DNA from: Gemmatimonadaceae bacterium
GTDB taxonomy: Bacteria; Gemmatimonadota; Gemmatimonadetes; Gemmatimonadales; Gemmatimonadaceae
Direction: 5' to 3'
Assembly (NCBI GenBank): GCA_019637445.1
Contig: JAHBVS010000002.1
Span: 434,001 to 498,000, forward strand
Length of the DNA stretch: 64,000 nucleotides
The position numbers were made by a program, and so were the translations under genes. Below are positions 1 through 64,000 of the stretch, piece after piece. Numbering within the stretch: the stretch's first letter is position 1; each line of letters starts with the position of its first letter. The notes under the pieces were generated by a model that worked only from the letters and a program-made list of their open reading frames with translations, searched no databases and was not told the origin of the DNA.

Positions 1-2410
1 AGGCGGTGTACGGTCCATCCACCGCTCCCACCGGGAAGCTCGTGCCGCTCTCCAGCGCAATCTCCAGGTCGTCGCGCAGCAGCGAGAGCAGGTCGTAGCC
101 GCTCAGCGCCTCCACCGCGTCCACCGTCGTGCGGTAGGTATTCCAGTCCACCGTGCGGATGCCTGGGTCGTTCGGCATGATCACGGCAATGACTTCGACG
201 CCCTCGAGCGAGGTGACGCTTGAGAGCGTCGCATCACGCGGTAGCACCAGCGCCACCTTCCACACCTGCGCCGGGATCGTGATCTTGCCCTCGTTCTTCA
301 CCGTGCCCTTGGAGCCGGCGACACCGGCCACGATGAACAGCTCACGGTTGCTGAAGCGGGCGAGGTCGCCGAGGGCGTTTTCCATCGCGGCCCAGGGACC
401 CTGATTATTGTCGGCCGCCTGCGGGATGATGTTCGAGAAGTAGAACGAGCGGGCGTTGTCGAGGCTGCCCGCGGTGCGGTCAAAGGAACGCGCGAGGTGG
501 CCGCGGTCGATGCCATAGCCAGCGGCTGCGCCGGCGCCCGTGTAGTCCGCCGTGGTGTAGCGCGGATATGCGGCGAGCTCGGGGTCGAAGGTGAAGCAGT
601 CGCAGCGATCCTCGGGCCCGAAGTGCGTGGCGTCGAGGTTGTAGGCCACCCAGTTGGGCGTGCCGCGCGCCGGGTTCCACGAGGACGTGAACTCCGTGCG
701 CGCCACGATGATGTCGTTGCTGGCGTCGCCGTCCACCGGCGCGCCGAACTCCACGTGGTTCTGGTACACGGCGCTGCCGCCGGCCATCGCCACGCGCGTC
801 GGCACGTTGTAGGTCGCGGTGCTGCCGTCCTCTGCCGTGGCGCGCACAACCGCAGTGCCGGCGCCCAACGCCTGCACCACACCGTTCGCATCCACGCTGG
901 CCAGTGCCGGCGTCTCCGAGCTCCATGTCCAGGTCGTGGTGATCACCGCCGAGGTGGCGCCGTCACGCAGGGTCGCGAAGAGCTGGTCCTCGAAGCCGAT
1001 CGGCAGCGCCGGGTCAGTGCCATCGCGCCCGCTGAACGTGATGGTGTTCGCCGGCGGGGGCGGGACCTGCCCGTAGCAGGTACCGAAGTTCCGCGGCTGC
1101 GTCTCCCAGGTGTTGGCGACGGTGCGCTGCAGCGAGGTGCCCGTCTCCGACGAAAGCCCAAGCTGCACCGCACCGATATCCGTGCCGAGCACGCCGGCGG
1201 CGGCGCCGTCGGCGGCGGTGAAGGTGCCTTCGTAGGTGAGGAACTCAACGAGCACGCCCTCGGCGTTCACCAAGGCGAAGCCGTCTGGTGATCCGTTCTG
1301 AATGCCGTTGGACGGATACTCCACGTACAGCGTGCCGCGTCCATCGCACTGGTTGGCGATGGTGCCGTTCAGGATCTTGGTGTCGTAGCTCGCGCCGCCG
1401 TTGCCGTTGTACAGCACGATGCGCCAGCCGGTGAGGTCCGTGCCGGCCGGGCCTTCGACTTCGATGGCCTCGCCGACGTCGGTACCAAAGTTGTCGTAGT
1501 GGATCTCGCTGAGGCGCACCGGCGGCAGCTCAACCGGCGGCGCGGCCGTCACGGTCACCAGCGCGGAGTCCGCCAGGGCCCCGACGGTCGCCACCACGTA
1601 GGTTGTGCCCTCGCTGACGCCCGTCACGATGCCGTTCTCGACCGACGCCACGGCGGCGTCGCGAGAGGTCCAGGCCACGATGCTCGGCACCACCTCGCCC
1701 TCGGCGTCGGTCGCTTCCGCCGTAAACGCGGCGGTCGCGCCGATGACCATCGTCGCCTCGGCCGGGCTCACCGCAACAGCGACCGGCTCGGCCGGCTCCT
1801 CGTCGTCCACGATGCCGTCGTTGCAGGTGCCGAAGGTGTTCGCGGCCTCGGACTGCCAGGCACGGGTCTCCGAGCGCTGCAGCGAGTTGCCGATGGCGCC
1901 GCTGCCGTTCTGCGACACGCCAATGTCCGGCAGCGTCAGGCCGTTCGCCGGCCCGCCGACGGCGGTAAAGCTGCCTTCGTAGGACAACAGTTCCACGACC
2001 CCACCCAAGTTGTCCACGAGGGCGATGCCGTCCGGCGCGCCGTTCTGGATGCCGTTCGTCGGATAGTTGATCACGACCACGCCACGCGTGGCGTCAGGGC
2101 CGCAGGTGGCGCCGATGCTCGTCGACAGCGTCACGGTGTTGTACGGCGCCCCGCCGGAGCCGTTGTACAGCACCACCTGCCAGCCCGTCAGGTCCGTGCC
2201 TACGGGACCGGAAATCTCGATCGCCTCGCCGACGTCCGTGCTGGCGTTGTCGTAATGGAATTCGCTGATCCGGACGACCGGGCCGATGGCCGACGCCTGG
2301 CGTGACGGGACGATTCGAAGTTGCTGCGGGCCGGTCGGGCTGTCGGGGGAGCAGGACGCAACAAAAAGCGCCGCGACGAAGGCGGCGATGGCGGGGGCGC
2401 GGAGACGCAT
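1..2410 (-). CDS. Lamin-tail/Ig-like/DNA-RNA non-specific endonuclease lipoprotein (3' end outside window)
   Basis: Large secreted lipoprotein whose reading frame stays open from the ATG at 2410 to the window edge (about 803 residues seen). The N-terminus has a lipobox (LFVASC, Cys about residue 20). Two lamin-tail-like repeats follow, each beginning near the motif RISEFHYDN or RLSEIHYDN and sharing GEAIE, GTDLTGW and PNGIQNG (about residues 45-165 and 265-395). Each is followed by an Ig-like/BIG2-type segment. The C-terminal part is a Serratia-type NUC domain: DRGH at 635-638 (catalytic His638), then NIIPQ from 660, with Asn669 and Glu677 placed like the metal-site Asn and the following Glu of that family. 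Likely a surface-anchored extracellular nuclease used for nutrient DNA/RNA or defence. The C-terminus is missing, so total length is unknown. Confidence 0.85.
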   Translation of the reverse strand, partial: MRLRAPAIAAFVAALFVASCSPDSPTGPQQLRIVPSRQASAIGPVVRISEFHYDNASTDVGEAIEISGPVGTDLTGWQVVLYNGSGGAPYNTVTLSTSIGATCGPDATRGVVVINYPTNGIQNGAPDGIALVDNLGGVVELLSYEGSFTAVGGPANGLTLPDIGVSQNGSGAIGNSLQRSETRAWQSEAANTFGTCNDGIVDDEEPAEPVAVAVSPAEATMVIGATAAFTAEATDAEGEVVPSIVAWTSRDAAVASVENGIVTGVSEGTTYVVATVGALADSALVTVTAAPPVELPPVRLSEIHYDNFGTDVGEAIEVEGPAGTDLTGWRIVLYNGNGGASYDTKILNGTIANQCDGRGTLYVEYPSNGIQNGSPDGFALVNAEGVLVEFLTYEGTFTAADGAAAGVLGTDIGAVQLGLSSETGTSLQRTVANTWETQPRNFGTCYGQVPPPPANTITFSGRDGTDPALPIGFEDQLFATLRDGATSAVITTTWTWSSETPALASVDANGVVQALGAGTAVVRATAEDGSTATYNVPTRVAMAGGSAVYQNHVEFGAPVDGDASNDIIVARTEFTSSWNPARGTPNWVAYNLDATHFGPEDRCDCFTFDPELAAYPRYTTADYTGAGAAAGYGIDRGHLARSFDRTAGSLDNARSFYFSNIIPQAADNNQGPWAAMENALGDLARFSNRELFIVAGVAGSKGTVKNEGKITIPAQVWKVALVLPRDATLSSVTSLEGVEVIAVIMPNDPGIRTVDWNTYRTTVDAVEALSGYDLLSLLRDDLEIALESGTSFPVGAVDGPYTA

Positions 2411-2524
2411 ATGGGGGGCGGCGAGGGCTAAAGGTGTGTGGACCGACGGGAAAGCTACGTGCATTTCTGGCCGCCGCATCTGCCGCGGCGACCCGTGACT
2501 GCGGTGTTACCGGCGCGTGCCGGC

Positions 2525-3364
2525 CTAGGCCGAGGGGCTAGGCGGCCGGACTTCCTCCCGCACCTGCGCATACGTGAGGGCGGCGAAGATGCCCGTCCCG
2601 CCCAGCACATTCCCGGCAAGTGCAGGAAGGATGCCACGCAGCAGTGCATCGACCAGGGGCAGCTCACCCTCGAGCATCTCGACGAAGAGTTCCGTGGAGC
2701 CCGCCACCACGTGGCTCAGCCCGCCCAGTCCGATCACGTAGGTCAGGATGATAATCATCAGGACCTCGCCCGCGTCGTCCAGCCGCGGCAGTACCCACAC
2801 GAGTGCCGCAATCAGGAAGCCTGCCGGCATGCCCCAGGCCAGGTGCTGAAGGGGACTGATGGCCGCGTAGTGCCGCGAGATCTCCTGGATCGCCTGCATC
2901 TGCGCGTCCGGCACGATGCGCACGTACACCAGCAGCGCCGCCGAGATGAGGCAACCGAGCAGGTTGGCGGTGAGGACGATGGACCAGAGGCGCGCCGTGG
3001 CGAGGAAGTTGTCGGCCGACGGGCGATGCAGCAGCGTGAGCACCGGCGTGATGGTGTTCTCGGTGAACAGCTGCATCCGGCCGAGGATGACGATCAGGAA
3101 GCCGATGGTGTAGCCGAGGTTGGAGACCATCGGCGTCCAGACGGTGTGCGGCAGCACGCTGACGAGGAAACCCTTGGCGATGACCGAGGTGCTGATGGCC
3201 AGGCCGGCGCTGACGCCGGACCAGAAGAGGGCGCTGGAGGGGCGGCGGAGCTCGCGCTCGCCCTCGCGGCGGATCACTTCATAGATGACGGAGGCTTGGA
3301 CGTCCGCCATCTCCTTGGCGCGGGCCTTGGCCTCGCGGTCCAGCGCGGTCTTTGTCGCGGACAT
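2525..3364 (-). CDS. Formate/nitrite transporter (FNT) family channel
   Basis: A 279-residue inner-membrane protein with about six hydrophobic helices and FNT-type segments (for example GMPAGFLIA and GNVLGGTG). FNT proteins are pentameric channels for small monovalent anions such as formate, nitrite or hydrosulfide; the substrate here cannot be told. The N-terminal 30-40 residues are charged, as in the YfdC-like branch. The ATG at 3364 was chosen because GGAGG lies about 7 bases upstream; a longer frame would run into the divergent gene at 3468. It is transcribed away from that gene and appears monocistronic. Confidence 0.8.
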   Translation of the reverse strand: MSATKTALDREAKARAKEMADVQASVIYEVIRREGERELRRPSSALFWSGVSAGLAISTSVIAKGFLVSVLPHTVWTPMVSNLGYTIGFLIVILGRMQLFTENTITPVLTLLHRPSADNFLATARLWSIVLTANLLGCLISAALLVYVRIVPDAQMQAIQEISRHYAAISPLQHLAWGMPAGFLIAALVWVLPRLDDAGEVLMIIILTYVIGLGGLSHVVAGSTELFVEMLEGELPLVDALLRGILPALAGNVLGGTGIFAALTYAQVREEVRPPSPSA

Positions 3365-3467
3365 CAGCGCCTCCGGGTCTCGGTGTCGGAAGGTGCTGCG
3401 CGGGGCACGGGCACTCAAGGGGCGATGGCCGTGACGCGGGCTTGACGGCGCGGGTACTTCCGTGACG

Positions 3468-3899
3468 ATGCGGCGCCTTCTCCTGCTTCTCGTGCTCTGC
3501 GCGAGCGGTTGCAACGACGGCTTCAGCCAGTGGCTGACGATCGTCGTGCCCCCGGAGATCGAGAGTATTCCGCGCGGCGAGCATCGCGTGGCGGTGTTCG
3601 GCTACGACCCGTCCCTGGCCGATGCGTCGGCGACCTTGCTCGTCGAACTGCGGGTGCCGTTTTCACACGTCGTTGGGAGCAGCACGCGCCAGACCCTGCC
3701 ACTGCAGGCCACCGTGCCGCGTGGGTATCGCGTGTACCTCAGTGTCGCGTCCTGCGAGCGGCGACTCGTGGGTTCCACCTACATGCTTTGGGACGGGCAG
3801 TCAGATATCGGGACGCCGCGCGAGGTGGTCATGCAGCGCGTGCCCACGCAGGTGCCCTGCGAGCAGCTCTGGGGTCCGGGGACCTCGGGGCCGCCCTAG
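3468..3899 (+). CDS. Small lipoprotein of unknown function
   Basis: About 143 residues with a leucine-rich signal peptide ending in a lipobox (CASGC), so it is probably lipid-anchored in the envelope. The mature part is beta-rich with three further cysteines and matches no family I recognise. A GTG at 3462 would add two residues; the ATG is preferred. It lies about 50 bases upstream of the ThuA-like lipoprotein gene on the same strand and may be co-transcribed with it. Function unknown. Confidence 0.6.
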   Translation: MRRLLLLLVLCASGCNDGFSQWLTIVVPPEIESIPRGEHRVAVFGYDPSLADASATLLVELRVPFSHVVGSSTRQTLPLQATVPRGYRVYLSVASCERRLVGSTYMLWDGQSDIGTPREVVMQRVPTQVPCEQLWGPGTSGPP

Positions 3900-3951
3900 T
3901 GGCTTCTGCGTTGTTGTAGTCACGCGCCGTGTCGCGCACTACACTGCAGGA

Positions 3952-4710
3952 ATGGCGAGGCAGGGATATCGGTGCGCGGTCGCGATTGTCGCGATTGTCG
4001 CGGTTCAGGCGCTGGGCTGCGACGCGGCGCGGAACACGGCGGTCGTCGACGACGCCACGCGCGTCCTGGTCTTCTCCCGCACCGTCGGCTTCCGGCACGC
4101 GTCGATTCCGGCGGCCCTGGAGACCCTTGAAGCCGTGGGTCGCGCCCACGACGTGGTGGTCGAGGCGACGGAGGATCCGACCTGGTTCAGCGACGCCACG
4201 CTGCAGCGCTTCGACGCCGTGGTATTCCTGATGACCACGGGCGACGTGCTTGACGCGGCACAGCAGGCGGCCTTCGAGCGCTTTGTTCGTGCCGGCGGCG
4301 GTTTCGTCGGCGTGCACTCGGCCAGCGACACCGAGTATGGCTGGCCGTGGTACGGCGGACTGGTCGGCGCGTATTTCGCCTCGCATCCGGCGGTGCAGGC
4401 GGCGACGGTGCTGCGCGTGGACTCGCTGCATCCCTCGGCACTCGGCACGCCGGAGAGCTTCGTGCGCACGGATGAGTGGTACGACTTCGCCGCGCCGCCG
4501 GGGCCGTCGGTGACGGTGCTGCTGCGTGTGGACGAGGCCAGCTACAGCGGGGGAGGGATGGGGGCCGTGCATCCGATCGCTTGGGCGCACACGTACGACG
4601 GCGGGCGCGCCTGGTACACGGCGATGGGGCACACTGAGGCCTCGTACAGCGAGCCGCTGTTCGTGGCGCAGCTCACGGGTGGGCTGTTGTGGGCGGCGGG
4701 GCGGCGATAG
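3952..4710 (+). CDS. ThuA-like domain lipoprotein
   Basis: A 252-residue lipoprotein (lipobox ending in ALGC) with a single ThuA-like domain, a class I glutamine-amidotransferase-like fold. Family hallmarks seen: VLVFSRTVGFRHASI near the start, then VVFLMTTGDVL, GGGFVGVHSASDTEY and, near the end, WYTAMGHTEASY. ThuA-type proteins occur with sugar and trehalose metabolism and large secreted glycan-related proteins; the reaction is not established. The ATG at 3952 is used because it gives an intact signal peptide. Its stop codon lies inside a GC-rich hairpin shared with the convergent gene. Confidence 0.8.
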   Translation: MARQGYRCAVAIVAIVAVQALGCDAARNTAVVDDATRVLVFSRTVGFRHASIPAALETLEAVGRAHDVVVEATEDPTWFSDATLQRFDAVVFLMTTGDVLDAAQQAAFERFVRAGGGFVGVHSASDTEYGWPWYGGLVGAYFASHPAVQAATVLRVDSLHPSALGTPESFVRTDEWYDFAAPPGPSVTVLLRVDEASYSGGGMGAVHPIAWAHTYDGGRAWYTAMGHTEASYSEPLFVAQLTGGLLWAAGRR

Positions 4711-4719
4711 CCGCCCCGC
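4696..4719. terminator. GC hairpin between convergent genes
   Basis: A perfect 10-bp stem (GCGGGGCGGC at 4696-4705 pairing with 4710-4719) around a GATA loop. It overlaps the TAG of the ThuA-like gene and precedes the 3' end of the lectin-like gene. There is no clear T-tract, but the position suits a bidirectional terminator. Confidence 0.55.
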
Positions 4720-4731
4720 TCAAGCTCTAGC

Positions 4732-5394
4732 CTACATCCCGAAGCAGTAGAACAACCCGTTCCCGCCCGTCGCCTGCAGGTTCGCCTGCCCGCAGCCACG
4801 CGAAGGATGCGCGGAGTTCCACGAGTTCGGCCGCGCGCCGCCCCCGTTCTTGTCGTGGTGGCCGACCCAGGCGCTGCCCTCGGCGGCGTTGCTGGTCCAG
4901 TTGCCGCAGGTGGAGTCACCGCCCTCGCTGGACAGCGTGCCGTCCGGCAGCGAGCCCGTCAGGATGTCGTGCATGTTCGGCGTGTCGCCACGGCCGTTCA
5001 CCATCATCCCCTTCTCGTTCAGGCTGCCTTCCTTGCCCAGCTGGTTGTTCTCGCTGTGCAGGTCGGCGACATCCTTGGCGACCATCACGCCCTTGGCATT
5101 GAACCAAGGTCCGGCGCCGATGCGGTCGCGGGCGTTCACGGCGCCTTGCCCACCGCTGGCACTGGCGCTGAGGTACGCGCGCCAGGTGCGACGCGCGGCA
5201 CCGATGTCGGCGGCGAGCTTGGCGCAGTGCGCGTCGGCGCCGGAGAGTCCGCCGAGGTTTGCACCGTCACCGGGGCCGGCGCTGGTGATGAAGAAGCTCA
5301 TCCGTGGGTCGGGCTGCGCCGACTCGGGTGAAGTCGGGGCCATCACTGCGAGGGAGGCGACGGCAAGGATGGAGAGCGAGGTGGCGCGGGTCAT
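4732..5394 (-). CDS. Secreted lectin-like protein
   Basis: A 220-residue exported protein with a signal peptide (about residues 1-26). The mature sequence contains FFITSAGPGDGANLGGL, then GADAHCAKLA, a tryptophan-rich AYLSAS region, VNARDRIGAGPW, NGRGDTPNMHDILTGS, CGNWTS and WNSAHPSRGC. These motifs define a family often annotated as bacterial lectin; sugar binding is not shown. Several cysteines suggest disulfides. The ATG overlaps the TGA of the upstream DUF1801 gene by one base (TGATG), so the two are probably translationally coupled. Confidence 0.7.
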   Translation of the reverse strand: MTRATSLSILAVASLAVMAPTSPESAQPDPRMSFFITSAGPGDGANLGGLSGADAHCAKLAADIGAARRTWRAYLSASASGGQGAVNARDRIGAGPWFNAKGVMVAKDVADLHSENNQLGKEGSLNEKGMMVNGRGDTPNMHDILTGSLPDGTLSSEGGDSTCGNWTSNAAEGSAWVGHHDKNGGGARPNSWNSAHPSRGCGQANLQATGGNGLFYCFGM

Positions 5395-5981
5395 CAGCGG
5401 CTCCTAGTGGTGGACTTGGCTCGGGCGGTTTTCTTGGCTGCCGCACGCCTCGGACGCGCGGCGGGCGTGTTGCCACGCTTGGTGGCTGACTTCTTCGCCG
5501 CTGGCGTCTTCGCAGCCTTCGACTTGTTGCGCGGGTCGACCTTCGCGTAGGTCTCGAGGTAGTCGTCCACCTTGGCCCGCCGGAACGCCTCGGCGATCAC
5601 ATCCAGCGCGAGATCGTCGAGCGTCTGGAAGCGCAGGCAGCACTTCCCCATGTTGAGCTTCTTGCCGGACTTCGCCCAGGCCTTGCGGAACCACTGCTCG
5701 TCGGGCGTGCCATCGGCGTAGACCTGCATCAGGTACAGCGAGACGTAGTTCTTCTGCGAGGCCAGGCAAGCAAAGGGCAGGGGCTGCTTCGGATCGCAAT
5801 GGTAGCCCGCGGGAAAGACGCGGTGCGGGATGTACCAGCCGATCATCCCGTACTGCATGCCTTCCTCGAGCTTGCCGTCCATGTTGCGCAGGACGACGTC
5901 CCGCAGCGCGCTGATGGTGGCGCGCCGGTCGGCTGGCAACTCCTTGAGATACTGCGCGACGGTCTTGGCCTTGCTCTGCAT
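5394..5981 (-). CDS. DUF1801 (YdhG-like) protein with histone-H1-like Lys/Ala tail
   Basis: A 195-residue cytoplasmic protein. Residues about 5-140 form a DUF1801/YdhG-type domain (AQYLKELPADRR, then EEGMQYGMIGWYIP, YVSLYLMQVYADG, LNMGKCCLRF). The last 45 residues are almost only Lys, Ala, Arg, Thr, Ser and Pro, like eukaryotic H1 or bacterial H1-like DNA-binding tails. The domain's biochemical role is unknown; the tail suggests nucleic-acid binding. The ATG at 5981 was chosen because longer frames enter the divergent promoter region of osmC and show no family similarity. It is followed at a one-base overlap by the lectin-like gene. Confidence 0.75.
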   Translation of the reverse strand: MQSKAKTVAQYLKELPADRRATISALRDVVLRNMDGKLEEGMQYGMIGWYIPHRVFPAGYHCDPKQPLPFACLASQKNYVSLYLMQVYADGTPDEQWFRKAWAKSGKKLNMGKCCLRFQTLDDLALDVIAEAFRRAKVDDYLETYAKVDPRNKSKAAKTPAAKKSATKRGNTPAARPRRAAAKKTARAKSTTRSR

Positions 5982-6090
5982 CCAGCGCTCCCGGCAGACG
6001 AAGCCCCGAAGTTCGCCCGCGGTGCGCGGGGTGGCAAGCGCGCGTGCAGCCCCGCAGCTTTGGGTGGAATCCCAACACGAGGAGTAGCTG

Positions 6091-6516
6091 ATGATCACAC
6101 GCAACGCCGACGCCCGATGGGAGGGCGATCTCAAGACGGGCAAGGGTCACATCCGCCTTTCGAGCGGCGCCTTCGAAGGCCCGTTCTCGTTCGGCACGCG
6201 CTTCGAGAACGCGCCGGGCACCAATCCCGAGGAACTGCTTGGCGGCGCGCACGCCGCCTGCTTCACGATGGCGCTCAACAACGCCCTGACGATGGCCGGC
6301 CTGCCGCCCAAGCAGGTCGCTACCACCGCCTCGGTGCAGATGGATCGCGTGGACGGCAAGATGACCATCGTGGGCATCACGCTGCGCACGCGGGCGAGCA
6401 TCCCGGGCGCGACGCGGGAGCAGTTCCTGGAGCACGCCGAGAATGCCAAGCGCGACTGCATCGTGTCGCGGGCGCTGGCGCAGGTGCCGATGACGCTGGA
6501 CGCGGCGCTGGAGTAG
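6091..6516 (+). CDS. osmC: OsmC-family peroxiredoxin
   Basis: A 141-residue OsmC/Ohr-superfamily thiol peroxidase of the OsmC subgroup (ITRNADARWEG at the start, GTNPEELLGGAHAACF with the peroxidatic Cys57, and the resolving-position Cys123 in KRDCIVSRAL). It reduces organic hydroperoxides in the cytoplasm. An AGGAG ribosome-binding site sits about 7 bases before the ATG. It is transcribed divergently from the DUF1801 gene and ends 67 bases from the convergent NlpE/META gene, with a hairpin between them. Confidence 0.9.
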   Translation: MITRNADARWEGDLKTGKGHIRLSSGAFEGPFSFGTRFENAPGTNPEELLGGAHAACFTMALNNALTMAGLPPKQVATTASVQMDRVDGKMTIVGITLRTRASIPGATREQFLEHAENAKRDCIVSRALAQVPMTLDAALE

Positions 6517-6548
6517 CGGCGCCGAAGCGCCCCGTTGGACTAGCAGGC

Positions 6549-6577
6549 GCGTCGACGGCGAGTCCTGCCGTCGACGC
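6549..6577. terminator. 11-bp stem hairpin between convergent genes
   Basis: A perfect inverted repeat, GCGTCGACGGC at 6549-6559 with its complement at 6567-6577 and a 7-base loop. It lies between the 3' ends of osmC and the NlpE/META gene, so it could serve both strands. Confidence 0.6.
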
Positions 6578-6583
6578 CGCGGC

Positions 6584-7660
6584 TCAGCGTCGTATGAACC
6601 GCGCCCGCTCGACGCCGCCCTGCGAGAGGACGAGCGTGCTGTCCTCCAGCCGGAACCAGCCACCCTCCGTCAGCACCGCTGCGTAGCGTGTTTCGCGGGC
6701 GTTGGCCAGCGAGTCGACGCAGAGCCGGCGCGTCATCGCCAGCGCGGCGGGTTGCAGGGCGAGGCCGCGCAGCACGGCGCGGCCGGTGAAGCGGTTGCAG
6801 CCGGCATTGCCGAACATCGTCGGCTCGCTGAGCACGAAGCGCAGCGTGGGCTGCAACGAGCGGTCCAGCGCCGGCAGCGCATCGCCGTCGAGCGCGACCA
6901 ACTGCCAGTCGCCGACGGCCACCAGCGCGCGGACGCGCGAGGCCTCGCAGGCGCTCGTGTGCGGGATGACCGTGAAGGAGTCCACGACGAGCGTCTCGTC
7001 GGCACTGCCTTCCTCCATCCCGGCGCGTGCCTCGAGGGCCCCGTGGATCTCCACCAGCACGGAGGCTTCGTTCGACAGCCGCTGGTCGAGATAACTGCGC
7101 TGTAGCCGCACGAAGGCGCTGTCTCCAGCCACCGGGAACAGGCGGCCGCTGCGGCACTCAACGAACGTCGCGGCGTCGGCGAAGTAGCGGAACTCGCCGC
7201 GCAGGCGCGCCACCCGACCCAACTGCGCGGGCGGCGAGATGCGGCGCAGGGCCAGCGGCGCATCCGTGGTAATGACCGCGCCGCTGCTGTCGCGCGCCTC
7301 GATCGTGAGCGCGCCGGTCACCGCGAAGTGGCGCGTGGATTCGCTCCCGGCGTGCAGCCGGAGCTGCGGGACCGAATCCAGTAGGTATTGCCAGCGCCCC
7401 ACCGTGACAAAGGTGTTGGGTGCCCGCTCACCGACGTAGGTCTCGCGCAGCCGGTACGAGCCATCAGGCTCCAGGATCAGCGTGGTCTCAATCCCCGTGC
7501 AGTCGGCGCAGGGCAGTACGCCGCCAAACCCGGCGGGGCGCGTGATCAGCGGCAGCGTGTCGCCGGCGGCCAGCCGCGTGAGCGGCTCACCCGGCGGTAT
7601 GGCCTCGCCCCCAGCCCCGCAGGCGGCGAGCAGCAACATCGGAACCAGCGACTTTCGCAT
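6584..7660 (-). CDS. NlpE-N / META (HslJ-like) domain lipoprotein
   Basis: A 358-residue lipoprotein (lipobox LLLAACG). Residues about 40-110 carry the NlpE N-terminal signature LPCADCTGIETTL followed by LEPDGSYRLRETY, and the last about 110 residues form a META/HslJ-like domain (VGDWQLVALDG, then GNAGCNRFTG). The middle part (about 140-230) resembles the OB-fold region of NlpE. NlpE reports lipoprotein-trafficking and copper stress in enterobacteria; HslJ is a heat-shock lipoprotein. The combination suggests an envelope-stress lipoprotein, by inference only. The ATG at 7660 gives a clean signal peptide. Confidence 0.75.
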   Translation of the reverse strand: MRKSLVPMLLLAACGAGGEAIPPGEPLTRLAAGDTLPLITRPAGFGGVLPCADCTGIETTLILEPDGSYRLRETYVGERAPNTFVTVGRWQYLLDSVPQLRLHAGSESTRHFAVTGALTIEARDSSGAVITTDAPLALRRISPPAQLGRVARLRGEFRYFADAATFVECRSGRLFPVAGDSAFVRLQRSYLDQRLSNEASVLVEIHGALEARAGMEEGSADETLVVDSFTVIPHTSACEASRVRALVAVGDWQLVALDGDALPALDRSLQPTLRFVLSEPTMFGNAGCNRFTGRAVLRGLALQPAALAMTRRLCVDSLANARETRYAAVLTEGGWFRLEDSTLVLSQGGVERARFIRR

Positions 7661-7739
7661 ACCCAAATATCGCACGGGCGCACCTGAAACGAAGCGCGGC
7701 GGAAGCAGCAACGCGGGGTCGACCTACCGGAAACGAAGA

Positions 7740-7763
7740 AGGCGAGGCCGCAGGGCCTCGCCT
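7740..7763 (-). terminator. Terminator hairpin after the S9 peptidase gene
   Basis: A 10-bp stem (AGGCGAGGCC at 7740-7749, complement at 7754-7763) with a GCAG loop. In the minus-strand transcript it follows the S9 peptidase stop and is trailed by a T-rich run (TTCTTCGTTT), as in an intrinsic terminator. Confidence 0.65.
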
Positions 7764-7789
7764 CCTCCGTCCTTCGTCCTCCGTCGCCC

Positions 7790-10354
7790 CTACCGCGACA
7801 TCACATCTCGCTTGGGCCCCATCCCCCGCACATACACATCAAACCACGCATACCAGCGCGCCCACATATCGAGATCGCTCTCGAAGGTCGCCACGCTGTG
7901 GTCCTCGTAGTGGTACATGTACAGTGCGGCCGTCTTCCCCAACCCCTGCAACGCCTGCATCATCCGCACCGAGGCCAGTGGCGCCGTGCCGACGTTCTGG
8001 TCCTCCGTGGCGTGATAGAGCAGCAACGCGCCGGCGAGCCGCTCCGCACGCAGGAACGGCGACATGTCGAAGTAGACATCCTGCGCCTCGTAGAAGCTGC
8101 GGCGCTCGCTCTGGAAGCCGAAGGGCGTCAGCGAACGGTTGTACATGCCGTCCCCCGCGATGCCGGCCTTGAAGTACGGTACCAGCGTCATCGCGTTGGC
8201 TGTGCCGAAGGCGCCGTAGCTGTGTCCGCCGATGCCCATCTGGTCGCGCGTGACGAAGCCCGAGTCCACCACGGCGTCGAGCACGGCGTCGAGGTTCTCC
8301 GGCAGGTCGCGCGTGAAGTTGTCGTTCATGCGGCCGCTGTCGCCGAAGATCGGGACGTCGGGCGTGATCAGCGCATAGCCGTGGGCCACCCACAGCTCCG
8401 TGCTGCTCGCCGGTCGCAACTGTGGCACGGCGGGGAACTCGTTGATGTTCACGCTCCACTTGGAGCGCGCGTAGGCCTGCTCGGTGGCATACTCACGCGG
8501 ATAGAACCAGATGATGCCAGGCACCGGCGCGCCGGGCCGCCAGCTGCGCGGAAGGACCACGTCCACCCAGACCTTGATGCCGTCGCGCGGACGCGTGACC
8601 TGGAAGCGCTTGCGGATCGCACCCGTCACCTCGGGGCCCACGTCCACGGCGTTCGTGAGCTTACGCTCCGTGCCCGCCGCGAGGTCGCGGTACCAGGCGT
8701 CCTCGATCGTCGTGGCGGACTGACGGGTCACCACCAGCTGCTGGTAGTCCGCGTCGAGCGCCGTCACGAGGTCTTCATAGGTCGAGGCCGGCGAGTCCAG
8801 AAGCCGCGAGCGCTTCGCGTCGGCAATCTCCACGCGATCGAGGAACGGACGCGGCGCGCGGCGATGCCACTCATCGCCGTAGCGGCGGGTGCCGGTCACG
8901 AACACCGCAGCGGCATCGCGGCTCATCCGCACCATCACGCTGCCGTCCACGCCGCGGGCGATCTGCAGCGCGCCGCCCGTGCCGACCGTGTCGGCCTGTG
9001 CATTGCCGCCGAAGCCGCCGCCGCCAAATCCGCCGAAGCCACCACCTGGCAGCGTGACGCCGCGGCCGAGCGGATACTTCTTCGAGACGTCGGCCACGCG
9101 CACGGCTGAGACCTGCCCGCTGTCGTTCACGAAGAACGTGCCCTTGTCCGTGCCCCAGGCCACGCTGGAGAAGCGCGCGCTTCCACTGAACAGCAGCGTG
9201 GTATCACCTGCGGCGAATGGCGCGCGCCAGTGCATCCAGCGCACGGCGCTGGCCCGGTTGTTGTCGCCGACGACCGTCTGCAGGTAGGTCAGGCCGCCAT
9301 CCGGGTGCCAGGCAAAGCTCCGCCGCGAAATGTCCGGCGCCGGATTTCGCGGGCCGTCCTCGACCTCGCCCTCACGCAGGGCCCGTTCGTCGAGCGTCGC
9401 GACCACGCGGCCGTTCGTGTCCCAGAGCTGGGTCACAGTGCCGAACTGCGTGTGCGGAACGATGTAGCTGAACGGCTCCACCACCGTCGTGACGCGCAGG
9501 TAGCGGCCATCGGGTGAGGCGTCGGCACTGCGGATCATCGCTGGCGAGCCGATGTTGCGGGTGGCGCCGCTGCGGGCATCGACCAGCGCCAGCTGGCCTG
9601 TGGTGTGGTACTTGTAGAGCGCCTTGTCGTGCAGGTCCTCGAGCAGCGAGGCGTGCACGCGCTGCGGCTTGGCGACGCCTTCCGTCAGCCGCACCTGTGG
9701 TCCGTCCTCGATGCCGTTCGGTCCGTGCGAGGGCGCCGCGCCGCGACCGGCGGGGACCAGCACCACGATCAGCGAGCGGCCGTCGGGCGTGAAGCGCGGC
9801 TCGGTCACCAGTGTGGCCAGCATCGCCGTGCGGGTCAGCCGCGTCGAGCGGCCGCTGGCGACGTCGGCGATGTAGAGATGCGTCGCGTCGTTCGTGTGTG
9901 CGAGGTAGGCAATGCGATTGCCATCCGGCGACCAGGTCGCGTCGCTGACGCGCATGCCGCTCGGCGTCTCGATGCGTCGCGTCTGCCCCGTGCGCGGATC
10001 GGCCAGCTCGATGCCAGTGAACCGTGCGTTGGTGAGGCTCCGCGCCCGGTTGGCATTGGGGTCCACCTGCAGGCCGCCGAGGTAGAGATGCGGACGGCCA
10101 TACTGCGCGATGCTCCCGCGGCCCGGGCCGGTCAACCGCAGGGCCCAGGCGCCGGTTGAACTCAGCGCATCAAACGAAATGTCGGTGCGCGGCGTAGTGA
10201 CCATACGCTCCACCGACGCCGGCGGCCGCACGAAGCTCTCGGCGCGCAGTGTGGCCCAAGGGTCTGCGGGATCGTAGGCCTGGGCCGTGGCGGTAAGTGG
10301 CAGCGCGGCAGCAAGCGCGACGATGGCAAGCGGGCGAAGGATGCTGGACGTCAT
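7790..10354 (-). CDS. Secreted S9-family (prolyl-oligopeptidase-type) serine peptidase
   Basis: An 854-residue exported peptidase with a signal peptide ending near residue 25 (LPLTATAQA). A WD40/beta-propeller-like region (about 60-570, repeats such as SPDGNRIAY and SPDGRYLRV) precedes an alpha/beta-hydrolase domain. The nucleophile is Ser712 in GGHSYGAFG, with acid Asp in HATEDQNVG and His near residue 822 in YHYEDHS. There is a Gly/Phe-rich linker (GGGFGGFGGGGFGG) around residue 450. The layout resembles peptidases annotated as glutamyl or prolyl oligopeptidases acting on peptides outside the cytoplasm; specificity cannot be read here. The ATG at 10354 gives the only good signal peptide. 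Confidence 0.9.
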   Translation of the reverse strand: MTSSILRPLAIVALAAALPLTATAQAYDPADPWATLRAESFVRPPASVERMVTTPRTDISFDALSSTGAWALRLTGPGRGSIAQYGRPHLYLGGLQVDPNANRARSLTNARFTGIELADPRTGQTRRIETPSGMRVSDATWSPDGNRIAYLAHTNDATHLYIADVASGRSTRLTRTAMLATLVTEPRFTPDGRSLIVVLVPAGRGAAPSHGPNGIEDGPQVRLTEGVAKPQRVHASLLEDLHDKALYKYHTTGQLALVDARSGATRNIGSPAMIRSADASPDGRYLRVTTVVEPFSYIVPHTQFGTVTQLWDTNGRVVATLDERALREGEVEDGPRNPAPDISRRSFAWHPDGGLTYLQTVVGDNNRASAVRWMHWRAPFAAGDTTLLFSGSARFSSVAWGTDKGTFFVNDSGQVSAVRVADVSKKYPLGRGVTLPGGGFGGFGGGGFGGNAQADTVGTGGALQIARGVDGSVMVRMSRDAAAVFVTGTRRYGDEWHRRAPRPFLDRVEIADAKRSRLLDSPASTYEDLVTALDADYQQLVVTRQSATTIEDAWYRDLAAGTERKLTNAVDVGPEVTGAIRKRFQVTRPRDGIKVWVDVVLPRSWRPGAPVPGIIWFYPREYATEQAYARSKWSVNINEFPAVPQLRPASSTELWVAHGYALITPDVPIFGDSGRMNDNFTRDLPENLDAVLDAVVDSGFVTRDQMGIGGHSYGAFGTANAMTLVPYFKAGIAGDGMYNRSLTPFGFQSERRSFYEAQDVYFDMSPFLRAERLAGALLLYHATEDQNVGTAPLASVRMMQALQGLGKTAALYMYHYEDHSVATFESDLDMWARWYAWFDVYVRGMGPKRDVMSR

Positions 10355-10511
10355 GTGGCGCGGGGTAGGTGGCTGGGGAGGGACCGCCGGAGGGGCTCTG
10401 TGAGCTGATGCTCCCATACCTACGGCGGGGGAACCGCAGCCGTTGGCACGACGCTTGGTTTGGCACGGAAAGCGAACGCGCACGGCGCAGCCTCTTCCTC
10501 GGAGCGATACC

Positions 10512-10889
10512 ATGCCCGTCACAACCGTCGTGGACACCGACCAGCGCTGCGTCTTCATGCGGGTCGAGGGGACCGCCACCGCCGATGAGCTGCGCGCCCA
10601 CTATGAGAAGATCATCTCCACGCCAGGCTTCGAGCCAGACTTCCACTCCTGCTCCGACTTGCGTGGCGTGACGGCGATGACGGTGCCGACCAGCTCGATG
10701 CGCGGCTTCTTCGCGATGTCACCCTACGGCCCCTCCTCGCAGCGGGCCTTCATCCTGACCTCCGAGATGGTGCAGGGGATGATCCGGATGCTCGAACTCA
10801 GTTCCGAGGGCCGGCACGGCACCATCGCCGTGTTCGCCGAGCCGCAGGAGGCCTACGACTGGTTGCGGGTCAGCCCACCGCGCGGATGA
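10512..10889 (+). CDS. Small hypothetical protein, possibly STAS/SpoIIAA-like fold
   Basis: About 125 residues with no signal peptide. The pattern (short beta hairpin, FMRVEGTATADELRAHYEKI, then a conserved-looking SDLRGVTAM and a C-terminal beta-alpha unit ending in AYDWL) resembles short SpoIIAA/STAS-like proteins of unknown role, but similarity is weak. A GGAG ribosome-binding site precedes the ATG at 10512. It is divergent from the S9 peptidase gene and its 3' end overlaps the convergent kynB by 20 bases, which is unusual. Confidence 0.6.
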   Translation: MPVTTVVDTDQRCVFMRVEGTATADELRAHYEKIISTPGFEPDFHSCSDLRGVTAMTVPTSSMRGFFAMSPYGPSSQRAFILTSEMVQGMIRMLELSSEGRHGTIAVFAEPQEAYDWLRVSPPRG

Positions 10890-11508
10890 AGGCGCGCACC
10901 GGCGCTGCGTCGCAGGCGCCGACCTTGAGCGGGAACGCGTAGAGCTCACAGGCGCCTTCGTCCACGCCGCGGAGGTCGAGATTCTCGAGCACGAAGGCCC
11001 CGCCGCCAAACATCGCGTGGTGCACGGCGAGCGTCTTGCTCTCACGATCGTCCACGCTGGGGCAGTCCACGGCCAGCAGCCGCAGCCCCTCGGCCACCAA
11101 AGTCGCGGCAACGCCGGCCTCCAACGCCGGCCATCGGTCAGGAAACACGCCCACCGCCGTGCTTCGTCCCGTCCGGAGCAGTAGCCGCGCCTCGCCGCGG
11201 CGCCAGCCGGCGCGCTCCAGAGCATCGAGCGTGATGCCGCTGTCGAGGGCCGAGACGTCCACCACGCGCGCGCGCCCAACGAAGGGCTCCAGTGGCAGCG
11301 CGTCGGCGCCGCTGCCGTCCGCCATCACGTGCAATGGCGCGTCGGCGTGCGTGCCCACGTGCGGGCTGGTCTCCCAACGCGAGACGTTCACGCTGGCGCC
11401 GTCCGCCATTGCCCAGGCCCAGCCGCAGCTGAACGGCGTGTCGCCCGGCCAGGCCGGCGTGTCGGCGTCGAACGCCACCGAGATGTCGCGGAGGCTATCC
11501 GCGTCCAT
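10870..11508 (-). CDS. kynB: Kynurenine formamidase
   Basis: A 212-residue cyclase-family metal hydrolase that converts N-formyl-L-kynurenine to L-kynurenine and formate. The metal-binding signature PHVGTHADAPLH is at residues 49-60 (His50, His54, Asp56), followed by FVGRARVVDVS and a C-terminal LENLDLRGVDEGACELYAFPLK typical of KynB. It starts 14 bases inside the end of the tryptophan dioxygenase gene, so the two consecutive steps are coupled. Length is normal for the family. Confidence 0.92.
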   Translation of the reverse strand: MDADSLRDISVAFDADTPAWPGDTPFSCGWAWAMADGASVNVSRWETSPHVGTHADAPLHVMADGSGADALPLEPFVGRARVVDVSALDSGITLDALERAGWRRGEARLLLRTGRSTAVGVFPDRWPALEAGVAATLVAEGLRLLAVDCPSVDDRESKTLAVHHAMFGGGAFVLENLDLRGVDEGACELYAFPLKVGACDAAPVRAFIRAVG

Positions 11509-12241
11509 ACAGCCGCGACCGGACGGCCCACAGCTCCGGGAAGAAGCGCTGGCTCACGGTCTTGGCCAGGTACTTGGCGCCCAGCGTTCCACCAGTACCA
11601 CCGGTGTCCGGCCCGATGATGCGTTCCACCAACTGCACGTGCAGGAAGCGCCAGCGCGCAAAGCCCTGCTCGTAGGCCAGCAGCGATTCCGCCAGCATCT
11701 GCAACAGGCCGTGGCCCGGCTCCTTGTAGATGCGCTCCAGCGTTACGCCCTGTTGTTCCAGCAACGCGAGGAACAGTGCCTGCAGCGTCGGCCGAGCCAG
11801 CGCCCGCTGTACCACCGCCGGCAACTCGCCGTGCTCCTTCAGCGCCGCCATGAAGTGCGGATCGCGCAGGCCGGAGGTTGCCTCGATGGCGCGGAACTGC
11901 GCGCTCTGCGAGCCGCTGGAGCTCCCGAGATAGCCCCGGAACTGCGCGAAGCGCTGCGGCGGCAGCGTGTCGAGTGCCGAGAGCTCGTGCGCCACCAGCT
12001 CCACCAGCGTGTTGATACGCTGCATGCTCGTGAGCGCACCCTGCGCGTCCCCTGCCTCGAGGCGCGCGATCAACTGGTCGAACTCGTGCAGTAGTACCTT
12101 GAACCAGAGCTCGCTGGCCTGGTGCACCACGATGAACAGCAGTTCGTCCGGATGCTCGGGCTGGCTCTGCGGCCGCTGCAGGCCGAGCAGCGTCTCGAGC
12201 TCAAGGTACGTCGGATAGGAGAGTTCGCGCGCGCTGCTCAA
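11495..12241 (-). CDS. kynA: Tryptophan 2,3-dioxygenase
   Basis: A 248-residue heme dioxygenase opening the indole ring of L-tryptophan to N-formylkynurenine. Motifs: FIVVHQASELWFK with the distal His40, RGYLGSSSGSQSAQFR (Arg102 and the substrate loop), and RWRFLHVQLVERIIG with the proximal heme ligand His201, followed by TGGTGG. Length is near the bacterial norm (about 260-280). No ATG precedes the conserved core; a TTG at 12241 overlapping the bshB1 stop (TTGA) is taken as start. It is the middle gene of bshB1-kynA-kynB. No kynureninase gene is in the window. Confidence 0.92.
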   Translation of the reverse strand: MSSARELSYPTYLELETLLGLQRPQSQPEHPDELLFIVVHQASELWFKVLLHEFDQLIARLEAGDAQGALTSMQRINTLVELVAHELSALDTLPPQRFAQFRGYLGSSSGSQSAQFRAIEATSGLRDPHFMAALKEHGELPAVVQRALARPTLQALFLALLEQQGVTLERIYKEPGHGLLQMLAESLLAYEQGFARWRFLHVQLVERIIGPDTGGTGGTLGAKYLAKTVSQRFFPELWAVRSRLYGRG

Positions 12242-12960
12242 AACGTGGAGACCTCGAGCGCGAGGAGGTCGTCCACGCGCTGCGTTTCGTAGGTGAAGAA
12301 GGGTTCGCCGTAGCGACAGCGGATCAGCGAGCCGTAGTGCGCCGCCTGGTGCCGCACGATGTCATACAGCGGCTCGCCGTTGGGATAAACCTCGCCGGCC
12401 CAGGTGGTGCCGTCGAATTGCGAGCCGTAGCACTTGATGGCGGCGAGCTTCGTTTCGAAGGTCGCGCTGATGTCCACCACGAAGCTCGGCTTCACGTGGT
12501 CCTCGCGGTAGGCGATCGCGTGCAGGACCTTGAGCGGACGATGTGGCTCGCTGCCGTCGTCGAGCTTGCGGAGCCCGGACACGAAGCAGGCGTCGCGGAT
12601 CAACTGCGCCGCCACGCGATGGTCAGGATGCCGTCCGCGCGGCGCCGGCGCGATCACCACGCGAGGCCGAAGCGCGCGGATGCGCAGCGCCAGCGCCCGC
12701 CGCGTCTCCGGCGTGTTGGTGATCCCGGCGTCGGGCAGCCCGAGGTTCTCTCGATGCGCCACGCCAAGCACCTCTGCCGCCCGCCTCGCTTCCTCACCGC
12801 GCAATGCGGCGGAGCCACGCGTACCCATCTCGCCGGCCGTGAGGTCGATGATGCCCGTGCGCACACCGCGACCGGCGTGCAGCGCCAGCGTGCCCCCGCA
12901 GGTCAACTCCACGTCATCGCGGTGCGCGGCAATCGCCAGGACGTCCACGGCTTGCGTCAT
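12238..12960 (-). CDS. bshB1: Bacillithiol biosynthesis deacetylase BshB1
   Basis: A 240-residue LmbE/PIG-L zinc deacetylase matching the BshB1 branch: VLAIAAHRDDVEL (residues 8-19; zinc-site His13 and Asp16), RENLGLPDAGITNTPE, GRHPDHR (His111, His114), and later VVDISATFETKLAAIKCYGSQF-like features (residues about 172-193). BshB1 removes acetyl from GlcNAc-malate in bacillithiol synthesis. The zinc motif reads HRDD instead of the usual HPDD. bshA and bshC are not in the window. It is the first gene of the operon with kynA and kynB and overlaps kynA by 4 bases. Confidence 0.85.
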   Translation of the reverse strand: MTQAVDVLAIAAHRDDVELTCGGTLALHAGRGVRTGIIDLTAGEMGTRGSAALRGEEARRAAEVLGVAHRENLGLPDAGITNTPETRRALALRIRALRPRVVIAPAPRGRHPDHRVAAQLIRDACFVSGLRKLDDGSEPHRPLKVLHAIAYREDHVKPSFVVDISATFETKLAAIKCYGSQFDGTTWAGEVYPNGEPLYDIVRHQAAHYGSLIRCRYGEPFFTYETQRVDDLLALEVSTF

Positions 12961-13067
12961 TCCTGCAATCTGCCCGTTGCGGGGAGGGCGGGGAAGGCGT
13001 GGGCTCGCATCCCGCGATCCCAGTCGAGCCGCTACCGCTCCTCGCGGGCGAGGCGTAGCATCAGCCT

Positions 13068-13676
13068 ATGTCGCCACGCAAAGCCTCTGTCGCTCCAACG
13101 CAGGCACCGCGAGCGCCCTCGGCCGCCGCTGCCCCGCCCTCGGTGCCCGCGACGTTGCGCACGGCGCGATTGCTGCTGCGCCCGTTCCAGCCGGACGACG
13201 CCGCCGCCGTCGAGCGCGGGCTCGCCGCGCGCGAGGTCGCCGAGCAGACGCTGACCATCCCGCATCCGTATCCGCCGGGCAGCGCCGCGACTTGGATCGG
13301 GAGGCACGCGGAGTGGTACGCAGCCGGCAAGCAAGCCATCTGGGCCATCGTGCATGCCGACATGCTGGTCGGCGCCATCGGCCTCAACATCGTGGCCGCC
13401 CACCGACGCGCCGAGGCTGGCTACTGGATCGCCAAGGACGCCTGGGGCCAAGGCATCGCTACCGAAGCCCTGCAGGCCGTGCTCGCCCACGGCTTCGATG
13501 GGCTGGGCCTGCATCGCATCGAGGCGATGCACTACGTCGAGAACCCAGCCTCCGGCCGCGTGATGCAGAAGGCTGGGATGCAGCGCGAGGGACGCCTGCG
13601 CGACGTGGTGCATCGCGACGGCGTCCCTCGGACCAACGATCTTTACGCGATGCTGGCCAGCGACCCGCGACCGTAG
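13068..13676 (+). CDS. GNAT-family N-acetyltransferase (RimJ/RimL type)
   Basis: A 202-residue acetyl-CoA-dependent N-acetyltransferase. After an Ala/Pro-rich leader (about 25 residues) comes LRTARLLLRPFQPDDAAAV, then GYWIAKDAWGQGIATEAL (acetyl-CoA-binding motif A) and LHRIEAMHYVENPASGRVM with GMQREGRLRD, the usual RimJ/RimL end. The substrate could be a protein N-terminus or a small amine such as an antibiotic; sequence does not decide. Divergent from bshB1. Confidence 0.85.
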   Translation: MSPRKASVAPTQAPRAPSAAAAPPSVPATLRTARLLLRPFQPDDAAAVERGLAAREVAEQTLTIPHPYPPGSAATWIGRHAEWYAAGKQAIWAIVHADMLVGAIGLNIVAAHRRAEAGYWIAKDAWGQGIATEALQAVLAHGFDGLGLHRIEAMHYVENPASGRVMQKAGMQREGRLRDVVHRDGVPRTNDLYAMLASDPRP

Positions 13677-13689
13677 CCGCGGCGGCCCG

Positions 13690-14076
13690 TTACTCGCGGT
13701 TCGGCGGGCCCCGACGGCCCTGACCGGGCTGCGGCATCGCCGCAAGGTTCTTGTCAAACTGCGCCTGCTGCTCGGTCGTGAGCACCGCGCGGATGTCCGC
13801 GTGCAGCTTCTGGCGCATCTCCTGCATCTTCTGGCGGTTCGCCGGGTCCTGCATGCCGCCGCCCTGCATCATCGCCATCGTGGCCTCACGGTTCGCCGCC
13901 TGCAGCGAATCGACCTTGGCCTTCTGCGCCTCGCTCAGCGTGATATCCTTGAACAGCATCTCGTTCTGGCGCTGCTGCATCATCTGCTGATTGCCCCGTC
14001 CCTCGCCCTGCTGCGCGGCCGCCGGCAACGCCACCGTCACCAGCGCCAGCGCCACGACCCAACGAATCGCCCGCAT
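13690..14076 (-). CDS. Spy/CpxP-like (LTXXQ-type) periplasmic protein
   Basis: A 128-residue exported protein: signal peptide to about residue 21 (VALPAAAQ), then a Met/Gln-rich helical region with ITLSEAQKAKVDSLQ and VLTTEQQAQFDKNL, two copies of the LTxxQ-like pattern of Spy/CpxP periplasmic chaperones. The Met-rich middle (MAMMQGGGM) could bind metal. Convergent with the GNAT gene (13 bases between stops). The ATG at 14076 is chosen for the signal peptide. Confidence 0.75.
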   Translation of the reverse strand: MRAIRWVVALALVTVALPAAAQQGEGRGNQQMMQQRQNEMLFKDITLSEAQKAKVDSLQAANREATMAMMQGGGMQDPANRQKMQEMRQKLHADIRAVLTTEQQAQFDKNLAAMPQPGQGRRGPPNRE

Positions 14077-14218
14077 CGTTTCCTCCGAAGTGGTATGCAC
14101 ACAGGGCGGACGCCCCGCGCACACTAAGTAAACGCGCGCCCCGCCCGTTGCGTTAGGTTACGAAGGTCCGAGCGGGGCGCCCCCTGGCCCCATCCCTCCA
14201 CTGTTCGGAGACAGCCCG

Positions 14219-15823
14219 ATGGTCCTGCGAGCCTTCCGGGCGGCGGCCCTTGCCGCGGCCCTGATGCCCATTGTCGCGTCCGGCCAGCGGCCGGCAGCGC
14301 TGCCGCTCAAGCTCGAGCCGCGCCCCACCGTGGGCGCGATCACGCGCGAAGACCTGATGACGCGCCTGTACCAGATCGCGGACGACTCGATGGGTGGGCG
14401 CCCCACTGGCTCAGAGGGCCACGTGAAGGTCACGGCGTATATCGCAGCCGAGGCCAAGCGCCTCGGCCTGCTGCCGGGCGGCGATGACGGGAGCTATTTC
14501 CAATCGCTGCCCGTGGTCTCGCGCGGCTTCGTGGCCGGGGGCTCGATCCGCGTGGCGGGCAAGCGTTTCGCGCTCGGCAGCGACTTCGGTGGCCTCGTGC
14601 TGCCGGGGCGCACGCCGGCCGCCAGTGCGGGCGGCAGCATCGTCGTGGGTGGCGTGATGGGCGATACCACGACCTGGATCAGCGCCGAGGAGGCCGCCGG
14701 GAAGATCGTGCTACTGAAGGCCAGCCCGCGGGTGGTGACGATGTACCCGCGCGGCTTCTATCCGCCCGTCAGCTCACGCTTCGCGGGCGCCGCCGCCGTG
14801 CTGATGGGCGGCTGGGACGCGATGCCAAGCACGCTGCAGGCCGCAACCATGCGACGCGCCATCTCACGCGTGGACGACCAGCCGACGCGTGCGATGCCGC
14901 TGGCCCTCATCATCTCCGATGCGATGGCCAAGACGCTGATGGCCGCGGAGGGCCAGCACATCGCGATGGACGTCGCGTACGAACAGGCCGCGGCGCCGGC
15001 CCGCAACGTGGTCGCCATCCTGCCCGGCAGCGACCCGCGCCTGCGCGGGCAGTACGTCGCGCTCGGCGCCCACAGCGACCACGACCCGCTGACGGCATGG
15101 CCCGTCGACCACGACTCGCTGCGCGCGGCGAACGCCAAGCGCTCGGGCACGTCGCCGACGCTGCTGCCACGGGGCACGTACCCCGCCCGACAGGACTCCA
15201 TCAAGAACGGCGCGGACGACGACGGCACGGGCACGGTCGCGCTGCTGGAGATCGCCGAGGCGATGGCCACGGCGCCGGTGAAGCCGCGGCGCTCGACACT
15301 GTTTGTCTGGCACGTTGCGGAGGAGCTGGGCCTCTGGGGCGCCGAGCACTTCACCTCGCACCCCACGGTGCCACTGGACAGCGTGGTCGCCCAGCTCAAC
15401 ATGGATATGATCGGCCGCGGCGGCGTCGGCGACATCGAGAACGGTGGACCGCAGTTCCTGCTGCTCGTCGGCTCGCGCCGGCTCTCGAAGGAGCTCGGCG
15501 ATGTGCTCGAGTCGGTCAACGCGGCGCGCGACTTCTCGTTCAAGTTCGACTACAGCTGGGACGCCGACGGGCACCCGCAGCGCATCTACTGCCGCTCGGA
15601 CCACGCGCTGTACGCGCGGCAGGGCATCCCGGTGACGTTCTTCTTCACCGGCCTGCACCTCGACTACCACCAGGTCACGGACGAGCCGCAGTACATCGAC
15701 TACGACAAGCTCTACCACGTGGCCGGCCTGGTGCTCGACGCGGCGCGCGAGCTGGGGAACCGCGATCAGCGGCCGCGGTTGGACGGGCCGAAGCCCTCAC
15801 CCAACGCGGCCTGTCGGCAGTAG
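14219..15823 (+). CDS. Secreted M28-family zinc peptidase
   Basis: A 534-residue exported metallopeptidase: signal peptide to about residue 22, a PA-domain-like insert (about 130-260), and an M28 catalytic core with zinc ligands recognisable in GAHSDHD, NGADDDGTGT, AEELGLWGAEH and LNMDMIG, and a final His in HLDYHQVTDE. M28 enzymes are aminopeptidases or carboxypeptidases of the extracytoplasmic space. Between the first two zinc motifs is an insertion of about 40 residues (around PVDHDSLRAANAKR). A GGAG site lies about 8 bases before the ATG. Confidence 0.9.
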   Translation: MVLRAFRAAALAAALMPIVASGQRPAALPLKLEPRPTVGAITREDLMTRLYQIADDSMGGRPTGSEGHVKVTAYIAAEAKRLGLLPGGDDGSYFQSLPVVSRGFVAGGSIRVAGKRFALGSDFGGLVLPGRTPAASAGGSIVVGGVMGDTTTWISAEEAAGKIVLLKASPRVVTMYPRGFYPPVSSRFAGAAAVLMGGWDAMPSTLQAATMRRAISRVDDQPTRAMPLALIISDAMAKTLMAAEGQHIAMDVAYEQAAAPARNVVAILPGSDPRLRGQYVALGAHSDHDPLTAWPVDHDSLRAANAKRSGTSPTLLPRGTYPARQDSIKNGADDDGTGTVALLEIAEAMATAPVKPRRSTLFVWHVAEELGLWGAEHFTSHPTVPLDSVVAQLNMDMIGRGGVGDIENGGPQFLLLVGSRRLSKELGDVLESVNAARDFSFKFDYSWDADGHPQRIYCRSDHALYARQGIPVTFFFTGLHLDYHQVTDEPQYIDYDKLYHVAGLVLDAARELGNRDQRPRLDGPKPSPNAACRQ

Positions 15824-15871
15824 ACGGCTAGCGGCGGCGTGCGGAATCGCCGCGGCTCGTAGCGGCGGCGG

Positions 15872-17254
<1,383 letters not shown>

Positions 17255-17360
17255 CTGGAATTCGGAAATCAGGTGACGTGCGGGGTGGCACGTTGCAGGA
17301 AAGCTACACGGTATCAGATTCCCCTCATAGGCTTTCCCTCGAATTCCCCTGCCGCGCCCC

Positions 17361-18020
17361 ATGCAGACCATCCCGCTCGACCAGTACCGCCGACTGCCCG
17401 AAGTGGACATGCTCGCGCGCGCGCGCGAGTTCTCCGACGAACTGCGCCGCCGCCGCACGGTGCGGGACTTCTCCGACGAGCCCGTGCCGCGCAGTATCCT
17501 CGAGCCTTGCCTGATGGCCGCCGGCAGCGCGCCCAACGGGGCCAATCTGCAGCCCTGGCACTTCGTCGCCGTCTCCGATCCGGAGGTCAAGCGCGAGATC
17601 CGCGAGGCCGCGGAGGAGGAGGAGCGCGCCTTTTACAGCGGTCGTGCCACCACGGACTGGCTGGAGGACCTCGCCCATCTCGGGACCGACGAGCACAAGC
17701 CCTTCCTGCAGCGGGCGCCGTGGCTGATCGCCATCTTCGCCCAGCGCTGGCGGGCGCAGGAGGACGGCTCGCGCCGCGTGAACTACTACGTGCCGGAGTC
17801 GGTGGGCATTGCGACAGGATTTCTGATTGCGGCGCTGCATCACGCCGGCTTGGCGACGCTCACGCACACGCCGAGCCCGATGAACTTCCTGAACCGCATC
17901 CTCGAACGGCCGGCGTCGGAGAAGCCGTTCCTATTGCTGGTGGTCGGCTATCCGGCGGCGAATGCGCGGGTGCCGCAGATCACGAAGAAGACGCTGGACG
18001 AGATCGCGACGTTCCGCTGA
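17361..18020 (+). CDS. Iodotyrosine-deiodinase-like FMN reductase (nitroreductase superfamily)
   Basis: A 219-residue flavoprotein of the nitroreductase superfamily. [12 protein letters not shown] and [18 protein letters not shown] are FMN-binding segments. It aligns with the iodotyrosine deiodinase branch across its length: lid residues Glu88, Tyr92 and Lys113 keep the same spacing as the substrate-binding Glu/Tyr/Lys of animal IYD, and [15 protein letters not shown] plus the ending [16 protein letters not shown] match the IYD C-terminal half. IYD reductively removes halogen from halotyrosines. The native bacterial substrate is unknown. It has no partner gene; it is divergent from rhlE and convergent with the ABC cluster. 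Confidence 0.85.
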
Positions 18021-18028
18021 GCCGCTGC

Positions 18029-18058
18029 GCGGCGTGGGCCCTCCGCCGCCCACGCCGC
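18029..18058. terminator. 11-bp stem hairpin between IYD-like gene and ABC cluster
   Basis: GCGGCGTGGGC (18029-18039) pairs with 18048-18058 across an 8-base loop. It lies between convergent stops at 18020 and 18077, so it probably ends the long ABC operon and the flavoprotein gene. Confidence 0.55.
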
Positions 18059-18076
18059 CGCCCACGGAACCGCGAT

Positions 18077-19336
18077 CTACTCGTAGCGCAGCGCCTCGAT
18101 CGGGTCGAGCCGCGCCGCGCGCTGCGCCGGCAGCACGCCGAAGATGACGCCGATCAGCACCGAGACCACCACGGCCACGGCGGTCAAGCCCAGCGGCGGC
18201 GACGCGCTGATGCCAAGCAGGCGCGTCACCAGCTGGCCGGCGCCGAGCCCGGCCACGATGCCGATCGCCCCGCCGATTCCGGTCAGCGTGGACGCCTCGA
18301 TGAGGAACTGCACGAGGATGTCGCCGCGCGTCGCGCCGAGCGCCTTGCGCACGCCGATCTCCCGGGTGCGGTCCGTGACGGACACCATCATGATGGCCAT
18401 CACGCCGATGCCGCCCACCAGCAGGGCCACGCTCGCCAGCACCAGCATCACCACGAAGAACACGCCGGTGAGTTGGTTGAACACGTCCAGGATCTGGTCC
18501 GAGCTCACGAGGTCGAAGCTGTTGCGCTGCGCCGGCCGCAAGCGCCGCAACTCGCGCAGTGCGATCGTCACGGCCTCCTCTGCGTCCTCCACCGTGACGC
18601 CGTCGCGCGGCCGCACGGGAATCCACAGCGCATTCGTGCGGTCGATGCGGTAGCCAGCGTCGAGCATCCGGAAGGGAATGACGGCGCCCGTCTCTGAACC
18701 TGGTGGCGCGAAGATGTTCTCCGGCGGCACGTAGAGCCCAATCACTTCCGCTGGCCGGCCGCCGACTTGGATGGTCTTGCCGAGGATGGACTCGCGGCCG
18801 AACAGGCGGCGCGCCAGCGCGTCATCAATCACCGCGACCGCCGCGCCACTCGAGAGCTCCGCGCGCGTGAACCAGCGCCCCTCGCTCAGTTCGCCGCCTT
18901 GGATCAGCGTGAATCCGTCATCGGCCCCGAAGATCGCCGTCGGTTGCGTCCGTTCGCCGCGATACGACAGTCGCGAGATGGTCTGCCCCCAGATCCCGGC
19001 ATAGGCGATCTCGGGCAGTCGCTTGATCAACTCGGCCTCCTCCTCCTCGAGGTCGGGCCGGATCCGCACCCAGGCGGGCGGGTTGTCCGGGTTGATGGGC
19101 GTACTCGAGTACGCCTTCATCACGTAGAAGGTCGTCGGGCCGGCGATCTCCACCGTACGGATGATCTGCGACTTCAGGCCTTCCACCAACGAGGCCATCG
19201 TCATCACGGTCGCCACGCCGATCACCACGCCCAGGATCGTGAGCGCGCTGCGCAGCTTGGACACCCGCAGCGTGTCCATCGCAATCGCGAGATTCTCGCG
19301 ATATTGGTCGAGGACGCGGAGGACGCGCACGCTCAC
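18077..19336 (-). CDS. MacB/FtsX-type ABC permease, B-type, pair 3
   Basis: A 419-residue permease with the MacB layout: TM1 at about 23-48 (LTILGVVIGVATVMTMAS), a large periplasmic core (about 50-290) and three C-terminal helices with the cytoplasmic DRTREIGVRKALGA motif, ending in LDPIEALRYE. MacB-type proteins transmit ATPase motion to the periplasm to drive substrate through a TolC exit. It starts at a GTG overlapping the stop of the preceding A-type permease (GTGA), implying a heterodimer. Unlike the other two B-type proteins it lacks the periplasmic cysteine pair. Last gene of the cluster. Confidence 0.88.
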   Translation of the reverse strand: MSVRVLRVLDQYRENLAIAMDTLRVSKLRSALTILGVVIGVATVMTMASLVEGLKSQIIRTVEIAGPTTFYVMKAYSSTPINPDNPPAWVRIRPDLEEEEAELIKRLPEIAYAGIWGQTISRLSYRGERTQPTAIFGADDGFTLIQGGELSEGRWFTRAELSSGAAVAVIDDALARRLFGRESILGKTIQVGGRPAEVIGLYVPPENIFAPPGSETGAVIPFRMLDAGYRIDRTNALWIPVRPRDGVTVEDAEEAVTIALRELRRLRPAQRNSFDLVSSDQILDVFNQLTGVFFVVMLVLASVALLVGGIGVMAIMMVSVTDRTREIGVRKALGATRGDILVQFLIEASTLTGIGGAIGIVAGLGAGQLVTRLLGISASPPLGLTAVAVVVSVLIGVIFGVLPAQRAARLDPIEALRYE

Positions 19337-20574
19337 TCCGCCCGCATCGCCGTGACCGGATCCAGGCGCGCGGCACGGCGCGCGGGATACACCCCGAAGA
19401 CCACGCCGATGCCGGCCCCCAGCGCCAAGGCCACCGCCACCGACCACCAGGTGATGCGCGCGGGCAGGGGACTGACCAGCGATACCAGGAACGCGAAGGC
19501 CCAGCCCGAGAACACGCCCATCAGGCCACCCAACGCGCTCAAGGCAATCGTCTCGGCGAGGAACTGCCGCTCGATGTCCCGCGAGCGCGCGCCCATCGCC
19601 TTGCGGATGCCGATCTCGCGCGTGCGCTCGTTCACGGCCATCAGCATGATGTTCATGATCACGATGCCGCCGACGACGATGCCGATGGCGACGACCGCCG
19701 GGATGACGGCGAACAGCACCTTGGTCAGGTTGCGCCAGAAATCCACCAGGGCGTCCGCGGTCTCCACCGAGAAGTCATTCTCCTCGAGCGGGCGCAGCCC
19801 GTGTGACAGCCGCATCGCCTCTTCGGCGCGCGCCATCGCCGGTGCGACGTCCTCGGCCTCGCGCATCTTCACCGAGATCGTCGTCGTGAGCCGACGGCCG
19901 TAGCGCATCTCGAAGCGCGAGATGGGGATCAGCGCGAAGGCATCGAACGACTGGCCCAGCACGCGGCCCTTGGCCTCGTTGACGCCGATCACCGTGAAGC
20001 GCTCGCCGGCCACGCGGATCTCCTGGCCGATCGGGTCCACCGACTCGAAGAGCTTCTCCGCCACCTCGCTGCCGAGCACGACCACGGGCATCCGAGCGGA
20101 CACATCCACGGCCGAGAGCGCCCGGCCGCGGGCAATGCGATAGTCCTGCACGACCTGGTACTCCGGCGTGATGCCAAAGACCAGCACGCTGCCGATCGTC
20201 CGTCCGCGCCAGATCACATCGGTGCTCGGCGTCGGCCAGCCCGACTGCATCGAGATGGCCTCGGCGTCGGGGATGGCCGCGCGCACGGCGTCGACGTCGC
20301 GCGTGCTGATGCGCGGCCGGCGCTGGACCTTGGCCCACTGGTCGTCGTTGAATGGCCCGATCTGGATCGGGGTGCGCCGCACCTGGAACGCGTTGGCGCC
20401 CACTACCGCGCCCGCGATGTTGTCCTTCACGTAGGCGTTCATCCCTTGGATGATCGCCACGACGGCAATCAGGAAGGCAACCGAGACGATGATGCCGAGC
20501 AGCGTGAAGAAGCTGCGCAGCTTGTTGCCGACGATCTGTGCGAACGCGATGCCGAGGACGTCGAGGGGGCGCAC
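19333..20574 (-). CDS. MacB/FtsX-type ABC permease, A-type, pair 3
   Basis: A 413-residue permease: TM1 at about 19-44 (SFFTLLGIIVSVAFLIAVV), periplasmic core, and the C-terminal FtsX domain with VNERTREIGIRKAMGAR, ending in LDPVTAMRAE. Sequence features (NKLRSFFTLLGI, then EGMxxY/QGMNAYVKDNI) match the A-type proteins at 25847 and 28356 more than its own partner. The GTG at 20574 is the start. It follows the hybrid kinase gene by 9 bases, so sensor and permease pair are in one transcription unit. Confidence 0.88.
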   Translation of the reverse strand: MRPLDVLGIAFAQIVGNKLRSFFTLLGIIVSVAFLIAVVAIIQGMNAYVKDNIAGAVVGANAFQVRRTPIQIGPFNDDQWAKVQRRPRISTRDVDAVRAAIPDAEAISMQSGWPTPSTDVIWRGRTIGSVLVFGITPEYQVVQDYRIARGRALSAVDVSARMPVVVLGSEVAEKLFESVDPIGQEIRVAGERFTVIGVNEAKGRVLGQSFDAFALIPISRFEMRYGRRLTTTISVKMREAEDVAPAMARAEEAMRLSHGLRPLEENDFSVETADALVDFWRNLTKVLFAVIPAVVAIGIVVGGIVIMNIMLMAVNERTREIGIRKAMGARSRDIERQFLAETIALSALGGLMGVFSGWAFAFLVSLVSPLPARITWWSVAVALALGAGIGVVFGVYPARRAARLDPVTAMRAE

Positions 20575-20583
20575 CCCTGCAAC

Positions 20584-23349
20584 TTACAAGGCGGTCGCGT
20601 CCTCGCGCTCACGGACGGCGTCCAACAGCTCCTCGAGCTTGCGGATCAGGTCATCCGGTGTGAACGGCTTCGCGATGAAGCCGGAGTCCTCGAGTTCGCC
20701 GCTCTGGATGGCGGCGTTGGCGGTGTAGCCCGACATGAACAGCACGGGCAGGCCGGGGATGCGCTTTCGCATCGCCCGCGCCAGCTCGACGCCCCCCATC
20801 TCCGGCATCACTACGTCGGTCAACAGGGCGTCCACCGGCGTGTCGAGGCGCTCCGCCATCGCCAGTGCGTCGTTGCCGTTCACGGCGGCGTGCACGCGAT
20901 ACCCGCGCGCGGTCAGCATGCGCAACAGCAGGGTGCGAATGGCCGACTCGTCCTCGGCGAGCAGCACCGTGGCGCCCGTGGGCTCGGCAACTTGGCGGCG
21001 TCCCGCAGCCGGCGAACCGCGCCCACCCGCGGGCAACACGATGCGGAACGTCGACCCCTTGCCCGGTGCGCTCTGCACGGCAATCGCACCGCCGGCATTG
21101 CGCACGATGCCGTAGCAGACGGCCAGACCGAGACCCGTGCCCTCGCCCACGCGCTTGGTGGTGAAGAAGGGTTCGAACACGCGCTCCACCGTCTTCGCGT
21201 CCATCCCCATGCCGGTGTCCGTCACGGCCAGTTCGACGTACTTACCCGCCGACAGCGACGGGAAGTCGGCGGCCGGCGTGCTGCCGACAGTGCGGCGCGC
21301 GCCACGAATTGTGATGGTGCCCCCGTCGGGCATCGCGTCGCGCGCATTCACGATCAGGTTCACCAGCAGCTGCTCCAGCTGGCCGGCGCCGAGCCGCACA
21401 GTGCCCAGTTCCGGCTCCAGCGCGAAGGACAGATTGATCTCGGGACCAATGAGCCGGCGCAGCATGCTCTCGGCGTCGCGGGCGCGGGCCGCCACGTCCA
21501 CCGCCATCGTCTCCACGACCTGCCGCCGGGCGAAGGTCAGCAACTGCTTCGTGAGATCTGCCGCCCGCAGGGCCGCCTGCTCGGCTTCCGCCAGCGCCTC
21601 GTCCATCGAGGACCCGGTCTCGAGTTCCGAACGGCAGGCCTCGAGGTTGCCGAGGATCGCGGTCAGGATGTTGTTGAAGTCGTGGGCCACGCCGCCGGCC
21701 AGCTGACCGATCGAGTCCATCCGCTGTGCCCGCTCCAGCGCTTGCTCCAGGCCGCGACGCTCCTGCGCGTCAAACGCGCGCGAGGCGAGGTCGGCGGCGC
21801 TGGCGAGGAATGCCGTCTCCTCCGCCGACCAGCGGCGGCTCGCGTCACGGGCCTCCACGATGAGGGCGCCGATCTCGCGGCCGGCCGAGGTGATGGCCAC
21901 CTTGTGCGCCCCGGTTCCCGCCAGCTCCTCGCGGGGATGCCGTCCGGGCCGCGCCGTGTGCGCTGCCGCTGCCGCATCGTACTGCGTGACTGGGCGGATC
22001 TCGTCCTGCACCGTCTGCCAGGCCGTGCAACGATCGGCCTCGAGCGCCGTCGCCACGAATCGCGTGAGTGCCTGCATCGCGCGCCCCACCTCGCCCGACC
22101 CCAGGGCCTCCGCCTCCTCGGCCGCAAAGGTGCGCAGGCGGTTGTCGAGCTCGCGCACGCGCTGGCGCACGCCGGCATCCTCGGACACGAGGATGAACAC
22201 CGGGGTGTCACCGCCGGCCGAGTACTGCAGCGCCACCTCCGCCGGCCGGATGGACCCGTCGTGCCGGCGCAGCCAGATGGTGAGCAGGGCGCGATCCTGC
22301 GGGCTGGCCCGCAACTGCGCGAGGATCGTGGCCAGCCGCGCATCCTCGAGGCCCGCGATGAGGTCGTCCAGGCGCAGCCGGGCGATCTCGTCCGGGGTGT
22401 AGCCGAGGGCCACGCAGAGCCCGCGGTTGGCCTGCAGCACGCCCAGCGTCTGTGCATCGAACACGCCGATCTCGCTGGACGACTCGTCCAGCACGCGTCC
22501 GAAGCGCTCGGTGAGGGACTCACGCGCCCGCGTCTCCTCCGCCGCCCGATCGCGGAGCACGCCGGTCATGTCGTTGACGTGCGAGGCCAGCAAGCCGAGT
22601 TCGTCGCTGCCGCGCACGGGGATCTCGGTGTCCAGGTCTCCTGCGATGATGCGCTGCACGCCGCGCTCGAGGGCGCGGATGGGCAGGTAGAAGCGGCGGC
22701 GAACCAGCAGGACGCCCGACGCGAGCAGGAGCAGGCCGAGCACGACCCAGGCCTGGGACCAGCGCTCCAGGGTCTCGAGGCGACCCAGTAGGCGCTCTTG
22801 GCGTCCGAGCACCTCCAGCATCGCGGTGCGCTGCGCCACCGACAAGTGCATGGTGGCCGAATCGGTCGCGGCATTGGCGGAACGCAGCGCCAGGACGGCC
22901 GGCGGCATCGTGCCGTTCTCGATGTAGCGGATGGCGTCCGAGACCAAGACGGCGGCCTGGGTCTCGCGCGCGATCGCCTGCGCCAGCTCCAGGCGCATCT
23001 GCAGCGGGATGTCGGCGCGCTCGATGCTGGCCCGCGACGCGCTGGCCTCCTCGATCAGTCGCGTGACGATCCGGCGAATCGAGTCCAGCGACGGCTCGAT
23101 CGGCACGGGCGGTGGAGTGGCCACCACGTGCAGCACGGCCATTCGCCGTGCGTACAGGGAGCGCTGCACACGCTCCATCGACTGGTCGTGGTCGAGCAGG
23201 ATGTCCGAGGTCGCACCACTCAGCGACTGTGCGGCGGGCCGCAGCAGCACGACCACCTGGACCGTCAGCGCGCTGACGTAGGCGATGGCGATGACGCCCA
23301 TGCCGACCAGGAGGCCGCGCAGGGAGATCGAGGCGCGACGCTCGCTCAT
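20584..23349 (-). CDS. Hybrid sensor histidine kinase (HAMP-PAS-GAF-HisKA-HATPase-REC)
   Basis: A 921-residue inner-membrane kinase. Two TM helices (about 12-35 and 195-215) bracket a helical periplasmic domain; then HAMP (about 216-270), PAS (about 285-410), a GAF-like segment (about 425-540), HisKA with His556 in GGVAHDFNNILT, HATPase (NARDAMPDGG, TGMGMD, GTGLGL), and a C-terminal receiver with Asp845 in LLTDVVMPEMGG. There is no output domain, so phosphate must pass to another protein. Its ATG overlaps the solute-binding-protein stop by 4 bases (ATGA), which strongly suggests that the lipoprotein is its ligand-sensing partner. Confidence 0.9.
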   Translation of the reverse strand: MSERRASISLRGLLVGMGVIAIAYVSALTVQVVVLLRPAAQSLSGATSDILLDHDQSMERVQRSLYARRMAVLHVVATPPPVPIEPSLDSIRRIVTRLIEEASASRASIERADIPLQMRLELAQAIARETQAAVLVSDAIRYIENGTMPPAVLALRSANAATDSATMHLSVAQRTAMLEVLGRQERLLGRLETLERWSQAWVVLGLLLLASGVLLVRRRFYLPIRALERGVQRIIAGDLDTEIPVRGSDELGLLASHVNDMTGVLRDRAAEETRARESLTERFGRVLDESSSEIGVFDAQTLGVLQANRGLCVALGYTPDEIARLRLDDLIAGLEDARLATILAQLRASPQDRALLTIWLRRHDGSIRPAEVALQYSAGGDTPVFILVSEDAGVRQRVRELDNRLRTFAAEEAEALGSGEVGRAMQALTRFVATALEADRCTAWQTVQDEIRPVTQYDAAAAAHTARPGRHPREELAGTGAHKVAITSAGREIGALIVEARDASRRWSAEETAFLASAADLASRAFDAQERRGLEQALERAQRMDSIGQLAGGVAHDFNNILTAILGNLEACRSELETGSSMDEALAEAEQAALRAADLTKQLLTFARRQVVETMAVDVAARARDAESMLRRLIGPEINLSFALEPELGTVRLGAGQLEQLLVNLIVNARDAMPDGGTITIRGARRTVGSTPAADFPSLSAGKYVELAVTDTGMGMDAKTVERVFEPFFTTKRVGEGTGLGLAVCYGIVRNAGGAIAVQSAPGKGSTFRIVLPAGGRGSPAAGRRQVAEPTGATVLLAEDESAIRTLLLRMLTARGYRVHAAVNGNDALAMAERLDTPVDALLTDVVMPEMGGVELARAMRKRIPGLPVLFMSGYTANAAIQSGELEDSGFIAKPFTPDDLIRKLEELLDAVREREDATAL

Positions 23350-24500
23350 CGCGCCCCCAGCAAGATCGACTCGCCGTTCCGGACCTGCGTCATCAGCAAG
23401 GGGCGCTGGATGCCGGGCACGAAGGCGATCGGGCCGGTGATGCCCTGGAACGGCTCGCGGGTCACGCCGAGCGAACGCAGGTACGCGAGCACGGCCTCCC
23501 GCGACCGACCGCCTTCGCGAATCGCCGTCGCTGCGAGGACCGCTGCGTCACGGAACACGGCATCGCCGTGGCGCGGCGTCAGTCCCGTGGCCGCGCGGAA
23601 TCGCGCCGTGAATGCTTGGGACGCGGAGTCCGCCTGCGACGGGTGCCAGAAGGCCACGAGGAAGAGACGTTCCGTGGCCGGCCCCCAGTTGCGGATGACC
23701 GCCTCGTCCACATAGACGCCGTCGCCGGCGAGCAAGTGCAGCGCCGGCAGCTCCTGGCGGAGGGCGCGGGCCGCGCAGACCGCCTCCTGCGTCCGCGAGG
23801 CCAGCACGACCACGTCCAGCGGTCCCTGGCGCTTCAGGGACTGGGCGATCGTGGCGTAGTAGGCCGGGCCATCCACGCCGGTGCAGGCGCGCCAGGTGGA
23901 GAGCGGGACTCGCGCGACCTCCTCGATGCCACGCGCGTGGAACTCCGCGGCAGTGCCGGCCGCGAGGCCGATGCCGTACTCGTCCGCCACGTAGATGATC
24001 GCCGCCCGCCGCGCCCGTAGCGCCGAATCCGCGAACGCGGCGATGAACGCGCCCTGTACCGAATCGTTCGGCGAGATCGGCAGGGTCGTGTGGCCCGCCG
24101 TCGCCAGCGCCCGACTCGTGGCGGTCGGCACCAAGTCGGCCAGTCCCGCGGCCTCGTAGAGCGGTGCCACCTGCAGCGCCTCCCGGCTTCCGCCCGGTCC
24201 GACCACCGCCAGCACCTCTGGGTTGTCCACCAGCCACGCCGCGCGGGCCACCTCGGCCGGCAACACAGCGGCGGCGAAGACCTTGAACCCGCCTTCCGGC
24301 GAGATGAGCAGTCGCACCGAGTCCGCGCCGGCACCGCCGGCGAGGTCCACCTCCTCCTGCAGTACGCTGTCGACTGGCGACGGGCCGAACGTATAGGTGA
24401 ATCCCACGGCAGGCACGCCCGCGGCTTCCCCGCAACCCAATGCCACAGTGAGCAAGGGGACGCCGAGCAGGCGATTCAGGAGGGAGATCCGGTCCCGCAT
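23346..24500 (-). CDS. LivK-type periplasmic solute-binding lipoprotein (sensor partner)
   Basis: A 384-residue lipoprotein (lipobox TVALGC, Cys23) with a type I periplasmic-binding-protein fold of the branched-chain amino-acid/amide family: VVGPGGSREALQVAPLYE and GLADLVPTATS, then AAIIYVADEYGIGLA and a late GDGVYVDEAV region. It has no ABC import partner here; instead it overlaps the hybrid kinase gene by 4 bases, so it probably presents a ligand to that kinase. The ligand is unknown. The ATG at 24500 lies next to two small palindromes that may be its control region. Confidence 0.82.
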   Translation of the reverse strand: MRDRISLLNRLLGVPLLTVALGCGEAAGVPAVGFTYTFGPSPVDSVLQEEVDLAGGAGADSVRLLISPEGGFKVFAAAVLPAEVARAAWLVDNPEVLAVVGPGGSREALQVAPLYEAAGLADLVPTATSRALATAGHTTLPISPNDSVQGAFIAAFADSALRARRAAIIYVADEYGIGLAAGTAAEFHARGIEEVARVPLSTWRACTGVDGPAYYATIAQSLKRQGPLDVVVLASRTQEAVCAARALRQELPALHLLAGDGVYVDEAVIRNWGPATERLFLVAFWHPSQADSASQAFTARFRAATGLTPRHGDAVFRDAAVLAATAIREGGRSREAVLAYLRSLGVTREPFQGITGPIAFVPGIQRPLLMTQVRNGESILLGAR

Positions 24501-24509
24501 CACTCTAAA

Positions 24510-24530
24510 GTATCGGATACGGACCGGTCC
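24510..24530. promoter_or_regulatory. Two adjacent palindromes upstream of the solute-binding/kinase pair
   Basis: GTATCGGATAC (24510-24520, 5-bp arms) is directly followed by GGACCGGTCC (24521-24530, perfect). They sit 9-30 bases before the ATG of the solute-binding lipoprotein, in the only sizeable gap (77 bases) of this part of the cluster. They could be an operator; no regulator is assigned. Confidence 0.35.
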
Positions 24531-24577
24531 GGCGTGATGCGGCGGGCTTTGGGCCCCGCGGGGACCTCGCGGCCGAT

Positions 24578-25843
24578 CTACTCGTGCCGCAGCGCCTCGA
24601 CCGGATCCAGCCGCGACGCGCGCGTGGCGGGCAGCATCCCGAAGACGATGCCCGTGGCAGCCGCGCCCAACAGCGAAGCGATGATCGCCCCCACCGGCAC
24701 CGAGGCCGGCACCGTCGTGTTCGCCCGGATCACCCAGGCCAGCGCCGAGCCCAGCAACAGCCCGATCAAGGCACCCAGCGAGGTCAGCGTCGCTGCCTCC
24801 ACCAGGAACTGCCAGAGAATGATCCCGCGCGTGGCCCCGAGCGCCTTTCGGACGCCGATCTCGCGCGTCCGCTCGGTGACGGAAATCATCATGATCGCGA
24901 CCACGCCCACGCCGCCCACGAGCAGGCCGACCGCCGAGAGCCCGAGGCCGACCATGAAGATGGCGCCGAAGAGCTGGTCGAAGACCTCCATCATCCGGTC
25001 CTGGCCCACGAGGAAGAACGAGTTGGGCTGGCTGGGGCGCAGGCCGCGCATCCCGCGCAGCGTCGCCGTCACCGCGTCCATCGCGTCGTCGCGGCTCACG
25101 TCGGCCTTGGGCTTCACCATCACCATGAAGGAGCGGCGCCAGACGTCCATCTTCCGCCACGCCGTCATCATCGGCATCACCATGCGCGGCGTATCGGGGC
25201 CGCGCCCGTCCAGCGACTTGAGGAAGCCGGCCTTTGTGTGGTAGACACCGATCACGAGGAACCGCCGCCCACCAACGTCGATCTCCTTGCCGATCGGATC
25301 CGACTCGAGGAACAGCTCGTCCGCGAGCTTCTTGTTCAGCAGCACGACCTGCGCGGCGCCATCGTGCTCGGCGCCCGTAAACGTACGCCCCGGATCCACG
25401 TCCGCCTGGTCCGTCTCGATCCACTCCGGCGTCTGGGCGTCATAGCCCACGTTCTTCACGATGCGGTCGCGGTAGGTCACCGTGCCCTGGCCGAAGAGCC
25501 AGCCCATCGCGTTCTCCACCTCGGGCAGTTCCCGCACCGCCTTCCACTCCTCGAGCGAGACGCCGGGGAAGCGGCGCTCGGGGCAGTCATCGGTGGTGGG
25601 GTTGCAGGCGCTGAAGCCAGGGTTGCGGCGACGGATCTGGAACGTGGCCGTGCCGAACTCGTCCATGTCCGACTGGAATGACTGCCGGATGCCGTGCACG
25701 GTGGCGCCCATCGCCACGACGACGAACACACCCACTGCCACGCCGGAGATGGTCAGGGCCGCGCGTACCTTGTTGGCGCGCAGCGAGTCGAGGGCCATCA
25801 ACATGCCCTCGAAGGTCATCTGCAGGCGGTCCCAGAGTCTCAC
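24578..25843 (-). CDS. MacB/FtsX-type ABC permease, B-type, pair 2
   Basis: A 421-residue permease with TM1 at about 29-50 (LTISGVAVGVFVVVAMGA), a periplasmic MacB core, three C-terminal helices with VTERTREIGVRKALGA, and the ending LDPVEALRHE. The early periplasmic part carries Cys80 and Cys87 (C-x6-C), a spacing shared with the B-type protein at 27095. A GTG at 25843 starts it, 3 bases after the stop of its A-type partner. It needs an ATPase in trans, probably the one at 29665. Confidence 0.88.
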   Translation of the reverse strand: MRLWDRLQMTFEGMLMALDSLRANKVRAALTISGVAVGVFVVVAMGATVHGIRQSFQSDMDEFGTATFQIRRRNPGFSACNPTTDDCPERRFPGVSLEEWKAVRELPEVENAMGWLFGQGTVTYRDRIVKNVGYDAQTPEWIETDQADVDPGRTFTGAEHDGAAQVVLLNKKLADELFLESDPIGKEIDVGGRRFLVIGVYHTKAGFLKSLDGRGPDTPRMVMPMMTAWRKMDVWRRSFMVMVKPKADVSRDDAMDAVTATLRGMRGLRPSQPNSFFLVGQDRMMEVFDQLFGAIFMVGLGLSAVGLLVGGVGVVAIMMISVTERTREIGVRKALGATRGIILWQFLVEAATLTSLGALIGLLLGSALAWVIRANTTVPASVPVGAIIASLLGAAATGIVFGMLPATRASRLDPVEALRHE

Positions 25844-25846
25844 GGC

Positions 25847-27085
25847 CTATTCCTGGCGAAGGGCGGCGATGGGGTCGAGCTTGGACGCGCGGCTGGCGGG
25901 ATAGATCCCGGCGGCGATGCCGACGCCCGCGCCCACGACCAACGCAAATACCAGCGACCACGGCGCCACGCTGGCCGGCAGCGGCGTCACGGCGGCAATC
26001 AACTGCGCCATCCCGATGCCCAGCGAGGCACCGATGGCCGCGCCGATGACAGACAGCGTGGCGGCCTCGACCAGGAACTGCGAGATGATGTCCCGCCGCT
26101 TGGCACCCAGCGCCTTCCGCACGCCGATCTCCCGCGTGCGCTCGGCCACCGCCACCAGCATGATGTTCATGATCACCAGCGCGCCGACCACCAGCCCGAT
26201 GGCCGGCAGGGCGGTGCCGAAGAGGATCAGCTTGCCCTTGAGCTCGTCGAAGAAGCTGAGGGCAGCGTCCGAGGTCTCGAGCGCGAAATCGTCCTCGTCA
26301 CCCGGCCCCAGCCGGCGGAAGCCACGCATCGAGCTGCGCACCTGCTCCATGCCGTCATCGAGGATCTCGCGCGTCGGCGCCTGCACCGTGATGCGGCCGA
26401 TGTCGCCGCGCGGGCGGATGCTGCGCGACATCGGGGAGGTGTAGGGCGCGATCGCCAAACGGTCCATCGAGAAGCCAAACACCGAGCCCTGCGGCTCGAT
26501 GACGCCAATCACCTGATACATCTGCCCGGCAATGCGCAGGTCGCGGCCCACGGGGTCGAGGTTGGGCCAGTAGTACTTGGCCACCTCATCGCCGATGACC
26601 ACGACCTTGGCGCCGGCGGCCACGTCCTGCGGGCCAAAGGCGCGCCCGTTGGTGATGCCGAACTTCTTGATGTCGAAGTACGATGCGTCCGTCGCCACCG
26701 CCTGTACGTCGCGCGGCCGGATGCCCGGCACGAAGGCCGAACGGAAGGTCTCGTTCACCCGCGCCACGCGGAACGACGGGCCGAGGGCCGTGCGCACGAT
26801 GTCCGCGTCGCGGTCGTAGATGCGCGGCCGCCGCAGGTAGGCCCGCCACTCGTCGTCCGACTCGTTCGGCGTGAAGTTGGGCCAGCGCCGCACGTCGAAG
26901 GTGTTCACGCCGATGATCTTCGCCGCGAAGTCGTTCTCGACGTAGTCGCTCATCCCCTCGACGATCGACACCACGGCGATGAGGAACATCACGCCGATCA
27001 TCACGCCCGTGAGCGTGAAGAAGCTCTTCAGCTTCTGCACGCGGATGGTCTGCAGGGCGAGACGGATGGCTTCGAAAAAGGGCAT
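25847..27085 (-). CDS. MacB/FtsX-type ABC permease, A-type, pair 2
   Basis: A 412-residue permease: short N-terminal helix, TM1 at about 23-45 (FTLTGVMIGVMFLIAVVSI), then EGMSDYVENDF, a periplasmic core, and VAERTREIGVRKALGAK between the last helices, ending in LDPIAALRQE. It is a close paralogue of the A-type gene at 28356 (N-terminal 50 residues nearly the same), so the pair arose by duplication. It follows the B-type gene at 27095 by 9 bases and precedes its own B partner by 3. Confidence 0.88.
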   Translation of the reverse strand: MPFFEAIRLALQTIRVQKLKSFFTLTGVMIGVMFLIAVVSIVEGMSDYVENDFAAKIIGVNTFDVRRWPNFTPNESDDEWRAYLRRPRIYDRDADIVRTALGPSFRVARVNETFRSAFVPGIRPRDVQAVATDASYFDIKKFGITNGRAFGPQDVAAGAKVVVIGDEVAKYYWPNLDPVGRDLRIAGQMYQVIGVIEPQGSVFGFSMDRLAIAPYTSPMSRSIRPRGDIGRITVQAPTREILDDGMEQVRSSMRGFRRLGPGDEDDFALETSDAALSFFDELKGKLILFGTALPAIGLVVGALVIMNIMLVAVAERTREIGVRKALGAKRRDIISQFLVEAATLSVIGAAIGASLGIGMAQLIAAVTPLPASVAPWSLVFALVVGAGVGIAAGIYPASRASKLDPIAALRQE

Positions 27086-27094
27086 CGGGAGGTG

Positions 27095-28351
27095 TTACTC
27101 GTGCCGGAGGGCTTCGACCGGATCCAGGCGCGCGGCACGCGCGGCCGGGATCATTCCGAAGAGGATGCCGGTGACGCAGGACGCCAGGAGCGCGGCGACC
27201 ACAGCACCCGGCGGGATGCTGGCGTTGATCGGCGTGCCGGCGCGGATGAGCGTGCTCACCACCCAGCCGAAGGCCAGCCCGGCAAGCGCGCCGATGCCGG
27301 TCAGGGTCACGGCCTCGATGAGAAATTGCCAGAGGATCGTCGTGCGCGTGGCGCCCAGCGCCTTGCGCACGCCGATCTCCCGCGTCCGCTCGGTGACCGA
27401 GATCATCATGATGGCCACCACGCCCACGCCGCCGACGATCAGGCCGACCGCCGAGAGCGCGATCATCACGAGGAAGAACATGCCGAAGATCTTGTCGTAG
27501 GTCTCCAGCAGCTGGTCCTGCGTGAGGATGGCGAAGTTGCTCTCCTGCGAGGGCCGCAGGCCACGCGCGGCGCGCAGCGTCACCGTCACCTCGTCCACCA
27601 TCTCGTCGCGCGAGACGTCGGCCCGCGGCTTCACGACCAGGCTCATGTCACTGCGGCGCACGTTCAAGGCGCGCTGCAGCGTCGTCACCGGCATCACGCC
27701 CTTGGGGCGGTCACCGCCGGAGAGAAAGCTGGCGTTGTCCTTGTAGATGCCGATCACGGTGAACTGCGTGCCGTTGATCGAGATCGTCTTGTCCAGCGGG
27801 TCCAGCTCCCCGAAGAGGCGCTCGGCGGCCGTGGTGTTCAGCACCACCACGCGGGCCGCCCCACGTACTTCCTGCTCGGTGAACACGCGGCTGCCAGGCT
27901 GCATCTCGGGCGCGCCGAACTGTGCCCAGTTCGCCGTATACGCCTCGATCGGCGCGCTGGCCAGCGAGCGGTCGCGGTACTTGAAGGCACCGCTCCAGTC
28001 CATGCGCACGCCGACGGCGGCCGCCGAAGGCAGGGCCTGCAGCCGCTCGACCTCGGCCCAGGAGAGGGGCGGGTTGCGCAGCCACTTGCAGGTGTCGTCC
28101 GAGCCGTCGCAGGCCTCGAAGCTGATCGGATAGCGCGAGACGAAGAACGTGGTCGGTCCCGTGGACTCGAAGTCCTGCGCCACGCTCTGGTTGATGCCGT
28201 GCACGGCCGCCGAGATGACGACCACCACGAAGACGCCCACCGCGACGCCGAGGATGGTCAGGCCAGCGCGCACCTTGTTGCCGACGATCGACTCGAGGGC
28301 GATACGCACGCCCTCGGTCAGGTTATAGAGGCGGGAACTCAGGCCGCTCAT
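27095..28351 (-). CDS. MacB/FtsX-type ABC permease, B-type, pair 1
   Basis: A 418-residue permease: TM1 at about 31-52 (LTILGVAVGVFVVVVISA), periplasmic core with Cys81 and Cys88 (C-x6-C), C-terminal FtsX domain with VTERTREIGVRKALGA, ending in LDPVEALRHE. The ATG at 28351 lies 4 bases after the stop of the A-type gene at 28356, so the two are probably made together as a heterodimer. Longer upstream frames are only read-through of the neighbour. Confidence 0.88.
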   Translation of the reverse strand: MSGLSSRLYNLTEGVRIALESIVGNKVRAGLTILGVAVGVFVVVVISAAVHGINQSVAQDFESTGPTTFFVSRYPISFEACDGSDDTCKWLRNPPLSWAEVERLQALPSAAAVGVRMDWSGAFKYRDRSLASAPIEAYTANWAQFGAPEMQPGSRVFTEQEVRGAARVVVLNTTAAERLFGELDPLDKTISINGTQFTVIGIYKDNASFLSGGDRPKGVMPVTTLQRALNVRRSDMSLVVKPRADVSRDEMVDEVTVTLRAARGLRPSQESNFAILTQDQLLETYDKIFGMFFLVMIALSAVGLIVGGVGVVAIMMISVTERTREIGVRKALGATRTTILWQFLIEAVTLTGIGALAGLAFGWVVSTLIRAGTPINASIPPGAVVAALLASCVTGILFGMIPAARAARLDPVEALRHE

Positions 28352-28355
28352 CGCA

Positions 28356-29600
28356 TCACTCCTGGCGCAGGGCGACGACCGGGTCCAGCCGCGACGCGCG
28401 GCTCGCCGGGTACACGCCCGAGACGATGCCAACCCCCATCCCGACGCCGACTCCGACGATGATGGACCAGGGTGCGACGCTGGCCGGCAGCGGCGTGGCC
28501 GCCGCAATGGCCTGCGCGAAGCCGATGCCCAGTGCGATCCCAAGGCCGGCGCCGACCGTGCTCAGGGTGGTGGATTCCACGAGGAACTGCGCGAGGATGT
28601 CGCGCCGCTTGGCGCCCAGCGCCTTCCGGATGCCGATCTCGCGCGTCCGTTCGGCGACGGCCACCAGCATGATGTTCATGATGACGATGGCGCCAACCAC
28701 GAGGCCGATGGCGGGCAGGGCCACGCCGGCGACCACGAGATAGCCCTGGAGCTTGTTCCAGAACTCGAGTGCGCTGTCCGAGGTCTGCATCGCGAAGTTG
28801 TCCGCCTCGGCCGGCCGCAGGCCGCGGCGCGTGCGCATGACGGCGCGCACATTCTCCTTGGCCTCTGTCAGGACATCCTGGTTCTCGGCCTGGATCACCA
28901 CCGCGTCGATCTGGTGGGGCAGCGGGTTGAGCAGTTTGCGAATCGGCGAGCGCCACGGGGCAATCACGAAGTTGTCGAACGAGATGCCAAAGGCGCTGCC
29001 CCGCGTGTCGGTCACGCCAATGACGCGATACGGGGTGGAGCCAATCCGGAGCTCGCGGCCGATGGGGTCGAGGCCGGGGAAGGCGCGCTCGACCATGTCG
29101 GGGCCGAGGATGACGACGTTCTCACCCTGCGACAGTTCCTGCTGCGTGAACTGGCGTCCGTCCTTGAGGTCCAGGCGCTTGATGGTGAACCAGTCGCCGT
29201 CCACACCGATGGCCCGCGTCTGCCGCGGACGGGCGTAGCGCGACACGGCCGTGACGCCGGCCTCGGACTCCTGGGCCCAGCGCGTGCCCTCGGGCAGCGC
29301 CTCGACCACCGGCCGCAGGTCGGCGATGGTCATGCGCGGCCGCCGCCGCCAGGACTCCCATTCGGCGCGGTCCACGTCGCCCAGCTGGATGTTCGGCGCA
29401 CGACGCAGCTCGAAGGAGTTCACGGCAATCAGCTTGCCGACGAGGTCCTCCTTCATGTAGCGCCCCATCCCCTCGATGATCGAGACGACGGTGATGAGGA
29501 ACATCACGCCGATGCAGACGCCCGCCAGCGTGAAGAAGCTCTTGAGCTTCTGGACGCGGATGGTGGCGAGGGCGAGCCGGACGGCTTCGAAGAGCGGCAT
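28356..29600 (-). CDS. MacB/FtsX-type ABC permease, A-type, pair 1
   Basis: A 414-residue permease: N-terminal EAVRLALATIRVQKLKSFF, TM1 at about 23-45, EGMGRYMKEDL, periplasmic core, and VAERTREIGIRKALGAK in the C-terminal FtsX domain, ending in LDPVVALRQE. It is the first permease after the ATPase gene (64-base gap), so it and the B-type protein at 27095 are the best candidates for the basic MacB-like complex. The ATG at 29600 begins at the conserved N-terminal helix. Confidence 0.88.
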   Translation of the reverse strand: MPLFEAVRLALATIRVQKLKSFFTLAGVCIGVMFLITVVSIIEGMGRYMKEDLVGKLIAVNSFELRRAPNIQLGDVDRAEWESWRRRPRMTIADLRPVVEALPEGTRWAQESEAGVTAVSRYARPRQTRAIGVDGDWFTIKRLDLKDGRQFTQQELSQGENVVILGPDMVERAFPGLDPIGRELRIGSTPYRVIGVTDTRGSAFGISFDNFVIAPWRSPIRKLLNPLPHQIDAVVIQAENQDVLTEAKENVRAVMRTRRGLRPAEADNFAMQTSDSALEFWNKLQGYLVVAGVALPAIGLVVGAIVIMNIMLVAVAERTREIGIRKALGAKRRDILAQFLVESTTLSTVGAGLGIALGIGFAQAIAAATPLPASVAPWSIIVGVGVGMGVGIVSGVYPASRASRLDPVVALRQE

Positions 29601-29664
29601 GGATCTCGGGTTGTGCTGGCGTCCGGCAGGGCAGGCGGGGCGGCCGGGGCCGCCCCGCCGCCAC

Positions 29665-30465
29665 TTACAGCTGGATGCCGAGCTTCTCGGTGAAGACCTC
29701 GCGGCGCTCGTCGCTGGCAATCGTGCCGTCGCGCAGCACGACCACGCGGCGCGCATGCGCGGCGATGTCGGGTTCGTGGGTGACCATGATGACCGTCTGG
29801 CCGGTGTCCGCGAGGTTCTCGAACACGCGCATGATCTCCTCGGAGGTCTGCGAGTCGAGGTTACCCGTCGGCTCGTCGGCCAGGAGGATGGACGGCCGGT
29901 TCACCAGCGCACGGGCAATCGCCACACGCTGACGCTGACCGCCGGAGAGCTCGTTCGGCCGGTGATGCACGCGCTGGCCCAGCTGCACCTTCTCCAGGGC
30001 CTCCATCGCGCGCTCCTTGCGCTCGCTGGCCGAGATGCCGGCGTAGACCAGCGGCAGCTCGACGTTGGCCAGCGCCGTGGCACGGGGGAGCAGGTTGAAC
30101 GTCTGGAAGACGAACCCGATCTCCTTGTTGCGCACGCGGGCGAGCTCGTCGTCCTTCATCGTCGAGACGAGCTGGCCGTTGAGCCAGTACTCGCCGGCGT
30201 TGGGCGTGTCCAGGCAGCCGATGATGTTCATCAGCGTGGACTTGCCCGAGCCGGACGGGCCCATGATGGCCACGTATTCGTTGCGGCGGACGGCGAGGTC
30301 CACGCCGCGGAGGGCGCGGACGATCTCGCCGCCCATGTCATACTCGCGCTTCAGGCCGCGGGTGACGATCACCCAGTCGCTGCCCGGCGCGTTGCCGGCG
30401 GACTGCGTGACGATCTGGCGTTCGGCGGTGGTGCTGATGGGGGCTTCGTCGGTCTCGTGGCTCAC
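29665..30465 (-). CDS. ABC transporter ATPase, MacB/LolD type
   Basis: A 266-residue cytoplasmic ATPase: Walker [10 protein letters not shown] at 69-77, Q-loop Gln121, signature [15 protein letters not shown] at 173, Walker [13 protein letters not shown] and an H-loop in MVTHEPD. The TGNLD and [11 protein letters not shown] features place it with MacB/LolD/FtsE-type exporters. It has an extra 30-residue N-terminal leader. It is the only ATPase of the cluster and presumably powers all three permease pairs. The GTG start directly abuts the stop of the fusion-protein gene. Confidence 0.93.
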
Positions 30466-31734
30466 TTACTTGCCCTCCTCGGGCTTCTTGGCGTCAGGCG
30501 TTTCGCGGACGAGCTGTCCGTCCTTCAACTCGCGGATCGCCTGGTAGGTGCCTGCCACGATGCGCTCGCCCGGCTCCAGCCCGGAGAGGACCTCGAAGTG
30601 CTTCTCGCCAGCGATCCCCACCTTTACGGGGCGGAACGTGACTTTGTTGTCCGCGCCGACAATGAACACGCCCTCGACGTCGCGCTTGCCGACCTCGGGT
30701 GCCGCCGTCCCCGTTGAGGGCGGGGCGTCGGTCTGCTTGAGGGCCTCGTTCTCGCGCACCGTCAGCGCGATGATCGGGATCGAGAGCACCTGCGTGCGGG
30801 TGTCCGTGATGATCTTGGCCGTGGACGAGAAGTCCGGGCGGGTGTCCGCCGGGGCATTCAGGATGCGCACGGTCACGAGGTAGTCGATGGCCTGGTCGGC
30901 GCTGCCGGCGGCCGCACGGGCCACCGAGCTGTTGGAGATCTCCGTCACCCGGCCCACGAAGGTCGTGTCCGGGAAGGCGTCGATCTGCACGACGGCCGAG
31001 TCGCCGACGCTGATGCGCGAGACGTCGGTCTCGTCGACCTTCACCTCGGTCTCCAGCACGCTCATGTCCGAGATCGTGAGCAGGATGGCCGCATCACGGT
31101 TCAGCGTGCCCATGATGGCCGTCTCGCCCACCTCGACGTTGAGCCGCGTCACGCGGCCCGTCATCGGGGCGTAGATGGTCGTGCGCGAGAGCTGCCAGTT
31201 GGCATCCTTGAGGCTGGCTTCCGACTGCTTGACGTTCTCCTCGGCGGCGGTCACCAGCGCCTGGTTCACGTCCAGCTGCGTGCGCAGCTGCTCGATCTCC
31301 GCGGCGGAGACCAGTGCGGCGTTGGTCTTGCGGATCTCCTCCTGGCGCTCGTAGTTGCGGCGCGCCTGGAGCTCATTGGCCTTCTGCTGCGCGAGGGACG
31401 CGCGCGCATTGGCCAGCGCCGCCTCCGCACGCTGCACCTGGGCCTCGAACTGCTGCGGGTCGATCTGCAGCAGGAACTGGCCGGACTTCACCCAGTCGCC
31501 CTCCTTGACGGAGAGGCGCGTGATGCGGCCGGTGATGTCGGCGGAGAGGTCCACCTTGGTCTCCGGCACGACCTGGCCGCTGGCGGTGACCGAGGCCACG
31601 AGGTCGCGGGCCTCAACGCCCTCGACGCGCACCACGGTGCCCTTGTTGTTGGAGCGTGCGGCGGAGGTGGCGGCGACGGCTACCACCGCCAACACCACCG
31701 CGCCTGCGATGCCCATCTTCATCTTCTTACTCAT
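30466..31734 (-). CDS. MacA-type periplasmic membrane-fusion protein
   Basis: A 422-residue adaptor: one N-terminal TM/uncleaved signal (about 8-27), a split biotinyl-lipoyl domain (VSADITGRITRLSVKEGDWV-type, about 55-90 and 190-215), an alpha-helical hairpin rich in Ala/Gln/Glu (about 90-190), a beta-barrel and a membrane-proximal domain, and a charged C-terminus. It joins the inner-membrane permeases to the TolC protein encoded just upstream. Twelve bases separate it from the tolC-like gene. Confidence 0.9.
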   Translation of the reverse strand: MSKKMKMGIAGAVVLAVVAVAATSAARSNNKGTVVRVEGVEARDLVASVTASGQVVPETKVDLSADITGRITRLSVKEGDWVKSGQFLLQIDPQQFEAQVQRAEAALANARASLAQQKANELQARRNYERQEEIRKTNAALVSAAEIEQLRTQLDVNQALVTAAEENVKQSEASLKDANWQLSRTTIYAPMTGRVTRLNVEVGETAIMGTLNRDAAILLTISDMSVLETEVKVDETDVSRISVGDSAVVQIDAFPDTTFVGRVTEISNSSVARAAAGSADQAIDYLVTVRILNAPADTRPDFSSTAKIITDTRTQVLSIPIIALTVRENEALKQTDAPPSTGTAAPEVGKRDVEGVFIVGADNKVTFRPVKVGIAGEKHFEVLSGLEPGERIVAGTYQAIRELKDGQLVRETPDAKKPEEGK

Positions 31735-31746
31735 ACGCTCCTCAAC

Positions 31747-33258
31747 TCAGCGAAGGGTGCGGCCGACGGCGTTCTCAAGCGCCGCGTACGCCCGGTGGAA
31801 TTCATAGACTGCGTCGATCCGGTCCGTCTCGGCGCGCTCGTACTCGCCGCGTGCCGTGGTCAGGTCCACGAAGGTGTTGGCCCCGACGCGATACCGCTCC
31901 TCGGCCAGCTGCAGCGCCTCACGCGCCGTGGCCGCATTGCGCTCCTGCAGCTCCACGGCACGATGCGCGGCCTGCAGGGTCACCAGCGCCGACGTCACGT
32001 CGGCCGTGAGCTGCAACTCCTGCCGGCGCACCGAGTACTCGGCGTCACGGCGGGCCGCGTTGGCCTCCTGCAGGCGCGACTCGCGCCCCAGCCCGTCGAA
32101 CAGCGGCAGGGAGATGCCCATCGACAGGTTATAAGGATTTCGCGTGAAATCAAACGGGAACTTGTTGTTCTGGTCCCGGATCGCCTGCTCCTGCGCCGGC
32201 GTGAACACGATGCCCGCGCACTGCGCGGCGATGCTCGACAGGCCGGCTCCGACGCGGATCGAGTCCGTCGTGAAGCAGTTGGCCTGGCTGCTCAGCGCAC
32301 CGGCCTGGGCCTGCGCAATGGTCACATCGATGTTCGTCTGCTTCTGCGTGAACGCACCCACCGAGGCCGAGAACGACAGCGTCGGGGTGTACTCGCTCTG
32401 CGCCGAGCGGACGCCGGCCACGGCGACGCGCTGACGCGCCTGCACGGCGAGCAGCGTCGGATTCTGGCGGCGCGCCGTTTCCAGCAGGTCGCCCAGCTGG
32501 TAGCTCGGCGCGGTGATGGCCAACTCGGCCGTCAGCTCCACGCCCTCGGGCATCGGGACGCCAAGCTGCTGGAAGAGCCGCAGGCGCTCCACTTCCGCGG
32601 TGTTGCGGGCGCGGAGGGCCGCCACTTCCTGCTGGCCGAGCTGCACCTCGGCGCGCTTCACGTCCAGCGAGGTGCCGGCGCCCACGCCGGCGCGGGCCTG
32701 GGCCAGCTCCAGCTGCAGGCGCTGCTGCACCACCAGCGTGTCCTGAAGGTTCGCGCGGGCCTGCGTCTGCAGGGCCAGGAGGAACTGGGCGGTCACGCCC
32801 GAGCGCAGCGTGAACACCGCCGCCTCGACCTCGGCGTCGGCCGCGTCGAGCTGGGCATTGGCCCGCTTGATGTTATTGAAGGTGTTCCAGCTCAGCCGCG
32901 AGCTGGCCGAGAGGTTCCACGAGGACGAGAGGATGTCCGAGGTGGCACCGAAGGCGACACCGCCGAAGAACTGCGGGCGGCCTTCACGATAGCTGGCCCC
33001 GAAGCTGGCGTCGGCGCTGGGCAGCAGCGCGCCGTAGGCCGTGCGCGTGCCGGCGAGGGCGCGCGTGCGGCTGTTCACCGCCTGCTGGTAGACCGGGTTG
33101 TTCCGGCGGGCGATCTCGAGGGCTTCGTCGAGGGACAGCGACGTCCGCGTCGGGGTCTGCGCCGCGGCCGGCAGGGCCGCGCACAGGGCGATCAGGGCGT
33201 AGCGAGGGAATCGGAGCACCGTGTATACCATTGAAAGGATGTCGTAGGTCGCCAACAT
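31747..33258 (-). CDS. TolC-family outer-membrane efflux protein
   Basis: A 503-residue exported protein with two TolC repeats: long helical stretches (LSLDEALEIARRNNPVY early; LQEANAARRDAEYSVRRQEL and ALQLAEERYRVGANTFVDL late) around beta segments. It forms the outer-membrane channel of the tripartite exporter. The ATG at 33258 immediately follows the upstream TAG, suggesting coupling; an alternative ATG at 33231 would give a shorter, more typical signal peptide ending at LPAAAQ. An insert with two cysteines lies near residues 325-345. Confidence 0.9.
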   Translation of the reverse strand: MLATYDILSMVYTVLRFPRYALIALCAALPAAAQTPTRTSLSLDEALEIARRNNPVYQQAVNSRTRALAGTRTAYGALLPSADASFGASYREGRPQFFGGVAFGATSDILSSSWNLSASSRLSWNTFNNIKRANAQLDAADAEVEAAVFTLRSGVTAQFLLALQTQARANLQDTLVVQQRLQLELAQARAGVGAGTSLDVKRAEVQLGQQEVAALRARNTAEVERLRLFQQLGVPMPEGVELTAELAITAPSYQLGDLLETARRQNPTLLAVQARQRVAVAGVRSAQSEYTPTLSFSASVGAFTQKQTNIDVTIAQAQAGALSSQANCFTTDSIRVGAGLSSIAAQCAGIVFTPAQEQAIRDQNNKFPFDFTRNPYNLSMGISLPLFDGLGRESRLQEANAARRDAEYSVRRQELQLTADVTSALVTLQAAHRAVELQERNAATAREALQLAEERYRVGANTFVDLTTARGEYERAETDRIDAVYEFHRAYAALENAVGRTLR

Positions 33259-34050
33259 CTACGACCGCAGCGGCGGGCGGGTTTCAGCGGGTGGTTCGTC
33301 GCGCAGCGCCTCGATCCCCGTCCCGTGGTCGATCACGCGGAGCAGTCGGCCGGAGGCGTTGGTCCAGACCTCATACAGCAGGGTCCCGGAACTGGCCGAG
33401 CGCAGCGACCAGCGGCGCGCCACGATCTCGCGCAGGCCCAACGCGACCCGGTCCGGCGCCTCTTCCTGTACGAGGACGCGGATCTGGGACAGGACGCTGG
33501 GCGTGAACAGCGTGACGGGGCGCCCCTCGCCGAACCGGACGACGAACCACAGGTGGTGGACCAGCCCTTCCTCGGCCACAAAGGTGTCCATCGGCAGGCG
33601 GAACGCGCGGGCCGACTCGCCCACCCGATGCGCCACGCGCCCGGACCACACGCCGCGGTCGAGTTCGCCGACGACGCTCTGCACCAGCACGCCCTCGTTA
33701 CGCAACTCGAGTTGCACGCGCAGCGGGTTCCCGAGGGAGTCCACATTCAGCATCACGGCGCGCCGCTGCTCGCCGAACAGGATGTTGCCTTGGGCGATGA
33801 ACGCGCCCCCCACGCCGCCACGGGTGGCCCGGATGCCGAAGTCCTCGCGCCCGATGCGCTCGCCGTCCCGCAGCAGGGAGAAGCTGCCCTCGTCGAGAAT
33901 CAGCAGCTGAGACTGGGCGAGCGCCGCGGGTGCCGCGAACACGCCGGCCGCCACGGCCGCACCGAACAGCAGCGCCCGGAGACCGTGTCTCAGGGGCCAC
34001 CGATTCGTCTTCACACGCGAGCAATTCGCTCGTTCGGCCGCTGCTGCCAT
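33259..34050 (-). CDS. Exported protein of unknown function at head of the ABC cluster
   Basis: A 263-residue protein with a signal peptide (hydrophobic stretch about 24-45, ending AALAQS). The mature part is beta-rich, beginning GSFSLLRDGERIGREDFGI, and reminiscent of DUF3108/DUF6134-type secreted proteins that bind hydrophobic ligands; I cannot confirm a family. Its TAG abuts the tolC-like ATG, so it is first in the export operon and may work with it. A GTG at 34014 would give a shorter N-terminus. Confidence 0.6.
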   Translation of the reverse strand: MAAAAERANCSRVKTNRWPLRHGLRALLFGAAVAAGVFAAPAALAQSQLLILDEGSFSLLRDGERIGREDFGIRATRGGVGGAFIAQGNILFGEQRRAVMLNVDSLGNPLRVQLELRNEGVLVQSVVGELDRGVWSGRVAHRVGESARAFRLPMDTFVAEEGLVHHLWFVVRFGEGRPVTLFTPSVLSQIRVLVQEEAPDRVALGLREIVARRWSLRSASSGTLLYEVWTNASGRLLRVIDHGTGIEALRDEPPAETRPPLRS

Positions 34051-34098
34051 GCGAACAAAGCTAACGGAGCGAGCCGCGCGCCCCCCGCGTCCGCGGCT

Positions 34099-34114
34099 GG
34101 CGAGCGCGCTCGCC
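34099..34114. promoter_or_regulatory. 16-nt perfect palindrome in a divergent promoter region
   Basis: GGCGAGCGCGCTCGCC is fully self-complementary and lies in the 83-base gap between the divergent ABC-cluster leader gene and the large NtrY-like kinase gene. A TATCAT box (34122-34127) is just downstream of it toward the kinase gene. It may be an operator; a chance GC-rich dyad is possible. Confidence 0.3.
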
Positions 34115-34133
34115 GGACGGGTATCATCCCCCC

Positions 34134-37100
34134 GTGAGTACCCCCCCGGTCGACCTCGTCACGGAGCAACGCGTCCCCGCCACCAGGCCCCGCGGACTGC
34201 GCGAGCCCTGGCTGTGGTTCGCGTCGCTCAGCGTGCTCATCGGGGCAGCCTGGCTGCGCGAAGGCGCCGCCTGGCTGGCTTGGCTGCTGGCGGCCGTCGT
34301 GCTGGGGCTGATGGCGCTGACCCTGCGAACGCGGGCCGCCGCGCGCTGGCGGCGCACGTGGTTTGTCGCCGCTGCACTCGCGCTGCTGGCCGTTGTCGCG
34401 TCCTACCACCGCAGTCTCGCGCAGATGGCCGGCAACGGGGAGGAGGTGCGTAGCGCGCTCACCGAGCAGGCCGGCCGCGCACTGGCTGCGGATGTTGATC
34501 GCGAGATCGAGGTCCTCCAAGGCATCGCCCGCTCGGCCCTGGACGCACCCTCGGCGCCCGCGACCGCCTTCGCGGCGCTCGCCGCGCTCGTGCCCGAAGG
34601 CAGCTCGCGGGCGGTCCTCGTGGCCAAGGGGCGTCGTCCCTTCGCCTGGAGCGGGCGACTGCTCGTGGCGCTCGACTCCCTGCCGGGCGCCACCGGGATC
34701 GTGGCGACCAACTTCTATTTGGTGGCCTATGCCTTGGCCGAGCGGGGCGGGGACCTGGCCGTCGCCACCTCGGTGGTGCACGCGGAGCCGCCGGCGGACC
34801 GCCTAACCCCATCGTTGGCCGCCGACGTCGCGCGCCGGTTTCAGGTGCAGGGTTTCGGCTACGCGGAGCCGAGTGCGGCGCGGGAGGTGCCCGGCGCGGT
34901 CACGGTGCAGGTGGCGGGAGTGCCCGTACTGGCTGCCCGCGCGATGGTGCCGGCGCTCGACGCGCTGCGCGGCCGCGCCTGGGAGCGCGCCGTGCCGCGG
35001 GCCGCCACCGCACTCGCCGCGATGCTGCTCCTGCTGCTCGCGGTGGCCTGGCGGCGGGAGACCGGCCTCACCTCGCGGTTCTTTGCTATCGCCGTGGCCT
35101 TGCTGTTGCCGGTCATCCTGCCCTTGGCGCGCCTGTCCAACGTCGGGACCGTCTTCGATCCCTCGTTCTTCTTCGTACGATCCGGCTGGCGCTTCACGGC
35201 CAACGCCGGGGCGCTGGCCCTCACGGCCGGCCTCTTGCTGCTGGCCCTGCTGTCGGCGCGCCGTGCACGCCTCCGTCTGCCGACGCGCGCCCAGGCCGCC
35301 ATCGGCATCGTCGTGGTCGCTGGCGTCGCCCCGTTCCTGCTGCGCGAGTTGGCCAGCGGTCTCCAGGTGCCGGCCATTGGCGTGTCGGCCGGGCTCTGGG
35401 TGTCGTGGCAGGTCACGATCTTCCTCGCCTCGGTGACCGTGCTGCTCCTCGGCGTCACGCTGGGGCAGGGCGCCATCGCCGGCGATCGTGGCCTGCCGAG
35501 TTGGGTCGCACCAGGTCTGGCGGTGCTGGCCGCGCTGCTCGCACCCTCGCTGCTCGAGGCGCCGGGCCGCTTCCCCCAGGCCTACACGATCCTCTGGGTT
35601 GCCGCCATCGCCGCCCTTGGCATCACGCGGCGCGCGCGCACCGTCGTGTTGCCCGTGGCGATCGTGGCGGCCTGCGGCGCCGCGACCCTGGTCTGGTTCT
35701 CCGCGGTGCGCGAACGGGTGGACCTCGCGATTGCCGACGTGCAGGGACTCTCGCGGGCCGACCGCGATGCGGCGGTGCTGCTGGATCGCTACGCCTCGGT
35801 GCTCGACCCGGCCCGCGCCGCACGCTCCCGTGTCGAGTTGCTCTCACAGTTCGCGCGCAGCGAACTGGCCGGCGCGGAGTATCCGGCCGAGATCACGAGC
35901 TGGGGCACCGACGGCGCCATGCTGGCCGACCTGGTCGTCGGGCGCGCGCCGGGCTCGACGCACGGCGTGAACCTGTTCGCCTACGAGGCGCAGCGCACCC
36001 AGCAGCCCAGTATCACCGAGGTGCGCGGCGATCCCGGCATGCACCTGGTGCTCGCCGTGCCCCACGCGGATGGCAGCGCGACCACCTTGGTCGTCGCGCC
36101 GCGCTCGCGCCTCGTGCCGCAGGATCCCTTCGGCGCCTTCCTGGGACTCTCGCCGCCGCCAGCGCCGGAACCCCCGTACACGCTGCGCCAGGGCGACGCG
36201 ACCAACGCGGCGCCCACGGCCCCGAGCTTCCGCGGCGCCTGGCAGCGCACGGGCAGCGAACTGCACGGCGACTGGCAACTCCCGGGCATCGGCGGGCTCA
36301 GCCAACGCGTGCACGCGGTCGTGGACCTACGGTCGATGGACGCCCTGCTCGTGCGCGGCGTGCTGCTCGTGCTCCTCGACCTCGCCATCCTCGGCTCCAT
36401 CTGGCTCTTGATCGTGACCGCCGAAGGGGTGCTGCCGCGCTGGTGGCGAGCGCGCCGCCGCGAGATCCTCACGAGCTACCGCACGCGCCTCTCGGCCACG
36501 CTCTTCCTCTGCTTCCTGCTACCCTCGCTGCTGTTCGGATTCTGGTCCTTTGGCCGCCTGCAGGCCGACGATCGACAGGCGCGCGACTTGGTGGTGCGGG
36601 AAACGCTGCGCGCCGTCGCCGGCGACACCGTGGACCTGGCCGCGGCAGCCGTGCGTTTCGAGACGCCGCTCTTTCTCTACGCGAGCGGCCTGCTGGTCAG
36701 CACCAGCGATCCGCTGCTCGATGCGCTCGCGCCCGTCGGTCGCCTCCTGCCACCCGGTGTGATCGCCGCGCTGGTGGACGGTGACGAGGTCACGACCGGC
36801 CTCGAAGAGTCGGTGGGACCGGCCAACGTGCGGCTCGGCTTCCGCGCCGCCACGGACTCTGCCGGTGTGCAGTACGTCCTGGCCGCGCCCGCGCGTCTCG
36901 ACGAGCGTCTGCTCGACCGCCGGCGCAACGACCTCGCGATGTTCCTGCTCTTCGCGTTGGCGGCCGGCGCCTTGGCCGCGCTCTGGGCCAGCGGCGCCGC
37001 CTCGCGCCAGCTGTCGAGGCCCATCCGTGTGCTCCGAGAGTCGGCGCTCGCGCTGGCCCGCGGCGAGCGCACGCCGGCCCTGCGCGACGACCCGCCGCTG

Positions 37101-38192
37101 GAGTTCACGCCGGTGTTTCGCGCGTTCCGACAGATGACGGCGGAGTTGGCCGAGAGTCGCGAGGCGCTCGAGGGCGCCGAGCGCCGGCTGGCGGCGACAC
37201 TGCGGAACGTGGCCAGCGGCGTCCTCGCCCTGGACGAGCACGACCGCGTCACCTTCGCCAACCCGCGCGTGGAGGCCGTCCTTGGCGAACCCGTCCAGGT
37301 GGGCGCACGACTGCCCGCCGCCGCGCGCGAACTCCTCGGCGACTCGCTCGACGCCCTGCGCAGTGGCAGTGCCGACGACATCGGCGTGGAACTCGAGGCC
37401 GGCGGCCGCCGCCTCAGCCTCCGCCTCGCGCGCCTCGCGCCGGGCTCGCGCCGCACCGTCGTTACCGTCGATGACGTCACCGAAGTGACGCGCGCCGAGC
37501 GCGTGCTGGCCTGGGGCGAGATGGCCCGCCAGGTGGCCCACGAGATCAAGAATCCCCTCACGCCGATGCGCCTCGGCCTCCAGCACCTCCGCCGCGCCCG
37601 CAGCGATGCGCGCGTGGACTTCGAGCAGGTGCTCGAGGAGAACACGGCGCGGATGCTCGCCGAGATCGACCGTCTGGATGAAATCGCGCGCGCGTTCAGC
37701 CGCTACGGCGCCGCGCCCACGCCCGCACCCGCCACCGAGGCGGTGGATCTCGTGGCCATCGTGCGCGACGTGCTGCAACTCGAGCAGATGGGTCATTCCG
37801 CCGTGACCTGGGAGTCGGAGCTCCCGCCAGGGCCACTGCGGGTGGTGGCCCGCGAGCGCGAGTTGCGCGATGTGCTGCTCAACCTGCTCGAGAATGCGCG
37901 GCTGGCGGGTGCCTCGCGCGTGTGGCTCGAAGTACTGCCCCCCCCGGCGGGCGCCGCGGCCGGGGAGGCGCGCGTCACCGTGCATCTCCGCGACGACGGC
38001 AGCGGCATTCCCTCCCACTTGCTGGAGCGCGTGTTCGAGCCCCAGTTCTCCACCCGCACCAGCGGGAGCGGCCTTGGGCTGGCCATCAGCCGGCGTCTCA
38101 TTGAGTCCTGGGGCGGCAGCATCGGGGCCGCGGCCAACGCACCCGCCGGCACGGTGATGACCCTCCGGCTGGTTCCCGCATCCGAAGCCTGA
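34134..38192 (+). CDS. Very large NtrY-like sensor histidine kinase
   Basis: A 1352-residue inner-membrane kinase, almost twice the usual NtrY length. Helices near 35-110 are followed by an extracytoplasmic segment (about 110-300), then a second multi-helix block (about 305-530) and another extracytoplasmic segment (about 540-745). TM helices follow near 748-768 and 790-812, and a third sensor segment spans about 815-935. After the last helix come HAMP (about 960-1010), PAS (about 1015-1110), HisKA with His1136 in AHEIKNPLTPMRL and an HATPase ending GSGLGLAISRRLIESWGG. The AHEIKNPLTP box is characteristic of NtrY. There is no receiver; a cognate NtrX-like regulator may be the one at 51362. 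The GTG at 34134 is the start. Confidence 0.88.
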   Translation: MSTPPVDLVTEQRVPATRPRGLREPWLWFASLSVLIGAAWLREGAAWLAWLLAAVVLGLMALTLRTRAAARWRRTWFVAAALALLAVVASYHRSLAQMAGNGEEVRSALTEQAGRALAADVDREIEVLQGIARSALDAPSAPATAFAALAALVPEGSSRAVLVAKGRRPFAWSGRLLVALDSLPGATGIVATNFYLVAYALAERGGDLAVATSVVHAEPPADRLTPSLAADVARRFQVQGFGYAEPSAAREVPGAVTVQVAGVPVLAARAMVPALDALRGRAWERAVPRAATALAAMLLLLLAVAWRRETGLTSRFFAIAVALLLPVILPLARLSNVGTVFDPSFFFVRSGWRFTANAGALALTAGLLLLALLSARRARLRLPTRAQAAIGIVVVAGVAPFLLRELASGLQVPAIGVSAGLWVSWQVTIFLASVTVLLLGVTLGQGAIAGDRGLPSWVAPGLAVLAALLAPSLLEAPGRFPQAYTILWVAAIAALGITRRARTVVLPVAIVAACGAATLVWFSAVRERVDLAIADVQGLSRADRDAAVLLDRYASVLDPARAARSRVELLSQFARSELAGAEYPAEITSWGTDGAMLADLVVGRAPGSTHGVNLFAYEAQRTQQPSITEVRGDPGMHLVLAVPHADGSATTLVVAPRSRLVPQDPFGAFLGLSPPPAPEPPYTLRQGDATNAAPTAPSFRGAWQRTGSELHGDWQLPGIGGLSQRVHAVVDLRSMDALLVRGVLLVLLDLAILGSIWLLIVTAEGVLPRWWRARRREILTSYRTRLSATLFLCFLLPSLLFGFWSFGRLQADDRQARDLVVRETLRAVAGDTVDLAAAAVRFETPLFLYASGLLVSTSDPLLDALAPVGRLLPPGVIAALVDGDEVTTGLEESVGPANVRLGFRAATDSAGVQYVLAAPARLDERLLDRRRNDLAMFLLFALAAGALAALWASGAASRQLSRPIRVLRESALALARGERTPALRDDPPLEFTPVFRAFRQMTAELAESREALEGAERRLAATLRNVASGVLALDEHDRVTFANPRVEAVLGEPVQVGARLPAAARELLGDSLDALRSGSADDIGVELEAGGRRLSLRLARLAPGSRRTVVTVDDVTEVTRAERVLAWGEMARQVAHEIKNPLTPMRLGLQHLRRARSDARVDFEQVLEENTARMLAEIDRLDEIARAFSRYGAAPTPAPATEAVDLVAIVRDVLQLEQMGHSAVTWESELPPGPLRVVARERELRDVLLNLLENARLAGASRVWLEVLPPPAGAAAGEARVTVHLRDDGSGIPSHLLERVFEPQFSTRTSGSGLGLAISRRLIESWGGSIGAAANAPAGTVMTLRLVPASEA

Positions 38193-38208
38193 GTAGCTTT
38201 CGGCGGAG

Positions 38209-39981
38209 ATGAACACCGCCGAGTCCGCGACGCCCAACCGTCACTCGACCGGAATTCCGCCGCACCTCGACGGATGGCAGTTGCCTCCGGACTGGCGCTG
38301 GGGGAACGAGGGCGTGTACACGCCGCATCGCCACGCGCACGAGGTGATCGATGCCCTCGGCCGCTCGCTGGCGCTGGTCACGGCGCCGGACCCGACGCAC
38401 CATCCCTGGCTCTTCGCCGAGGCGCGGCACCTCGCGCACCGCAACCATCCGAGCATCCCGACCACCTACCACTTCTGGCAGCAGCACGTCGGGAGTCGGC
38501 GCGGACCCGGCTACCTGCGGCGCTGGATCTCCGGCGAGACGGTCGGCGAGCGCCTGCGGCGCAACGGGCCGGAAACGGTGCCCTTCGCGCTGCGCGTGCT
38601 GCGCGCCATCGGATCCACGCTGGCGTACCTGCACGACTCGGGCGGCGTGCACGGCGCGGTGTCACCGGAGTCGGTCTACCTCACGCCGACGGGCCGCATC
38701 TGGCTGCTGGGCTGGCAGTGGGCGGTGCCGGCCACCGAGCGCCCGCAGGGCCTGGAGCCGCACACGGCCTGGAACCCGCAGGTGCCCGAATGGCGCGGCA
38801 ACTGGCGCTCGACCCCTGAGTCCGACCAGTGGCAGCTGGGCGCGCTGGCCTTTGCGCTGTTGACGGGCGAGGTGCCCGAGGCAGGCGCCGTGCCGCCGAT
38901 CCGCATCGCGCGGCCGGAGACGCCGGCGACGGTGGCAGAGCTTGTGGACAAGCTGCTGCACGAATCGCCGTCAGAACGTTTCGCATCGGTGGCGGGGATG
39001 CTCCGGCGCATCGAGCGCATTTCCGGGACGGCGGCGCTGGCGTTCCCGGGCACCGAGCAGGCTAGCGGCGAACACGTTGCGGTGTCCGAGGAGGACCGCC
39101 TCCGCTGGGCCACGGGCGACGACTACGAGGTGCTCGCGCCCTTGGGTAACGGCACCTACGGCTCCGTGTGGCGCGTGCGAGACCTCTCGCTCGAACGCGA
39201 GGTCGCGCTCAAGATGTTGCATCCGGTCGTCGCTCGGAACGCCGTGGCGGTGGCGCGCTTCCGTCGCGAGGCGCAGCTGGCCGCACAGCTCCAGCATCCG
39301 GCCATCGTGCCCATCTTCGCCTGGGACAACAAGGGCGACGTGAACTGGTACATCATGGAGCTCGAGGAAGAGGGCTCCGTCGCCGACTTGGTGAAGCGCT
39401 CAGGCCCACGGCCCTTCGAGGAAATCGCGCCGCAGGTGGATGCCATCCTGGATGGCCTCGCCGTGGCGCATCAGGCTGGGATCATCCACCGCGACCTCAA
39501 GCCCGAGAACATCCTGATCGATCGCTACCGGCGCTGGCGCGTCGCCGACTTCGGCATCGCGAACGCCCTGGGTTCACAGGTCGCCGGTGCCTCGGGCACA
39601 CCCGCCTTCGCCGCGCCGGAGCAACTACTGGGCGAGGAGCAGGGCGTCGGGACCGACCTGTTCGCCGTGGCCGCCATCGTGATCTTCGCGCTCTCGGGCA
39701 AGGTGCCCTTCGAGGGCGAGGACGGGCGCGCCATCCTCGCGGCGCAGCTGGCGCGGCGCGCCGACCTCGATCAGTTCCCCGACGCGCTCGCCCGCTGGCT
39801 GGACCGCGCGCTGTCGCCCGACCCGAAGGCGCGCTACGCCGACGCCGAGCGGATGCGCGCCGCCTGGCGCACGACCGTGCGTGACGTGATGCGCGAGCAG
39901 CGCCGGGCCGGGAATGTCGTGTGGCGCTCGTTGCGACGCCTCGGGGCCGCGTTTCGCGCGCGGCCCAGCGCTGCGCCCTAG
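38209..39981 (+). CDS. Tandem pseudokinase-Ser/Thr kinase
   Basis: A 590-residue soluble protein with two kinase-like halves. The C-terminal kinase (about 306-560) is complete: glycine loop GNGTYGSV at 313-320, Lys335 in VALK, HRDLKPEN from 427 (Asp429), DFG at 447-449 and TPAFAAPE. The N-terminal half (about 22-275) keeps the kinase pattern but is catalytically degraded: YLHDSGGVHGAVSPESVYL at 140-158 has HGA in place of HRD, LGW at 167-169 replaces DFG, no glycine loop is seen, yet ESDQWQLGALAFALLTGEVP (204-223) matches the SDxWxLG region. No TM helix. It begins 16 bases after the NtrY-like gene, so the pair probably signal together. Confidence 0.88.
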   Translation: MNTAESATPNRHSTGIPPHLDGWQLPPDWRWGNEGVYTPHRHAHEVIDALGRSLALVTAPDPTHHPWLFAEARHLAHRNHPSIPTTYHFWQQHVGSRRGPGYLRRWISGETVGERLRRNGPETVPFALRVLRAIGSTLAYLHDSGGVHGAVSPESVYLTPTGRIWLLGWQWAVPATERPQGLEPHTAWNPQVPEWRGNWRSTPESDQWQLGALAFALLTGEVPEAGAVPPIRIARPETPATVAELVDKLLHESPSERFASVAGMLRRIERISGTAALAFPGTEQASGEHVAVSEEDRLRWATGDDYEVLAPLGNGTYGSVWRVRDLSLEREVALKMLHPVVARNAVAVARFRREAQLAAQLQHPAIVPIFAWDNKGDVNWYIMELEEEGSVADLVKRSGPRPFEEIAPQVDAILDGLAVAHQAGIIHRDLKPENILIDRYRRWRVADFGIANALGSQVAGASGTPAFAAPEQLLGEEQGVGTDLFAVAAIVIFALSGKVPFEGEDGRAILAAQLARRADLDQFPDALARWLDRALSPDPKARYADAERMRAAWRTTVRDVMREQRRAGNVVWRSLRRLGAAFRARPSAAP

Positions 39982-42266
39982 GCGCTGGGGAGCAGGGCGT
40001 CGCGCACGGCCGAGAGCACGGCACGCGCGGCGAAGGGCTTCTGCAGGAAGGTGAACTGCGCGCTGCCGAGCGATTCACGCAGGTCCGCGTCGTCGGTGTA
40101 GCCCGACATCATGATGACCCGCGTGTCCGGGTGTGTGGCCCGGAGGCGCTGCACCAGTTCCTTGCCGCCGATGCCCGGCATCATCACGTCGGTCAGCAGC
40201 AGGTGGATGAGGTCGCTGTCGTTCTGCGCCAGACGCAGGGCCTCGCCGCCGTCGCCAGCCTCGAGCACGGAATAGCCCGCCCCGCGCAGGATGCGCGACA
40301 GCGCCGCGCGAATGGATGGCTCGTCCTCGACCAGCAAGATGCGCTCGCCGTCGCGCGCGGCCGGGAGCCCATACGCCGGCGAGAGCCGCCGCGCGGGATC
40401 GGCGATGCTGCCCGCGACCATCCGGGGCAGCAGCACGCGAATGCGCGAACCCACGCCGACCTTGCTGTCCACCTTGATCACGCCGCCCGCCTCGCGGACG
40501 ATGGCGTAGGATGTCGCCAGCCCGAGGCCCGTACCCTGTCCCGTCGGCTTCGTCGTGAAGAAAGGCTCGAACAGCCGCTCCTGGACTTCGGCCGACATCC
40601 CCGAACCCGTGTCCTCGACTTCGATGGCCACGGCTGAGCCTTCCGGCAGCTCGTCGGTTAGCGTGCGAATGGTGAGCGTGCCGCCCTTGGGCATCGCATC
40701 CACGGCATTGATGGCGAGGTTCATCACGACCTGCTCGAGCTGGCCGGCGTCCATCCGCACGGTGAAGGACTCGTCGGCCAAGAGCACGCGAAGCTCCACA
40801 CCCTGCCGCAGCAGCCGGCGCAGGATGAGGTCCATCCCGGTGATCACGGCGGCTACGTCCACATCACGCGGGATGATCACGTCGCGACGGCTGAAGGCCA
40901 GCAGCTGCCGCGCCAGGGCGGCGGCCCGGTCGGCGGCCGCGCGAATCGCCGTCACTTCCTCGACCGCGCGGCCGTCAAGCTCCAGCTCCATCGCCAGCAC
41001 CTCGGCGTAGCTCTGGATCACGGTCAACACGTTGTTGAAGTCGTGGGCCACGCCGCCGGCGAGTCGACCCACTGCTTCCAGCTTCTGTGACTGCCGCAGC
41101 TGTGTCTCCAGCTGGTGCTGCTCGGTGGTGTCCACGACCATCACGCCGACGCCCACCGGCTTCTCGTCCGCCCGCGCGATGGGATAGAACGTGGCGCTGA
41201 AGCGGCGCCTCGTGCGGTCGTGTGCGCTCGTGGCGCCGTGAAGGATCAGGCCGGATACCGAGGCCCCGCTCTCCAGCACGCGCTCCATCACCGGTCGCGT
41301 CTTGCCCGCGAGGTCCGGCACGATCTCCTCCAGCGTGCGCCCCAGGTGCTCCTCGGCGGTGATGCCGTTGATCGTGGCAAGGGCGGAGTTCACGCGGTGG
41401 TAGCGCAGGGAACGGTCGAAGAAGGCGATGCCGATCGGCGCGCTTTCAAGGGCCGAGTCGAGGAACACCGTCGTGTCGCGCAGCTGGCGATTCGCGTCCT
41501 CGCGCTCGGCCACCCGCTCGCGCAGGGCCGTGGCCTGCTCCTCGAGCTGTGCGGCCTGCTCCTCCTGGACCAAGGCCTGCTGTTCAAGCTCCGTGGCCTG
41601 TTCCTCGATGAAGTGCTGCTGCTCGGCGGCGGTCTCGGCATCGCGCGCCAACGTGGAGGTCAGGCGCTGGCTCGCGAAGCCGGCGCCGACAATCAGAAGC
41701 ATGACGAGCGTGAAGGCCGTCCACAGCACCTGCGACCGGCGGGCGAGGCGCTCGGCCTCCAGCCGGTACTCCTCGGCAATGAAGGTGTCGAGCTGTCGGG
41801 ACAGGCGGTCGAATTCCAGCAGCCCGCGGAGGCTGCGGCTTGAGGTTGGCGGCTCCCCGTCGCGCACCCGCCCGATGAAGAGGGTGTCCCAGCGCTGCAT
41901 CGCTCGCTGCAGCGAGTCCAGTCGCAGTTGCGCCCGCGGGTTGTCGGCCGTCATTGCCCGCAGGGTCGCGACCGCCGCGTGGACGGTGTCCACGAGCGCC
42001 GCAGGGTCCGACGCCTGGTGTGCCGGGATTCCCGCCTGCAGGATCTGTGCGAGGAAGTTGGCGCTCAGCAGCATCCGCTGCGCGTGGCTGGCCTCGCGCA
42101 GCACCGCAGACGAATGCTCCGTGTCGGCGGAGGCCATGCGCTCAAACGTGAACGCCAGTACTACCGCCACGCCAAGCGAGACCACCGTGAACAGCAAACG
42201 CCGTCGCCACGCGGCGAGTGACGCGACGACCTTGTCGGCGGTGGGGGGGTGGCTGCGAGGGTTCAT
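39978..42266 (-). CDS. Hybrid sensor histidine kinase (PAS-HisKA-HATPase-REC)
   Basis: A 762-residue inner-membrane kinase: TM helices at about 24-42 and 180-200 around a helical periplasmic sensor; a Gln/Glu/Ala coiled coil (about 215-265); PAS (about 270-385); HisKA with His408 in GGVAHDFNNVLT; HATPase (NAVDAMPKGG, GSGMSAEV, GTGLGL); and a C-terminal receiver with Asp693 in LLTDVMMPGIGG. Overall similar in plan to the kinase at 20584. Its stop shares CTAG with the convergent pseudokinase-kinase gene (4-base overlap). The ATG at 42266 is 71 bases from the divergent TonB receptor gene. Confidence 0.9.
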   Translation of the reverse strand: MNPRSHPPTADKVVASLAAWRRRLLFTVVSLGVAVVLAFTFERMASADTEHSSAVLREASHAQRMLLSANFLAQILQAGIPAHQASDPAALVDTVHAAVATLRAMTADNPRAQLRLDSLQRAMQRWDTLFIGRVRDGEPPTSSRSLRGLLEFDRLSRQLDTFIAEEYRLEAERLARRSQVLWTAFTLVMLLIVGAGFASQRLTSTLARDAETAAEQQHFIEEQATELEQQALVQEEQAAQLEEQATALRERVAEREDANRQLRDTTVFLDSALESAPIGIAFFDRSLRYHRVNSALATINGITAEEHLGRTLEEIVPDLAGKTRPVMERVLESGASVSGLILHGATSAHDRTRRRFSATFYPIARADEKPVGVGVMVVDTTEQHQLETQLRQSQKLEAVGRLAGGVAHDFNNVLTVIQSYAEVLAMELELDGRAVEEVTAIRAAADRAAALARQLLAFSRRDVIIPRDVDVAAVITGMDLILRRLLRQGVELRVLLADESFTVRMDAGQLEQVVMNLAINAVDAMPKGGTLTIRTLTDELPEGSAVAIEVEDTGSGMSAEVQERLFEPFFTTKPTGQGTGLGLATSYAIVREAGGVIKVDSKVGVGSRIRVLLPRMVAGSIADPARRLSPAYGLPAARDGERILLVEDEPSIRAALSRILRGAGYSVLEAGDGGEALRLAQNDSDLIHLLLTDVMMPGIGGKELVQRLRATHPDTRVIMMSGYTDDADLRESLGSAQFTFLQKPFAARAVLSAVRDALLPSA

Positions 42267-42337
42267 TGGCTGGGGCGAACCCGTTGAACCTACAGTGTGA
42301 ATAGACGCCCGCCAGCACGGGCGGTACTGTACACGGC

Positions 42338-44557
42338 GTGAACAACGCACAGAGCCTAGCCGGCATCGACGCCATTCGAGCCGCCGCCGGCCCAATCGCG
42401 TCCTCGCGAGCCGCCGCCTCCCGGGCGGCCGCGGCCCTCCTCGTTGCGGCGCTGGCTCCCATCGGTCTTGCGGCCCAGGCTGATTCCACGCGCCGCGCGG
42501 TGCCGGACTCGTCTGCGCAGGCGCTGGAGGCCGTCCGGATTGACGTCGCCCGCAGCGATGCCCGCCTGGATCGCCTTCCCTGGGCGGTGGGGAGCCAGTC
42601 GGCGGTCGAGCTGCGCCGCGCACAGGCCACGGTAGGCATTGACGAGGCGCTGGCCAACATCCCCGGCGTCGTCGTGGCGAACCGCTACAACTTCGCCCTC
42701 GATCAACGCGTCTCGATCCGCGGCGCCGGCTCGCGCGCAAACTTCGGCTTGCGCGGCATCAAGGTGCTGCTCGACGGCGTGCCGCAATCGCTGCCCGACG
42801 GCCAAAGCCAGCTGACCAACGTGGACCTGGCGGTGATCGACAAGGTCGAGGTGTTGCGCGGATCCGCGAGTTCGCTCTATGGCAATGGCTCCGGCGGCGT
42901 GATCGCGTTCACGACGGACCTCCGCTCGCCTGATCCGCTCGGTCTCACGTTGCGGCAGACCACGGGTTCGTTCGGGCTGCAGAAGACGCAGGCGCGGGTG
43001 CACGGGCGCGCTGGTCGCGCCGTCGGCATGCTCTCGGCCTCGCGTACCACCTTCGAGGGCTTCCGGCAGTACAGCACCGCGGACACGCGCCAGTTGCTCG
43101 GCGCCGTCGACTACGCGCTCTCGGACCGGCTTACGCTCCAATTGCGTGGCGGGGCCGCCGAGGTGCCGAAGGCATTGAATCCTGGTGCGCTGACGGCGGC
43201 GGAGTACGACGCGAATCCGGACACCGCGGCTTTGGGCAACGTCACGCGCGGTGCCAGTCGTGAGGTCTCGCAACGCTACGCGTCGGTTCGACTGCGTGGG
43301 GCGCTGGCGCGCGGCGAGTGGAGCACGGTGTTGTATGGGCAGCGGCGCTTCGTCTACAACGCGCTGGCCGTGACGCCGCCTGGAGGTTCGGGCAGTCCTT
43401 CGAATCCGAACGGCACCTACAACCAGCTGGACCGGCGTGTCACCGGATTGCGCGCGGACCTCTCACGGTCGCTCGGCAGCGCGCGCCCGCTACGCGTTTC
43501 CACCGGACTCGACGTGCAGCGCTCCCACGACGTACGGCTCAACCAGGCCGCCACCGGTGGGCGTCCCAGCGGGCCCAACGACACCCTGTTGGTGCACCAG
43601 GGCGAGACCGTGCTCAACCTTGGCCCCTTCGTCCAGGCACAATGGGAGCCGACGCCGCGCCTCACCACCAGCGCGGGCGTCCGCTACGATCACCTCGCCT
43701 TCTCCGTGCAGGACCGCTTCCTGGCCGACGGCACCGACGATACCGGCGACCGCACGATGACAGCGGCCAGCGGCCACGTGGGCGCGGCGCTCCGTGTTTC
43801 CCGCGCCTTCGTGCCCTACGCGAACATCGCCACGGCATTTGAGACGCCGACCACGACGGAGTTGAACGCCAGCCCTGATGGTGCCGGCGGATTCAATCCC
43901 ACGCTCGGACCGCAGCGTCTGCGGACGGTGGAGGTCGGCGCGCGCGGTCGCATCGGGAGCCACAGCAGCTACGAACTTGCCGTGTTCCAGGTGGATGCCA
44001 CGGACGCCATCGTGCAGTTCCTCGAGACGGACGGCCGCGCCTACTTCCGCAACGCCGGTCAGACGCGCAACCGGGGCGTTGAGCTCGGTGTGGTCACGCA
44101 GGCGCGGTCCTGGCTGGAGCTGCGTGCGGCCTGGACCTGGGCGGACTATCGCTTCACCGACTACGTGATCTCGCTGAATGCCACGACCACGGACACGCTC
44201 GATGGCAACTTCCTCGCCGGCGTACCGCGGCAGAGCCTGCGCCTCGGGGCACGCGCCACCCTCGGCGCCGCCACGCTGGACGTGGACCACTCCACGCAGG
44301 CCAAGATGTTCGGGGACGACCGCAACCTCGTGCCGGTGGACGGCTGGGGCGCGGGGCAGTTGAACATCCGCGCGGCGTACACGGGCTGGTGGAATGGATG
44401 GCGCCTGGAGCCCTTCGCGTCGGTGCAGAACGCCCTCAACACGGCCTACGTGGGCGCGGTGACGCTCAACGGGTTCGGCGGGCGTGTGCTCGAGCCGGCG
44501 CCGTTGCGGAACTGGTACCTGGGGATGGAGATCGCCCTGCCGCTGGTCCCGCGCTAG
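42338..44557 (+). CDS. TonB-dependent outer-membrane receptor
   Basis: A 739-residue receptor: signal peptide ending about residue 47 (PIGLAAQA), plug domain (ANIPGVVVANRYNF, RGAGSRANFGLRGIKVLLDG, DKVEVLRGSASSLYGNGSGG) and a 22-strand-type barrel ending in a C-terminal aromatic/hydrophobic strand. The plug motif DGVPQSLPDGQS recalls FecA/Fiu-like receptors, but the ligand is unknown. There is no N-terminal STN signalling domain. A GTG at 42338 is the start. It is alone on its strand apart from the SET gene 30 bases on. Confidence 0.9.
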   Translation: MNNAQSLAGIDAIRAAAGPIASSRAAASRAAAALLVAALAPIGLAAQADSTRRAVPDSSAQALEAVRIDVARSDARLDRLPWAVGSQSAVELRRAQATVGIDEALANIPGVVVANRYNFALDQRVSIRGAGSRANFGLRGIKVLLDGVPQSLPDGQSQLTNVDLAVIDKVEVLRGSASSLYGNGSGGVIAFTTDLRSPDPLGLTLRQTTGSFGLQKTQARVHGRAGRAVGMLSASRTTFEGFRQYSTADTRQLLGAVDYALSDRLTLQLRGGAAEVPKALNPGALTAAEYDANPDTAALGNVTRGASREVSQRYASVRLRGALARGEWSTVLYGQRRFVYNALAVTPPGGSGSPSNPNGTYNQLDRRVTGLRADLSRSLGSARPLRVSTGLDVQRSHDVRLNQAATGGRPSGPNDTLLVHQGETVLNLGPFVQAQWEPTPRLTTSAGVRYDHLAFSVQDRFLADGTDDTGDRTMTAASGHVGAALRVSRAFVPYANIATAFETPTTTELNASPDGAGGFNPTLGPQRLRTVEVGARGRIGSHSSYELAVFQVDATDAIVQFLETDGRAYFRNAGQTRNRGVELGVVTQARSWLELRAAWTWADYRFTDYVISLNATTTDTLDGNFLAGVPRQSLRLGARATLGAATLDVDHSTQAKMFGDDRNLVPVDGWGAGQLNIRAAYTGWWNGWRLEPFASVQNALNTAYVGAVTLNGFGGRVLEPAPLRNWYLGMEIALPLVPR

Positions 44558-44587
44558 CCGCTTGGCGTCGCGGTTAGATTGCGCGCC

Positions 44588-45124
44588 ATGTCGACGTCAT
44601 CTCTTGCCTTTGAAGTCCGCAACTCGGCCATCGCCGGCCGCGGTGCCTTTGCCACCCGCCCCATCAAGCAGGGCGAGCGCATCATCGAGTACACGGGGGA
44701 GCGCATCACCCACGAGGAAGCCGACCGTCGCTACGACGATGAGTCGATGGACGAGCACCACACCTTCCTCTTCACGGTGTCCAACCGCACGGTGATCGAC
44801 GCGACGCACGGCGGCAACGAGGCGCGCTTCATCAATCACTCCTGCGACCCAAACTGCGAGACGGAGATCGTCCGCGGTCGCGTGTGGATCTCGGCGATCC
44901 AGGACATCGCCCTCGGTGAGGAACTGCACTACGACTACGCCTATGAGCGCAGCGGCGACGAGACGGAGGCGGACGAGAAGATGTACAAGTGCCTCTGCGG
45001 CACGGCCAAGTGTCGCGGCTCGATCATGGAGCCCATCGCGACCTTCGAGGCCCGCCAGCGCGAGGAAGCGCGCGCCAAGCAGCGCCGCGCCGCGGCGAAG
45101 CGGAAGAAGCTCCAGCGGGCGTAG
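44588..45124 (+). CDS. SET-domain protein lysine methyltransferase with post-SET motif
   Basis: A 178-residue protein. The SET domain fills residues about 6-120: NSAIAGRGAFATRPIKQGE (GxG SAM motif), RFINHSCDPNC at 80-90 and GEELHYDYAYE at 110-120 with the catalytic-region Tyr. It continues into a canonical post-SET zinc motif, C-x-C-x4-C (Cys135, Cys137, Cys142), normally completed by the Cys of NHSC. A Lys/Arg-rich tail ends the protein. SAM-dependent lysine methylation of a protein is expected; the target is unknown. The ATG at 44588 begins at the conserved region; an upstream TTG is less likely. Confidence 0.9.
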   Translation: MSTSSLAFEVRNSAIAGRGAFATRPIKQGERIIEYTGERITHEEADRRYDDESMDEHHTFLFTVSNRTVIDATHGGNEARFINHSCDPNCETEIVRGRVWISAIQDIALGEELHYDYAYERSGDETEADEKMYKCLCGTAKCRGSIMEPIATFEARQREEARAKQRRAAAKRKKLQRA

Positions 45125-45128
45125 GTGG

Positions 45129-45367
45129 GGCTGGGATCTGTGCGCTGAGGTTTGCCACAGAGGCACAGAGACACAGGGGGCCTCGGTGCGAGCCGACACC
45201 TCCCTGTCTTCTTTCTCTGGAACTACAAGGGGGCTCGGCGGACAGATCTGTCCGCCGAGCCCCCTTCAAAGTTGCAGGTTGACGAGACACAGAGGCCCGC
45301 GACCCGTCCCGACATCTCTGTGTCTCTGTGCCTCTGTGGCAAAAAAACTCAGCGCACGAATCCGTCC
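45129..45367 (+). repeat. Nested palindromic repeat element, copy 1
   Basis: About 239 bases filling the gap between the convergent SET and cyclophilin genes. Outer arms carry GTGCGCTGAG (45140-45149) and its complement (45348-45357). Next come inverted arms TTTGCCACAGAGG with following CACAGAGACACAG (45151-45176, complement at 45318-45343), made of CACAGAG units. In the centre is a perfect 40-base palindrome (45227-45266), with GGGGGCTCGGCGGAC arms meeting at AGATCT. The whole can fold as one long hairpin or cruciform. It aligns end to end with the reverse complement of the copy at 56734-56979. No ORF inside is credible. Confidence 0.85.
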
Positions 45368-46024
45368 TTACGGCGCGTCAGGCCCGAATGTGCGCACGAC
45401 GCGGGCTGAGTTGATCTTGTCGAGCAAGGGAAATTCCGCAGCCAGGTACGTTTCGCCCTCTGCACCAAGACGGTCCTGACGCGGCGCCGCGGACCCGTCA
45501 CCGTAGCCCGTGAAGAGCTGGTCCAGCACCTCGAGGCCAGCGACGATCTCGCCCAACGGGGCGAAGCCCATCGCATCGAGGCGCGCGTTGTCGCGGAGAT
45601 TGAAGAACAGCTGCGTCGTGCGCGTGTCCGGGCCACCGGCGGCGAAGACCAGCGTGCCACGGCGGTTGCTCTCGCGCACCGTGTCGTCGGGGATGCGCCG
45701 CTCCCGCCAGCTCGCGCTCACGGCCGGGTCGGCGGCGATGCCGAACTGCACCACGAAGCCGCGGATCGCGCGGAAGAAGCGCGCGCCGTCGTAGTAGTTC
45801 GCAAAGGCGGCTTCGTACACGCGGCCCACGCCGTTCGGCGACCAGTGCCGACGCAGCATCACGTCGATGTCGCCCTTCGTCGTCGCGAGGCGCAGGACGA
45901 ATGAGTCTGGCACCACGCCGGCCTGGAAGGTGGGCACTGCCGGAGCGGGCATCGGGGTCGAGGCGGTGCTGCCGGCGCAGGCGGCCAGCACAAGGATGAG
46001 CGGGAAGGCAAGGAGATGTCGCAT
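45368..46024 (-). CDS. Cyclophilin-type peptidyl-prolyl isomerase lipoprotein
   Basis: About 218 residues: lipoprotein signal (LVLAACAGS), then a short cyclophilin domain with ATTKGDIDVMLRRHWSP, FFRAIRGFVVQFG (the catalytic-Arg segment), GTLVFAAGGPDTRTTQLFFN and GEIVAGLEVLDQL. It should catalyse proline isomerisation during folding in the envelope. The ATG at 46024 is preferred to a TTG at 46033, which would overlap the upstream stop. Downstream in the same direction is repeat copy 1. Confidence 0.85.
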   Translation of the reverse strand: MRHLLAFPLILVLAACAGSTASTPMPAPAVPTFQAGVVPDSFVLRLATTKGDIDVMLRRHWSPNGVGRVYEAAFANYYDGARFFRAIRGFVVQFGIAADPAVSASWRERRIPDDTVRESNRRGTLVFAAGGPDTRTTQLFFNLRDNARLDAMGFAPLGEIVAGLEVLDQLFTGYGDGSAAPRQDRLGAEGETYLAAEFPLLDKINSARVVRTFGPDAP

Positions 46025-46029
46025 CGGGC

Positions 46030-46635
46030 TCAAAGGATGTCGTCGCGGCGGGCCATCACCAGCACGCGATCGCGATCACGCGTGCCGTTGCGGTAGTGGA
46101 AGGGGATCTCGAGTTCAGCGGCGCTACGGACCGTACCTGCCAGCATCCGCAGGCCCTTCGTTTCGTCGGAGGCATCGGGCGTGAAGCGAATCTCGCCGTT
46201 CTGCACGACGTAGGTGCCCGTCACCGTCATGTTTTGCAGCGGCGTCGGTCGGGAGCGGCCGCGCGGATCCTTCGCGAACAGCGTGCGCCGGAAGCGTACC
46301 GAGGCGCGGAAGGTCGCGTCGTCGCGCAACGAGAGGACCAGGCGGTCAAACTCGATCAGGTACAGCGTCCCTTCCTCGTCCACCACCTCGTCCTTGAGCG
46401 GCAGCTGCTCGCGGTCGATGCGCGTGGCCATGAAGGTGCCGGCAGCAAGTGGCGGAGATTCGACCTTGGCTGGGCGCTCGCGAGGCTGGCCAGCACGCGC
46501 CGGTGCTGGCGTCGGCGTCGTGGCCGTGTCCCGCGGAGCCTGTCGCGGTTGCCCACGTACCTGTGCGCCCGCCGGCTGCGAGTTGGCCAAGGCGGCGAGT
46601 CCGAGCAGCAGTAGTGCCAGTTGCAGTGGCCGCAT
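46030..46635 (-). CDS. Exported hypothetical protein
   Basis: A 201-residue protein with a signal peptide (to about residue 24, QPAGAQV), a Pro/Ala/Arg-rich low-complexity stretch (about 27-60), and a beta-rich domain that resembles a lipocalin-like or DUF-type single domain (VDEEGTLYLIEFDRLVLSLRD-like region, then TGTYVVQNGEIRFTPDA). No family recognised. It precedes the cyclophilin gene with the stop 5 bases before the next ATG, so they are probably co-translated. Confidence 0.6.
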   Translation of the reverse strand: MRPLQLALLLLGLAALANSQPAGAQVRGQPRQAPRDTATTPTPAPARAGQPRERPAKVESPPLAAGTFMATRIDREQLPLKDEVVDEEGTLYLIEFDRLVLSLRDDATFRASVRFRRTLFAKDPRGRSRPTPLQNMTVTGTYVVQNGEIRFTPDASDETKGLRMLAGTVRSAAELEIPFHYRNGTRDRDRVLVMARRDDIL

Positions 46636-46776
46636 AGTCGGAATGATAAGGCGATGAACCCGCGTCCGCGCTGCTGGCGGCTCAGCCGGGATGGCTCGTT
46701 CCTACACCGCAACGTGGCGCGGCCTCGCGCGGTATTGCGGTGTCGGGCTGCCCTCGCGGGCGGCCTATCGTCGCGC

Positions 46777-48309
46777 ATGCTCGCCGCCATCCAATCCGCC
46801 GCCGTGCTCGGGGTCGAAGCCTACGCCGTCACGGTCGAAGTGGACGCCGCCCCTGGCCTGCCCGGGTGGACAATGGTCGGGCTCCCATCGGGCAGCGTGA
46901 AGGAGGCCCGTGAGCGCGTCGGCGCGGCGCTCGTGAACGCCGGCTTCGTCCTGCCGCCAAGGCGCTGGACCGTGAACCTCTCACCGGCCGACATACGGAA
47001 GGACGGCACGGCCTTCGACCTGCCCATCGCGCTCGGAGTGCTGGTCGCCAGCGGGCAGCTCGAGGCCGCCGCAGTAGAGGGCCTGCTTGTGGCCGGCGAG
47101 CTGGGACTCGACGGGAGCATCCGTCCGATTCGCGGTGCCTTGCCACTGGCGCGCGCCGCGCGTGGCGCAGGGTCGCGCGCGCTCGTGCTGCCAGCGGCCA
47201 ACGCCGCGGAGGCTGGCCTTCTGCGCGACGTGCGACTGGCACCCGCCGACTCGCTGGACCGGCTCGTGGTGCAACTGCGCCGCGGCAGCCTGCCCGACGC
47301 AACGACTCCCGCGCCGCCGGCTGCATCCGGACTCGAGGCCTGTTTCAGCGAGGTTGTCGGACAGCCACTGGCCAAGCGCGCGCTGGAGATCGCCGCGGCC
47401 GGTGGGCACAACCTCCTCATCATCGGCCCGCCCGGTGCAGGGAAGACGATGCTCGCCCGCCGGTTGCCCGGCATCCTGCCTCCCCTAGATGACGACGCCC
47501 TGCTCGAAGTTGTCGCGGTGCACTCGGTGGGAGGAATACTGCCGACGGACCGCATCCCGTCGCGCACGCCGCCATTCCGCGCCCCGCACCACACGATCTC
47601 GCTGCCCGGGCTCATTGGCGGGGGACCCGGCCCGCGGCCCGGGGAAGTCTCACTCGCGCACCGCGGGGTGCTCTTCCTCGATGAACTGCTCGAACTTCCA
47701 CGCTACGTGCTCGATGCCATGCGCCAGCCGCTGGAGGACGCGCGGGTGACCATCGTGCGCGCGTCGCAGTCGGTGGTGTTCCCGGCGCGCTTTCAGTTGG
47801 TTGGGGCGGCCAATCCCTGTCCCTGCGGCCACGATGGGGACGCCAGCGGCCGTTGCCGATGCTCGGCTGCAGACATCGCGCGCTATCGGGCGCGGCTCTC
47901 CGGCCCACTGGCGGACCGGGTGGACCTGCACGTGCGCATCGGGGCAGTGGCGCTCGCCGCGCTCGGGGCCACCACGGGATCGCCCGAGGAGACCAGCGCC
48001 CGCATTCGCCTGCGTGTGGCTGCGGCGCGCGCGCGGCAGGCCGACCGCTACAGCGTGCTGCCCGGCGTACGCGTGAACGCCGAGACGCCCGGCAGATGGC
48101 TGCAGCAGCACGGCGAGTTCTCGGCCGAAGCACGAGCGCTGCTCACGGAGGCTGCGGAGCGCCTCCGTTTCTCCGCCCGCGCCTACCATCGCGTCCTGCG
48201 CGTCGCGCGCACGGTCGCGGATCTCGGCGGAGAGGCGGCCGTCTCGGCCGATTCCATCGCGGAAGCGTTGCTGTTTCGCGGCGCGGATTCCGGGACACGA
48301 AGGGTCTGA
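46777..48309 (+). CDS. comM: YifB/ComM-family Mg-chelatase-like AAA+ ATPase
   Basis: A 510-residue ATPase. The N-terminal ChlI-like domain (about 1-175) starts with AAVLGVEAYAVTVEVD and GLPGWTMVGLPSGSVKEARERV; the AAA+ core has Walker A GPPGAGKT at 217-224, then APHHTISLPGLIGGG, LFLDELLE and a cysteine cluster PCPCGHDGDASGRCRCS typical of the family. ComM is a hexameric helicase that promotes branch migration during natural transformation, so the gene hints at competence. The ATG at 46777 starts at the conserved N-terminus. Confidence 0.9.
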   Translation: MLAAIQSAAVLGVEAYAVTVEVDAAPGLPGWTMVGLPSGSVKEARERVGAALVNAGFVLPPRRWTVNLSPADIRKDGTAFDLPIALGVLVASGQLEAAAVEGLLVAGELGLDGSIRPIRGALPLARAARGAGSRALVLPAANAAEAGLLRDVRLAPADSLDRLVVQLRRGSLPDATTPAPPAASGLEACFSEVVGQPLAKRALEIAAAGGHNLLIIGPPGAGKTMLARRLPGILPPLDDDALLEVVAVHSVGGILPTDRIPSRTPPFRAPHHTISLPGLIGGGPGPRPGEVSLAHRGVLFLDELLELPRYVLDAMRQPLEDARVTIVRASQSVVFPARFQLVGAANPCPCGHDGDASGRCRCSAADIARYRARLSGPLADRVDLHVRIGAVALAALGATTGSPEETSARIRLRVAAARARQADRYSVLPGVRVNAETPGRWLQQHGEFSAEARALLTEAAERLRFSARAYHRVLRVARTVADLGGEAAVSADSIAEALLFRGADSGTRRV

Positions 48310-48448
48310 ACGACAGGCACGAACCCTGTGGGGCGATGCTGCCCGACGCGCAGGACAGTCCATAGCTCCGGGACGCCGAGCTCTCGCGCTCGCCGTCGAC
48401 CGTCGCTCGCGGGTATGTTCCGCGCCGACTGTCACCGAGCCCCTGCAA

Positions 48449-50215
48449 ATGCCATCGAGACTCCGCGCAATCGTCCGCCGCGCCCTGCCTTCCGTCGCCG
48501 CCGCGCAGTTCCCGGCGCTCGTCCAGCTCGCCGCGCTCTTCCAACTCGCCGCGCTCGTCCAGCTCGCCGAACCCGCCGAACTCGCGGCCCAGGATGCCCC
48601 CGCCGACCTCCTCATCATCAACGGTCGCATCGTCGACGGCACCGGCGCCGCCTGGTTCTACGGCGACCTCGTCATTCGCGGCGACCGCATCGCACGCATC
48701 GCGCCGCGCGGCGTGCTCACGGGCATCGTCGCGCGCGACACCATCGACGCCACCGGGATGGTCGTCGCGCCAGGATTCATCGATATCCAGGGCCAATCCA
48801 ACTTCGCACTGCTCTATGGCGACTCGCGGCTGGTCTCCAAGGTCTCGCAGGGCATCACGTCCGAAATCCTCGGTGAGGGGAGCACGCCAGCGCCGCTGAA
48901 CGCGCGGAACCTCGCCGCCAATGCCAACGCGCAGCAGCAGCGCTTCGCGGAGCCGCACGGCTTCGGCAACTGGCTGGCGGACATCGAGACACGCACGATG
49001 TCCGTGAACATCGGCTCCTTCGTCGGGGGCAGCACGATCCGCGCCTACGGCATGCGTGCGCGCGCCGGCGCCGCCGACTCCGCCGCGCTGGCCGAGATGC
49101 GTGGCGCCCTCGAACGCGCGATGCAGGATGGCGCGTTCGGGATGGCCACCGCGCTGATCTATCCTCCTGGCGTGTTCGCCAACACGGCGGAGCTCACGGC
49201 GGTGTCGCAAGCCATGCGCCCCTACGGCGGCCTCTACGTCACGCATATGCGCTCCGAGGGCGATCAACTACTCGAGGCGGTGGATGAAGCCATTGCCATC
49301 GGGCGCGACGCCGGCGTGCCGGTCGAGATCTACCATCTCAAGGCCGGTGGACGTCGCAACTGGCCCAAGGGGCCGGAGAGCATCGCCCGCATCGCCGCCG
49401 CACGCGCGCAGGGCTTGGACGTGCAGGCCAACGTGTACCCGTACACGGCGGGCGGCACCGGGCTGACGTCCTGCCTGCCCCCCGCCGCGCAGGAGGACAA
49501 TCGCCTCTTCCAGCGGCTCGCCGACCCCGCGGAGCGCGCACGCATCCGCGCCGAGATCGAACGCCCCACCTCCGCGTGGGAAAACCTCTGTGAGCTCGGC
49601 GGCATCGACAACGTGCTCATCGCACGGCTCAGCGTGGACTCGCTGCGGCGCTACGGCGGCCAGCGCCTCTCGCAGATCGCCGCCGCGCGCGGGACGGATT
49701 GGATCGAGGCCGCCTTCACCCTGATCGCCGCCGAACGCAGCCGCGTGGAGACGATCTACTTCCTGATGAGCGAGGAGAACGTCGCGCTCAACCTGCAGCA
49801 ACCCTGGATCAAGATCGGCACCGACGCCGGCGGCGTGACGCCGAGCGCGAATGCCGGCCTCGTGCATCCCCGTTCGTACGGGACCTTCCCGCGCATCCTC
49901 GGCCGCTACGTGCGCGACGAGCAGGTGATCCCGCTCGAGGACGCCATCCGCAAGATGACTTCGGCAACTGCACGTCGGCTCGGGATCGCGAATCGCGGCG
50001 TCCTCGCGGAGGGGATGATGGCGGACGTCGTCGTCTTCGATCCCGCGACCGTCGGCGACCGCGCGACCTTCGAGCAGCCGCACCAACTCTCCGTCGGCGT
50101 GACGGCCACGATCGTGAACGGGGTGCCGGTGTGGCGCGGCGGCGCGCACACGGGCGCCAAGCCGGGACAGATCCTGCGCGGTCCCGGAGCGACGGACGGA
50201 TCGGCGCGCCACTAG
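48449..50215 (+). CDS. N-acyl-D-amino-acid deacylase-like amidohydrolase lacking the HxH motif
   Basis: A 588-residue secreted amidohydrolase, D-aminoacylase family: ADLLIINGRIVDGTGAAWF at the start, VVAPGFID at 106-112, THMRSEGD with His266, YHLKAGGRRNW with His296, and GTDAGG with Asp459. The metal motif that normally reads HxH after GFID is QGQ here (Gln114, Gln116), while Glu143 stands where the bridging Cys of the family lies. The His266/His296 site may still bind one zinc. The signal peptide contains three 18-base repeats. It is followed 13 bases later by larE. Confidence 0.82.
   Translation: MPSRLRAIVRRALPSVAAAQFPALVQLAALFQLAALVQLAEPAELAAQDAPADLLIINGRIVDGTGAAWFYGDLVIRGDRIARIAPRGVLTGIVARDTIDATGMVVAPGFIDIQGQSNFALLYGDSRLVSKVSQGITSEILGEGSTPAPLNARNLAANANAQQQRFAEPHGFGNWLADIETRTMSVNIGSFVGGSTIRAYGMRARAGAADSAALAEMRGALERAMQDGAFGMATALIYPPGVFANTAELTAVSQAMRPYGGLYVTHMRSEGDQLLEAVDEAIAIGRDAGVPVEIYHLKAGGRRNWPKGPESIARIAAARAQGLDVQANVYPYTAGGTGLTSCLPPAAQEDNRLFQRLADPAERARIRAEIERPTSAWENLCELGGIDNVLIARLSVDSLRRYGGQRLSQIAAARGTDWIEAAFTLIAAERSRVETIYFLMSEENVALNLQQPWIKIGTDAGGVTPSANAGLVHPRSYGTFPRILGRYVRDEQVIPLEDAIRKMTSATARRLGIANRGVLAEGMMADVVVFDPATVGDRATFEQPHQLSVGVTATIVNGVPVWRGGAHTGAKPGQILRGPGATDGSARH
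48521..48574 (+). repeat. Three 18-base tandem repeats inside a signal-peptide coding region
   Basis: Units at 48521-48538, 48539-48556 and 48557-48574 follow GTCCAGCTCGCCGCGCTC with one to a few changes each. They are in frame and encode VQLAAL, FQLAAL and VQLAEP, forming the hydrophobic core of the deacylase-like protein's signal peptide. Confidence 0.8.
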
Positions 50216-50228
50216 CTTTCGCTCCGAG

Positions 50229-51143
50229 ATGACGGATCGCCATCCCGACACCTTCGCCGAGATCTCCTCGCGCTCGCGCGCCGCTGAACAGGCGTCGGCC
50301 GGCGCTGCCGCAGCAACGCCTGCCGTGCCGCGGCACAAGGAACAGGCGCTGCTGGGCTGGTGCCGCGCACAGGGATCGTTGCTCGTCGGCTTCTCGGGCG
50401 GCGTGGACTCGGCATACCTCGCGGTCGTGGCGCGCGAGGCGCTGGGGCGCGAGGCCGTGCTGGCCGTGATCGGGCGCAGCGCGTCCTATCCAGCGGCGCA
50501 ATGGGCAGCGGCGCGCGCGGTGGCCGAACAGTTCGACGTCCCCGTGCTCGAAGTGGACACGGACGAGATGTCGGACCCGCGCTACGCCGCGAATCCGACC
50601 AACCGCTGCTACTTCTGCAAGACCGAGCTCTGGTCGCGCCTGGCGCCGATCGCAGACGCACGGGGGATGCGCGTTGTCGTGGACGGCAGCAACGCCGACG
50701 ACCTCAAGGACCATCGGCCCGGGGCACAGGCGGCGCGCGAACGCGGGGTGCGGTCGCCGCTCGCGGAACTCCGATTCACCAAGGCGGACATTCGCGCGTT
50801 GTCCAAGGCGCGCGGCCTGCCCACCTGGGCGCAGCCGTCATCGCCCTGCCTGTCGTCACGGCTGCCGTACGGCACGGCGGTCACGCCGGAGCGGCTGCAG
50901 CAGGTGGAGCGCGCCGAGGCGGCGCTGCGGGCGCTCGGCATCAGCGGCGACCTCCGCGTCCGACACTTTGGTGACACCGCGCGCGTAGAACTCTCGCGGG
51001 ACGAGCAGGCGGCCTTTGCGGTAGGAGCGGCGCGTGATGCGCTCGACGCCGCCGTCCGCGCCGTCGGCTACACGCAGGTCGAACTCACCACCTACCGGTC
51101 GGGCGCCCTCAATGTGCTCGCCGGCATCACCGGGACTCCCTAG
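50229..51143 (+). CDS. larE: LarE-type ATP-dependent sulfur transferase (three-Cys form)
   Basis: A 304-residue PP-loop enzyme: SGGVDS at 56-61 binds ATP; TNRCYFCKTEL gives Cys127 and Cys130; DGSNADDLKDHRPG and SPLAE follow; SSPCLSSRLPYG has Cys207. LarE adds sulfur to pyridine dicarboxylate mononucleotide for the nickel-pincer cofactor. The CxxC plus third Cys is the pattern of LarE proteins that hold a [4Fe-4S] cluster and use sulfide rather than sacrificing their own cysteine. larA, larB and larC are not in the window. The N-terminal 35 residues are an Ala-rich extension. Confidence 0.9.
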   Translation: MTDRHPDTFAEISSRSRAAEQASAGAAAATPAVPRHKEQALLGWCRAQGSLLVGFSGGVDSAYLAVVAREALGREAVLAVIGRSASYPAAQWAAARAVAEQFDVPVLEVDTDEMSDPRYAANPTNRCYFCKTELWSRLAPIADARGMRVVVDGSNADDLKDHRPGAQAARERGVRSPLAELRFTKADIRALSKARGLPTWAQPSSPCLSSRLPYGTAVTPERLQQVERAEAALRALGISGDLRVRHFGDTARVELSRDEQAAFAVGAARDALDAAVRAVGYTQVELTTYRSGALNVLAGITGTP

Positions 51144-51146
51144 CGT

Positions 51147-51361
51147 ATGGTCTTCGGCTGCATCGGTCGCATCGTCACCGCCGCCGTCCTCCTCATTGCC
51201 GGCGCGCTGCTCTGGCACTTCCGCGAGCTCTGGATGCCAAAGGTGAAGGCCTACTTCGAGAAGAAGGCCGGCGAGATCGAGGTGAAGGCGCCTGAGCTTC
51301 CCGACGTCGGCCTGTACGTGGCGCCCGGCGTGCGGGTCGTCTTTGCGGAGGCAAGCTCCGC

Positions 51362-51365
<4 letters not shown>
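51147..51365 (+). CDS. Small single-span membrane protein
   Basis: A 72-residue protein: one N-terminal TM helix (about 6-25, IVTAAVLLIAGALLW), then a charged amphipathic stretch (MPKVKAYFEKKAGEIEVK) and a short tail. It is tightly placed: 3 bases after larE and overlapping the GTG of the NtrC-type regulator by 4 bases (GTGA), so it is very likely translated. No family recognised; a membrane role linked to the regulator is possible. Confidence 0.6.
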
Positions 51366-52728
<1,363 letters not shown>

Positions 52729-52732
<4 letters not shown>

Positions 52733-53217
52733 GCGATCGCGATTGGGATGCCGAACTGAAGAAGATCGACGCGGCGATGGCCAAGGAGTCGTCGCGGCCG
52801 GCACCGCCGGCCGGCGCCGCGCCGGCCCCGCAGGCCGCAGCGTCGGCTGGCGCGCCGCGCGCGGCGGCGCCCGTGGCCACGGGACCGCTGGGCTTGCCGG
52901 CGCCGCAGACCACGGGCTTCGGCGTGTACCTGCGATTGATGCTCGCGGTCGCGGTCGGCGTGGGTATCGTGTTCTGGCCCTATACGGCGCGCTGTGGCCT
53001 CGGGCTCGCAGCCTACCTCGGCGCTGTTGGCACCGTGGTCGTGAGCGGTGCGTGGTCTGCGGTGTGGACGTTCCGGCATCGCGCGGGTCGCGCGCACGTG
53101 CTCTCGCTCCTGCTCGTGCTCTGGGGCCTGGTGCTCGCCTCGCTGGATGTGTTGCCGCGCATCGGCTACGCGATTCCCACCGCCGATCATCCCGCCACCT
53201 GGTCCTGCGAGGCGTAA
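52729..53217 (+). CDS. Membrane protein of unknown function
   Basis: A 162-residue protein: an acidic start (MSDRDWDAELKKIDAAM), an Ala/Pro-rich linker (about 20-60), then four hydrophobic helices (about 65-155). It starts by an ATGA overlap with the NtrC/NtrX-type gene. Similar in style to small integral proteins that follow regulators in operons, but I recognise no family. Confidence 0.6.
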
Positions 53218-53310
53218 GTCAGGACGAGGCCTGCCCATTTACTGGCGGCGCGGGCAGGGTGCAGGCGTCGCATCGGCGCAGCCGGGGCGTCACCTGAGGT
53301 AGTTTTCAGG

Positions 53311-54792
53311 ATGCAGACCTTCAAGAACCATATCGCCGGGGCGTGGGTCGAGCCGTCCACCGGCAAGTACCAGGACAATAGCAACCCGGCCGACACGTCA
53401 GACCTGATCGGCCGCTTCCCGCTCTCCGGCGCCGATGATGTCGCCCGCGCCGTGGCCTCCGCCCGCGAAGGCTTCGAGCGCTGGCGCCGCACGCCGGCTC
53501 CCGCCCGCGGCGACGTGCTACGCCGCGTCGGCGAGATCATGATCGCCCGTAAGGATGAACTCGCGGACCTGATGACCCGCGAGATGGGCAAGCCGCTGGC
53601 CGAGACCCGCGGCGACGTGCAGGAAGGCATCGACACGGCCTTCTACGCGGCCACCGAGGGCCGCCGCCTCTTCGGCCACACCGTCCCCAGCGAGCTGCGC
53701 GACAAGTGGGCGATGTCCTACCGTCGCCCCATCGGCGTGGCCGGCATCATCACGCCGTTCAACTTCCCGCTCGCCATCCCGACCTGGAAGATCTTCCCCG
53801 CGCTGGTCTGCGGGAACGCGGTCGTGTTCAAGCCCGCCGAGGACGTGCCGCACACCGGCCACGTGTTCGTGGAGATCCTGCTCGAGGCCGGCCTGCCACC
53901 CGAGGTCATCCAACTCGTGCACGGCGATGGCGCCGTGGGCAAGGCGATCGTCGAGCACCCAGACGTCGCGTTGGTCTCCTTCACCGGTTCGACGGAGACG
54001 GGCAGCAAGGTCGGCGAGACCTGCGGCCGCCTGCACAAGCGGCTGTCGCTGGAGATGGGTGGCAAGAATGCGCAGATCGTGCTCGACGACGCCAAGCTCG
54101 AGCTCGCGCTCGACGGCGTGCTCTGGGGCGCCTTCGGCACCACGGGCCAGCGCTGCACGGCCACCAGCCGGCTCATCCTGCAGGACGGCATCCACGACAA
54201 GTTCGTCGAGATGCTCAAGACGCGCGCCAAGGCCCTCGTGCTCGGCGACGGGCGCAAGCAGGGCACGGATGTGGGTCCGCTGATCCACGCCGAGAGCCTG
54301 TCCAAGGTGCAGCGCTACGTGGAGATCGGGCTCTCCGAGGGCGCCACGCTCGCGCTCGGCGGCCAGCGTGCGACCGGCAAGGGGCTCGACAAGGGCTGGT
54401 TCTTCGAGCCCACGATCTTTACCGACGTGAAGGCCGGCAGCCGTTTGGAGCAGGAGGAGATCTTCGGTCCGGTGCTCTCGGTGATCCGCGTGAAGGACGC
54501 GGATGAAGCGTTCCGCATCAACAACGGCGTCAAGTACGGGCTATCGTCGTCGCTGTACACGCAGGACGTGAACCTCGCGTTCCGCGCGCTGTCGGAGCTC
54601 GACAACGGCATCACCTACGTGAACGCCCCGACCATCGGGGCCGAGGCGCACATGCCGTTTGGTGGAGTGAAGGCCACGGGCAACGGGCATCGCGAGGGCG
54701 GCTGGGAAGTCTACGAGTTCTACTCGGAGACCAAGGTCGGCTACGTGGACTTCAGCGGCGTGCTCCAGCGGGCGCAGATCGACAACTACTAG
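53311..54792 (+). CDS. NAD(P)-dependent aldehyde dehydrogenase
   Basis: A 493-residue ALDH-superfamily enzyme oxidising an aldehyde to a carboxylate. Catalytic Cys282 (TTGQRCTATSRL), general-base Glu248 (LEMGGKNA), the NAD-site FTGSTETG and FNFPLAIP, and EIFGPVLSV are present. The ending FGGVKATGNGHREGGWE groups it with ALDHs that often act on amino-acid-derived semialdehydes, but the substrate is not certain. Length is normal. It is preceded by a 93-base gap, so probably monocistronic. Confidence 0.9.
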   Translation: MQTFKNHIAGAWVEPSTGKYQDNSNPADTSDLIGRFPLSGADDVARAVASAREGFERWRRTPAPARGDVLRRVGEIMIARKDELADLMTREMGKPLAETRGDVQEGIDTAFYAATEGRRLFGHTVPSELRDKWAMSYRRPIGVAGIITPFNFPLAIPTWKIFPALVCGNAVVFKPAEDVPHTGHVFVEILLEAGLPPEVIQLVHGDGAVGKAIVEHPDVALVSFTGSTETGSKVGETCGRLHKRLSLEMGGKNAQIVLDDAKLELALDGVLWGAFGTTGQRCTATSRLILQDGIHDKFVEMLKTRAKALVLGDGRKQGTDVGPLIHAESLSKVQRYVEIGLSEGATLALGGQRATGKGLDKGWFFEPTIFTDVKAGSRLEQEEIFGPVLSVIRVKDADEAFRINNGVKYGLSSSLYTQDVNLAFRALSELDNGITYVNAPTIGAEAHMPFGGVKATGNGHREGGWEVYEFYSETKVGYVDFSGVLQRAQIDNY

Positions 54793-54811
54793 CGCCGATG
54801 GGAACCTGCGA

Positions 54812-54833
54812 GTCCGCGCCTCGGGGCGCGGAC
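54812..54833. terminator. 9-bp hairpin after the aldehyde dehydrogenase gene
   Basis: GTCCGCGCC (54812-54820) pairs with 54825-54833 across a TCGG tetraloop, 20 bases past the stop. It lacks a T-tract, so termination is likely but not sure. Confidence 0.5.
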
Positions 54834-54909
54834 CGCGCCGCGCAGCGCTGAGCGGCTTGCCCGGCACGCCCTGTGCGGTGTATTTCCCAGAGGGAGTGCC
54901 GGGGAGCCT

Positions 54910-55782
54910 ATGACCGAACCGAGTTCCGAGCGCGAGCAGCAGACAGAGGTGCCGACCGAGGAGCTGCAGCAAGCGCAGCGGCTGTCGGTCGGCACGGAGG
55001 CGTCCCTGCCGGTTGTATCGCCTGAGACGGACGGCACCGCCTCGCTCGGCACGGTGGTGGGCGATGGACAGCCGACGGCCGTCGCCTCCCGCCCGCGTCG
55101 CTCCTTCCGCTGGGCCTGGGAGTGGGCCAAGTCCGTCCAGCTCGCCATCATCCTCTTCCTGCTCGTGCGCGCCTTCCTCGTGGAGGCGTTCAAGATCCCC
55201 TCGGGCTCCATGGAAGGCACGCTGCTCGTCGGCGACTTCCTGCTGGTGAACAAGCTGGTGTATGGCGCCGAGGTGCCGTTCCTCCGCAAGCAGCTGCCGG
55301 CGGTGCGCCAACCGGGTCTCGGCGACGTCGTGGTGTTCCAGTGGCCAGAGGATCCCGAGAAGAACTTCGTGAAGCGCCTCGTCGGCCTGCCGCTGGACAC
55401 GGTCGAGATGCGCGCCGGCATCCTCTGGCGCAACGGCGTCGAGCAGCGCGAGCCGTATGCCGTGCGCTCGCCCTTCCTGCGCGACGGAGCGGGCGATGAG
55501 TTCCGCTGGCAGCGCGACTTCCTCGTGCCCGCGCGCAGCCCGCAGGGATACAATCCCAGCCGCAATGATTGGGGACCGCTGGTCGTCCCGCCGCGGCATT
55601 ACTTCGTGCTTGGCGACAATCGCGACAATTCTCTCGACAGCCGCTACTGGGGCTTCGTGCCCGACTCGTTGGTGCGTGGCAGCCCGCTGTTCGTCTACTA
55701 CAGCTACGAGCCCGACAGCGTGCAATCCTTCGATTGGTTGACGCGGGTGCGTTGGCAGCGACTGGGAGAGTTGATTCGCTAA
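54910..55782 (+). CDS. lepB: Signal peptidase I
   Basis: A 290-residue membrane serine peptidase that removes signal peptides from exported proteins. An acidic, low-complexity cytoplasmic leader (about 1-65) precedes one TM helix (about 74-92). Catalytic Ser100 is in IPSGSMEGTL, Lys155 in NFVKRLVGLP, and the terminal motif GDNRDNSLDSRYWGFV is intact. The N-terminal leader is longer than usual. A GGAG-type site precedes the ATG. It is 90 bases upstream of the sigma factor gene. Confidence 0.93.
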   Translation: MTEPSSEREQQTEVPTEELQQAQRLSVGTEASLPVVSPETDGTASLGTVVGDGQPTAVASRPRRSFRWAWEWAKSVQLAIILFLLVRAFLVEAFKIPSGSMEGTLLVGDFLLVNKLVYGAEVPFLRKQLPAVRQPGLGDVVVFQWPEDPEKNFVKRLVGLPLDTVEMRAGILWRNGVEQREPYAVRSPFLRDGAGDEFRWQRDFLVPARSPQGYNPSRNDWGPLVVPPRHYFVLGDNRDNSLDSRYWGFVPDSLVRGSPLFVYYSYEPDSVQSFDWLTRVRWQRLGELIR

Positions 55783-55872
55783 CGGTGTGACGTCGGGGGT
55801 GCTTCCGCAGCGCAGTCCCCGTCTGCACATTCCGCCGGCACGGACGAGGCATCGCCGACCCCTGGGGAGGAT

Positions 55873-56733
55873 ATGGCCGGAGCGCAGCACAAACGGCATT
55901 CGTTCGAGGAAGGCTCGCTCGATCAATACCTGCGCGATATCAGCGTCTATCCGCTGATCTCCCGCGAGGAGGAAGTCCGCCTCGCCCAGCGTATCCGCAA
56001 GAACGACCAGGAAGCCCTCGACACACTGGTGCGCTCCAACCTGCGTTTCGTCGTCAGCGTCGCCAAGAAATACCAGAACCAGGGCGTGAACCTCTCCGAC
56101 CTGATCAACGAGGGCAACCTCGGCCTCATCCGCGCGGCCCACAAGTTCGACGAGACGAAGGGCATCAAGTTCATCTCCTACGCGGTGTGGTGGATCCGCC
56201 AGGCCATCCTGCAGGCCCTCGCCGAGCAGAGCCGCATCGTGCGCGTGCCGCTCAACCGTGCCGGCACGCTGCACCGCATCGGCAAACGCGCCAACGCGCT
56301 GCTGCAGGAGCTGGGCCGCGAGGCCACGCACGCCGAGATCGCCGACGGGATGGAGATCACGGAGGAGGAGGTCGCCAAGACGATGGCGATCTCGCAGACG
56401 CACCTCTCGCTCGACGCCCCGATGGCGCCGGGCGAGGACAACCGCCTGCTCGATTACATCCCCGACACCGAGAGCGCATCGCCGGACGAGGAAGTCTTTG
56501 ACAAAGCGCTGATTGACTCGGTGCACGAGGCCCTCGCGGGCCTAAAGGAGCGCGAGTCCAAGATCCTCCGCCTGTATTTCGGCCTCGATGGCTCGGAGCC
56601 CATGACCCTCGAGCAGATCGGTGCCGTCCTCAACATCACCCGCGAACGGGTGCGTCAGATCAAGGAAAAGGCGCTCTCCCGCCTGAGGCACGTGTCGCGG
56701 GCTCGGGCGCTGGAGTCCTATTTGGGAGAGTAG
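55873..56733 (+). CDS. rpoD: Sigma-70 family factor, primary (RpoD/SigA) type
   Basis: A 286-residue group 1/2 sigma factor. Region 1.2 (SLDQYLRDISVYPLISREEEV), region 2 (RSNLRFVVSVAKKYQNQG, NEGNLGLIRAAHKFDETKG and FISYAVWWIRQAI for -10 recognition), region 3 and region 4 with ITRERVRQIKEKALSRLRH. There is no region 1.1, so the protein is shorter than E. coli RpoD; other primary sigmas of this size exist. Whether it is the housekeeping or a group 2 sigma cannot be settled here. A GAGGA ribosome-binding site lies before the ATG. Confidence 0.88.
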   Translation: MAGAQHKRHSFEEGSLDQYLRDISVYPLISREEEVRLAQRIRKNDQEALDTLVRSNLRFVVSVAKKYQNQGVNLSDLINEGNLGLIRAAHKFDETKGIKFISYAVWWIRQAILQALAEQSRIVRVPLNRAGTLHRIGKRANALLQELGREATHAEIADGMEITEEEVAKTMAISQTHLSLDAPMAPGEDNRLLDYIPDTESASPDEEVFDKALIDSVHEALAGLKERESKILRLYFGLDGSEPMTLEQIGAVLNITRERVRQIKEKALSRLRHVSRARALESYLGE

Positions 56734-56979
56734 GGCTGGGGTCGGTGTGGCGAGTTTTTGCCACAGAGGCACAGAGACACAGAGGGGTCGAGGCGCGCGT
56801 TGGCCTCTGTGTCTGATCCAACGGCAACTTCTTAGGGGGCTCGGCGGACAGATCAGTCCGCCGAGCCCCCTTCAGTTCCCAAAGAAAGAAGGCACGGAGG
56901 CGACGGGGCGGGCTCAACCCTCTGTGTCTCTGTGCCTCTGTGGCAAATTGCACTTACTTTCCAAGCACAGATCCCAGCC
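56734..56979 (-). repeat. Nested palindromic repeat element, copy 2
   Basis: About 246 bases starting directly at the sigma-factor stop and ending 28 bases before yajQ. The 30-base terminal inverted repeats are perfect (56757-56786 and 56918-56947; TTTGCCACAGAGGCACAGAG at one end). The central dyad has 15-base arms (56835-56849 and 56856-56870, GGGGGCTCGGCGGAC) around AGATCA. GCACAGATCCCAGCC at 56965-56979 is the exact complement of 45129-45143 in copy 1. The two copies align in inverse orientation across their interiors, including TTCTTTCT near the dyad and GACACAGAGGCC on the other side. Confidence 0.85.
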
Positions 56980-57007
56980 GCCAAGAACCAAGAGCCAGCC
57001 CAACGCA

Positions 57008-57511
57008 ATGGCCAAAGACGCAAGCTTTGACATCACCACATCCGTCGACCTGCAGGAAGTCGACAACGCCGTCAACCAGGCGTCCAAGGAGATCGCGCAG
57101 CGCTACGACTTCAAGGACGCCAAGCTGGCGACCGTCGAGCTCAAGCGCGCCGAGGGGCTGATCAAGATCTCCAGCGACACCGACATGCGCCTGCGCGCGA
57201 TGTGGGACATCGTGCAGTCCAAGCTCATCAAGCGTGGCGTGCCCGTGGCCAACCTCGACGCCGGCGAGCCCACGCCCGGCGGCGGCGACACCTGGCATCG
57301 CGACGTGAAGCTCAAGCAGTCGCTCGACGGCGAGACCTGCAAGAAGGTCGTCGCTGCCATCAAGGCCGAGAAGTTCAAGAAGGTGCAGGCCTCCATCCAG
57401 GGCGATACCGTGCGCGTCACCGCGCCCAGCCGCGACGAGCTCCAGGCCGTCATCGGCTTCTGCAAGTCGCAGGACTTCGGCGTCGCCCTCCAGTTCGGGA
57501 ACTATCGGTGA
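57008..57511 (+). CDS. yajQ: YajQ-family nucleotide-binding protein
   Basis: A 167-residue cytoplasmic protein of the YajQ family (SFDITTSVDLQEVDNAVNQ at the start, AQRYDFKD, VTAPSRDELQAVIGF and the ending DFGVALQFGNYR). YajQ proteins bind c-di-GMP in some bacteria and have been linked to RNA binding; the role here is open. The ATG at 57008 has the family's usual N-terminus. It ends in a GTGA overlap with rimO and lies just after repeat copy 2. Confidence 0.93.
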   Translation: MAKDASFDITTSVDLQEVDNAVNQASKEIAQRYDFKDAKLATVELKRAEGLIKISSDTDMRLRAMWDIVQSKLIKRGVPVANLDAGEPTPGGGDTWHRDVKLKQSLDGETCKKVVAAIKAEKFKKVQASIQGDTVRVTAPSRDELQAVIGFCKSQDFGVALQFGNYR

Positions 57512-58908
57512 GGGTGAAGGTCGTCACCCTCGGTTGCGACAAGAACACCGTCGACTCCGAGCGCTATCTCGCGCAGCTGCTCGACCACGGCGCGGAGCCC
57601 GTGGCCGACGCCGGTGACGCCGAGATCATCATCGTCAACACCTGTGGCTTCATTGATGCCGCCAAGCGCGAGAGCATCGACGCCATCGTCGAGGCGGGGC
57701 GCTTGAAGGGGAAGGGCAGTGCGCAGGCCGTCGTTGCCGTCGGGTGTATGGTCGAGCGCCACAAGTCAGAGCTCGCCGAGGCACTGCCGGAGGTCGATCT
57801 CTTCCTCGGCGCCTCCGAGTCCGACCTGCTGCTGCCCAAGCTGCGCGAGCGCGGGCTCGTGGGCGATCCCATCACGCAGCATCCCGGGGTGCGCGTCCAC
57901 TCGGGCGACACGCCCTTCGTGCGCTACCTCAAGGTCAGCGAGGGCTGCGACCACGGCTGTGCCTTCTGCGCCATCCCGCTGATGCGCGGCAAGCACCGCT
58001 CCTTCCTGCCCGACGAGATCGTGCGCGAGGCGCAGTTGCTCGAGCTGCAGGGTGCACGCGAGGTGAACCTCGTGGCGCAGGACCTCGCGCACTACGGCCG
58101 CGACATCCGCGACCTCAACGTGCGCCTGCCGGAGCTGCTCGAACGACTCGTCGCCGAGACGTCGATTCCCTGGTTCCGCAACATGTACCTCTACTCGGCG
58201 GGCATCACGCCCAAGCTGCTCGAGGTCATCGCGCGCGAACCGCGCATCCAGCCGTATCTCGACATGCCCATCCAGCACGCGTCAGACGCGGTGTTGGAGC
58301 GGATGCGCCGCCCTGAGCGCCAGCGCACGACCCGCGAGAAGGTCGCGCGCTTCCGCGAGTCCGTGCCCGGCGTCGCCATCCGCACGACCTGCATCGTCGG
58401 CTTCCCCGGTGAGACGGCGGACGACTTCCAGCAGTTGATCGACTTCCTGCAGGAAATCCAGTTCGAGCGCGTTGGCGTTTTCACGTACTCGCCGCAGGAG
58501 GGTACGCGCGGCGCTGCGATGCACGACGATGTGCCGGAGACCGTGAAGCGCGAACGCCTGGAAGCGGTACAGGAACTCCAGCGTCATATCACGGCTGAGC
58601 GCTATGAGTCGCGCATCGGGCAGATGGCGCCGGCGCTGGTCGAGGCCGCGGGCACGGCGGACACGCCGGCGCGCGCGCGGCTTCCCTGGCAGGCCGATGA
58701 CATCGACGGCCTCACCTGGGTCGATACCGACGCTCCCGCCGGAAGCATCGTCGAGGTCGAAGTCACCGCCGTCGTGGACGACTACGACTTCCACGCGACC
58801 TACCAGCGCACGCTGACTGGGCCGCCAGCCCCCGCGGCCGCGCCGAGTGCCGCGAAGTCCCGCAGCCTGCCGCTCATCGCCACGTCGGTCGGGAGCTTCG
58901 GCCGGTGA
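57508..58908 (+). CDS. rimO: Ribosomal protein S12 methylthiotransferase RimO
   Basis: A 466-residue radical-SAM enzyme that methylthiolates Asp of ribosomal protein S12. The N-terminal cluster domain has Cys10 (VTLGCDKNTVDSE), Cys46 (NTCGF) and Cys80 (VGCMVER). The radical-SAM cysteines are Cys147, Cys151 and Cys154 in EGCDHGCAFCAIPLMRG, and GFPGETADDF follows. A TRAM-like C-terminal domain (about 370-445) is followed by an Ala/Pro-rich tail. It starts at a GTG overlapping the yajQ stop and overlaps spoIID the same way. Confidence 0.92.
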   Translation: MRVKVVTLGCDKNTVDSERYLAQLLDHGAEPVADAGDAEIIIVNTCGFIDAAKRESIDAIVEAGRLKGKGSAQAVVAVGCMVERHKSELAEALPEVDLFLGASESDLLLPKLRERGLVGDPITQHPGVRVHSGDTPFVRYLKVSEGCDHGCAFCAIPLMRGKHRSFLPDEIVREAQLLELQGAREVNLVAQDLAHYGRDIRDLNVRLPELLERLVAETSIPWFRNMYLYSAGITPKLLEVIAREPRIQPYLDMPIQHASDAVLERMRRPERQRTTREKVARFRESVPGVAIRTTCIVGFPGETADDFQQLIDFLQEIQFERVGVFTYSPQEGTRGAAMHDDVPETVKRERLEAVQELQRHITAERYESRIGQMAPALVEAAGTADTPARARLPWQADDIDGLTWVDTDAPAGSIVEVEVTAVVDDYDFHATYQRTLTGPPAPAAAPSAAKSRSLPLIATSVGSFGR

Positions 58909-60107
58909 GCCGCCGCCGCGCCGACCGTGATGGCGGCGTACGGCACGGCGTCGAGCTCGGCTTGCACGGCGGTCGACGCGCTGCGGTCTGGCTGGCGGCA
59001 GGCGCGCTCCTCGCACTCAGCGGCTGCATTCCGGGCCCGCGCAGCGATACTCCGCGGGCCGCCGGTGGTCCCGGACCCGAGATCCGCATCGCCCTGGCCA
59101 CGGTGCCGGCTGCCGAGGCGCCGTCGCCCCGCGCTGCAAATGGCGGCGGACTCGTGCGCTTTCGCGGCAAGTCCTATCGCGGCAGCTTGCAGGCCATCCC
59201 GACGGACACCGGCGTGCTGGTCGTCAACGTCATCGCGCTCGAGGACTACCTGCTCGGCGTCGTGCCACTCGAACTCGGCGAACGTCCTACCGCCGAGCGC
59301 GCGGCACTCGAAGCGCAGGCCATCGCCGCGCGTTCGTTCACCGTGATCCGGCTCAACGCCGCGCGCAACGGACGGGGCCGATCCCCGCACTTCGACCTGG
59401 TCGGCACGACGTCGGACCAGGTCTACGGCGGCGCCGACGCCGAGCAGCCGAACGCCAGCGCCGCCGTGCGTGCGACGGCTGGATTGGTGCTGACGTACGG
59501 CGGTCGCGTCATCGAGGCGCCCTACCACAGCACCTGCGGTGGCGAGACGGCTGGAGCCGAGGAGGTGTGGCAGACCCCGCATCCGTACCTGCGACGCGTC
59601 AGCGATCGCATTCCTGGCTCGCGGAACCGCTACTATTGCGACATCGCCCCGCGCTTCTACTGGGAGCGCACACTGAGCGGCCCCGACCTGAACCAAGTCG
59701 TGGCGCGCTACCTCGGCAGCTACACGGATGTGCCGCCAGGCGGGCCCGGCGACGTGCGCGACGTGCGCATCGTGCGCCGCACCGCGAGCGGCCGCGCCGA
59801 CGTGGTCGCCTTTCGGACGGCGCGGGGCACCTTCGAGCTACGCGGCAACACCGCCCGTTCCGTCCTGCGCACCACTGCTGGCGAGTTGATGCCCAGCTCC
59901 TATTTTTCTGTGTCCATCACGCCGTCTGCCTCGGGTGGCATCGAACGTGCACTCCTCCGGGGCAACGGGTTCGGACACGGTGTCGGGATGTGTCAGTGGG
60001 GAGCGATCGGACGCGCGCGGGCCGGCCAAGGGGCCGCGCAGATCCTCCGCACCTACTTCCCGGGTACCAGCGTCGCCCCGCTCCGCAGCAGCCAGATCGT
60101 CCTGTAG
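58905..60107 (+). CDS. SpoIID/LytB-domain lipoprotein (peptidoglycan lytic transglycosylase)
   Basis: A 400-residue lipoprotein: lipobox ALSGC (Cys41), then a SpoIID domain (LEDYLLGVVPLELGE, ALEAQAIAARSFT, DLVGTTSDQVYGG, YHSTCGGETAGAEEVW, GHGVGMCQWGAIGRA). SpoIID cuts glycan strands lacking stem peptides; in non-sporulating bacteria such proteins act in cell-wall turnover or division. GTG start in a GTGA overlap with rimO. Confidence 0.9.
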   Translation: MSRRRADRDGGVRHGVELGLHGGRRAAVWLAAGALLALSGCIPGPRSDTPRAAGGPGPEIRIALATVPAAEAPSPRAANGGGLVRFRGKSYRGSLQAIPTDTGVLVVNVIALEDYLLGVVPLELGERPTAERAALEAQAIAARSFTVIRLNAARNGRGRSPHFDLVGTTSDQVYGGADAEQPNASAAVRATAGLVLTYGGRVIEAPYHSTCGGETAGAEEVWQTPHPYLRRVSDRIPGSRNRYYCDIAPRFYWERTLSGPDLNQVVARYLGSYTDVPPGGPGDVRDVRIVRRTASGRADVVAFRTARGTFELRGNTARSVLRTTAGELMPSSYFSVSITPSASGGIERALLRGNGFGHGVGMCQWGAIGRARAGQGAAQILRTYFPGTSVAPLRSSQIVL

Positions 60108-60118
60108 CCCCCGCTTCC

Positions 60119-61150
60119 GTGCCGCCCACCCCCTCGCCCACCAACTCCCGCCAGTCCGCGCGCTTCGGCGTGCTCGGACTCGGTGCGATCGCCCAGACCG
60201 CCCACCTGCCGGTGCTGAGCCGGATGCGCGGCGCCGCGATCGCGGCGGTCTGCGACAACGACGCGGCCAAGGCGCGCGGCATCGCCCAGCGCTTTTCCGT
60301 GCGCAACTGGTGCACGGACATCGACGAGCTGCTGGAGATCGAGGGCCTCGAGGCGATCATCATCTGCTCGCCGAACCACCTGCACGAGGTGCACGTGCTC
60401 TCGGCGCTGCGCGCGGGGAAGCACGTGCTCTGCGAGCGTCCGCTGGCACTGAGCGCACGCGGGGTCGAGCGCATCATCGCGGCTGCGGAGAAGGCGAATC
60501 GGCGGGTGATGGTGGCCAACAACCATCGTTTCCGGCACGACGCACAGACGCTCGACGCCTTCCTGCGCGGTGGGGAGCTGGGCAAGCTCGTCGCCGTGCG
60601 CGCCGGCGCATATCGTCGTCGCGGTCCGCAGGCAAACTGGCGGCAGCGCCGCGCCGAGGCCGGAGGTGGAGCCTTCTTCGAGCTTGGGCTCCCGTTGCTG
60701 GACCTGGCCGGTTGGCTCACCGATTTCCCGCGCGTTGTGCGCGTGAGCACCGCGCTCGAGCGCGGGCGCGGCGCGAACGCCGTCGAGGACGCCGCGCTGG
60801 TGTTTATCGAGTGTCAGGGCGGATTCACGGTCACCATCGACACGCGCTGGAACTACGTCGGCGATGAAGACCGCTGGTGGTTCGAGGTGGTCGGCACGCA
60901 GGGCAGCGGCCGTCTCGCGCCGCTGCGGATCTCCAAGGCGATGCACGGTCAGCCGATGGACGTCGCGCCGGGTGGTGCGGCGCAGCGCGACACGGCCACG
61001 GTGCAGTCGTACCGCGCCGAGCTGGCGCACTTCCTCGCCGTGATCAGCGGCGAGGCGAAGTACGAGCCGCCGAAGGACCAGATCCGGGTCTACAAGCTGC
61101 TGGAGCACATCTACAAGGCCGGCGACGAGGCGAAAGAGATCCGCCTGTGA
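60119..61150 (+). CDS. Gfo/Idh/MocA-family oxidoreductase
   Basis: A 343-residue NAD(P)-dependent dehydrogenase: Rossmann motif FGVLGLGAIAQTAHLP near residue 14, EALEAIIICSPNHLHEVH-type region, AGKHVLCERPLAL (the family EKP motif reads ERP) and NNHRFRHDAQTL, then a substrate domain with GGGAFFELGLPLLDLAGW. These enzymes act on sugar alcohols or sugar-nucleotide substrates; none is implied here. A GTG 11 bases after the spoIID stop is the start. It is coupled to the next gene by GTGA. Confidence 0.85.
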   Translation: MPPTPSPTNSRQSARFGVLGLGAIAQTAHLPVLSRMRGAAIAAVCDNDAAKARGIAQRFSVRNWCTDIDELLEIEGLEAIIICSPNHLHEVHVLSALRAGKHVLCERPLALSARGVERIIAAAEKANRRVMVANNHRFRHDAQTLDAFLRGGELGKLVAVRAGAYRRRGPQANWRQRRAEAGGGAFFELGLPLLDLAGWLTDFPRVVRVSTALERGRGANAVEDAALVFIECQGGFTVTIDTRWNYVGDEDRWWFEVVGTQGSGRLAPLRISKAMHGQPMDVAPGGAAQRDTATVQSYRAELAHFLAVISGEAKYEPPKDQIRVYKLLEHIYKAGDEAKEIRL

Positions 61151-62466
61151 GTGCGCACGGGTCGGCGCAGTGGTCGAAACAGGCATCTTCGCAAACGTCG
61201 GCGCGTTGGCTGGCGCGCTTCTTGGCGCTGTGCTTGGCACTCTCCGCGGCCCAGGCCGCGCCGCTCCCCGCACAGGAGCCCGGCGCCACGCTCGAAATCT
61301 CCGTGCTCACCTTCGGGCAGGGCGACGCCGTCTTCGAGCGCTTCGGCCACAACGCGCTCCGCGTGCGCGACACCAGCAGCGGCCTCGACCTCGCCTACAA
61401 CTGGGGGATGTTCTCGTTCGAGCAGCCGAACTTCCTTGGTCGTTTCCTCTCCGGCGACACACAATACTGGGTCGAGGCCTTTCCGACTGAGTGGTTGGTG
61501 CAGATCTACGCAGGGCAGGATCGCCAGACCGTCGAGCAGGTGCTCGAACTCACGCCGGCGCAGCGCGCCCAGCTGGCGCAGTTCGTGGCCACAAACGCGC
61601 GCGACGAGAACAAGTTCTACCGCTACGACTACTTCCTCGACAACTGCTCGACGCGCCTGCGTGATGCGATAGATGTCACGCTCGGCGGCGCGCTGAAGCG
61701 ACGCTTCTCGACCATCCGAACCGAGTGGACGTTTCGCAGCGAGGCGGTGCGCCTCACGGCAGGGGATGGCCTCGCCCAGGCCGGCATCGACATCGCGCTC
61801 GGCACGCCAGCCGACGCCGCGATGAGCGCCTGGCAGGCGATGTACGTCCCGATGCGCCTGCGCGACTTCCTTCGCGACGTCACGGTGCCGGGTGAGGACG
61901 GCAGCGCGCGGCCCTTGGTGCGCACGGAACGCGTGTTGCACGAGGCGACGCGCGCTCCGGAGGCCGCCGAGCGCCGCGGACTGAGCATCGGCGCCTGGGG
62001 GCCAGTGCTCGGCGCCTGGATGCTCCTGCTCGCGCCGCTGTCGGCGGTCGCACGCCGGCGCACGCGCGTGCCCGCCGCGGTGATGGCCGCGCTCTTCTAC
62101 GCGGTCTCGGGAATCCTTGGGCTGTTGCTGCTCGGCATGTGGGTCGGCTCCGCGCACGTCTTCTGGTACGGGAACTACAACCTCCTGCTGTTCTCGCCGC
62201 TGGCATTGGTGGCGGCCGTGCTGGCACCACGCGCAATTCTTCGCGGTGAGCTCGACACGCTGGCGCGTCGGATCATCACTGCGGTCGTCGTCATGGCCGC
62301 GCTCACGCTGCTGCTCGCGCCGATGGTCCGGCAGGCGCTGGCCGGTCCGCTCCTGCTCGCGCTGCCCGCGCATCTCGGCCTCGCCATCGCGATTTGGCGC
62401 CACACGCGGCCCCTGCCGCCCGCGCCCGTCGCTGAGGCCGTCGCGGGCGCTCGAGTTGCCGCGTGA
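61147..62466 (+). CDS. DUF4105/Lnb-like membrane protein (candidate lipoprotein N-acyltransferase)
   Basis: A 439-residue protein: signal peptide/TM (about 21-40), a DUF4105 periplasmic domain with FERFGHNALRV (His68) and YDYFLDNCSTRLRD (Cys167), a possible thiol-enzyme pair, then five C-terminal TM helices (about 280-430). DUF4105 has been linked to Lnb, a lipoprotein N-acyltransferase reported from Bacteroides; that recollection should be checked, and the C-terminal helices fit an envelope enzyme. GTG start in GTGA overlaps with both neighbours. Confidence 0.75.
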   Translation: MSAHGSAQWSKQASSQTSARWLARFLALCLALSAAQAAPLPAQEPGATLEISVLTFGQGDAVFERFGHNALRVRDTSSGLDLAYNWGMFSFEQPNFLGRFLSGDTQYWVEAFPTEWLVQIYAGQDRQTVEQVLELTPAQRAQLAQFVATNARDENKFYRYDYFLDNCSTRLRDAIDVTLGGALKRRFSTIRTEWTFRSEAVRLTAGDGLAQAGIDIALGTPADAAMSAWQAMYVPMRLRDFLRDVTVPGEDGSARPLVRTERVLHEATRAPEAAERRGLSIGAWGPVLGAWMLLLAPLSAVARRRTRVPAAVMAALFYAVSGILGLLLLGMWVGSAHVFWYGNYNLLLFSPLALVAAVLAPRAILRGELDTLARRIITAVVVMAALTLLLAPMVRQALAGPLLLALPAHLGLAIAIWRHTRPLPPAPVAEAVAGARVAA

Positions 62467-64000
62467 GCGGTAGCTGGCGCGTCGGCGTCGACGTCGGTGG
62501 CACTTTCACCGATCGCGCGGCGCTGGCGGCTGACGGACGCGTCGAGGCGAGGAAGGTGCTGTCCACGCCGGGCGACCAGGGCGAGGGCGTTGTCTCGTCG
62601 CTGGGCGCGCTCGATGGCACCGCCGCTCGCATCGTCCACGGCACGACCGTCGTCACGAATCTCCTGCTCGAACGGCGCGGCGCTCGCGTCGTGCTTTGCG
62701 CAACCGAAGGCGCCACGGACCTCCTTCGCCTCCGCCGACAGGACCGCGCCGCCCTGTACGATCTCGCGCGCCACCATCCGCCGCCGCTGGTGTCGGATGA
62801 CTGCGTCGTCGCCGTACCCGAGCGACAGACGGCGCGCGGCATCGAACGCGCGCTCGACGCAGCGGGCGTGGAATCGGTCGTCGCCAAGGTGCTGGCGCAG
62901 GATCCCGACATCGTCGTCATCGCGCTGCTGCACGCCTATGCGGACGATCGGCACGAGCAGCAGCTTGCCACCGCGTTGCGCGCCGCCAGGCCAACGCTCG
63001 AGGTCGTCACCAGCGCCGAGGTCCTGCCCGAGATCCGCGAGTACGAACGCACGGCCACCGCAAGCGCGGAGGGCTACGCGCGCCCCGCGGTGATGCGCTA
63101 TCTGGCACGCCTGAGCGATCGGCTCGCGGCGGCGGGGCATCCTGCACCGTCCGTGATGACGTCGGGAGGCGGGATGCAGCCACCGGAGTCGGCCGCGCGG
63201 CACGCGGCGGCGCTGGCCCTCTCGGGACCGGCAGGCGGTGTCGTCGGGGCCGCCGCGGTGCTGCGCGCGTTGGGCATCATGACGGCGCTGACCATCGACA
63301 TCGGCGGCACCAGCGCTGACGCGGGACTCATCCTCGACGGCGAACCGCTGGTCGAGCCAGGCGGAGAAGTGGCGGGTGTGCCCATCGCGTTGCCACGCGT
63401 TCTCGTGGACACGGTCTCGGCGGGCGGCGGCAGCATTGCCTGGGTGGACGACGGCGGAGCCCTTCGCGCCGGCCCGCAGAGTGCCGGCGCACGTCCTGGT
63501 CCGATTGCATTCGGACAGGGCGGCATCGAGCCCACGGTCACGGACGCGCAACTCGTGCTCGGCCGTATCGCGGCGCGCGCGATGAGCGGCGGCGTGCAGC
63601 TCGACGTCGATGCGGCACGGGCCGGACTCGCCGCGCTCGGATCGGCGCTGGGACGCGGTCCTGAGGACGTCGCCGCCGCCGTCGTGGCCATCGCCGACGC
63701 CGAGATGGCCCGCGCGCTGCGCCGCGTCAGCGTCGAGCGTGGCGTGGATCCTCGCGACTGCACCTTGGTCGCCTTCGGTGGTGGTGGCCCGCTGCACGCC
63801 TGTGCGCTGGCGGACGCCCTGAGCATTCCCAGCGTCTTGGTGCCGCCCTTCGCAGGCGTCCTGAGCGCGGTGGGCCTGGCGCTTGCTCCCGAACGTCACG
63901 AGGCCGCAGCCAGCCTTCTCGACCGTTGCGACGCGCTCTCGGCGCCTGCGATCGCCACGGCCGTCACGGCGCTCGAGGCGAGAGTGCAGGGCAGCGAACG
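62463..64000 (+). CDS. Hydantoinase A/5-oxoprolinase-family protein (3' end outside window)
   Basis: At least 512 residues of a HyuA-type ATP-dependent hydrolase. WRVGVDVGGTFTDRAAL is the first phosphate motif, VHGTTVVTNLLLERRGA follows, then EYERTATASAEGY, LALSGPAGGVVGAA, TIDIGGTSADAGLI and FGGGGPLHACALA. The enzyme opens hydantoin, 5-oxoproline or acetone-carboxylase-like substrates; HyuB should follow outside the window. The GTG overlaps the preceding stop (GTGA). The C-terminus is cut. Confidence 0.88.
   Translation, partial: MSGSWRVGVDVGGTFTDRAALAADGRVEARKVLSTPGDQGEGVVSSLGALDGTAARIVHGTTVVTNLLLERRGARVVLCATEGATDLLRLRRQDRAALYDLARHHPPPLVSDDCVVAVPERQTARGIERALDAAGVESVVAKVLAQDPDIVVIALLHAYADDRHEQQLATALRAARPTLEVVTSAEVLPEIREYERTATASAEGYARPAVMRYLARLSDRLAAAGHPAPSVMTSGGGMQPPESAARHAAALALSGPAGGVVGAAAVLRALGIMTALTIDIGGTSADAGLILDGEPLVEPGGEVAGVPIALPRVLVDTVSAGGGSIAWVDDGGALRAGPQSAGARPGPIAFGQGGIEPTVTDAQLVLGRIAARAMSGGVQLDVDAARAGLAALGSALGRGPEDVAAAVVAIADAEMARALRRVSVERGVDPRDCTLVAFGGGGPLHACALADALSIPSVLVPPFAGVLSAVGLALAPERHEAAASLLDRCDALSAPAIATAVTALEARVQGSE

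Follow-up and report, generated by a model that had tools for sequence, protein, structure and literature searches.

The window, a stretch of 64,000 nucleotides from a Gemmatimonadaceae bacterium, carries on its minus strand genes for a TolC-family channel, a periplasmic adaptor and an ABC ATPase followed by four permeases (A1-B1-A2-B2), a periplasmic binding protein with a hybrid histidine kinase, and a last pair of permeases (A3-B3; Table 1). An earlier note on this DNA had described six MacB-type permeases alternating as A-B-A-B-(sensor)-A-B and all six are present in that order. The extent of 18077-29600 that it gave does contain the permeases but the system begins at 33258 with the TolC gene, the adaptor and ATPase genes coming next. 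Likewise, the sensor was correctly located between pairs 2 and 3 but is in fact two genes, a Peripla_BP_6 protein and a hybrid histidine kinase bearing a receiver of its own, with a 4-base overlap between the binding protein gene and the start of the kinase. The A and B genes are separated by 4, 3 and 2 bases in pairs 1, 2 and 3, the gap in pair 3 depending on the GTG chosen as the B3 start, with pairs 1 and 2 lying in one operon with the ATPase at intervals of 3-9 bases within and between these two pairs. The TolC gene occupies the identical position in related loci. Judged by its genes, the operon would encode with its adaptor and TolC the parts of a tripartite MacAB-TolC-like exporter, and the combination of two distinct permeases with one separate ATPase is LolCDE-like in gene content.

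Table 1. Genes of the exporter operon and their positions in the window
Feature	Position	Strand	Remarks
TolC-family outer membrane channel	31747..33258	-	first operon gene; TIGR01844 match under cut-off
MacA-like periplasmic adaptor (membrane fusion protein)	30466..31734	-	TIGR01730 over cut-off; HlyD_D23, HlyD_3
Stand-alone MacB/LolD-type ABC ATPase	29665..30465	-	ABC_tran
Permease A1	28356..29600	-	MacB_PCD + FtsX; A clade
Permease B1	27095..28351	-	MacB_PCD + FtsX; B clade
Permease A2	25847..27085	-	MacB_PCD + FtsX; A clade
Permease B2	24578..25843	-	MacB_PCD + FtsX; B clade
Periplasmic binding protein, branched-chain amino acid type	23346..24500	-	Peripla_BP_6, ANF_receptor
Hybrid histidine kinase	20584..23349	-	Pfam: HAMP, PAS (below cut-off), HisKA, HATPase_c, receiver
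Permease A3 (old pair lineage 'b')	19333..20574	-	MacB_PCD + FtsX; cluster b
Permease B3 (old pair lineage 'b')	18077..19330	-	MacB_PCD + FtsX; cluster b

All six permeases score over the cut-off for both MacB_PCD and FtsX, identifying them as MacB/FtsX-type (type VII) ABC permeases, while in Pfam none of the six has the ABC_tran domain that is fused to MacB proper. They score 144-191 bits against the MacB equivalog profile (cut-off 966), 27-55 bits against the LolC/LolE equivalog (cut-off 362) and 112-140 bits against the ADOP profile TIGR03434 (cut-off 622), each having a single permease unit and being closer in sequence to MacB than to LolC/E. Structure models of A1 and B1, of the 4-TM fold with a periplasmic core, align with 5xu1, LolE and MacB over 366-395 residues (Z 25-26 against LolE chains). 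Identity within the window is 54, 38 and 41% among A proteins and 52, 38 and 38.5% among B proteins, with 31-33% between A and B, and the class-specific C-terminal endings are as first described (LDPVVALRQE, LDPIAALRQE and LDPVTAMRAE in A1 to A3; LDPVEALRHE in both B1 and B2, LDPIEALRYE in B3). The coupling loop, together with the C-terminal tail, is the region in which A and B are most alike, the loop being 68% identical between A/B partners and 76-82% between paralogues, as against 22 and 34%, respectively, for the periplasmic domain. This loop is conserved throughout the superfamily, such that its conservation is not specific to the sharing of an ATPase.

Gene order and phylogeny were surveyed across the window and 80 fetched loci, 56 genomes in all, with gene orders taken from HMM matches on stop-to-stop open reading frames (ORFs) and scores applying to the whole ORF. 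The A-B alternation was general across the family, a B gene directly following the A gene in 140/141 cases with the single exception cut by a contig end, a recurrence beyond what chance would give. In a joint tree, built on 138 pairs since the 140 were counted at a different score threshold, A and B formed separate clades (support 0.989 and 0.994) as had been predicted, with mirrored branching. Own partners were no more alike than any A and B (median 0.306 and 0.311), which excludes a tree in which each neighbour pair is most similar to itself and rules out recent tandem duplication of one type. The pairwise distances of A and B mirror each other with r 0.957, compared to 0.044 ± 0.028 (maximum 0.178) in 300 within-genome shuffles, a pattern that either linkage or contact would give. 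MacB, FtsX and LolF are described as homodimers (PMC5985334, PMC8277102) and both classes fold like MacB in the A1 and B1 models, such that A and B might each be homodimeric with a three-pair operon encoding six pumps. This is very improbable given the one-to-one adjacency with mirrored divergence and the precedent of two-permease relatives, in which LolC is reported to pair with LolE as a heterodimer (PMC8277102) and VarD with VarE (PMC5595328). An A:B heterodimer is the preferred reading. Two to four pairs were found in 47/56 genomes and the type-3 pair was last in all 28 ATPase operons holding it together with other pairs, a conserved order from which it follows that "exchangeable", the term originally applied to the permeases, suits the ATPase better.

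The ATPase of the window has Walker A, Q-loop, LSGGQ, Walker B and H-loop motifs, its best NCBIfam match being the ATPase part of MacB followed by LolD. Among 54 ATPases, the H-loop pattern THEP is present in 40, ILLADEPTG in 51 and the remaining three motifs in 53. With the class defined by a threshold of at least 385 bits (78-100% identical; the next ATPase class begins at 273 bits), this is the sole member in its genome, the window containing one of the genome's 38 ABC-ATPase matches and the other ATPases of the wider type being 45-47% identical to it (next best, 47%). No second member of the class is present alongside the single ATPase originally noted, either in the window or among the family loci surveyed, the fetched loci of all 56 genomes being free of a second copy. 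Genome-wide, exactly one was found in 56/59 family genomes, none in three and two in none. Several permease sets are accompanied by fewer ATPases of the matching class, as in the shared-ATPase systems of MceG and MsmK.

Some permease pairs lie far from any such ATPase. In 15 genomes, 16 remote pairs are flanked on both sides by 3 kb or more without any type VII ATPase; 30 were counted before this flank rule and 17 after it (13 being dropped near contig ends), and the third pair of genome G009, a tail-to-tail neighbour of the ATPase operon, was then left out. Most remote pairs are also without adaptor and TolC and so may not export. AB pairs in Acidobacteriota are often without an ATPase. That only the ATPase-adjacent pair pumps, with further pairs acting as BceB-like sensors or resistance modulators that need no ATPase turnover, is suggested by the binding protein and hybrid kinase directly preceding pair 3, both here and in one other genome (G049), and by the known sensing or non-transport roles of some type VII proteins (PMC5985334). 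We regard this as unlikely, for the sensor cassette is missing from nearly all other multi-pair operons, with a binding-protein match in three ORFs in total, and the paralogous pairs have a strongly conserved coupling loop.

The strongest evidence for sharing lies outside the window and is the reciprocal loss of the ATPase between the AB pumps and a second, unlinked pump, composed of TolC, adaptor and a permease termed P. In 36 genomes, the ATPase was located at AB only in nine, at P only in 11 (13 with split contigs) and at both in six. Families f1 and f7 carry the ATPase in the AB operon and have none at the P locus. Nine AB loci in family f5, together with the AB loci in G069 and G112, run TolC-adaptor-A-B with 22-78 bases from adaptor to A and no ATPase within 15-20 kb, adaptor and TolC match ends and adjoining gaps being approximate because scores cover whole ORFs, and the ATPase is found instead in an unlinked TolC-ATPase-adaptor-P locus. 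No hidden ATPase was detected in 15-20 kb around the f5 AB operons, with no space for one between adaptor and A, and the retention of TolC and adaptor by these pairs, despite the lack of an ATPase in cis, is a further argument against a purely sensory role. Neither one old duplication nor repeated exchange of the ATPase copies between the AB and P loci was favoured, a comparison of two clades with one for these ATPases giving a p-AU of 0.451. Four loci found when viral contigs were scanned with the P alignment were left out of the analysis.

Where both AB and P loci could be resolved, 26/27 genomes keep one or more ATPases of the class, whichever locus has lost it. The exception, G111, has AB and P with only a 206-bit fragment in place of an intact ATPase, and G129, in which an AB pair is present with no ATPase over 252 bits, likewise contradicts the reciprocal pattern, such that in these two genomes either another ATPase substitutes or the pairs are idle. 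ATPases of the wider type occur in every genome searched, and together with G111 and G129 this lends some weight to the extra and remote pairs being energised by other cell ATPases of LolD or YbbA type. Those types normally have permeases of their own, pairs 1 and 2 share a closely spaced operon with the ATPase of the class, and the class is retained in all but one resolvable genome, leaving energisation by other ATPases a doubtful alternative.

These data are best read as one motor serving several permeases, probably heterodimeric, with complexes, transport and cargo predicted. That the operon encodes a tripartite exporter of the MacB/LolCDE kind (type VII ABC), in which one ATPase serves several A:B heterodimers, is likely, the ATPase-less remote pairs and the reciprocal loss between AB and P supporting the single-ATPase proposal. 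The stand-alone ATPase would act as a homodimer docking on the coupling loops of a putative A:B heterodimer, its ATP-powered closing driving the periplasmic domains while adaptor and TolC would carry cargo out. The three A:B pairs of the operon would be alternatives with a common docking loop and differing periplasmic domains, such that three pumps, probably for three cargo classes, could draw on one motor. The same motor probably also acts in trans on unlinked permeases without their own ATPase, namely the P pumps of the window's genome and the remote AB pairs of relatives. If true, energy and specificity would be separated in MacB-type exporters, the ATPase-less type VII permeases of Gemmatimonadota and Acidobacteriota would be partly explained, and the loss of one gene could silence several pumps together. 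Genomes whose AB operon carries no ATPase offer, through reciprocal loss, a direct test.

MacAB-TolC resembles the present system in adaptor, channel and permease fold and is the best sequence match among solved structures, differing in having a homodimeric MacB to which the ATPase is fused. ADOP proteins (TIGR03434) are type VII permeases described as ATPase-less orphans and give a sub-cut-off match, but their single long chain combines two permease units and the six proteins here score far below their cut-off. The permeases of Mce systems belong to a different permease family and those served by MsmK-type ATPases have a different fold, the former systems importing lipids and the latter sugar. 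For MsmK, one ATPase is described as serving several ABC systems (PMC4519317), while Mce1-4 of Mycobacterium tuberculosis are reported to have YrbE1-4A/B pairs at several loci with a shared ATPase, MceG, a common cytosolic loop being proposed as its docking site (PMC9947336). LolCDE is described as a LolC:LolE heterodimer on a LolD dimer with the 4-TM MacB fold (PMC8277102), sharing with the present system two permeases and a separate ATPase as well as the alignment of A1 and B1 models to LolE, but it is without adaptor or TolC and has one pair per ATPase. VarACDEF of Vibrio cholerae is like one pair here in having two ATPase-less MacB-type permeases, a separate ATPase, an adaptor and a TolC-type channel, but is described with one pair only, no further pairs on its ATPase being mentioned in the text consulted (PMC5595328). 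No report of ATPase sharing in MacB-type exporters, or of these loci, was found in the open-access literature as judged by title or abstract start; such sharing is well known for some nutrient importers and apparently not described for MacB-type exporters. The components are already known separately in LolCDE, VarDEF and Mce/MceG. There is an even chance that Gemmatimonadota, and perhaps Acidobacteriota, have a set of unlinked MacB-type exporters with their own permeases and often their own adaptor and channel, powered by one trans-acting, freely exchanged ATPase that would give export a plug-in energy module like the one the Mce systems have for import.

The operon of the window holds six permeases of the MacB/FtsX type, 412-421 residues long and without an ATPase domain, which fall into two classes, A and B. 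The observation that only one ATPase gene accompanies all six was confirmed, with one of the 38 ABC-ATPase matches in the genome (G000; 3.35 Mb, seven contigs) lying inside the window. With this ATPase as query only four matches in G000 exceeded 190 bits, the other three being 45-47% identical. The genome has 40 MacB_PCD matches in about 26 permease proteins (counted from the listed ORFs); there are about 14 long permeases with two such matches each (ADOP- or YbbP-like), and close type VII ATPases (MacB/LolCDE kind) number four. A congeneric genome, G049 (L009), also has the binding protein/kinase cassette of the operon, which most relatives lack.

Features of the operon, its surroundings and a split homologue
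Feature	Position	Strand	Remarks
Operon	33258-18077	minus	TolC, adaptor, ATPase, A1, B1, A2, B2, binding protein, hybrid kinase, A3, B3
Binding protein/hybrid histidine kinase cassette	20584-24500		4-base overlap; between pairs 2 and 3
ORF	17361-18020	plus	points at operon's end; presumably nitroreductase-like, judged by eye
A1 coupling loop	residues 313-342		presumed; name borrowed from MacB-type structures
AB-operon ATPase of G071 (L218)	G071:C12, about 96600-97300		in two frames

Identity among the window permeases is 38-54% (A-A), 38-52% (B-B) and 31-33% (A-B), with pair 3 the outlier within both classes. The earlier note had predicted separate A and B clades with matching pairs, and in a FastTree phylogeny of 138 pairs from 56 family genomes plus three other G000 permeases every A fell in one clade (support 0.989) and every B in another (0.994), with A and B distances correlating at 0.957 as against 0.044 ± 0.028 (maximum 0.178) in 300 runs of within-genome partner shuffling. 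The alternative, that each neighbour pair is most similar to itself, was ruled out, the median A-B identity being 0.306 for own partners and 0.311 for all combinations. Clustering gave two old pair lineages of 97 and 41 pairs, split identically for A and for B, and whenever the smaller, that of pair 3, shares an ATPase operon with other pairs (28 operons), it comes last. At the level of sequence this shows that A/B pairs were duplicated and inherited as pairs, mirrored distances alone being no proof of contact.

A-class genes are present in 57 of 59 family genomes (by listed bit scores), and 80 loci were fetched from 55 of the 57 in addition to the window's own genome, giving 56 genomes, with some A genes from tiny contigs (in G007, for example) omitted. 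Across this set the A-B alternation recurs, a B gene directly following the A gene in 140 of 141 cases. The one A without a partner is at a contig end, as are two of the three unpartnered B genes; the remaining B, in G021, is a weak (186 bits) and perhaps decayed copy. An ATPase operon was within reach in 54 of the 56 genomes, with one, two, three and four complete pairs in 15, 21, 15 and 2 operons respectively and the remaining operon broken off inside its first pair. Sixteen pairs, spread over 15 genomes, were found away from the ATPase, with 3 kb or more on each side clear of any type VII ATPase. Genome-wide search of the 59 genomes, ranked by score, identified exactly one stand-alone ATPase of the window's class in 56 (at least 385 bits, 78-100% identical), the next class starting at 273 bits; among the matches listed, two in one genome were never seen and none was found in G027, G036 or G046. 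In G036 it may be missing from the assembly rather than the genome, because the AB operon is truncated by the contig start.

In another family (f2) most operons fetched read TolC-adaptor-ATPase-(AB)1-3, while in family f5 none of the nine AB loci retrieved with wide flanks has an ATPase and the order is TolC-adaptor-A-B, as also in G069 and G112 (f2), which have two pairs apiece. A second, unlinked locus encodes TolC, ATPase, adaptor and one permease, P. Comparison of 36 genomes, with most loci read for gene order, placed the ATPase at AB only, with P present lacking one, in nine (G000, G049, G158, G110, G016, G013, G029, G154, G084), G049 being placed on coordinates only; at P only in 11 (G069, G072, G107, G087, G116, G078, G079, G132, G162, G097, G108), with G112 and G146, whose P locus is spread across contigs, as further cases; at both in six (G060, G067, G086, G139, G074, G071); and at AB with no P of the class in four (G022, G048, G011, G077), with two (G062, G150) unassignable. 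Where five two-copy genomes were measured, the AB and P ATPases were 72-81% identical. In G071 the copy at P is intact, and its split AB copy possibly represents loss in progress, or else an assembly error. A shared motor would allow either ATPase copy to be lost, not both; counter to this are G111, with AB, P and only an ATPase fragment, and G129, with AB alone and no ATPase of the class.

Outside the window, G000:C1 carries two loci (L089, L090) with an adaptor and a single P-class permease without an ATPase, TolC being present at one. In G022, G048, G011, G077, G107, G132 and G062 an ATPase of 245-287 bits adjoins a second single-permease type (390-437 bits with the P profile), together forming a separate self-contained system.

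Among the best 80 of 591 candidates in a scan of named genome contigs, the closest relatives were Gemmatimonadota, with pair or multi-permease layouts also in the more distant Acidobacteriota, Zixibacteria, Bacteroidota and others, where A and B are told apart less firmly, their scores differing by 40-90 bits or not at all. Runs of two permeases flanked by 3 kb or more, in loci lacking a type VII ATPase, numbered 23 across 22 of these 80 loci and came mostly from Acidobacteriota. Several Acidobacteriota loci (among L134-L154 and L193) have A/B pairs with no type VII ATPase within the locus, some with an adaptor. In L168, a Bacteroidetes locus, a single set of TolC, adaptor and ATPase precedes an uninterrupted series of six permeases.

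AlphaFold models of A1 and B1 (mean pLDDT 80.7 and 82.2) best match the pneumococcal permease 5xu1 (Z 29.9, rmsd 4.2, 381 aligned; Z 31.2, rmsd 4.7, 382 aligned), followed by LolE chains and MacB; by sequence both classes are closest to MacB and 5xu1, with LolC/E far lower. Partners share 68% identity over the presumed coupling loop, and paralogues within a genome share 76% (A) or 82% (B); the corresponding values for the periplasmic domain are 22% and 34%, and the C-terminal tail behaves as the loop does. This contrast in sequence conservation is as would be expected of one motor with several cargo domains, and is supportive rather than decisive because the motif is conserved superfamily-wide.

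The arrangement of A/B pairs with a single ATPase is real and conserved, with relatives supporting it better than the window does, and we infer that A and B form heterodimers and that the ATPase also acts in trans. Several pairs per ATPase in a tripartite MacB-type exporter, together with reciprocal motor loss, were not found in the open-access literature, and it is the combination in such an exporter of two known features, a pair with a separate ATPase and pairs sharing an ATPase, that appears new in print. VarDEF and LolCDE have one permease pair with a separate ATPase (PMC5595328, PMC5985334, PMC8277102), unlike the three pairs per ATPase of the window operon, while in the Mce/MceG system several permease pairs depend on one ATPase (PMC9947336), as is proposed for the window operon.

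Follow-up and report, generated by a model that had tools for sequence, protein, structure and literature searches.

One gene of the window (the whole stretch of 64,000 nucleotides analysed here, from a member of the Gemmatimonadaceae) raises the question of what a kinase domain that appears catalytically dead is doing directly in front of one that appears alive. The first-pass annotation described the product as a tandem of pseudokinase and kinase, a description that the sequence, the predicted fold and about 70 orthologues all support. Because the dead half has been kept in nearly every genome of the family, it is probably a working regulatory part of the protein, much as in the human GCN2 and JAK kinases. 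The gene and the layout of its product are as follows:

38209 to 39981, plus strand: the tandem pseudokinase-kinase gene, 590 aa from an ATG start, an open reading frame exactly as first annotated
38269 to 39024, plus strand: N-terminal pseudokinase domain, residues 21-272, recognised by an AlphaFold kinase fold, by PDB matches and by sequence kinship to PknA/PknB
39025 to 39108, plus strand: variable linker closing in the conserved helix E295-x-R-L-R-W-A
39115 to 39852, plus strand: C-terminal active-type Ser/Thr kinase domain, residues 303-548, matching PF00069 at 143 bits, with invariant catalytic residues
39844 to 39957, plus strand: long C-terminal helix, residues 546-583

Kinase domains are all that Pfam recognises in this protein: the Pkinase match in the C-terminal half spans residues 306-547 (143 bits for that half alone), and the match in the N-terminal half reaches 24.0 bits, under the Pfam cut-off of 31.7. 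There is no transmembrane (TM) segment, the sole hydrophobic stretch being the kinase helix alphaF, and the gene product is by prediction a cytosolic two-domain protein. Most orthologues terminate in W-W-R-R-(L) on the long C-terminal helix, a tail that possibly serves in binding to a membrane or a partner.

The kinship of the N-terminal half to kinases is visible at the level of both sequence and predicted structure. By phmmer it is related to PknA and PknB (PknA at E 1e-15 over residues 59-260), and with a profile of 30 orthologues the kinase match reaches 1e-18. AlphaFold models built from the 30-sequence alignment give this domain five N-lobe strands, helix alphaC and a helical C-lobe, which is the bilobal kinase fold. 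The isolated N-domain model has a pTM of 0.77 and an N-lobe of low confidence; in the full-length model (mean pLDDT 82, pTM 0.53, relative domain placement unreliable) the same N-lobe reaches about 80-87. Compared with PknB (6b2p), the N-domain model gives a Z of 21.8 over 233 residues at 3.1 A. Structure prediction of residues 20-280, proposed at the outset as the way to challenge the assignment, therefore returns a kinase fold, and an N-domain without one is rejected because the predicted fold is clear. MviN is not among the PDB matches listed for the N-domain, which rules nothing out.

What the N-domain has lost, and what it has kept, was counted over 69 distinct aligned sequences taken from the 30-orthologue scan and from further loci of the genome collection. 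The positions concerned are:

38377 to 38379, plus strand: V57, replacing the beta3 ATP-binding Lys (V in 68/69, I in 1/69)
38419 to 38421, plus strand: E71, the alphaC Glu, kept despite its lost Lys partner (69/69)
38515 to 38529, plus strand: L103-R104-R105-W106-I107, the hinge/gatekeeper strand as placed by alignment, with bulky residues at the ATP adenine site
38650 to 38658, plus strand: H148-G149-A150, replacing HRD
38710 to 38721, plus strand: G168-W169-Q170-W171, replacing DFG, with both Trp in 69/69
38788 to 38790, plus strand: E194, equivalent to the APE Glu, kept (69/69)

The register of these motifs is fixed by the alignment of the N-domain and C-domain profiles with each other (E 1.5e-17 over 218 columns). 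Loss of the catalytic HRD Asp and of the DFG Asp from the N-terminal half had been claimed from the single sequence, and both losses are confirmed and conserved in the 69-sequence alignment. The motif assignment itself needs correction, as the ungapped register and the profile alignment place DFG at G168-W169-Q170 (GWQ/GWE) and not at LGW, and the beta3 (VAIK) Lys is also lost. More specifically, the HRD-Asp position is occupied by A in 59 sequences, G in four, S in four, C in one and D in one, while the DFG-Asp position is occupied by G in 60, E in four, A in three, H in one and D in one. Each Asp is thus missing in 68/69 sequences and the beta3 Lys is absent from 69/69; the two lone Asp exceptions belong to different sequences, and the set of Lys and both Asp occurs in 0/69. 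Also retained in 69/69 are the Asp of alphaF (D206) and the Arg of the C-lobe (R257), which with E71 and E194 make up a preserved structural scaffold. R104, R105 and W106 of the hinge are at least 97% conserved, and across the family 59 pseudokinase positions are conserved at this level of at least 97%. To judge from the alignment, the residue losses are a family-wide fixed pattern, far beyond chance, and the N-domain lacks the residues that would bind ATP, bind metal and carry out catalysis, the replacements themselves being fixed. Some pseudokinases retain ATP binding; for this N-domain the residues alone predict its loss.

The C-terminal half had been described as a complete Ser/Thr kinase, and this is upheld by the PF00069 score of 143 bits and by a catalytic set that is invariant where covered. 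Its principal features are:

39211 to 39213, plus strand: K335, the beta3 Lys, invariant where covered
39487 to 39510, plus strand: HRDLKPEN catalytic loop, residues 427-434
39547 to 39621, plus strand: activation segment from DFG to APE, at 25 residues shorter than any other measured in the genome

Residues G313, G315, G318 and K335 are present in 68/68 of the sequences covering them, and HRDLKPEN and DFG in 66/66, one L430I aside; in every covering sequence the G-loop, K335, E354, HRDLKPEN, DFG and APE are intact. By these residues the C-domain is an intact Hanks-type, PknB-type Ser/Thr kinase. Its activation segment compares with segments of 26-38 residues in the other kinases of the genome. 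The TxxG threonine motif, typically T-x-x-G before GTP-x-Y, is present in most of those kinases and absent from the tandem-kinase segment. Ser or Thr stands at 461-462 in most orthologues, which would leave the options for loop phosphorylation reduced, with some remaining. Two other kinases of the genome are also short-looped (26 and 28 residues), without a comparable partner domain. The genome (G000) is kinase-rich, with 32 Pkinase domains above the Pfam cut-off in 3.35 Mb, and by a Pkinase family search the tandem protein is its only one with two kinase domains.

The phylogenetic distribution of the tandem protein points to a long history within a single family. One scan of bacterial genomes returned 30 full or partial orthologues at 54-83% identity, all from MAGs and nearly all named Gemmatimonadetes or Gemmatimonadaceae. 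When the N-domain profile was run against 395 genomes in a survey of the phylum, nearly all members of the Gemmatimonadaceae gave E of about 1e-110 or better; outside that family, within the same phylum, the best N-domain match was 2.5e-25, which is the level of an ordinary kinase, and the tandem family is not recognised there. The search for the same two-domain order in related genomes, suggested at the outset, finds it in 99 of the 105 good-quality Gemmatimonadaceae genomes, nearly always in single copy, and the gene lies in a conserved chromosomal context, not in an island. A second copy, 42-44% identical and in a frame of about 695 aa, is found in genus g12 (L072 in G089 and L073 in G039); these copies keep the whole architecture and the same losses in another gene neighbourhood.

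When the N-domains and C-domains were placed in one tree with 28 further kinase domains from the window's genome, the N-domains formed one clade and the C-domains another (each 100/100). The C-domains fall among the kinases of the genome, while a long branch carries the N-domains, which do not group as sisters of the C-domains. Because each domain forms a single clade, one fusion and one degeneration, maintained together, would be the simplest account. Recent internal duplication is rejected, both for the lack of a sister relationship between the two domains in that tree and because the N profile gives several other kinases of the genome higher scores (up to 62 bits) than the C-domain of its own protein (30 bits). 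Among close pairs the N-domain has a dN/dS of about 0.02-0.12 and the C-domain one of 0-0.08, ratios by which purifying selection is acting on both; the medians over all pairs (0.34 for N, 0.27 for C) are not trusted and were set aside in favour of the close pairs because synonymous sites are saturated.

A pseudokinase ahead of a kinase is not an arrangement unique to eukaryotes, an idea that is rejected because PglW and some DndF proteins already have it. PglW, of BREX type 2, and a subset of DndF carry an inactive pseudokinase and then an active kinase in one polypeptide (PMC12839542; PMC4365076). PglW is bacterial, has the same order, and its profile spans both domains of the tandem protein in one alignment (residues 127-566). 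However, PglW has an N-terminal NERD nuclease and, in its long C-terminal half, wHTH repeats and an inactive STAND; it reaches 1400-1600 aa and is found in defence islands, whereas the tandem protein consists of two kinase domains alone, in 590 aa, and is encoded by a chromosomal gene near-universal in one family. Against NCBIfam PglW the tandem protein scores 107.6 bits, the cut-off being 990, which places it outside that family, and its N-domain scores 22.9 bits against PglW versus 63 bits against ordinary kinase profiles. PADLOC matches to PD-T4-6 / MAD6 fall on the kinase domains and seem to reflect homology shared by kinases generally, the MAD6 score of the tandem protein being 174 against an NCBIfam cut-off of 460.

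The best-described regulation of a kinase by a pseudokinase in cis is eukaryotic, in GCN2 and JAK. The resemblance to JAK proposed in the first-pass annotation holds for arrangement only, as JAK (JH2-JH1) has a pseudokinase and then a kinase in one chain; the JAKs are tyrosine kinases with FERM-SH2, which the tandem protein does not have. In GCN2 the pseudokinase is N-terminal to a Ser/Thr kinase, and it contacts and directly activates that adjacent kinase (PMC4014428). GCN2 differs in its RWD, HisRS and ribosome-binding domains, absent from the tandem protein, and the likeness in mechanism is by analogy. GCN2 (Ser/Thr, same order) and the bacterial PglW are nonetheless closer parallels than JAK, and analogy with GCN2, with JAK and possibly with PglW makes control of the live domain by the dead one plausible.

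Bacterial pseudokinases are experimentally largely uncharacterised (PMC12599244). A 2025 review covers ActPs1-3, GLW, CP1, DYD and DLHK, and the words 'tandem' and 'Gemmatimonad' are absent from it (PMC12599244). The MviN (ActPs3) and GLW pseudokinases resemble the N-domain in the loss of all three catalytic motifs and in bulky aromatics at the ATP site, the ATP-free pocket of MviN being filled by aromatics; they differ in a C-terminal TM region and in other signatures, and none is described with an active kinase in the same chain (PMC12599244). ActPs3/MviN proteins have degenerate motifs and an activation-loop deletion, with a TM region given for many but not all members (PMC12599244). The motifs of the tandem protein are also degenerate, but what follows its N-domain is a kinase domain instead of a TM region, which sets it apart from ActPs3/MviN. 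GLW pseudokinases have GLW for HRD, LLLL/W at beta3 and a C-terminal TM (PMC12599244); the N-domain has HGA at HRD and L-A/S-L-V at beta3, without a TM, and falls outside this group as well. With kinases of the PknA/PknB type the tandem protein shares an ordinary Hanks-type C-domain (PF00069) and a PknB-like fold in both domains, but it has no TM or PASTA sensor and has instead a leading pseudokinase and a shortened activation segment. The tandem family fits none of the pseudokinase families compared and is new as a stand-alone, lineage-core form. Nothing was found on it or on Gemmatimonas kinases in the open-licence literature, although absence is not thereby proven.

The gene neighbourhood offers one candidate partner:

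34134 to 38192, plus strand: upstream co-directional membrane histidine kinase (HK), 1352 aa

The tandem gene starts 16 bases past the stop of the HK gene, confirming the spacing first reported. The HK has HAMP, PAS, HisKA and HATPase_c domains, a membrane part that is long and conserved, and about 12 hydrophobic segments; it is catalytically intact by sequence, with H1136 and the N and G boxes kept. It lies directly upstream on the same strand in 43 of 60 tandem-kinase loci (some of them near-duplicates), mostly with gaps of less than 75 bases, and is a convergent neighbour one gene away in five more. Among the 105 good genomes the HK is near-universal (99/105); by counts combined by hand, both genes occur together in 95, the tandem kinase without the HK in four (three of genus g4 and one fragmented assembly), the HK without the tandem kinase in four (genera g13 and g14), and neither in two. 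In genus g4 no recognisable HK accompanies the tandem kinase in 4/4 genomes (G020, G022, G190, G300), and the tandem gene still adjoins a divergent TolC gene. In g11 and g23 the HK is absent from the tandem-kinase locus. Because g4 is without the HK and g13/g14 are without the tandem kinase, the link is common but dispensable, and an obligatory partnership is weakened by such genera keeping one gene without the other. No response regulator gene was recognised beside the HK in the neighbourhoods examined. The crosstalk of histidine and Ser/Thr phosphorylation that was proposed from the adjacency is thus weakly supported, being suggested by the 43 of 60 loci and opposed by these genera.

Long retention, an intact scaffold and fixed substitutions in the active site make a non-catalytic regulator the best reading of such a module. 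The module stands directly before a kinase that has a short loop and lacks a sensor, which makes this kinase the likeliest target. There is about an even chance that the pseudokinase regulates the adjacent kinase allosterically in cis. If so, its pocket would be shut by a set of aromatic and hydrophobic residues comprising V57, the R104-R105-W106 hinge, W169 and W171, and with the pocket closed it would be a fixed regulatory module that binds protein and turns over no ATP. It would contact the neighbouring kinase domain and set its active conformation, standing in for what PknB-type kinases have in their extracellular sensor and TM segment, and for phosphorylation of the activation loop, which is short and has few sites for it. 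The input signal would probably be protein binding to the pseudokinase; the upstream HK may be one candidate input in most lineages and cannot be the sole one. There is a slight lean toward activation, as in GCN2, over inhibition, as in JAK. It is rather improbable that the dead domain takes a signal from the membrane HK and allosterically switches on the soluble Ser/Thr kinase, a relay that would lead from two-component into Hanks-type signalling.

The conservation of the N-domain fits docking or scaffolding equally well as in-cis allostery, and the main rivals are docking to the HK or another partner and scaffolding of the MviN kind. It is conceivable, if unlikely, that the pseudokinase is a docking module acting in trans, which would bring the Ser/Thr kinase to the upstream HK or its regulator and so couple His and Ser/Thr phosphorylation. 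The intact HK, its position at most loci and the 95 good genomes with both genes are in keeping with such a role, but co-occurrence is weak evidence because both genes are near-universal in the family, g4 has the tandem gene only, g13/g14 have the HK only, and in g11/g23 the HK is off the locus. Furthermore, the HK-less genus has changed just 1/59 of the highly conserved N-domain sites, no more than other lineages. A domain acting mainly as a phospho-acceptor or MviN-like scaffold, recruiting substrates or FHA-type readers while the intrinsic activity of the kinase stays unchanged, is likewise doubtful: MviN and EssB/YukC are bacterial precedents (PMC12599244), and the Trp/Arg-rich N-lobe and hinge are heavily conserved, but no FHA gene was noticed adjoining the tandem gene in the loci compared, and the orthologue alignment has few conserved Ser/Thr in the variable linker (residues 273-294).

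A new catalytic or ligand-binding activity in the style of SelO or SidJ, in place of protein binding, is very improbable. The invariant polar positions R41, H42, H80, R98, R104, R105, H142 and H148 speak for it, yet all three nucleotide-handling motifs are gone and their replacements are hydrophobic, aromatic or small, with no migrated catalytic set. SelO and SidJ have a migrated catalytic set and retain the Lys and the metal-binding Asp. That the N-domain is the functionless, decaying remnant of a duplicated kinase has a negligible probability; the loss of catalytic residues is its one support, and a decaying pseudogene is rejected on the 59 conserved positions, on close-pair dN/dS far below 1 and on a domain kept intact through the whole history of the family.

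As a small soluble protein without nuclease or sensor domains, with about 150 natural sequences, the tandem protein is a direct test case for control of a live kinase by a dead one in bacteria. If in-cis allostery is true, one bacterial family evolved pseudokinase-kinase control as a core trait and outside defence, and the tandem protein would be a minimal model for allostery of the JAK/GCN2 type.

Several other features of the locus were observed. A divergent exporter operon at 29665-34050 encodes an ABC ATPase, an HlyD-type protein, a TolC-type protein and a small secreted protein, and its order is conserved upstream of the HK/tandem-kinase pair in most loci. At L017 and L067 (G248 and G026) the tandem ORF has no stop and continues in frame into a signal-peptide-like stretch and a TonB-dependent receptor, an open frame of about 1300 aa, with similar long frames in G307 and G258. 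This is either a real fusion of a cytosolic kinase and an exported receptor, which signal peptidase could split, or a shared frame with an internal start. The interval 44579-45124 encodes a SET-domain-like protein of 181 aa, a type of domain uncommon in bacteria, and in related loci this protein is conserved after the TonB receptor.
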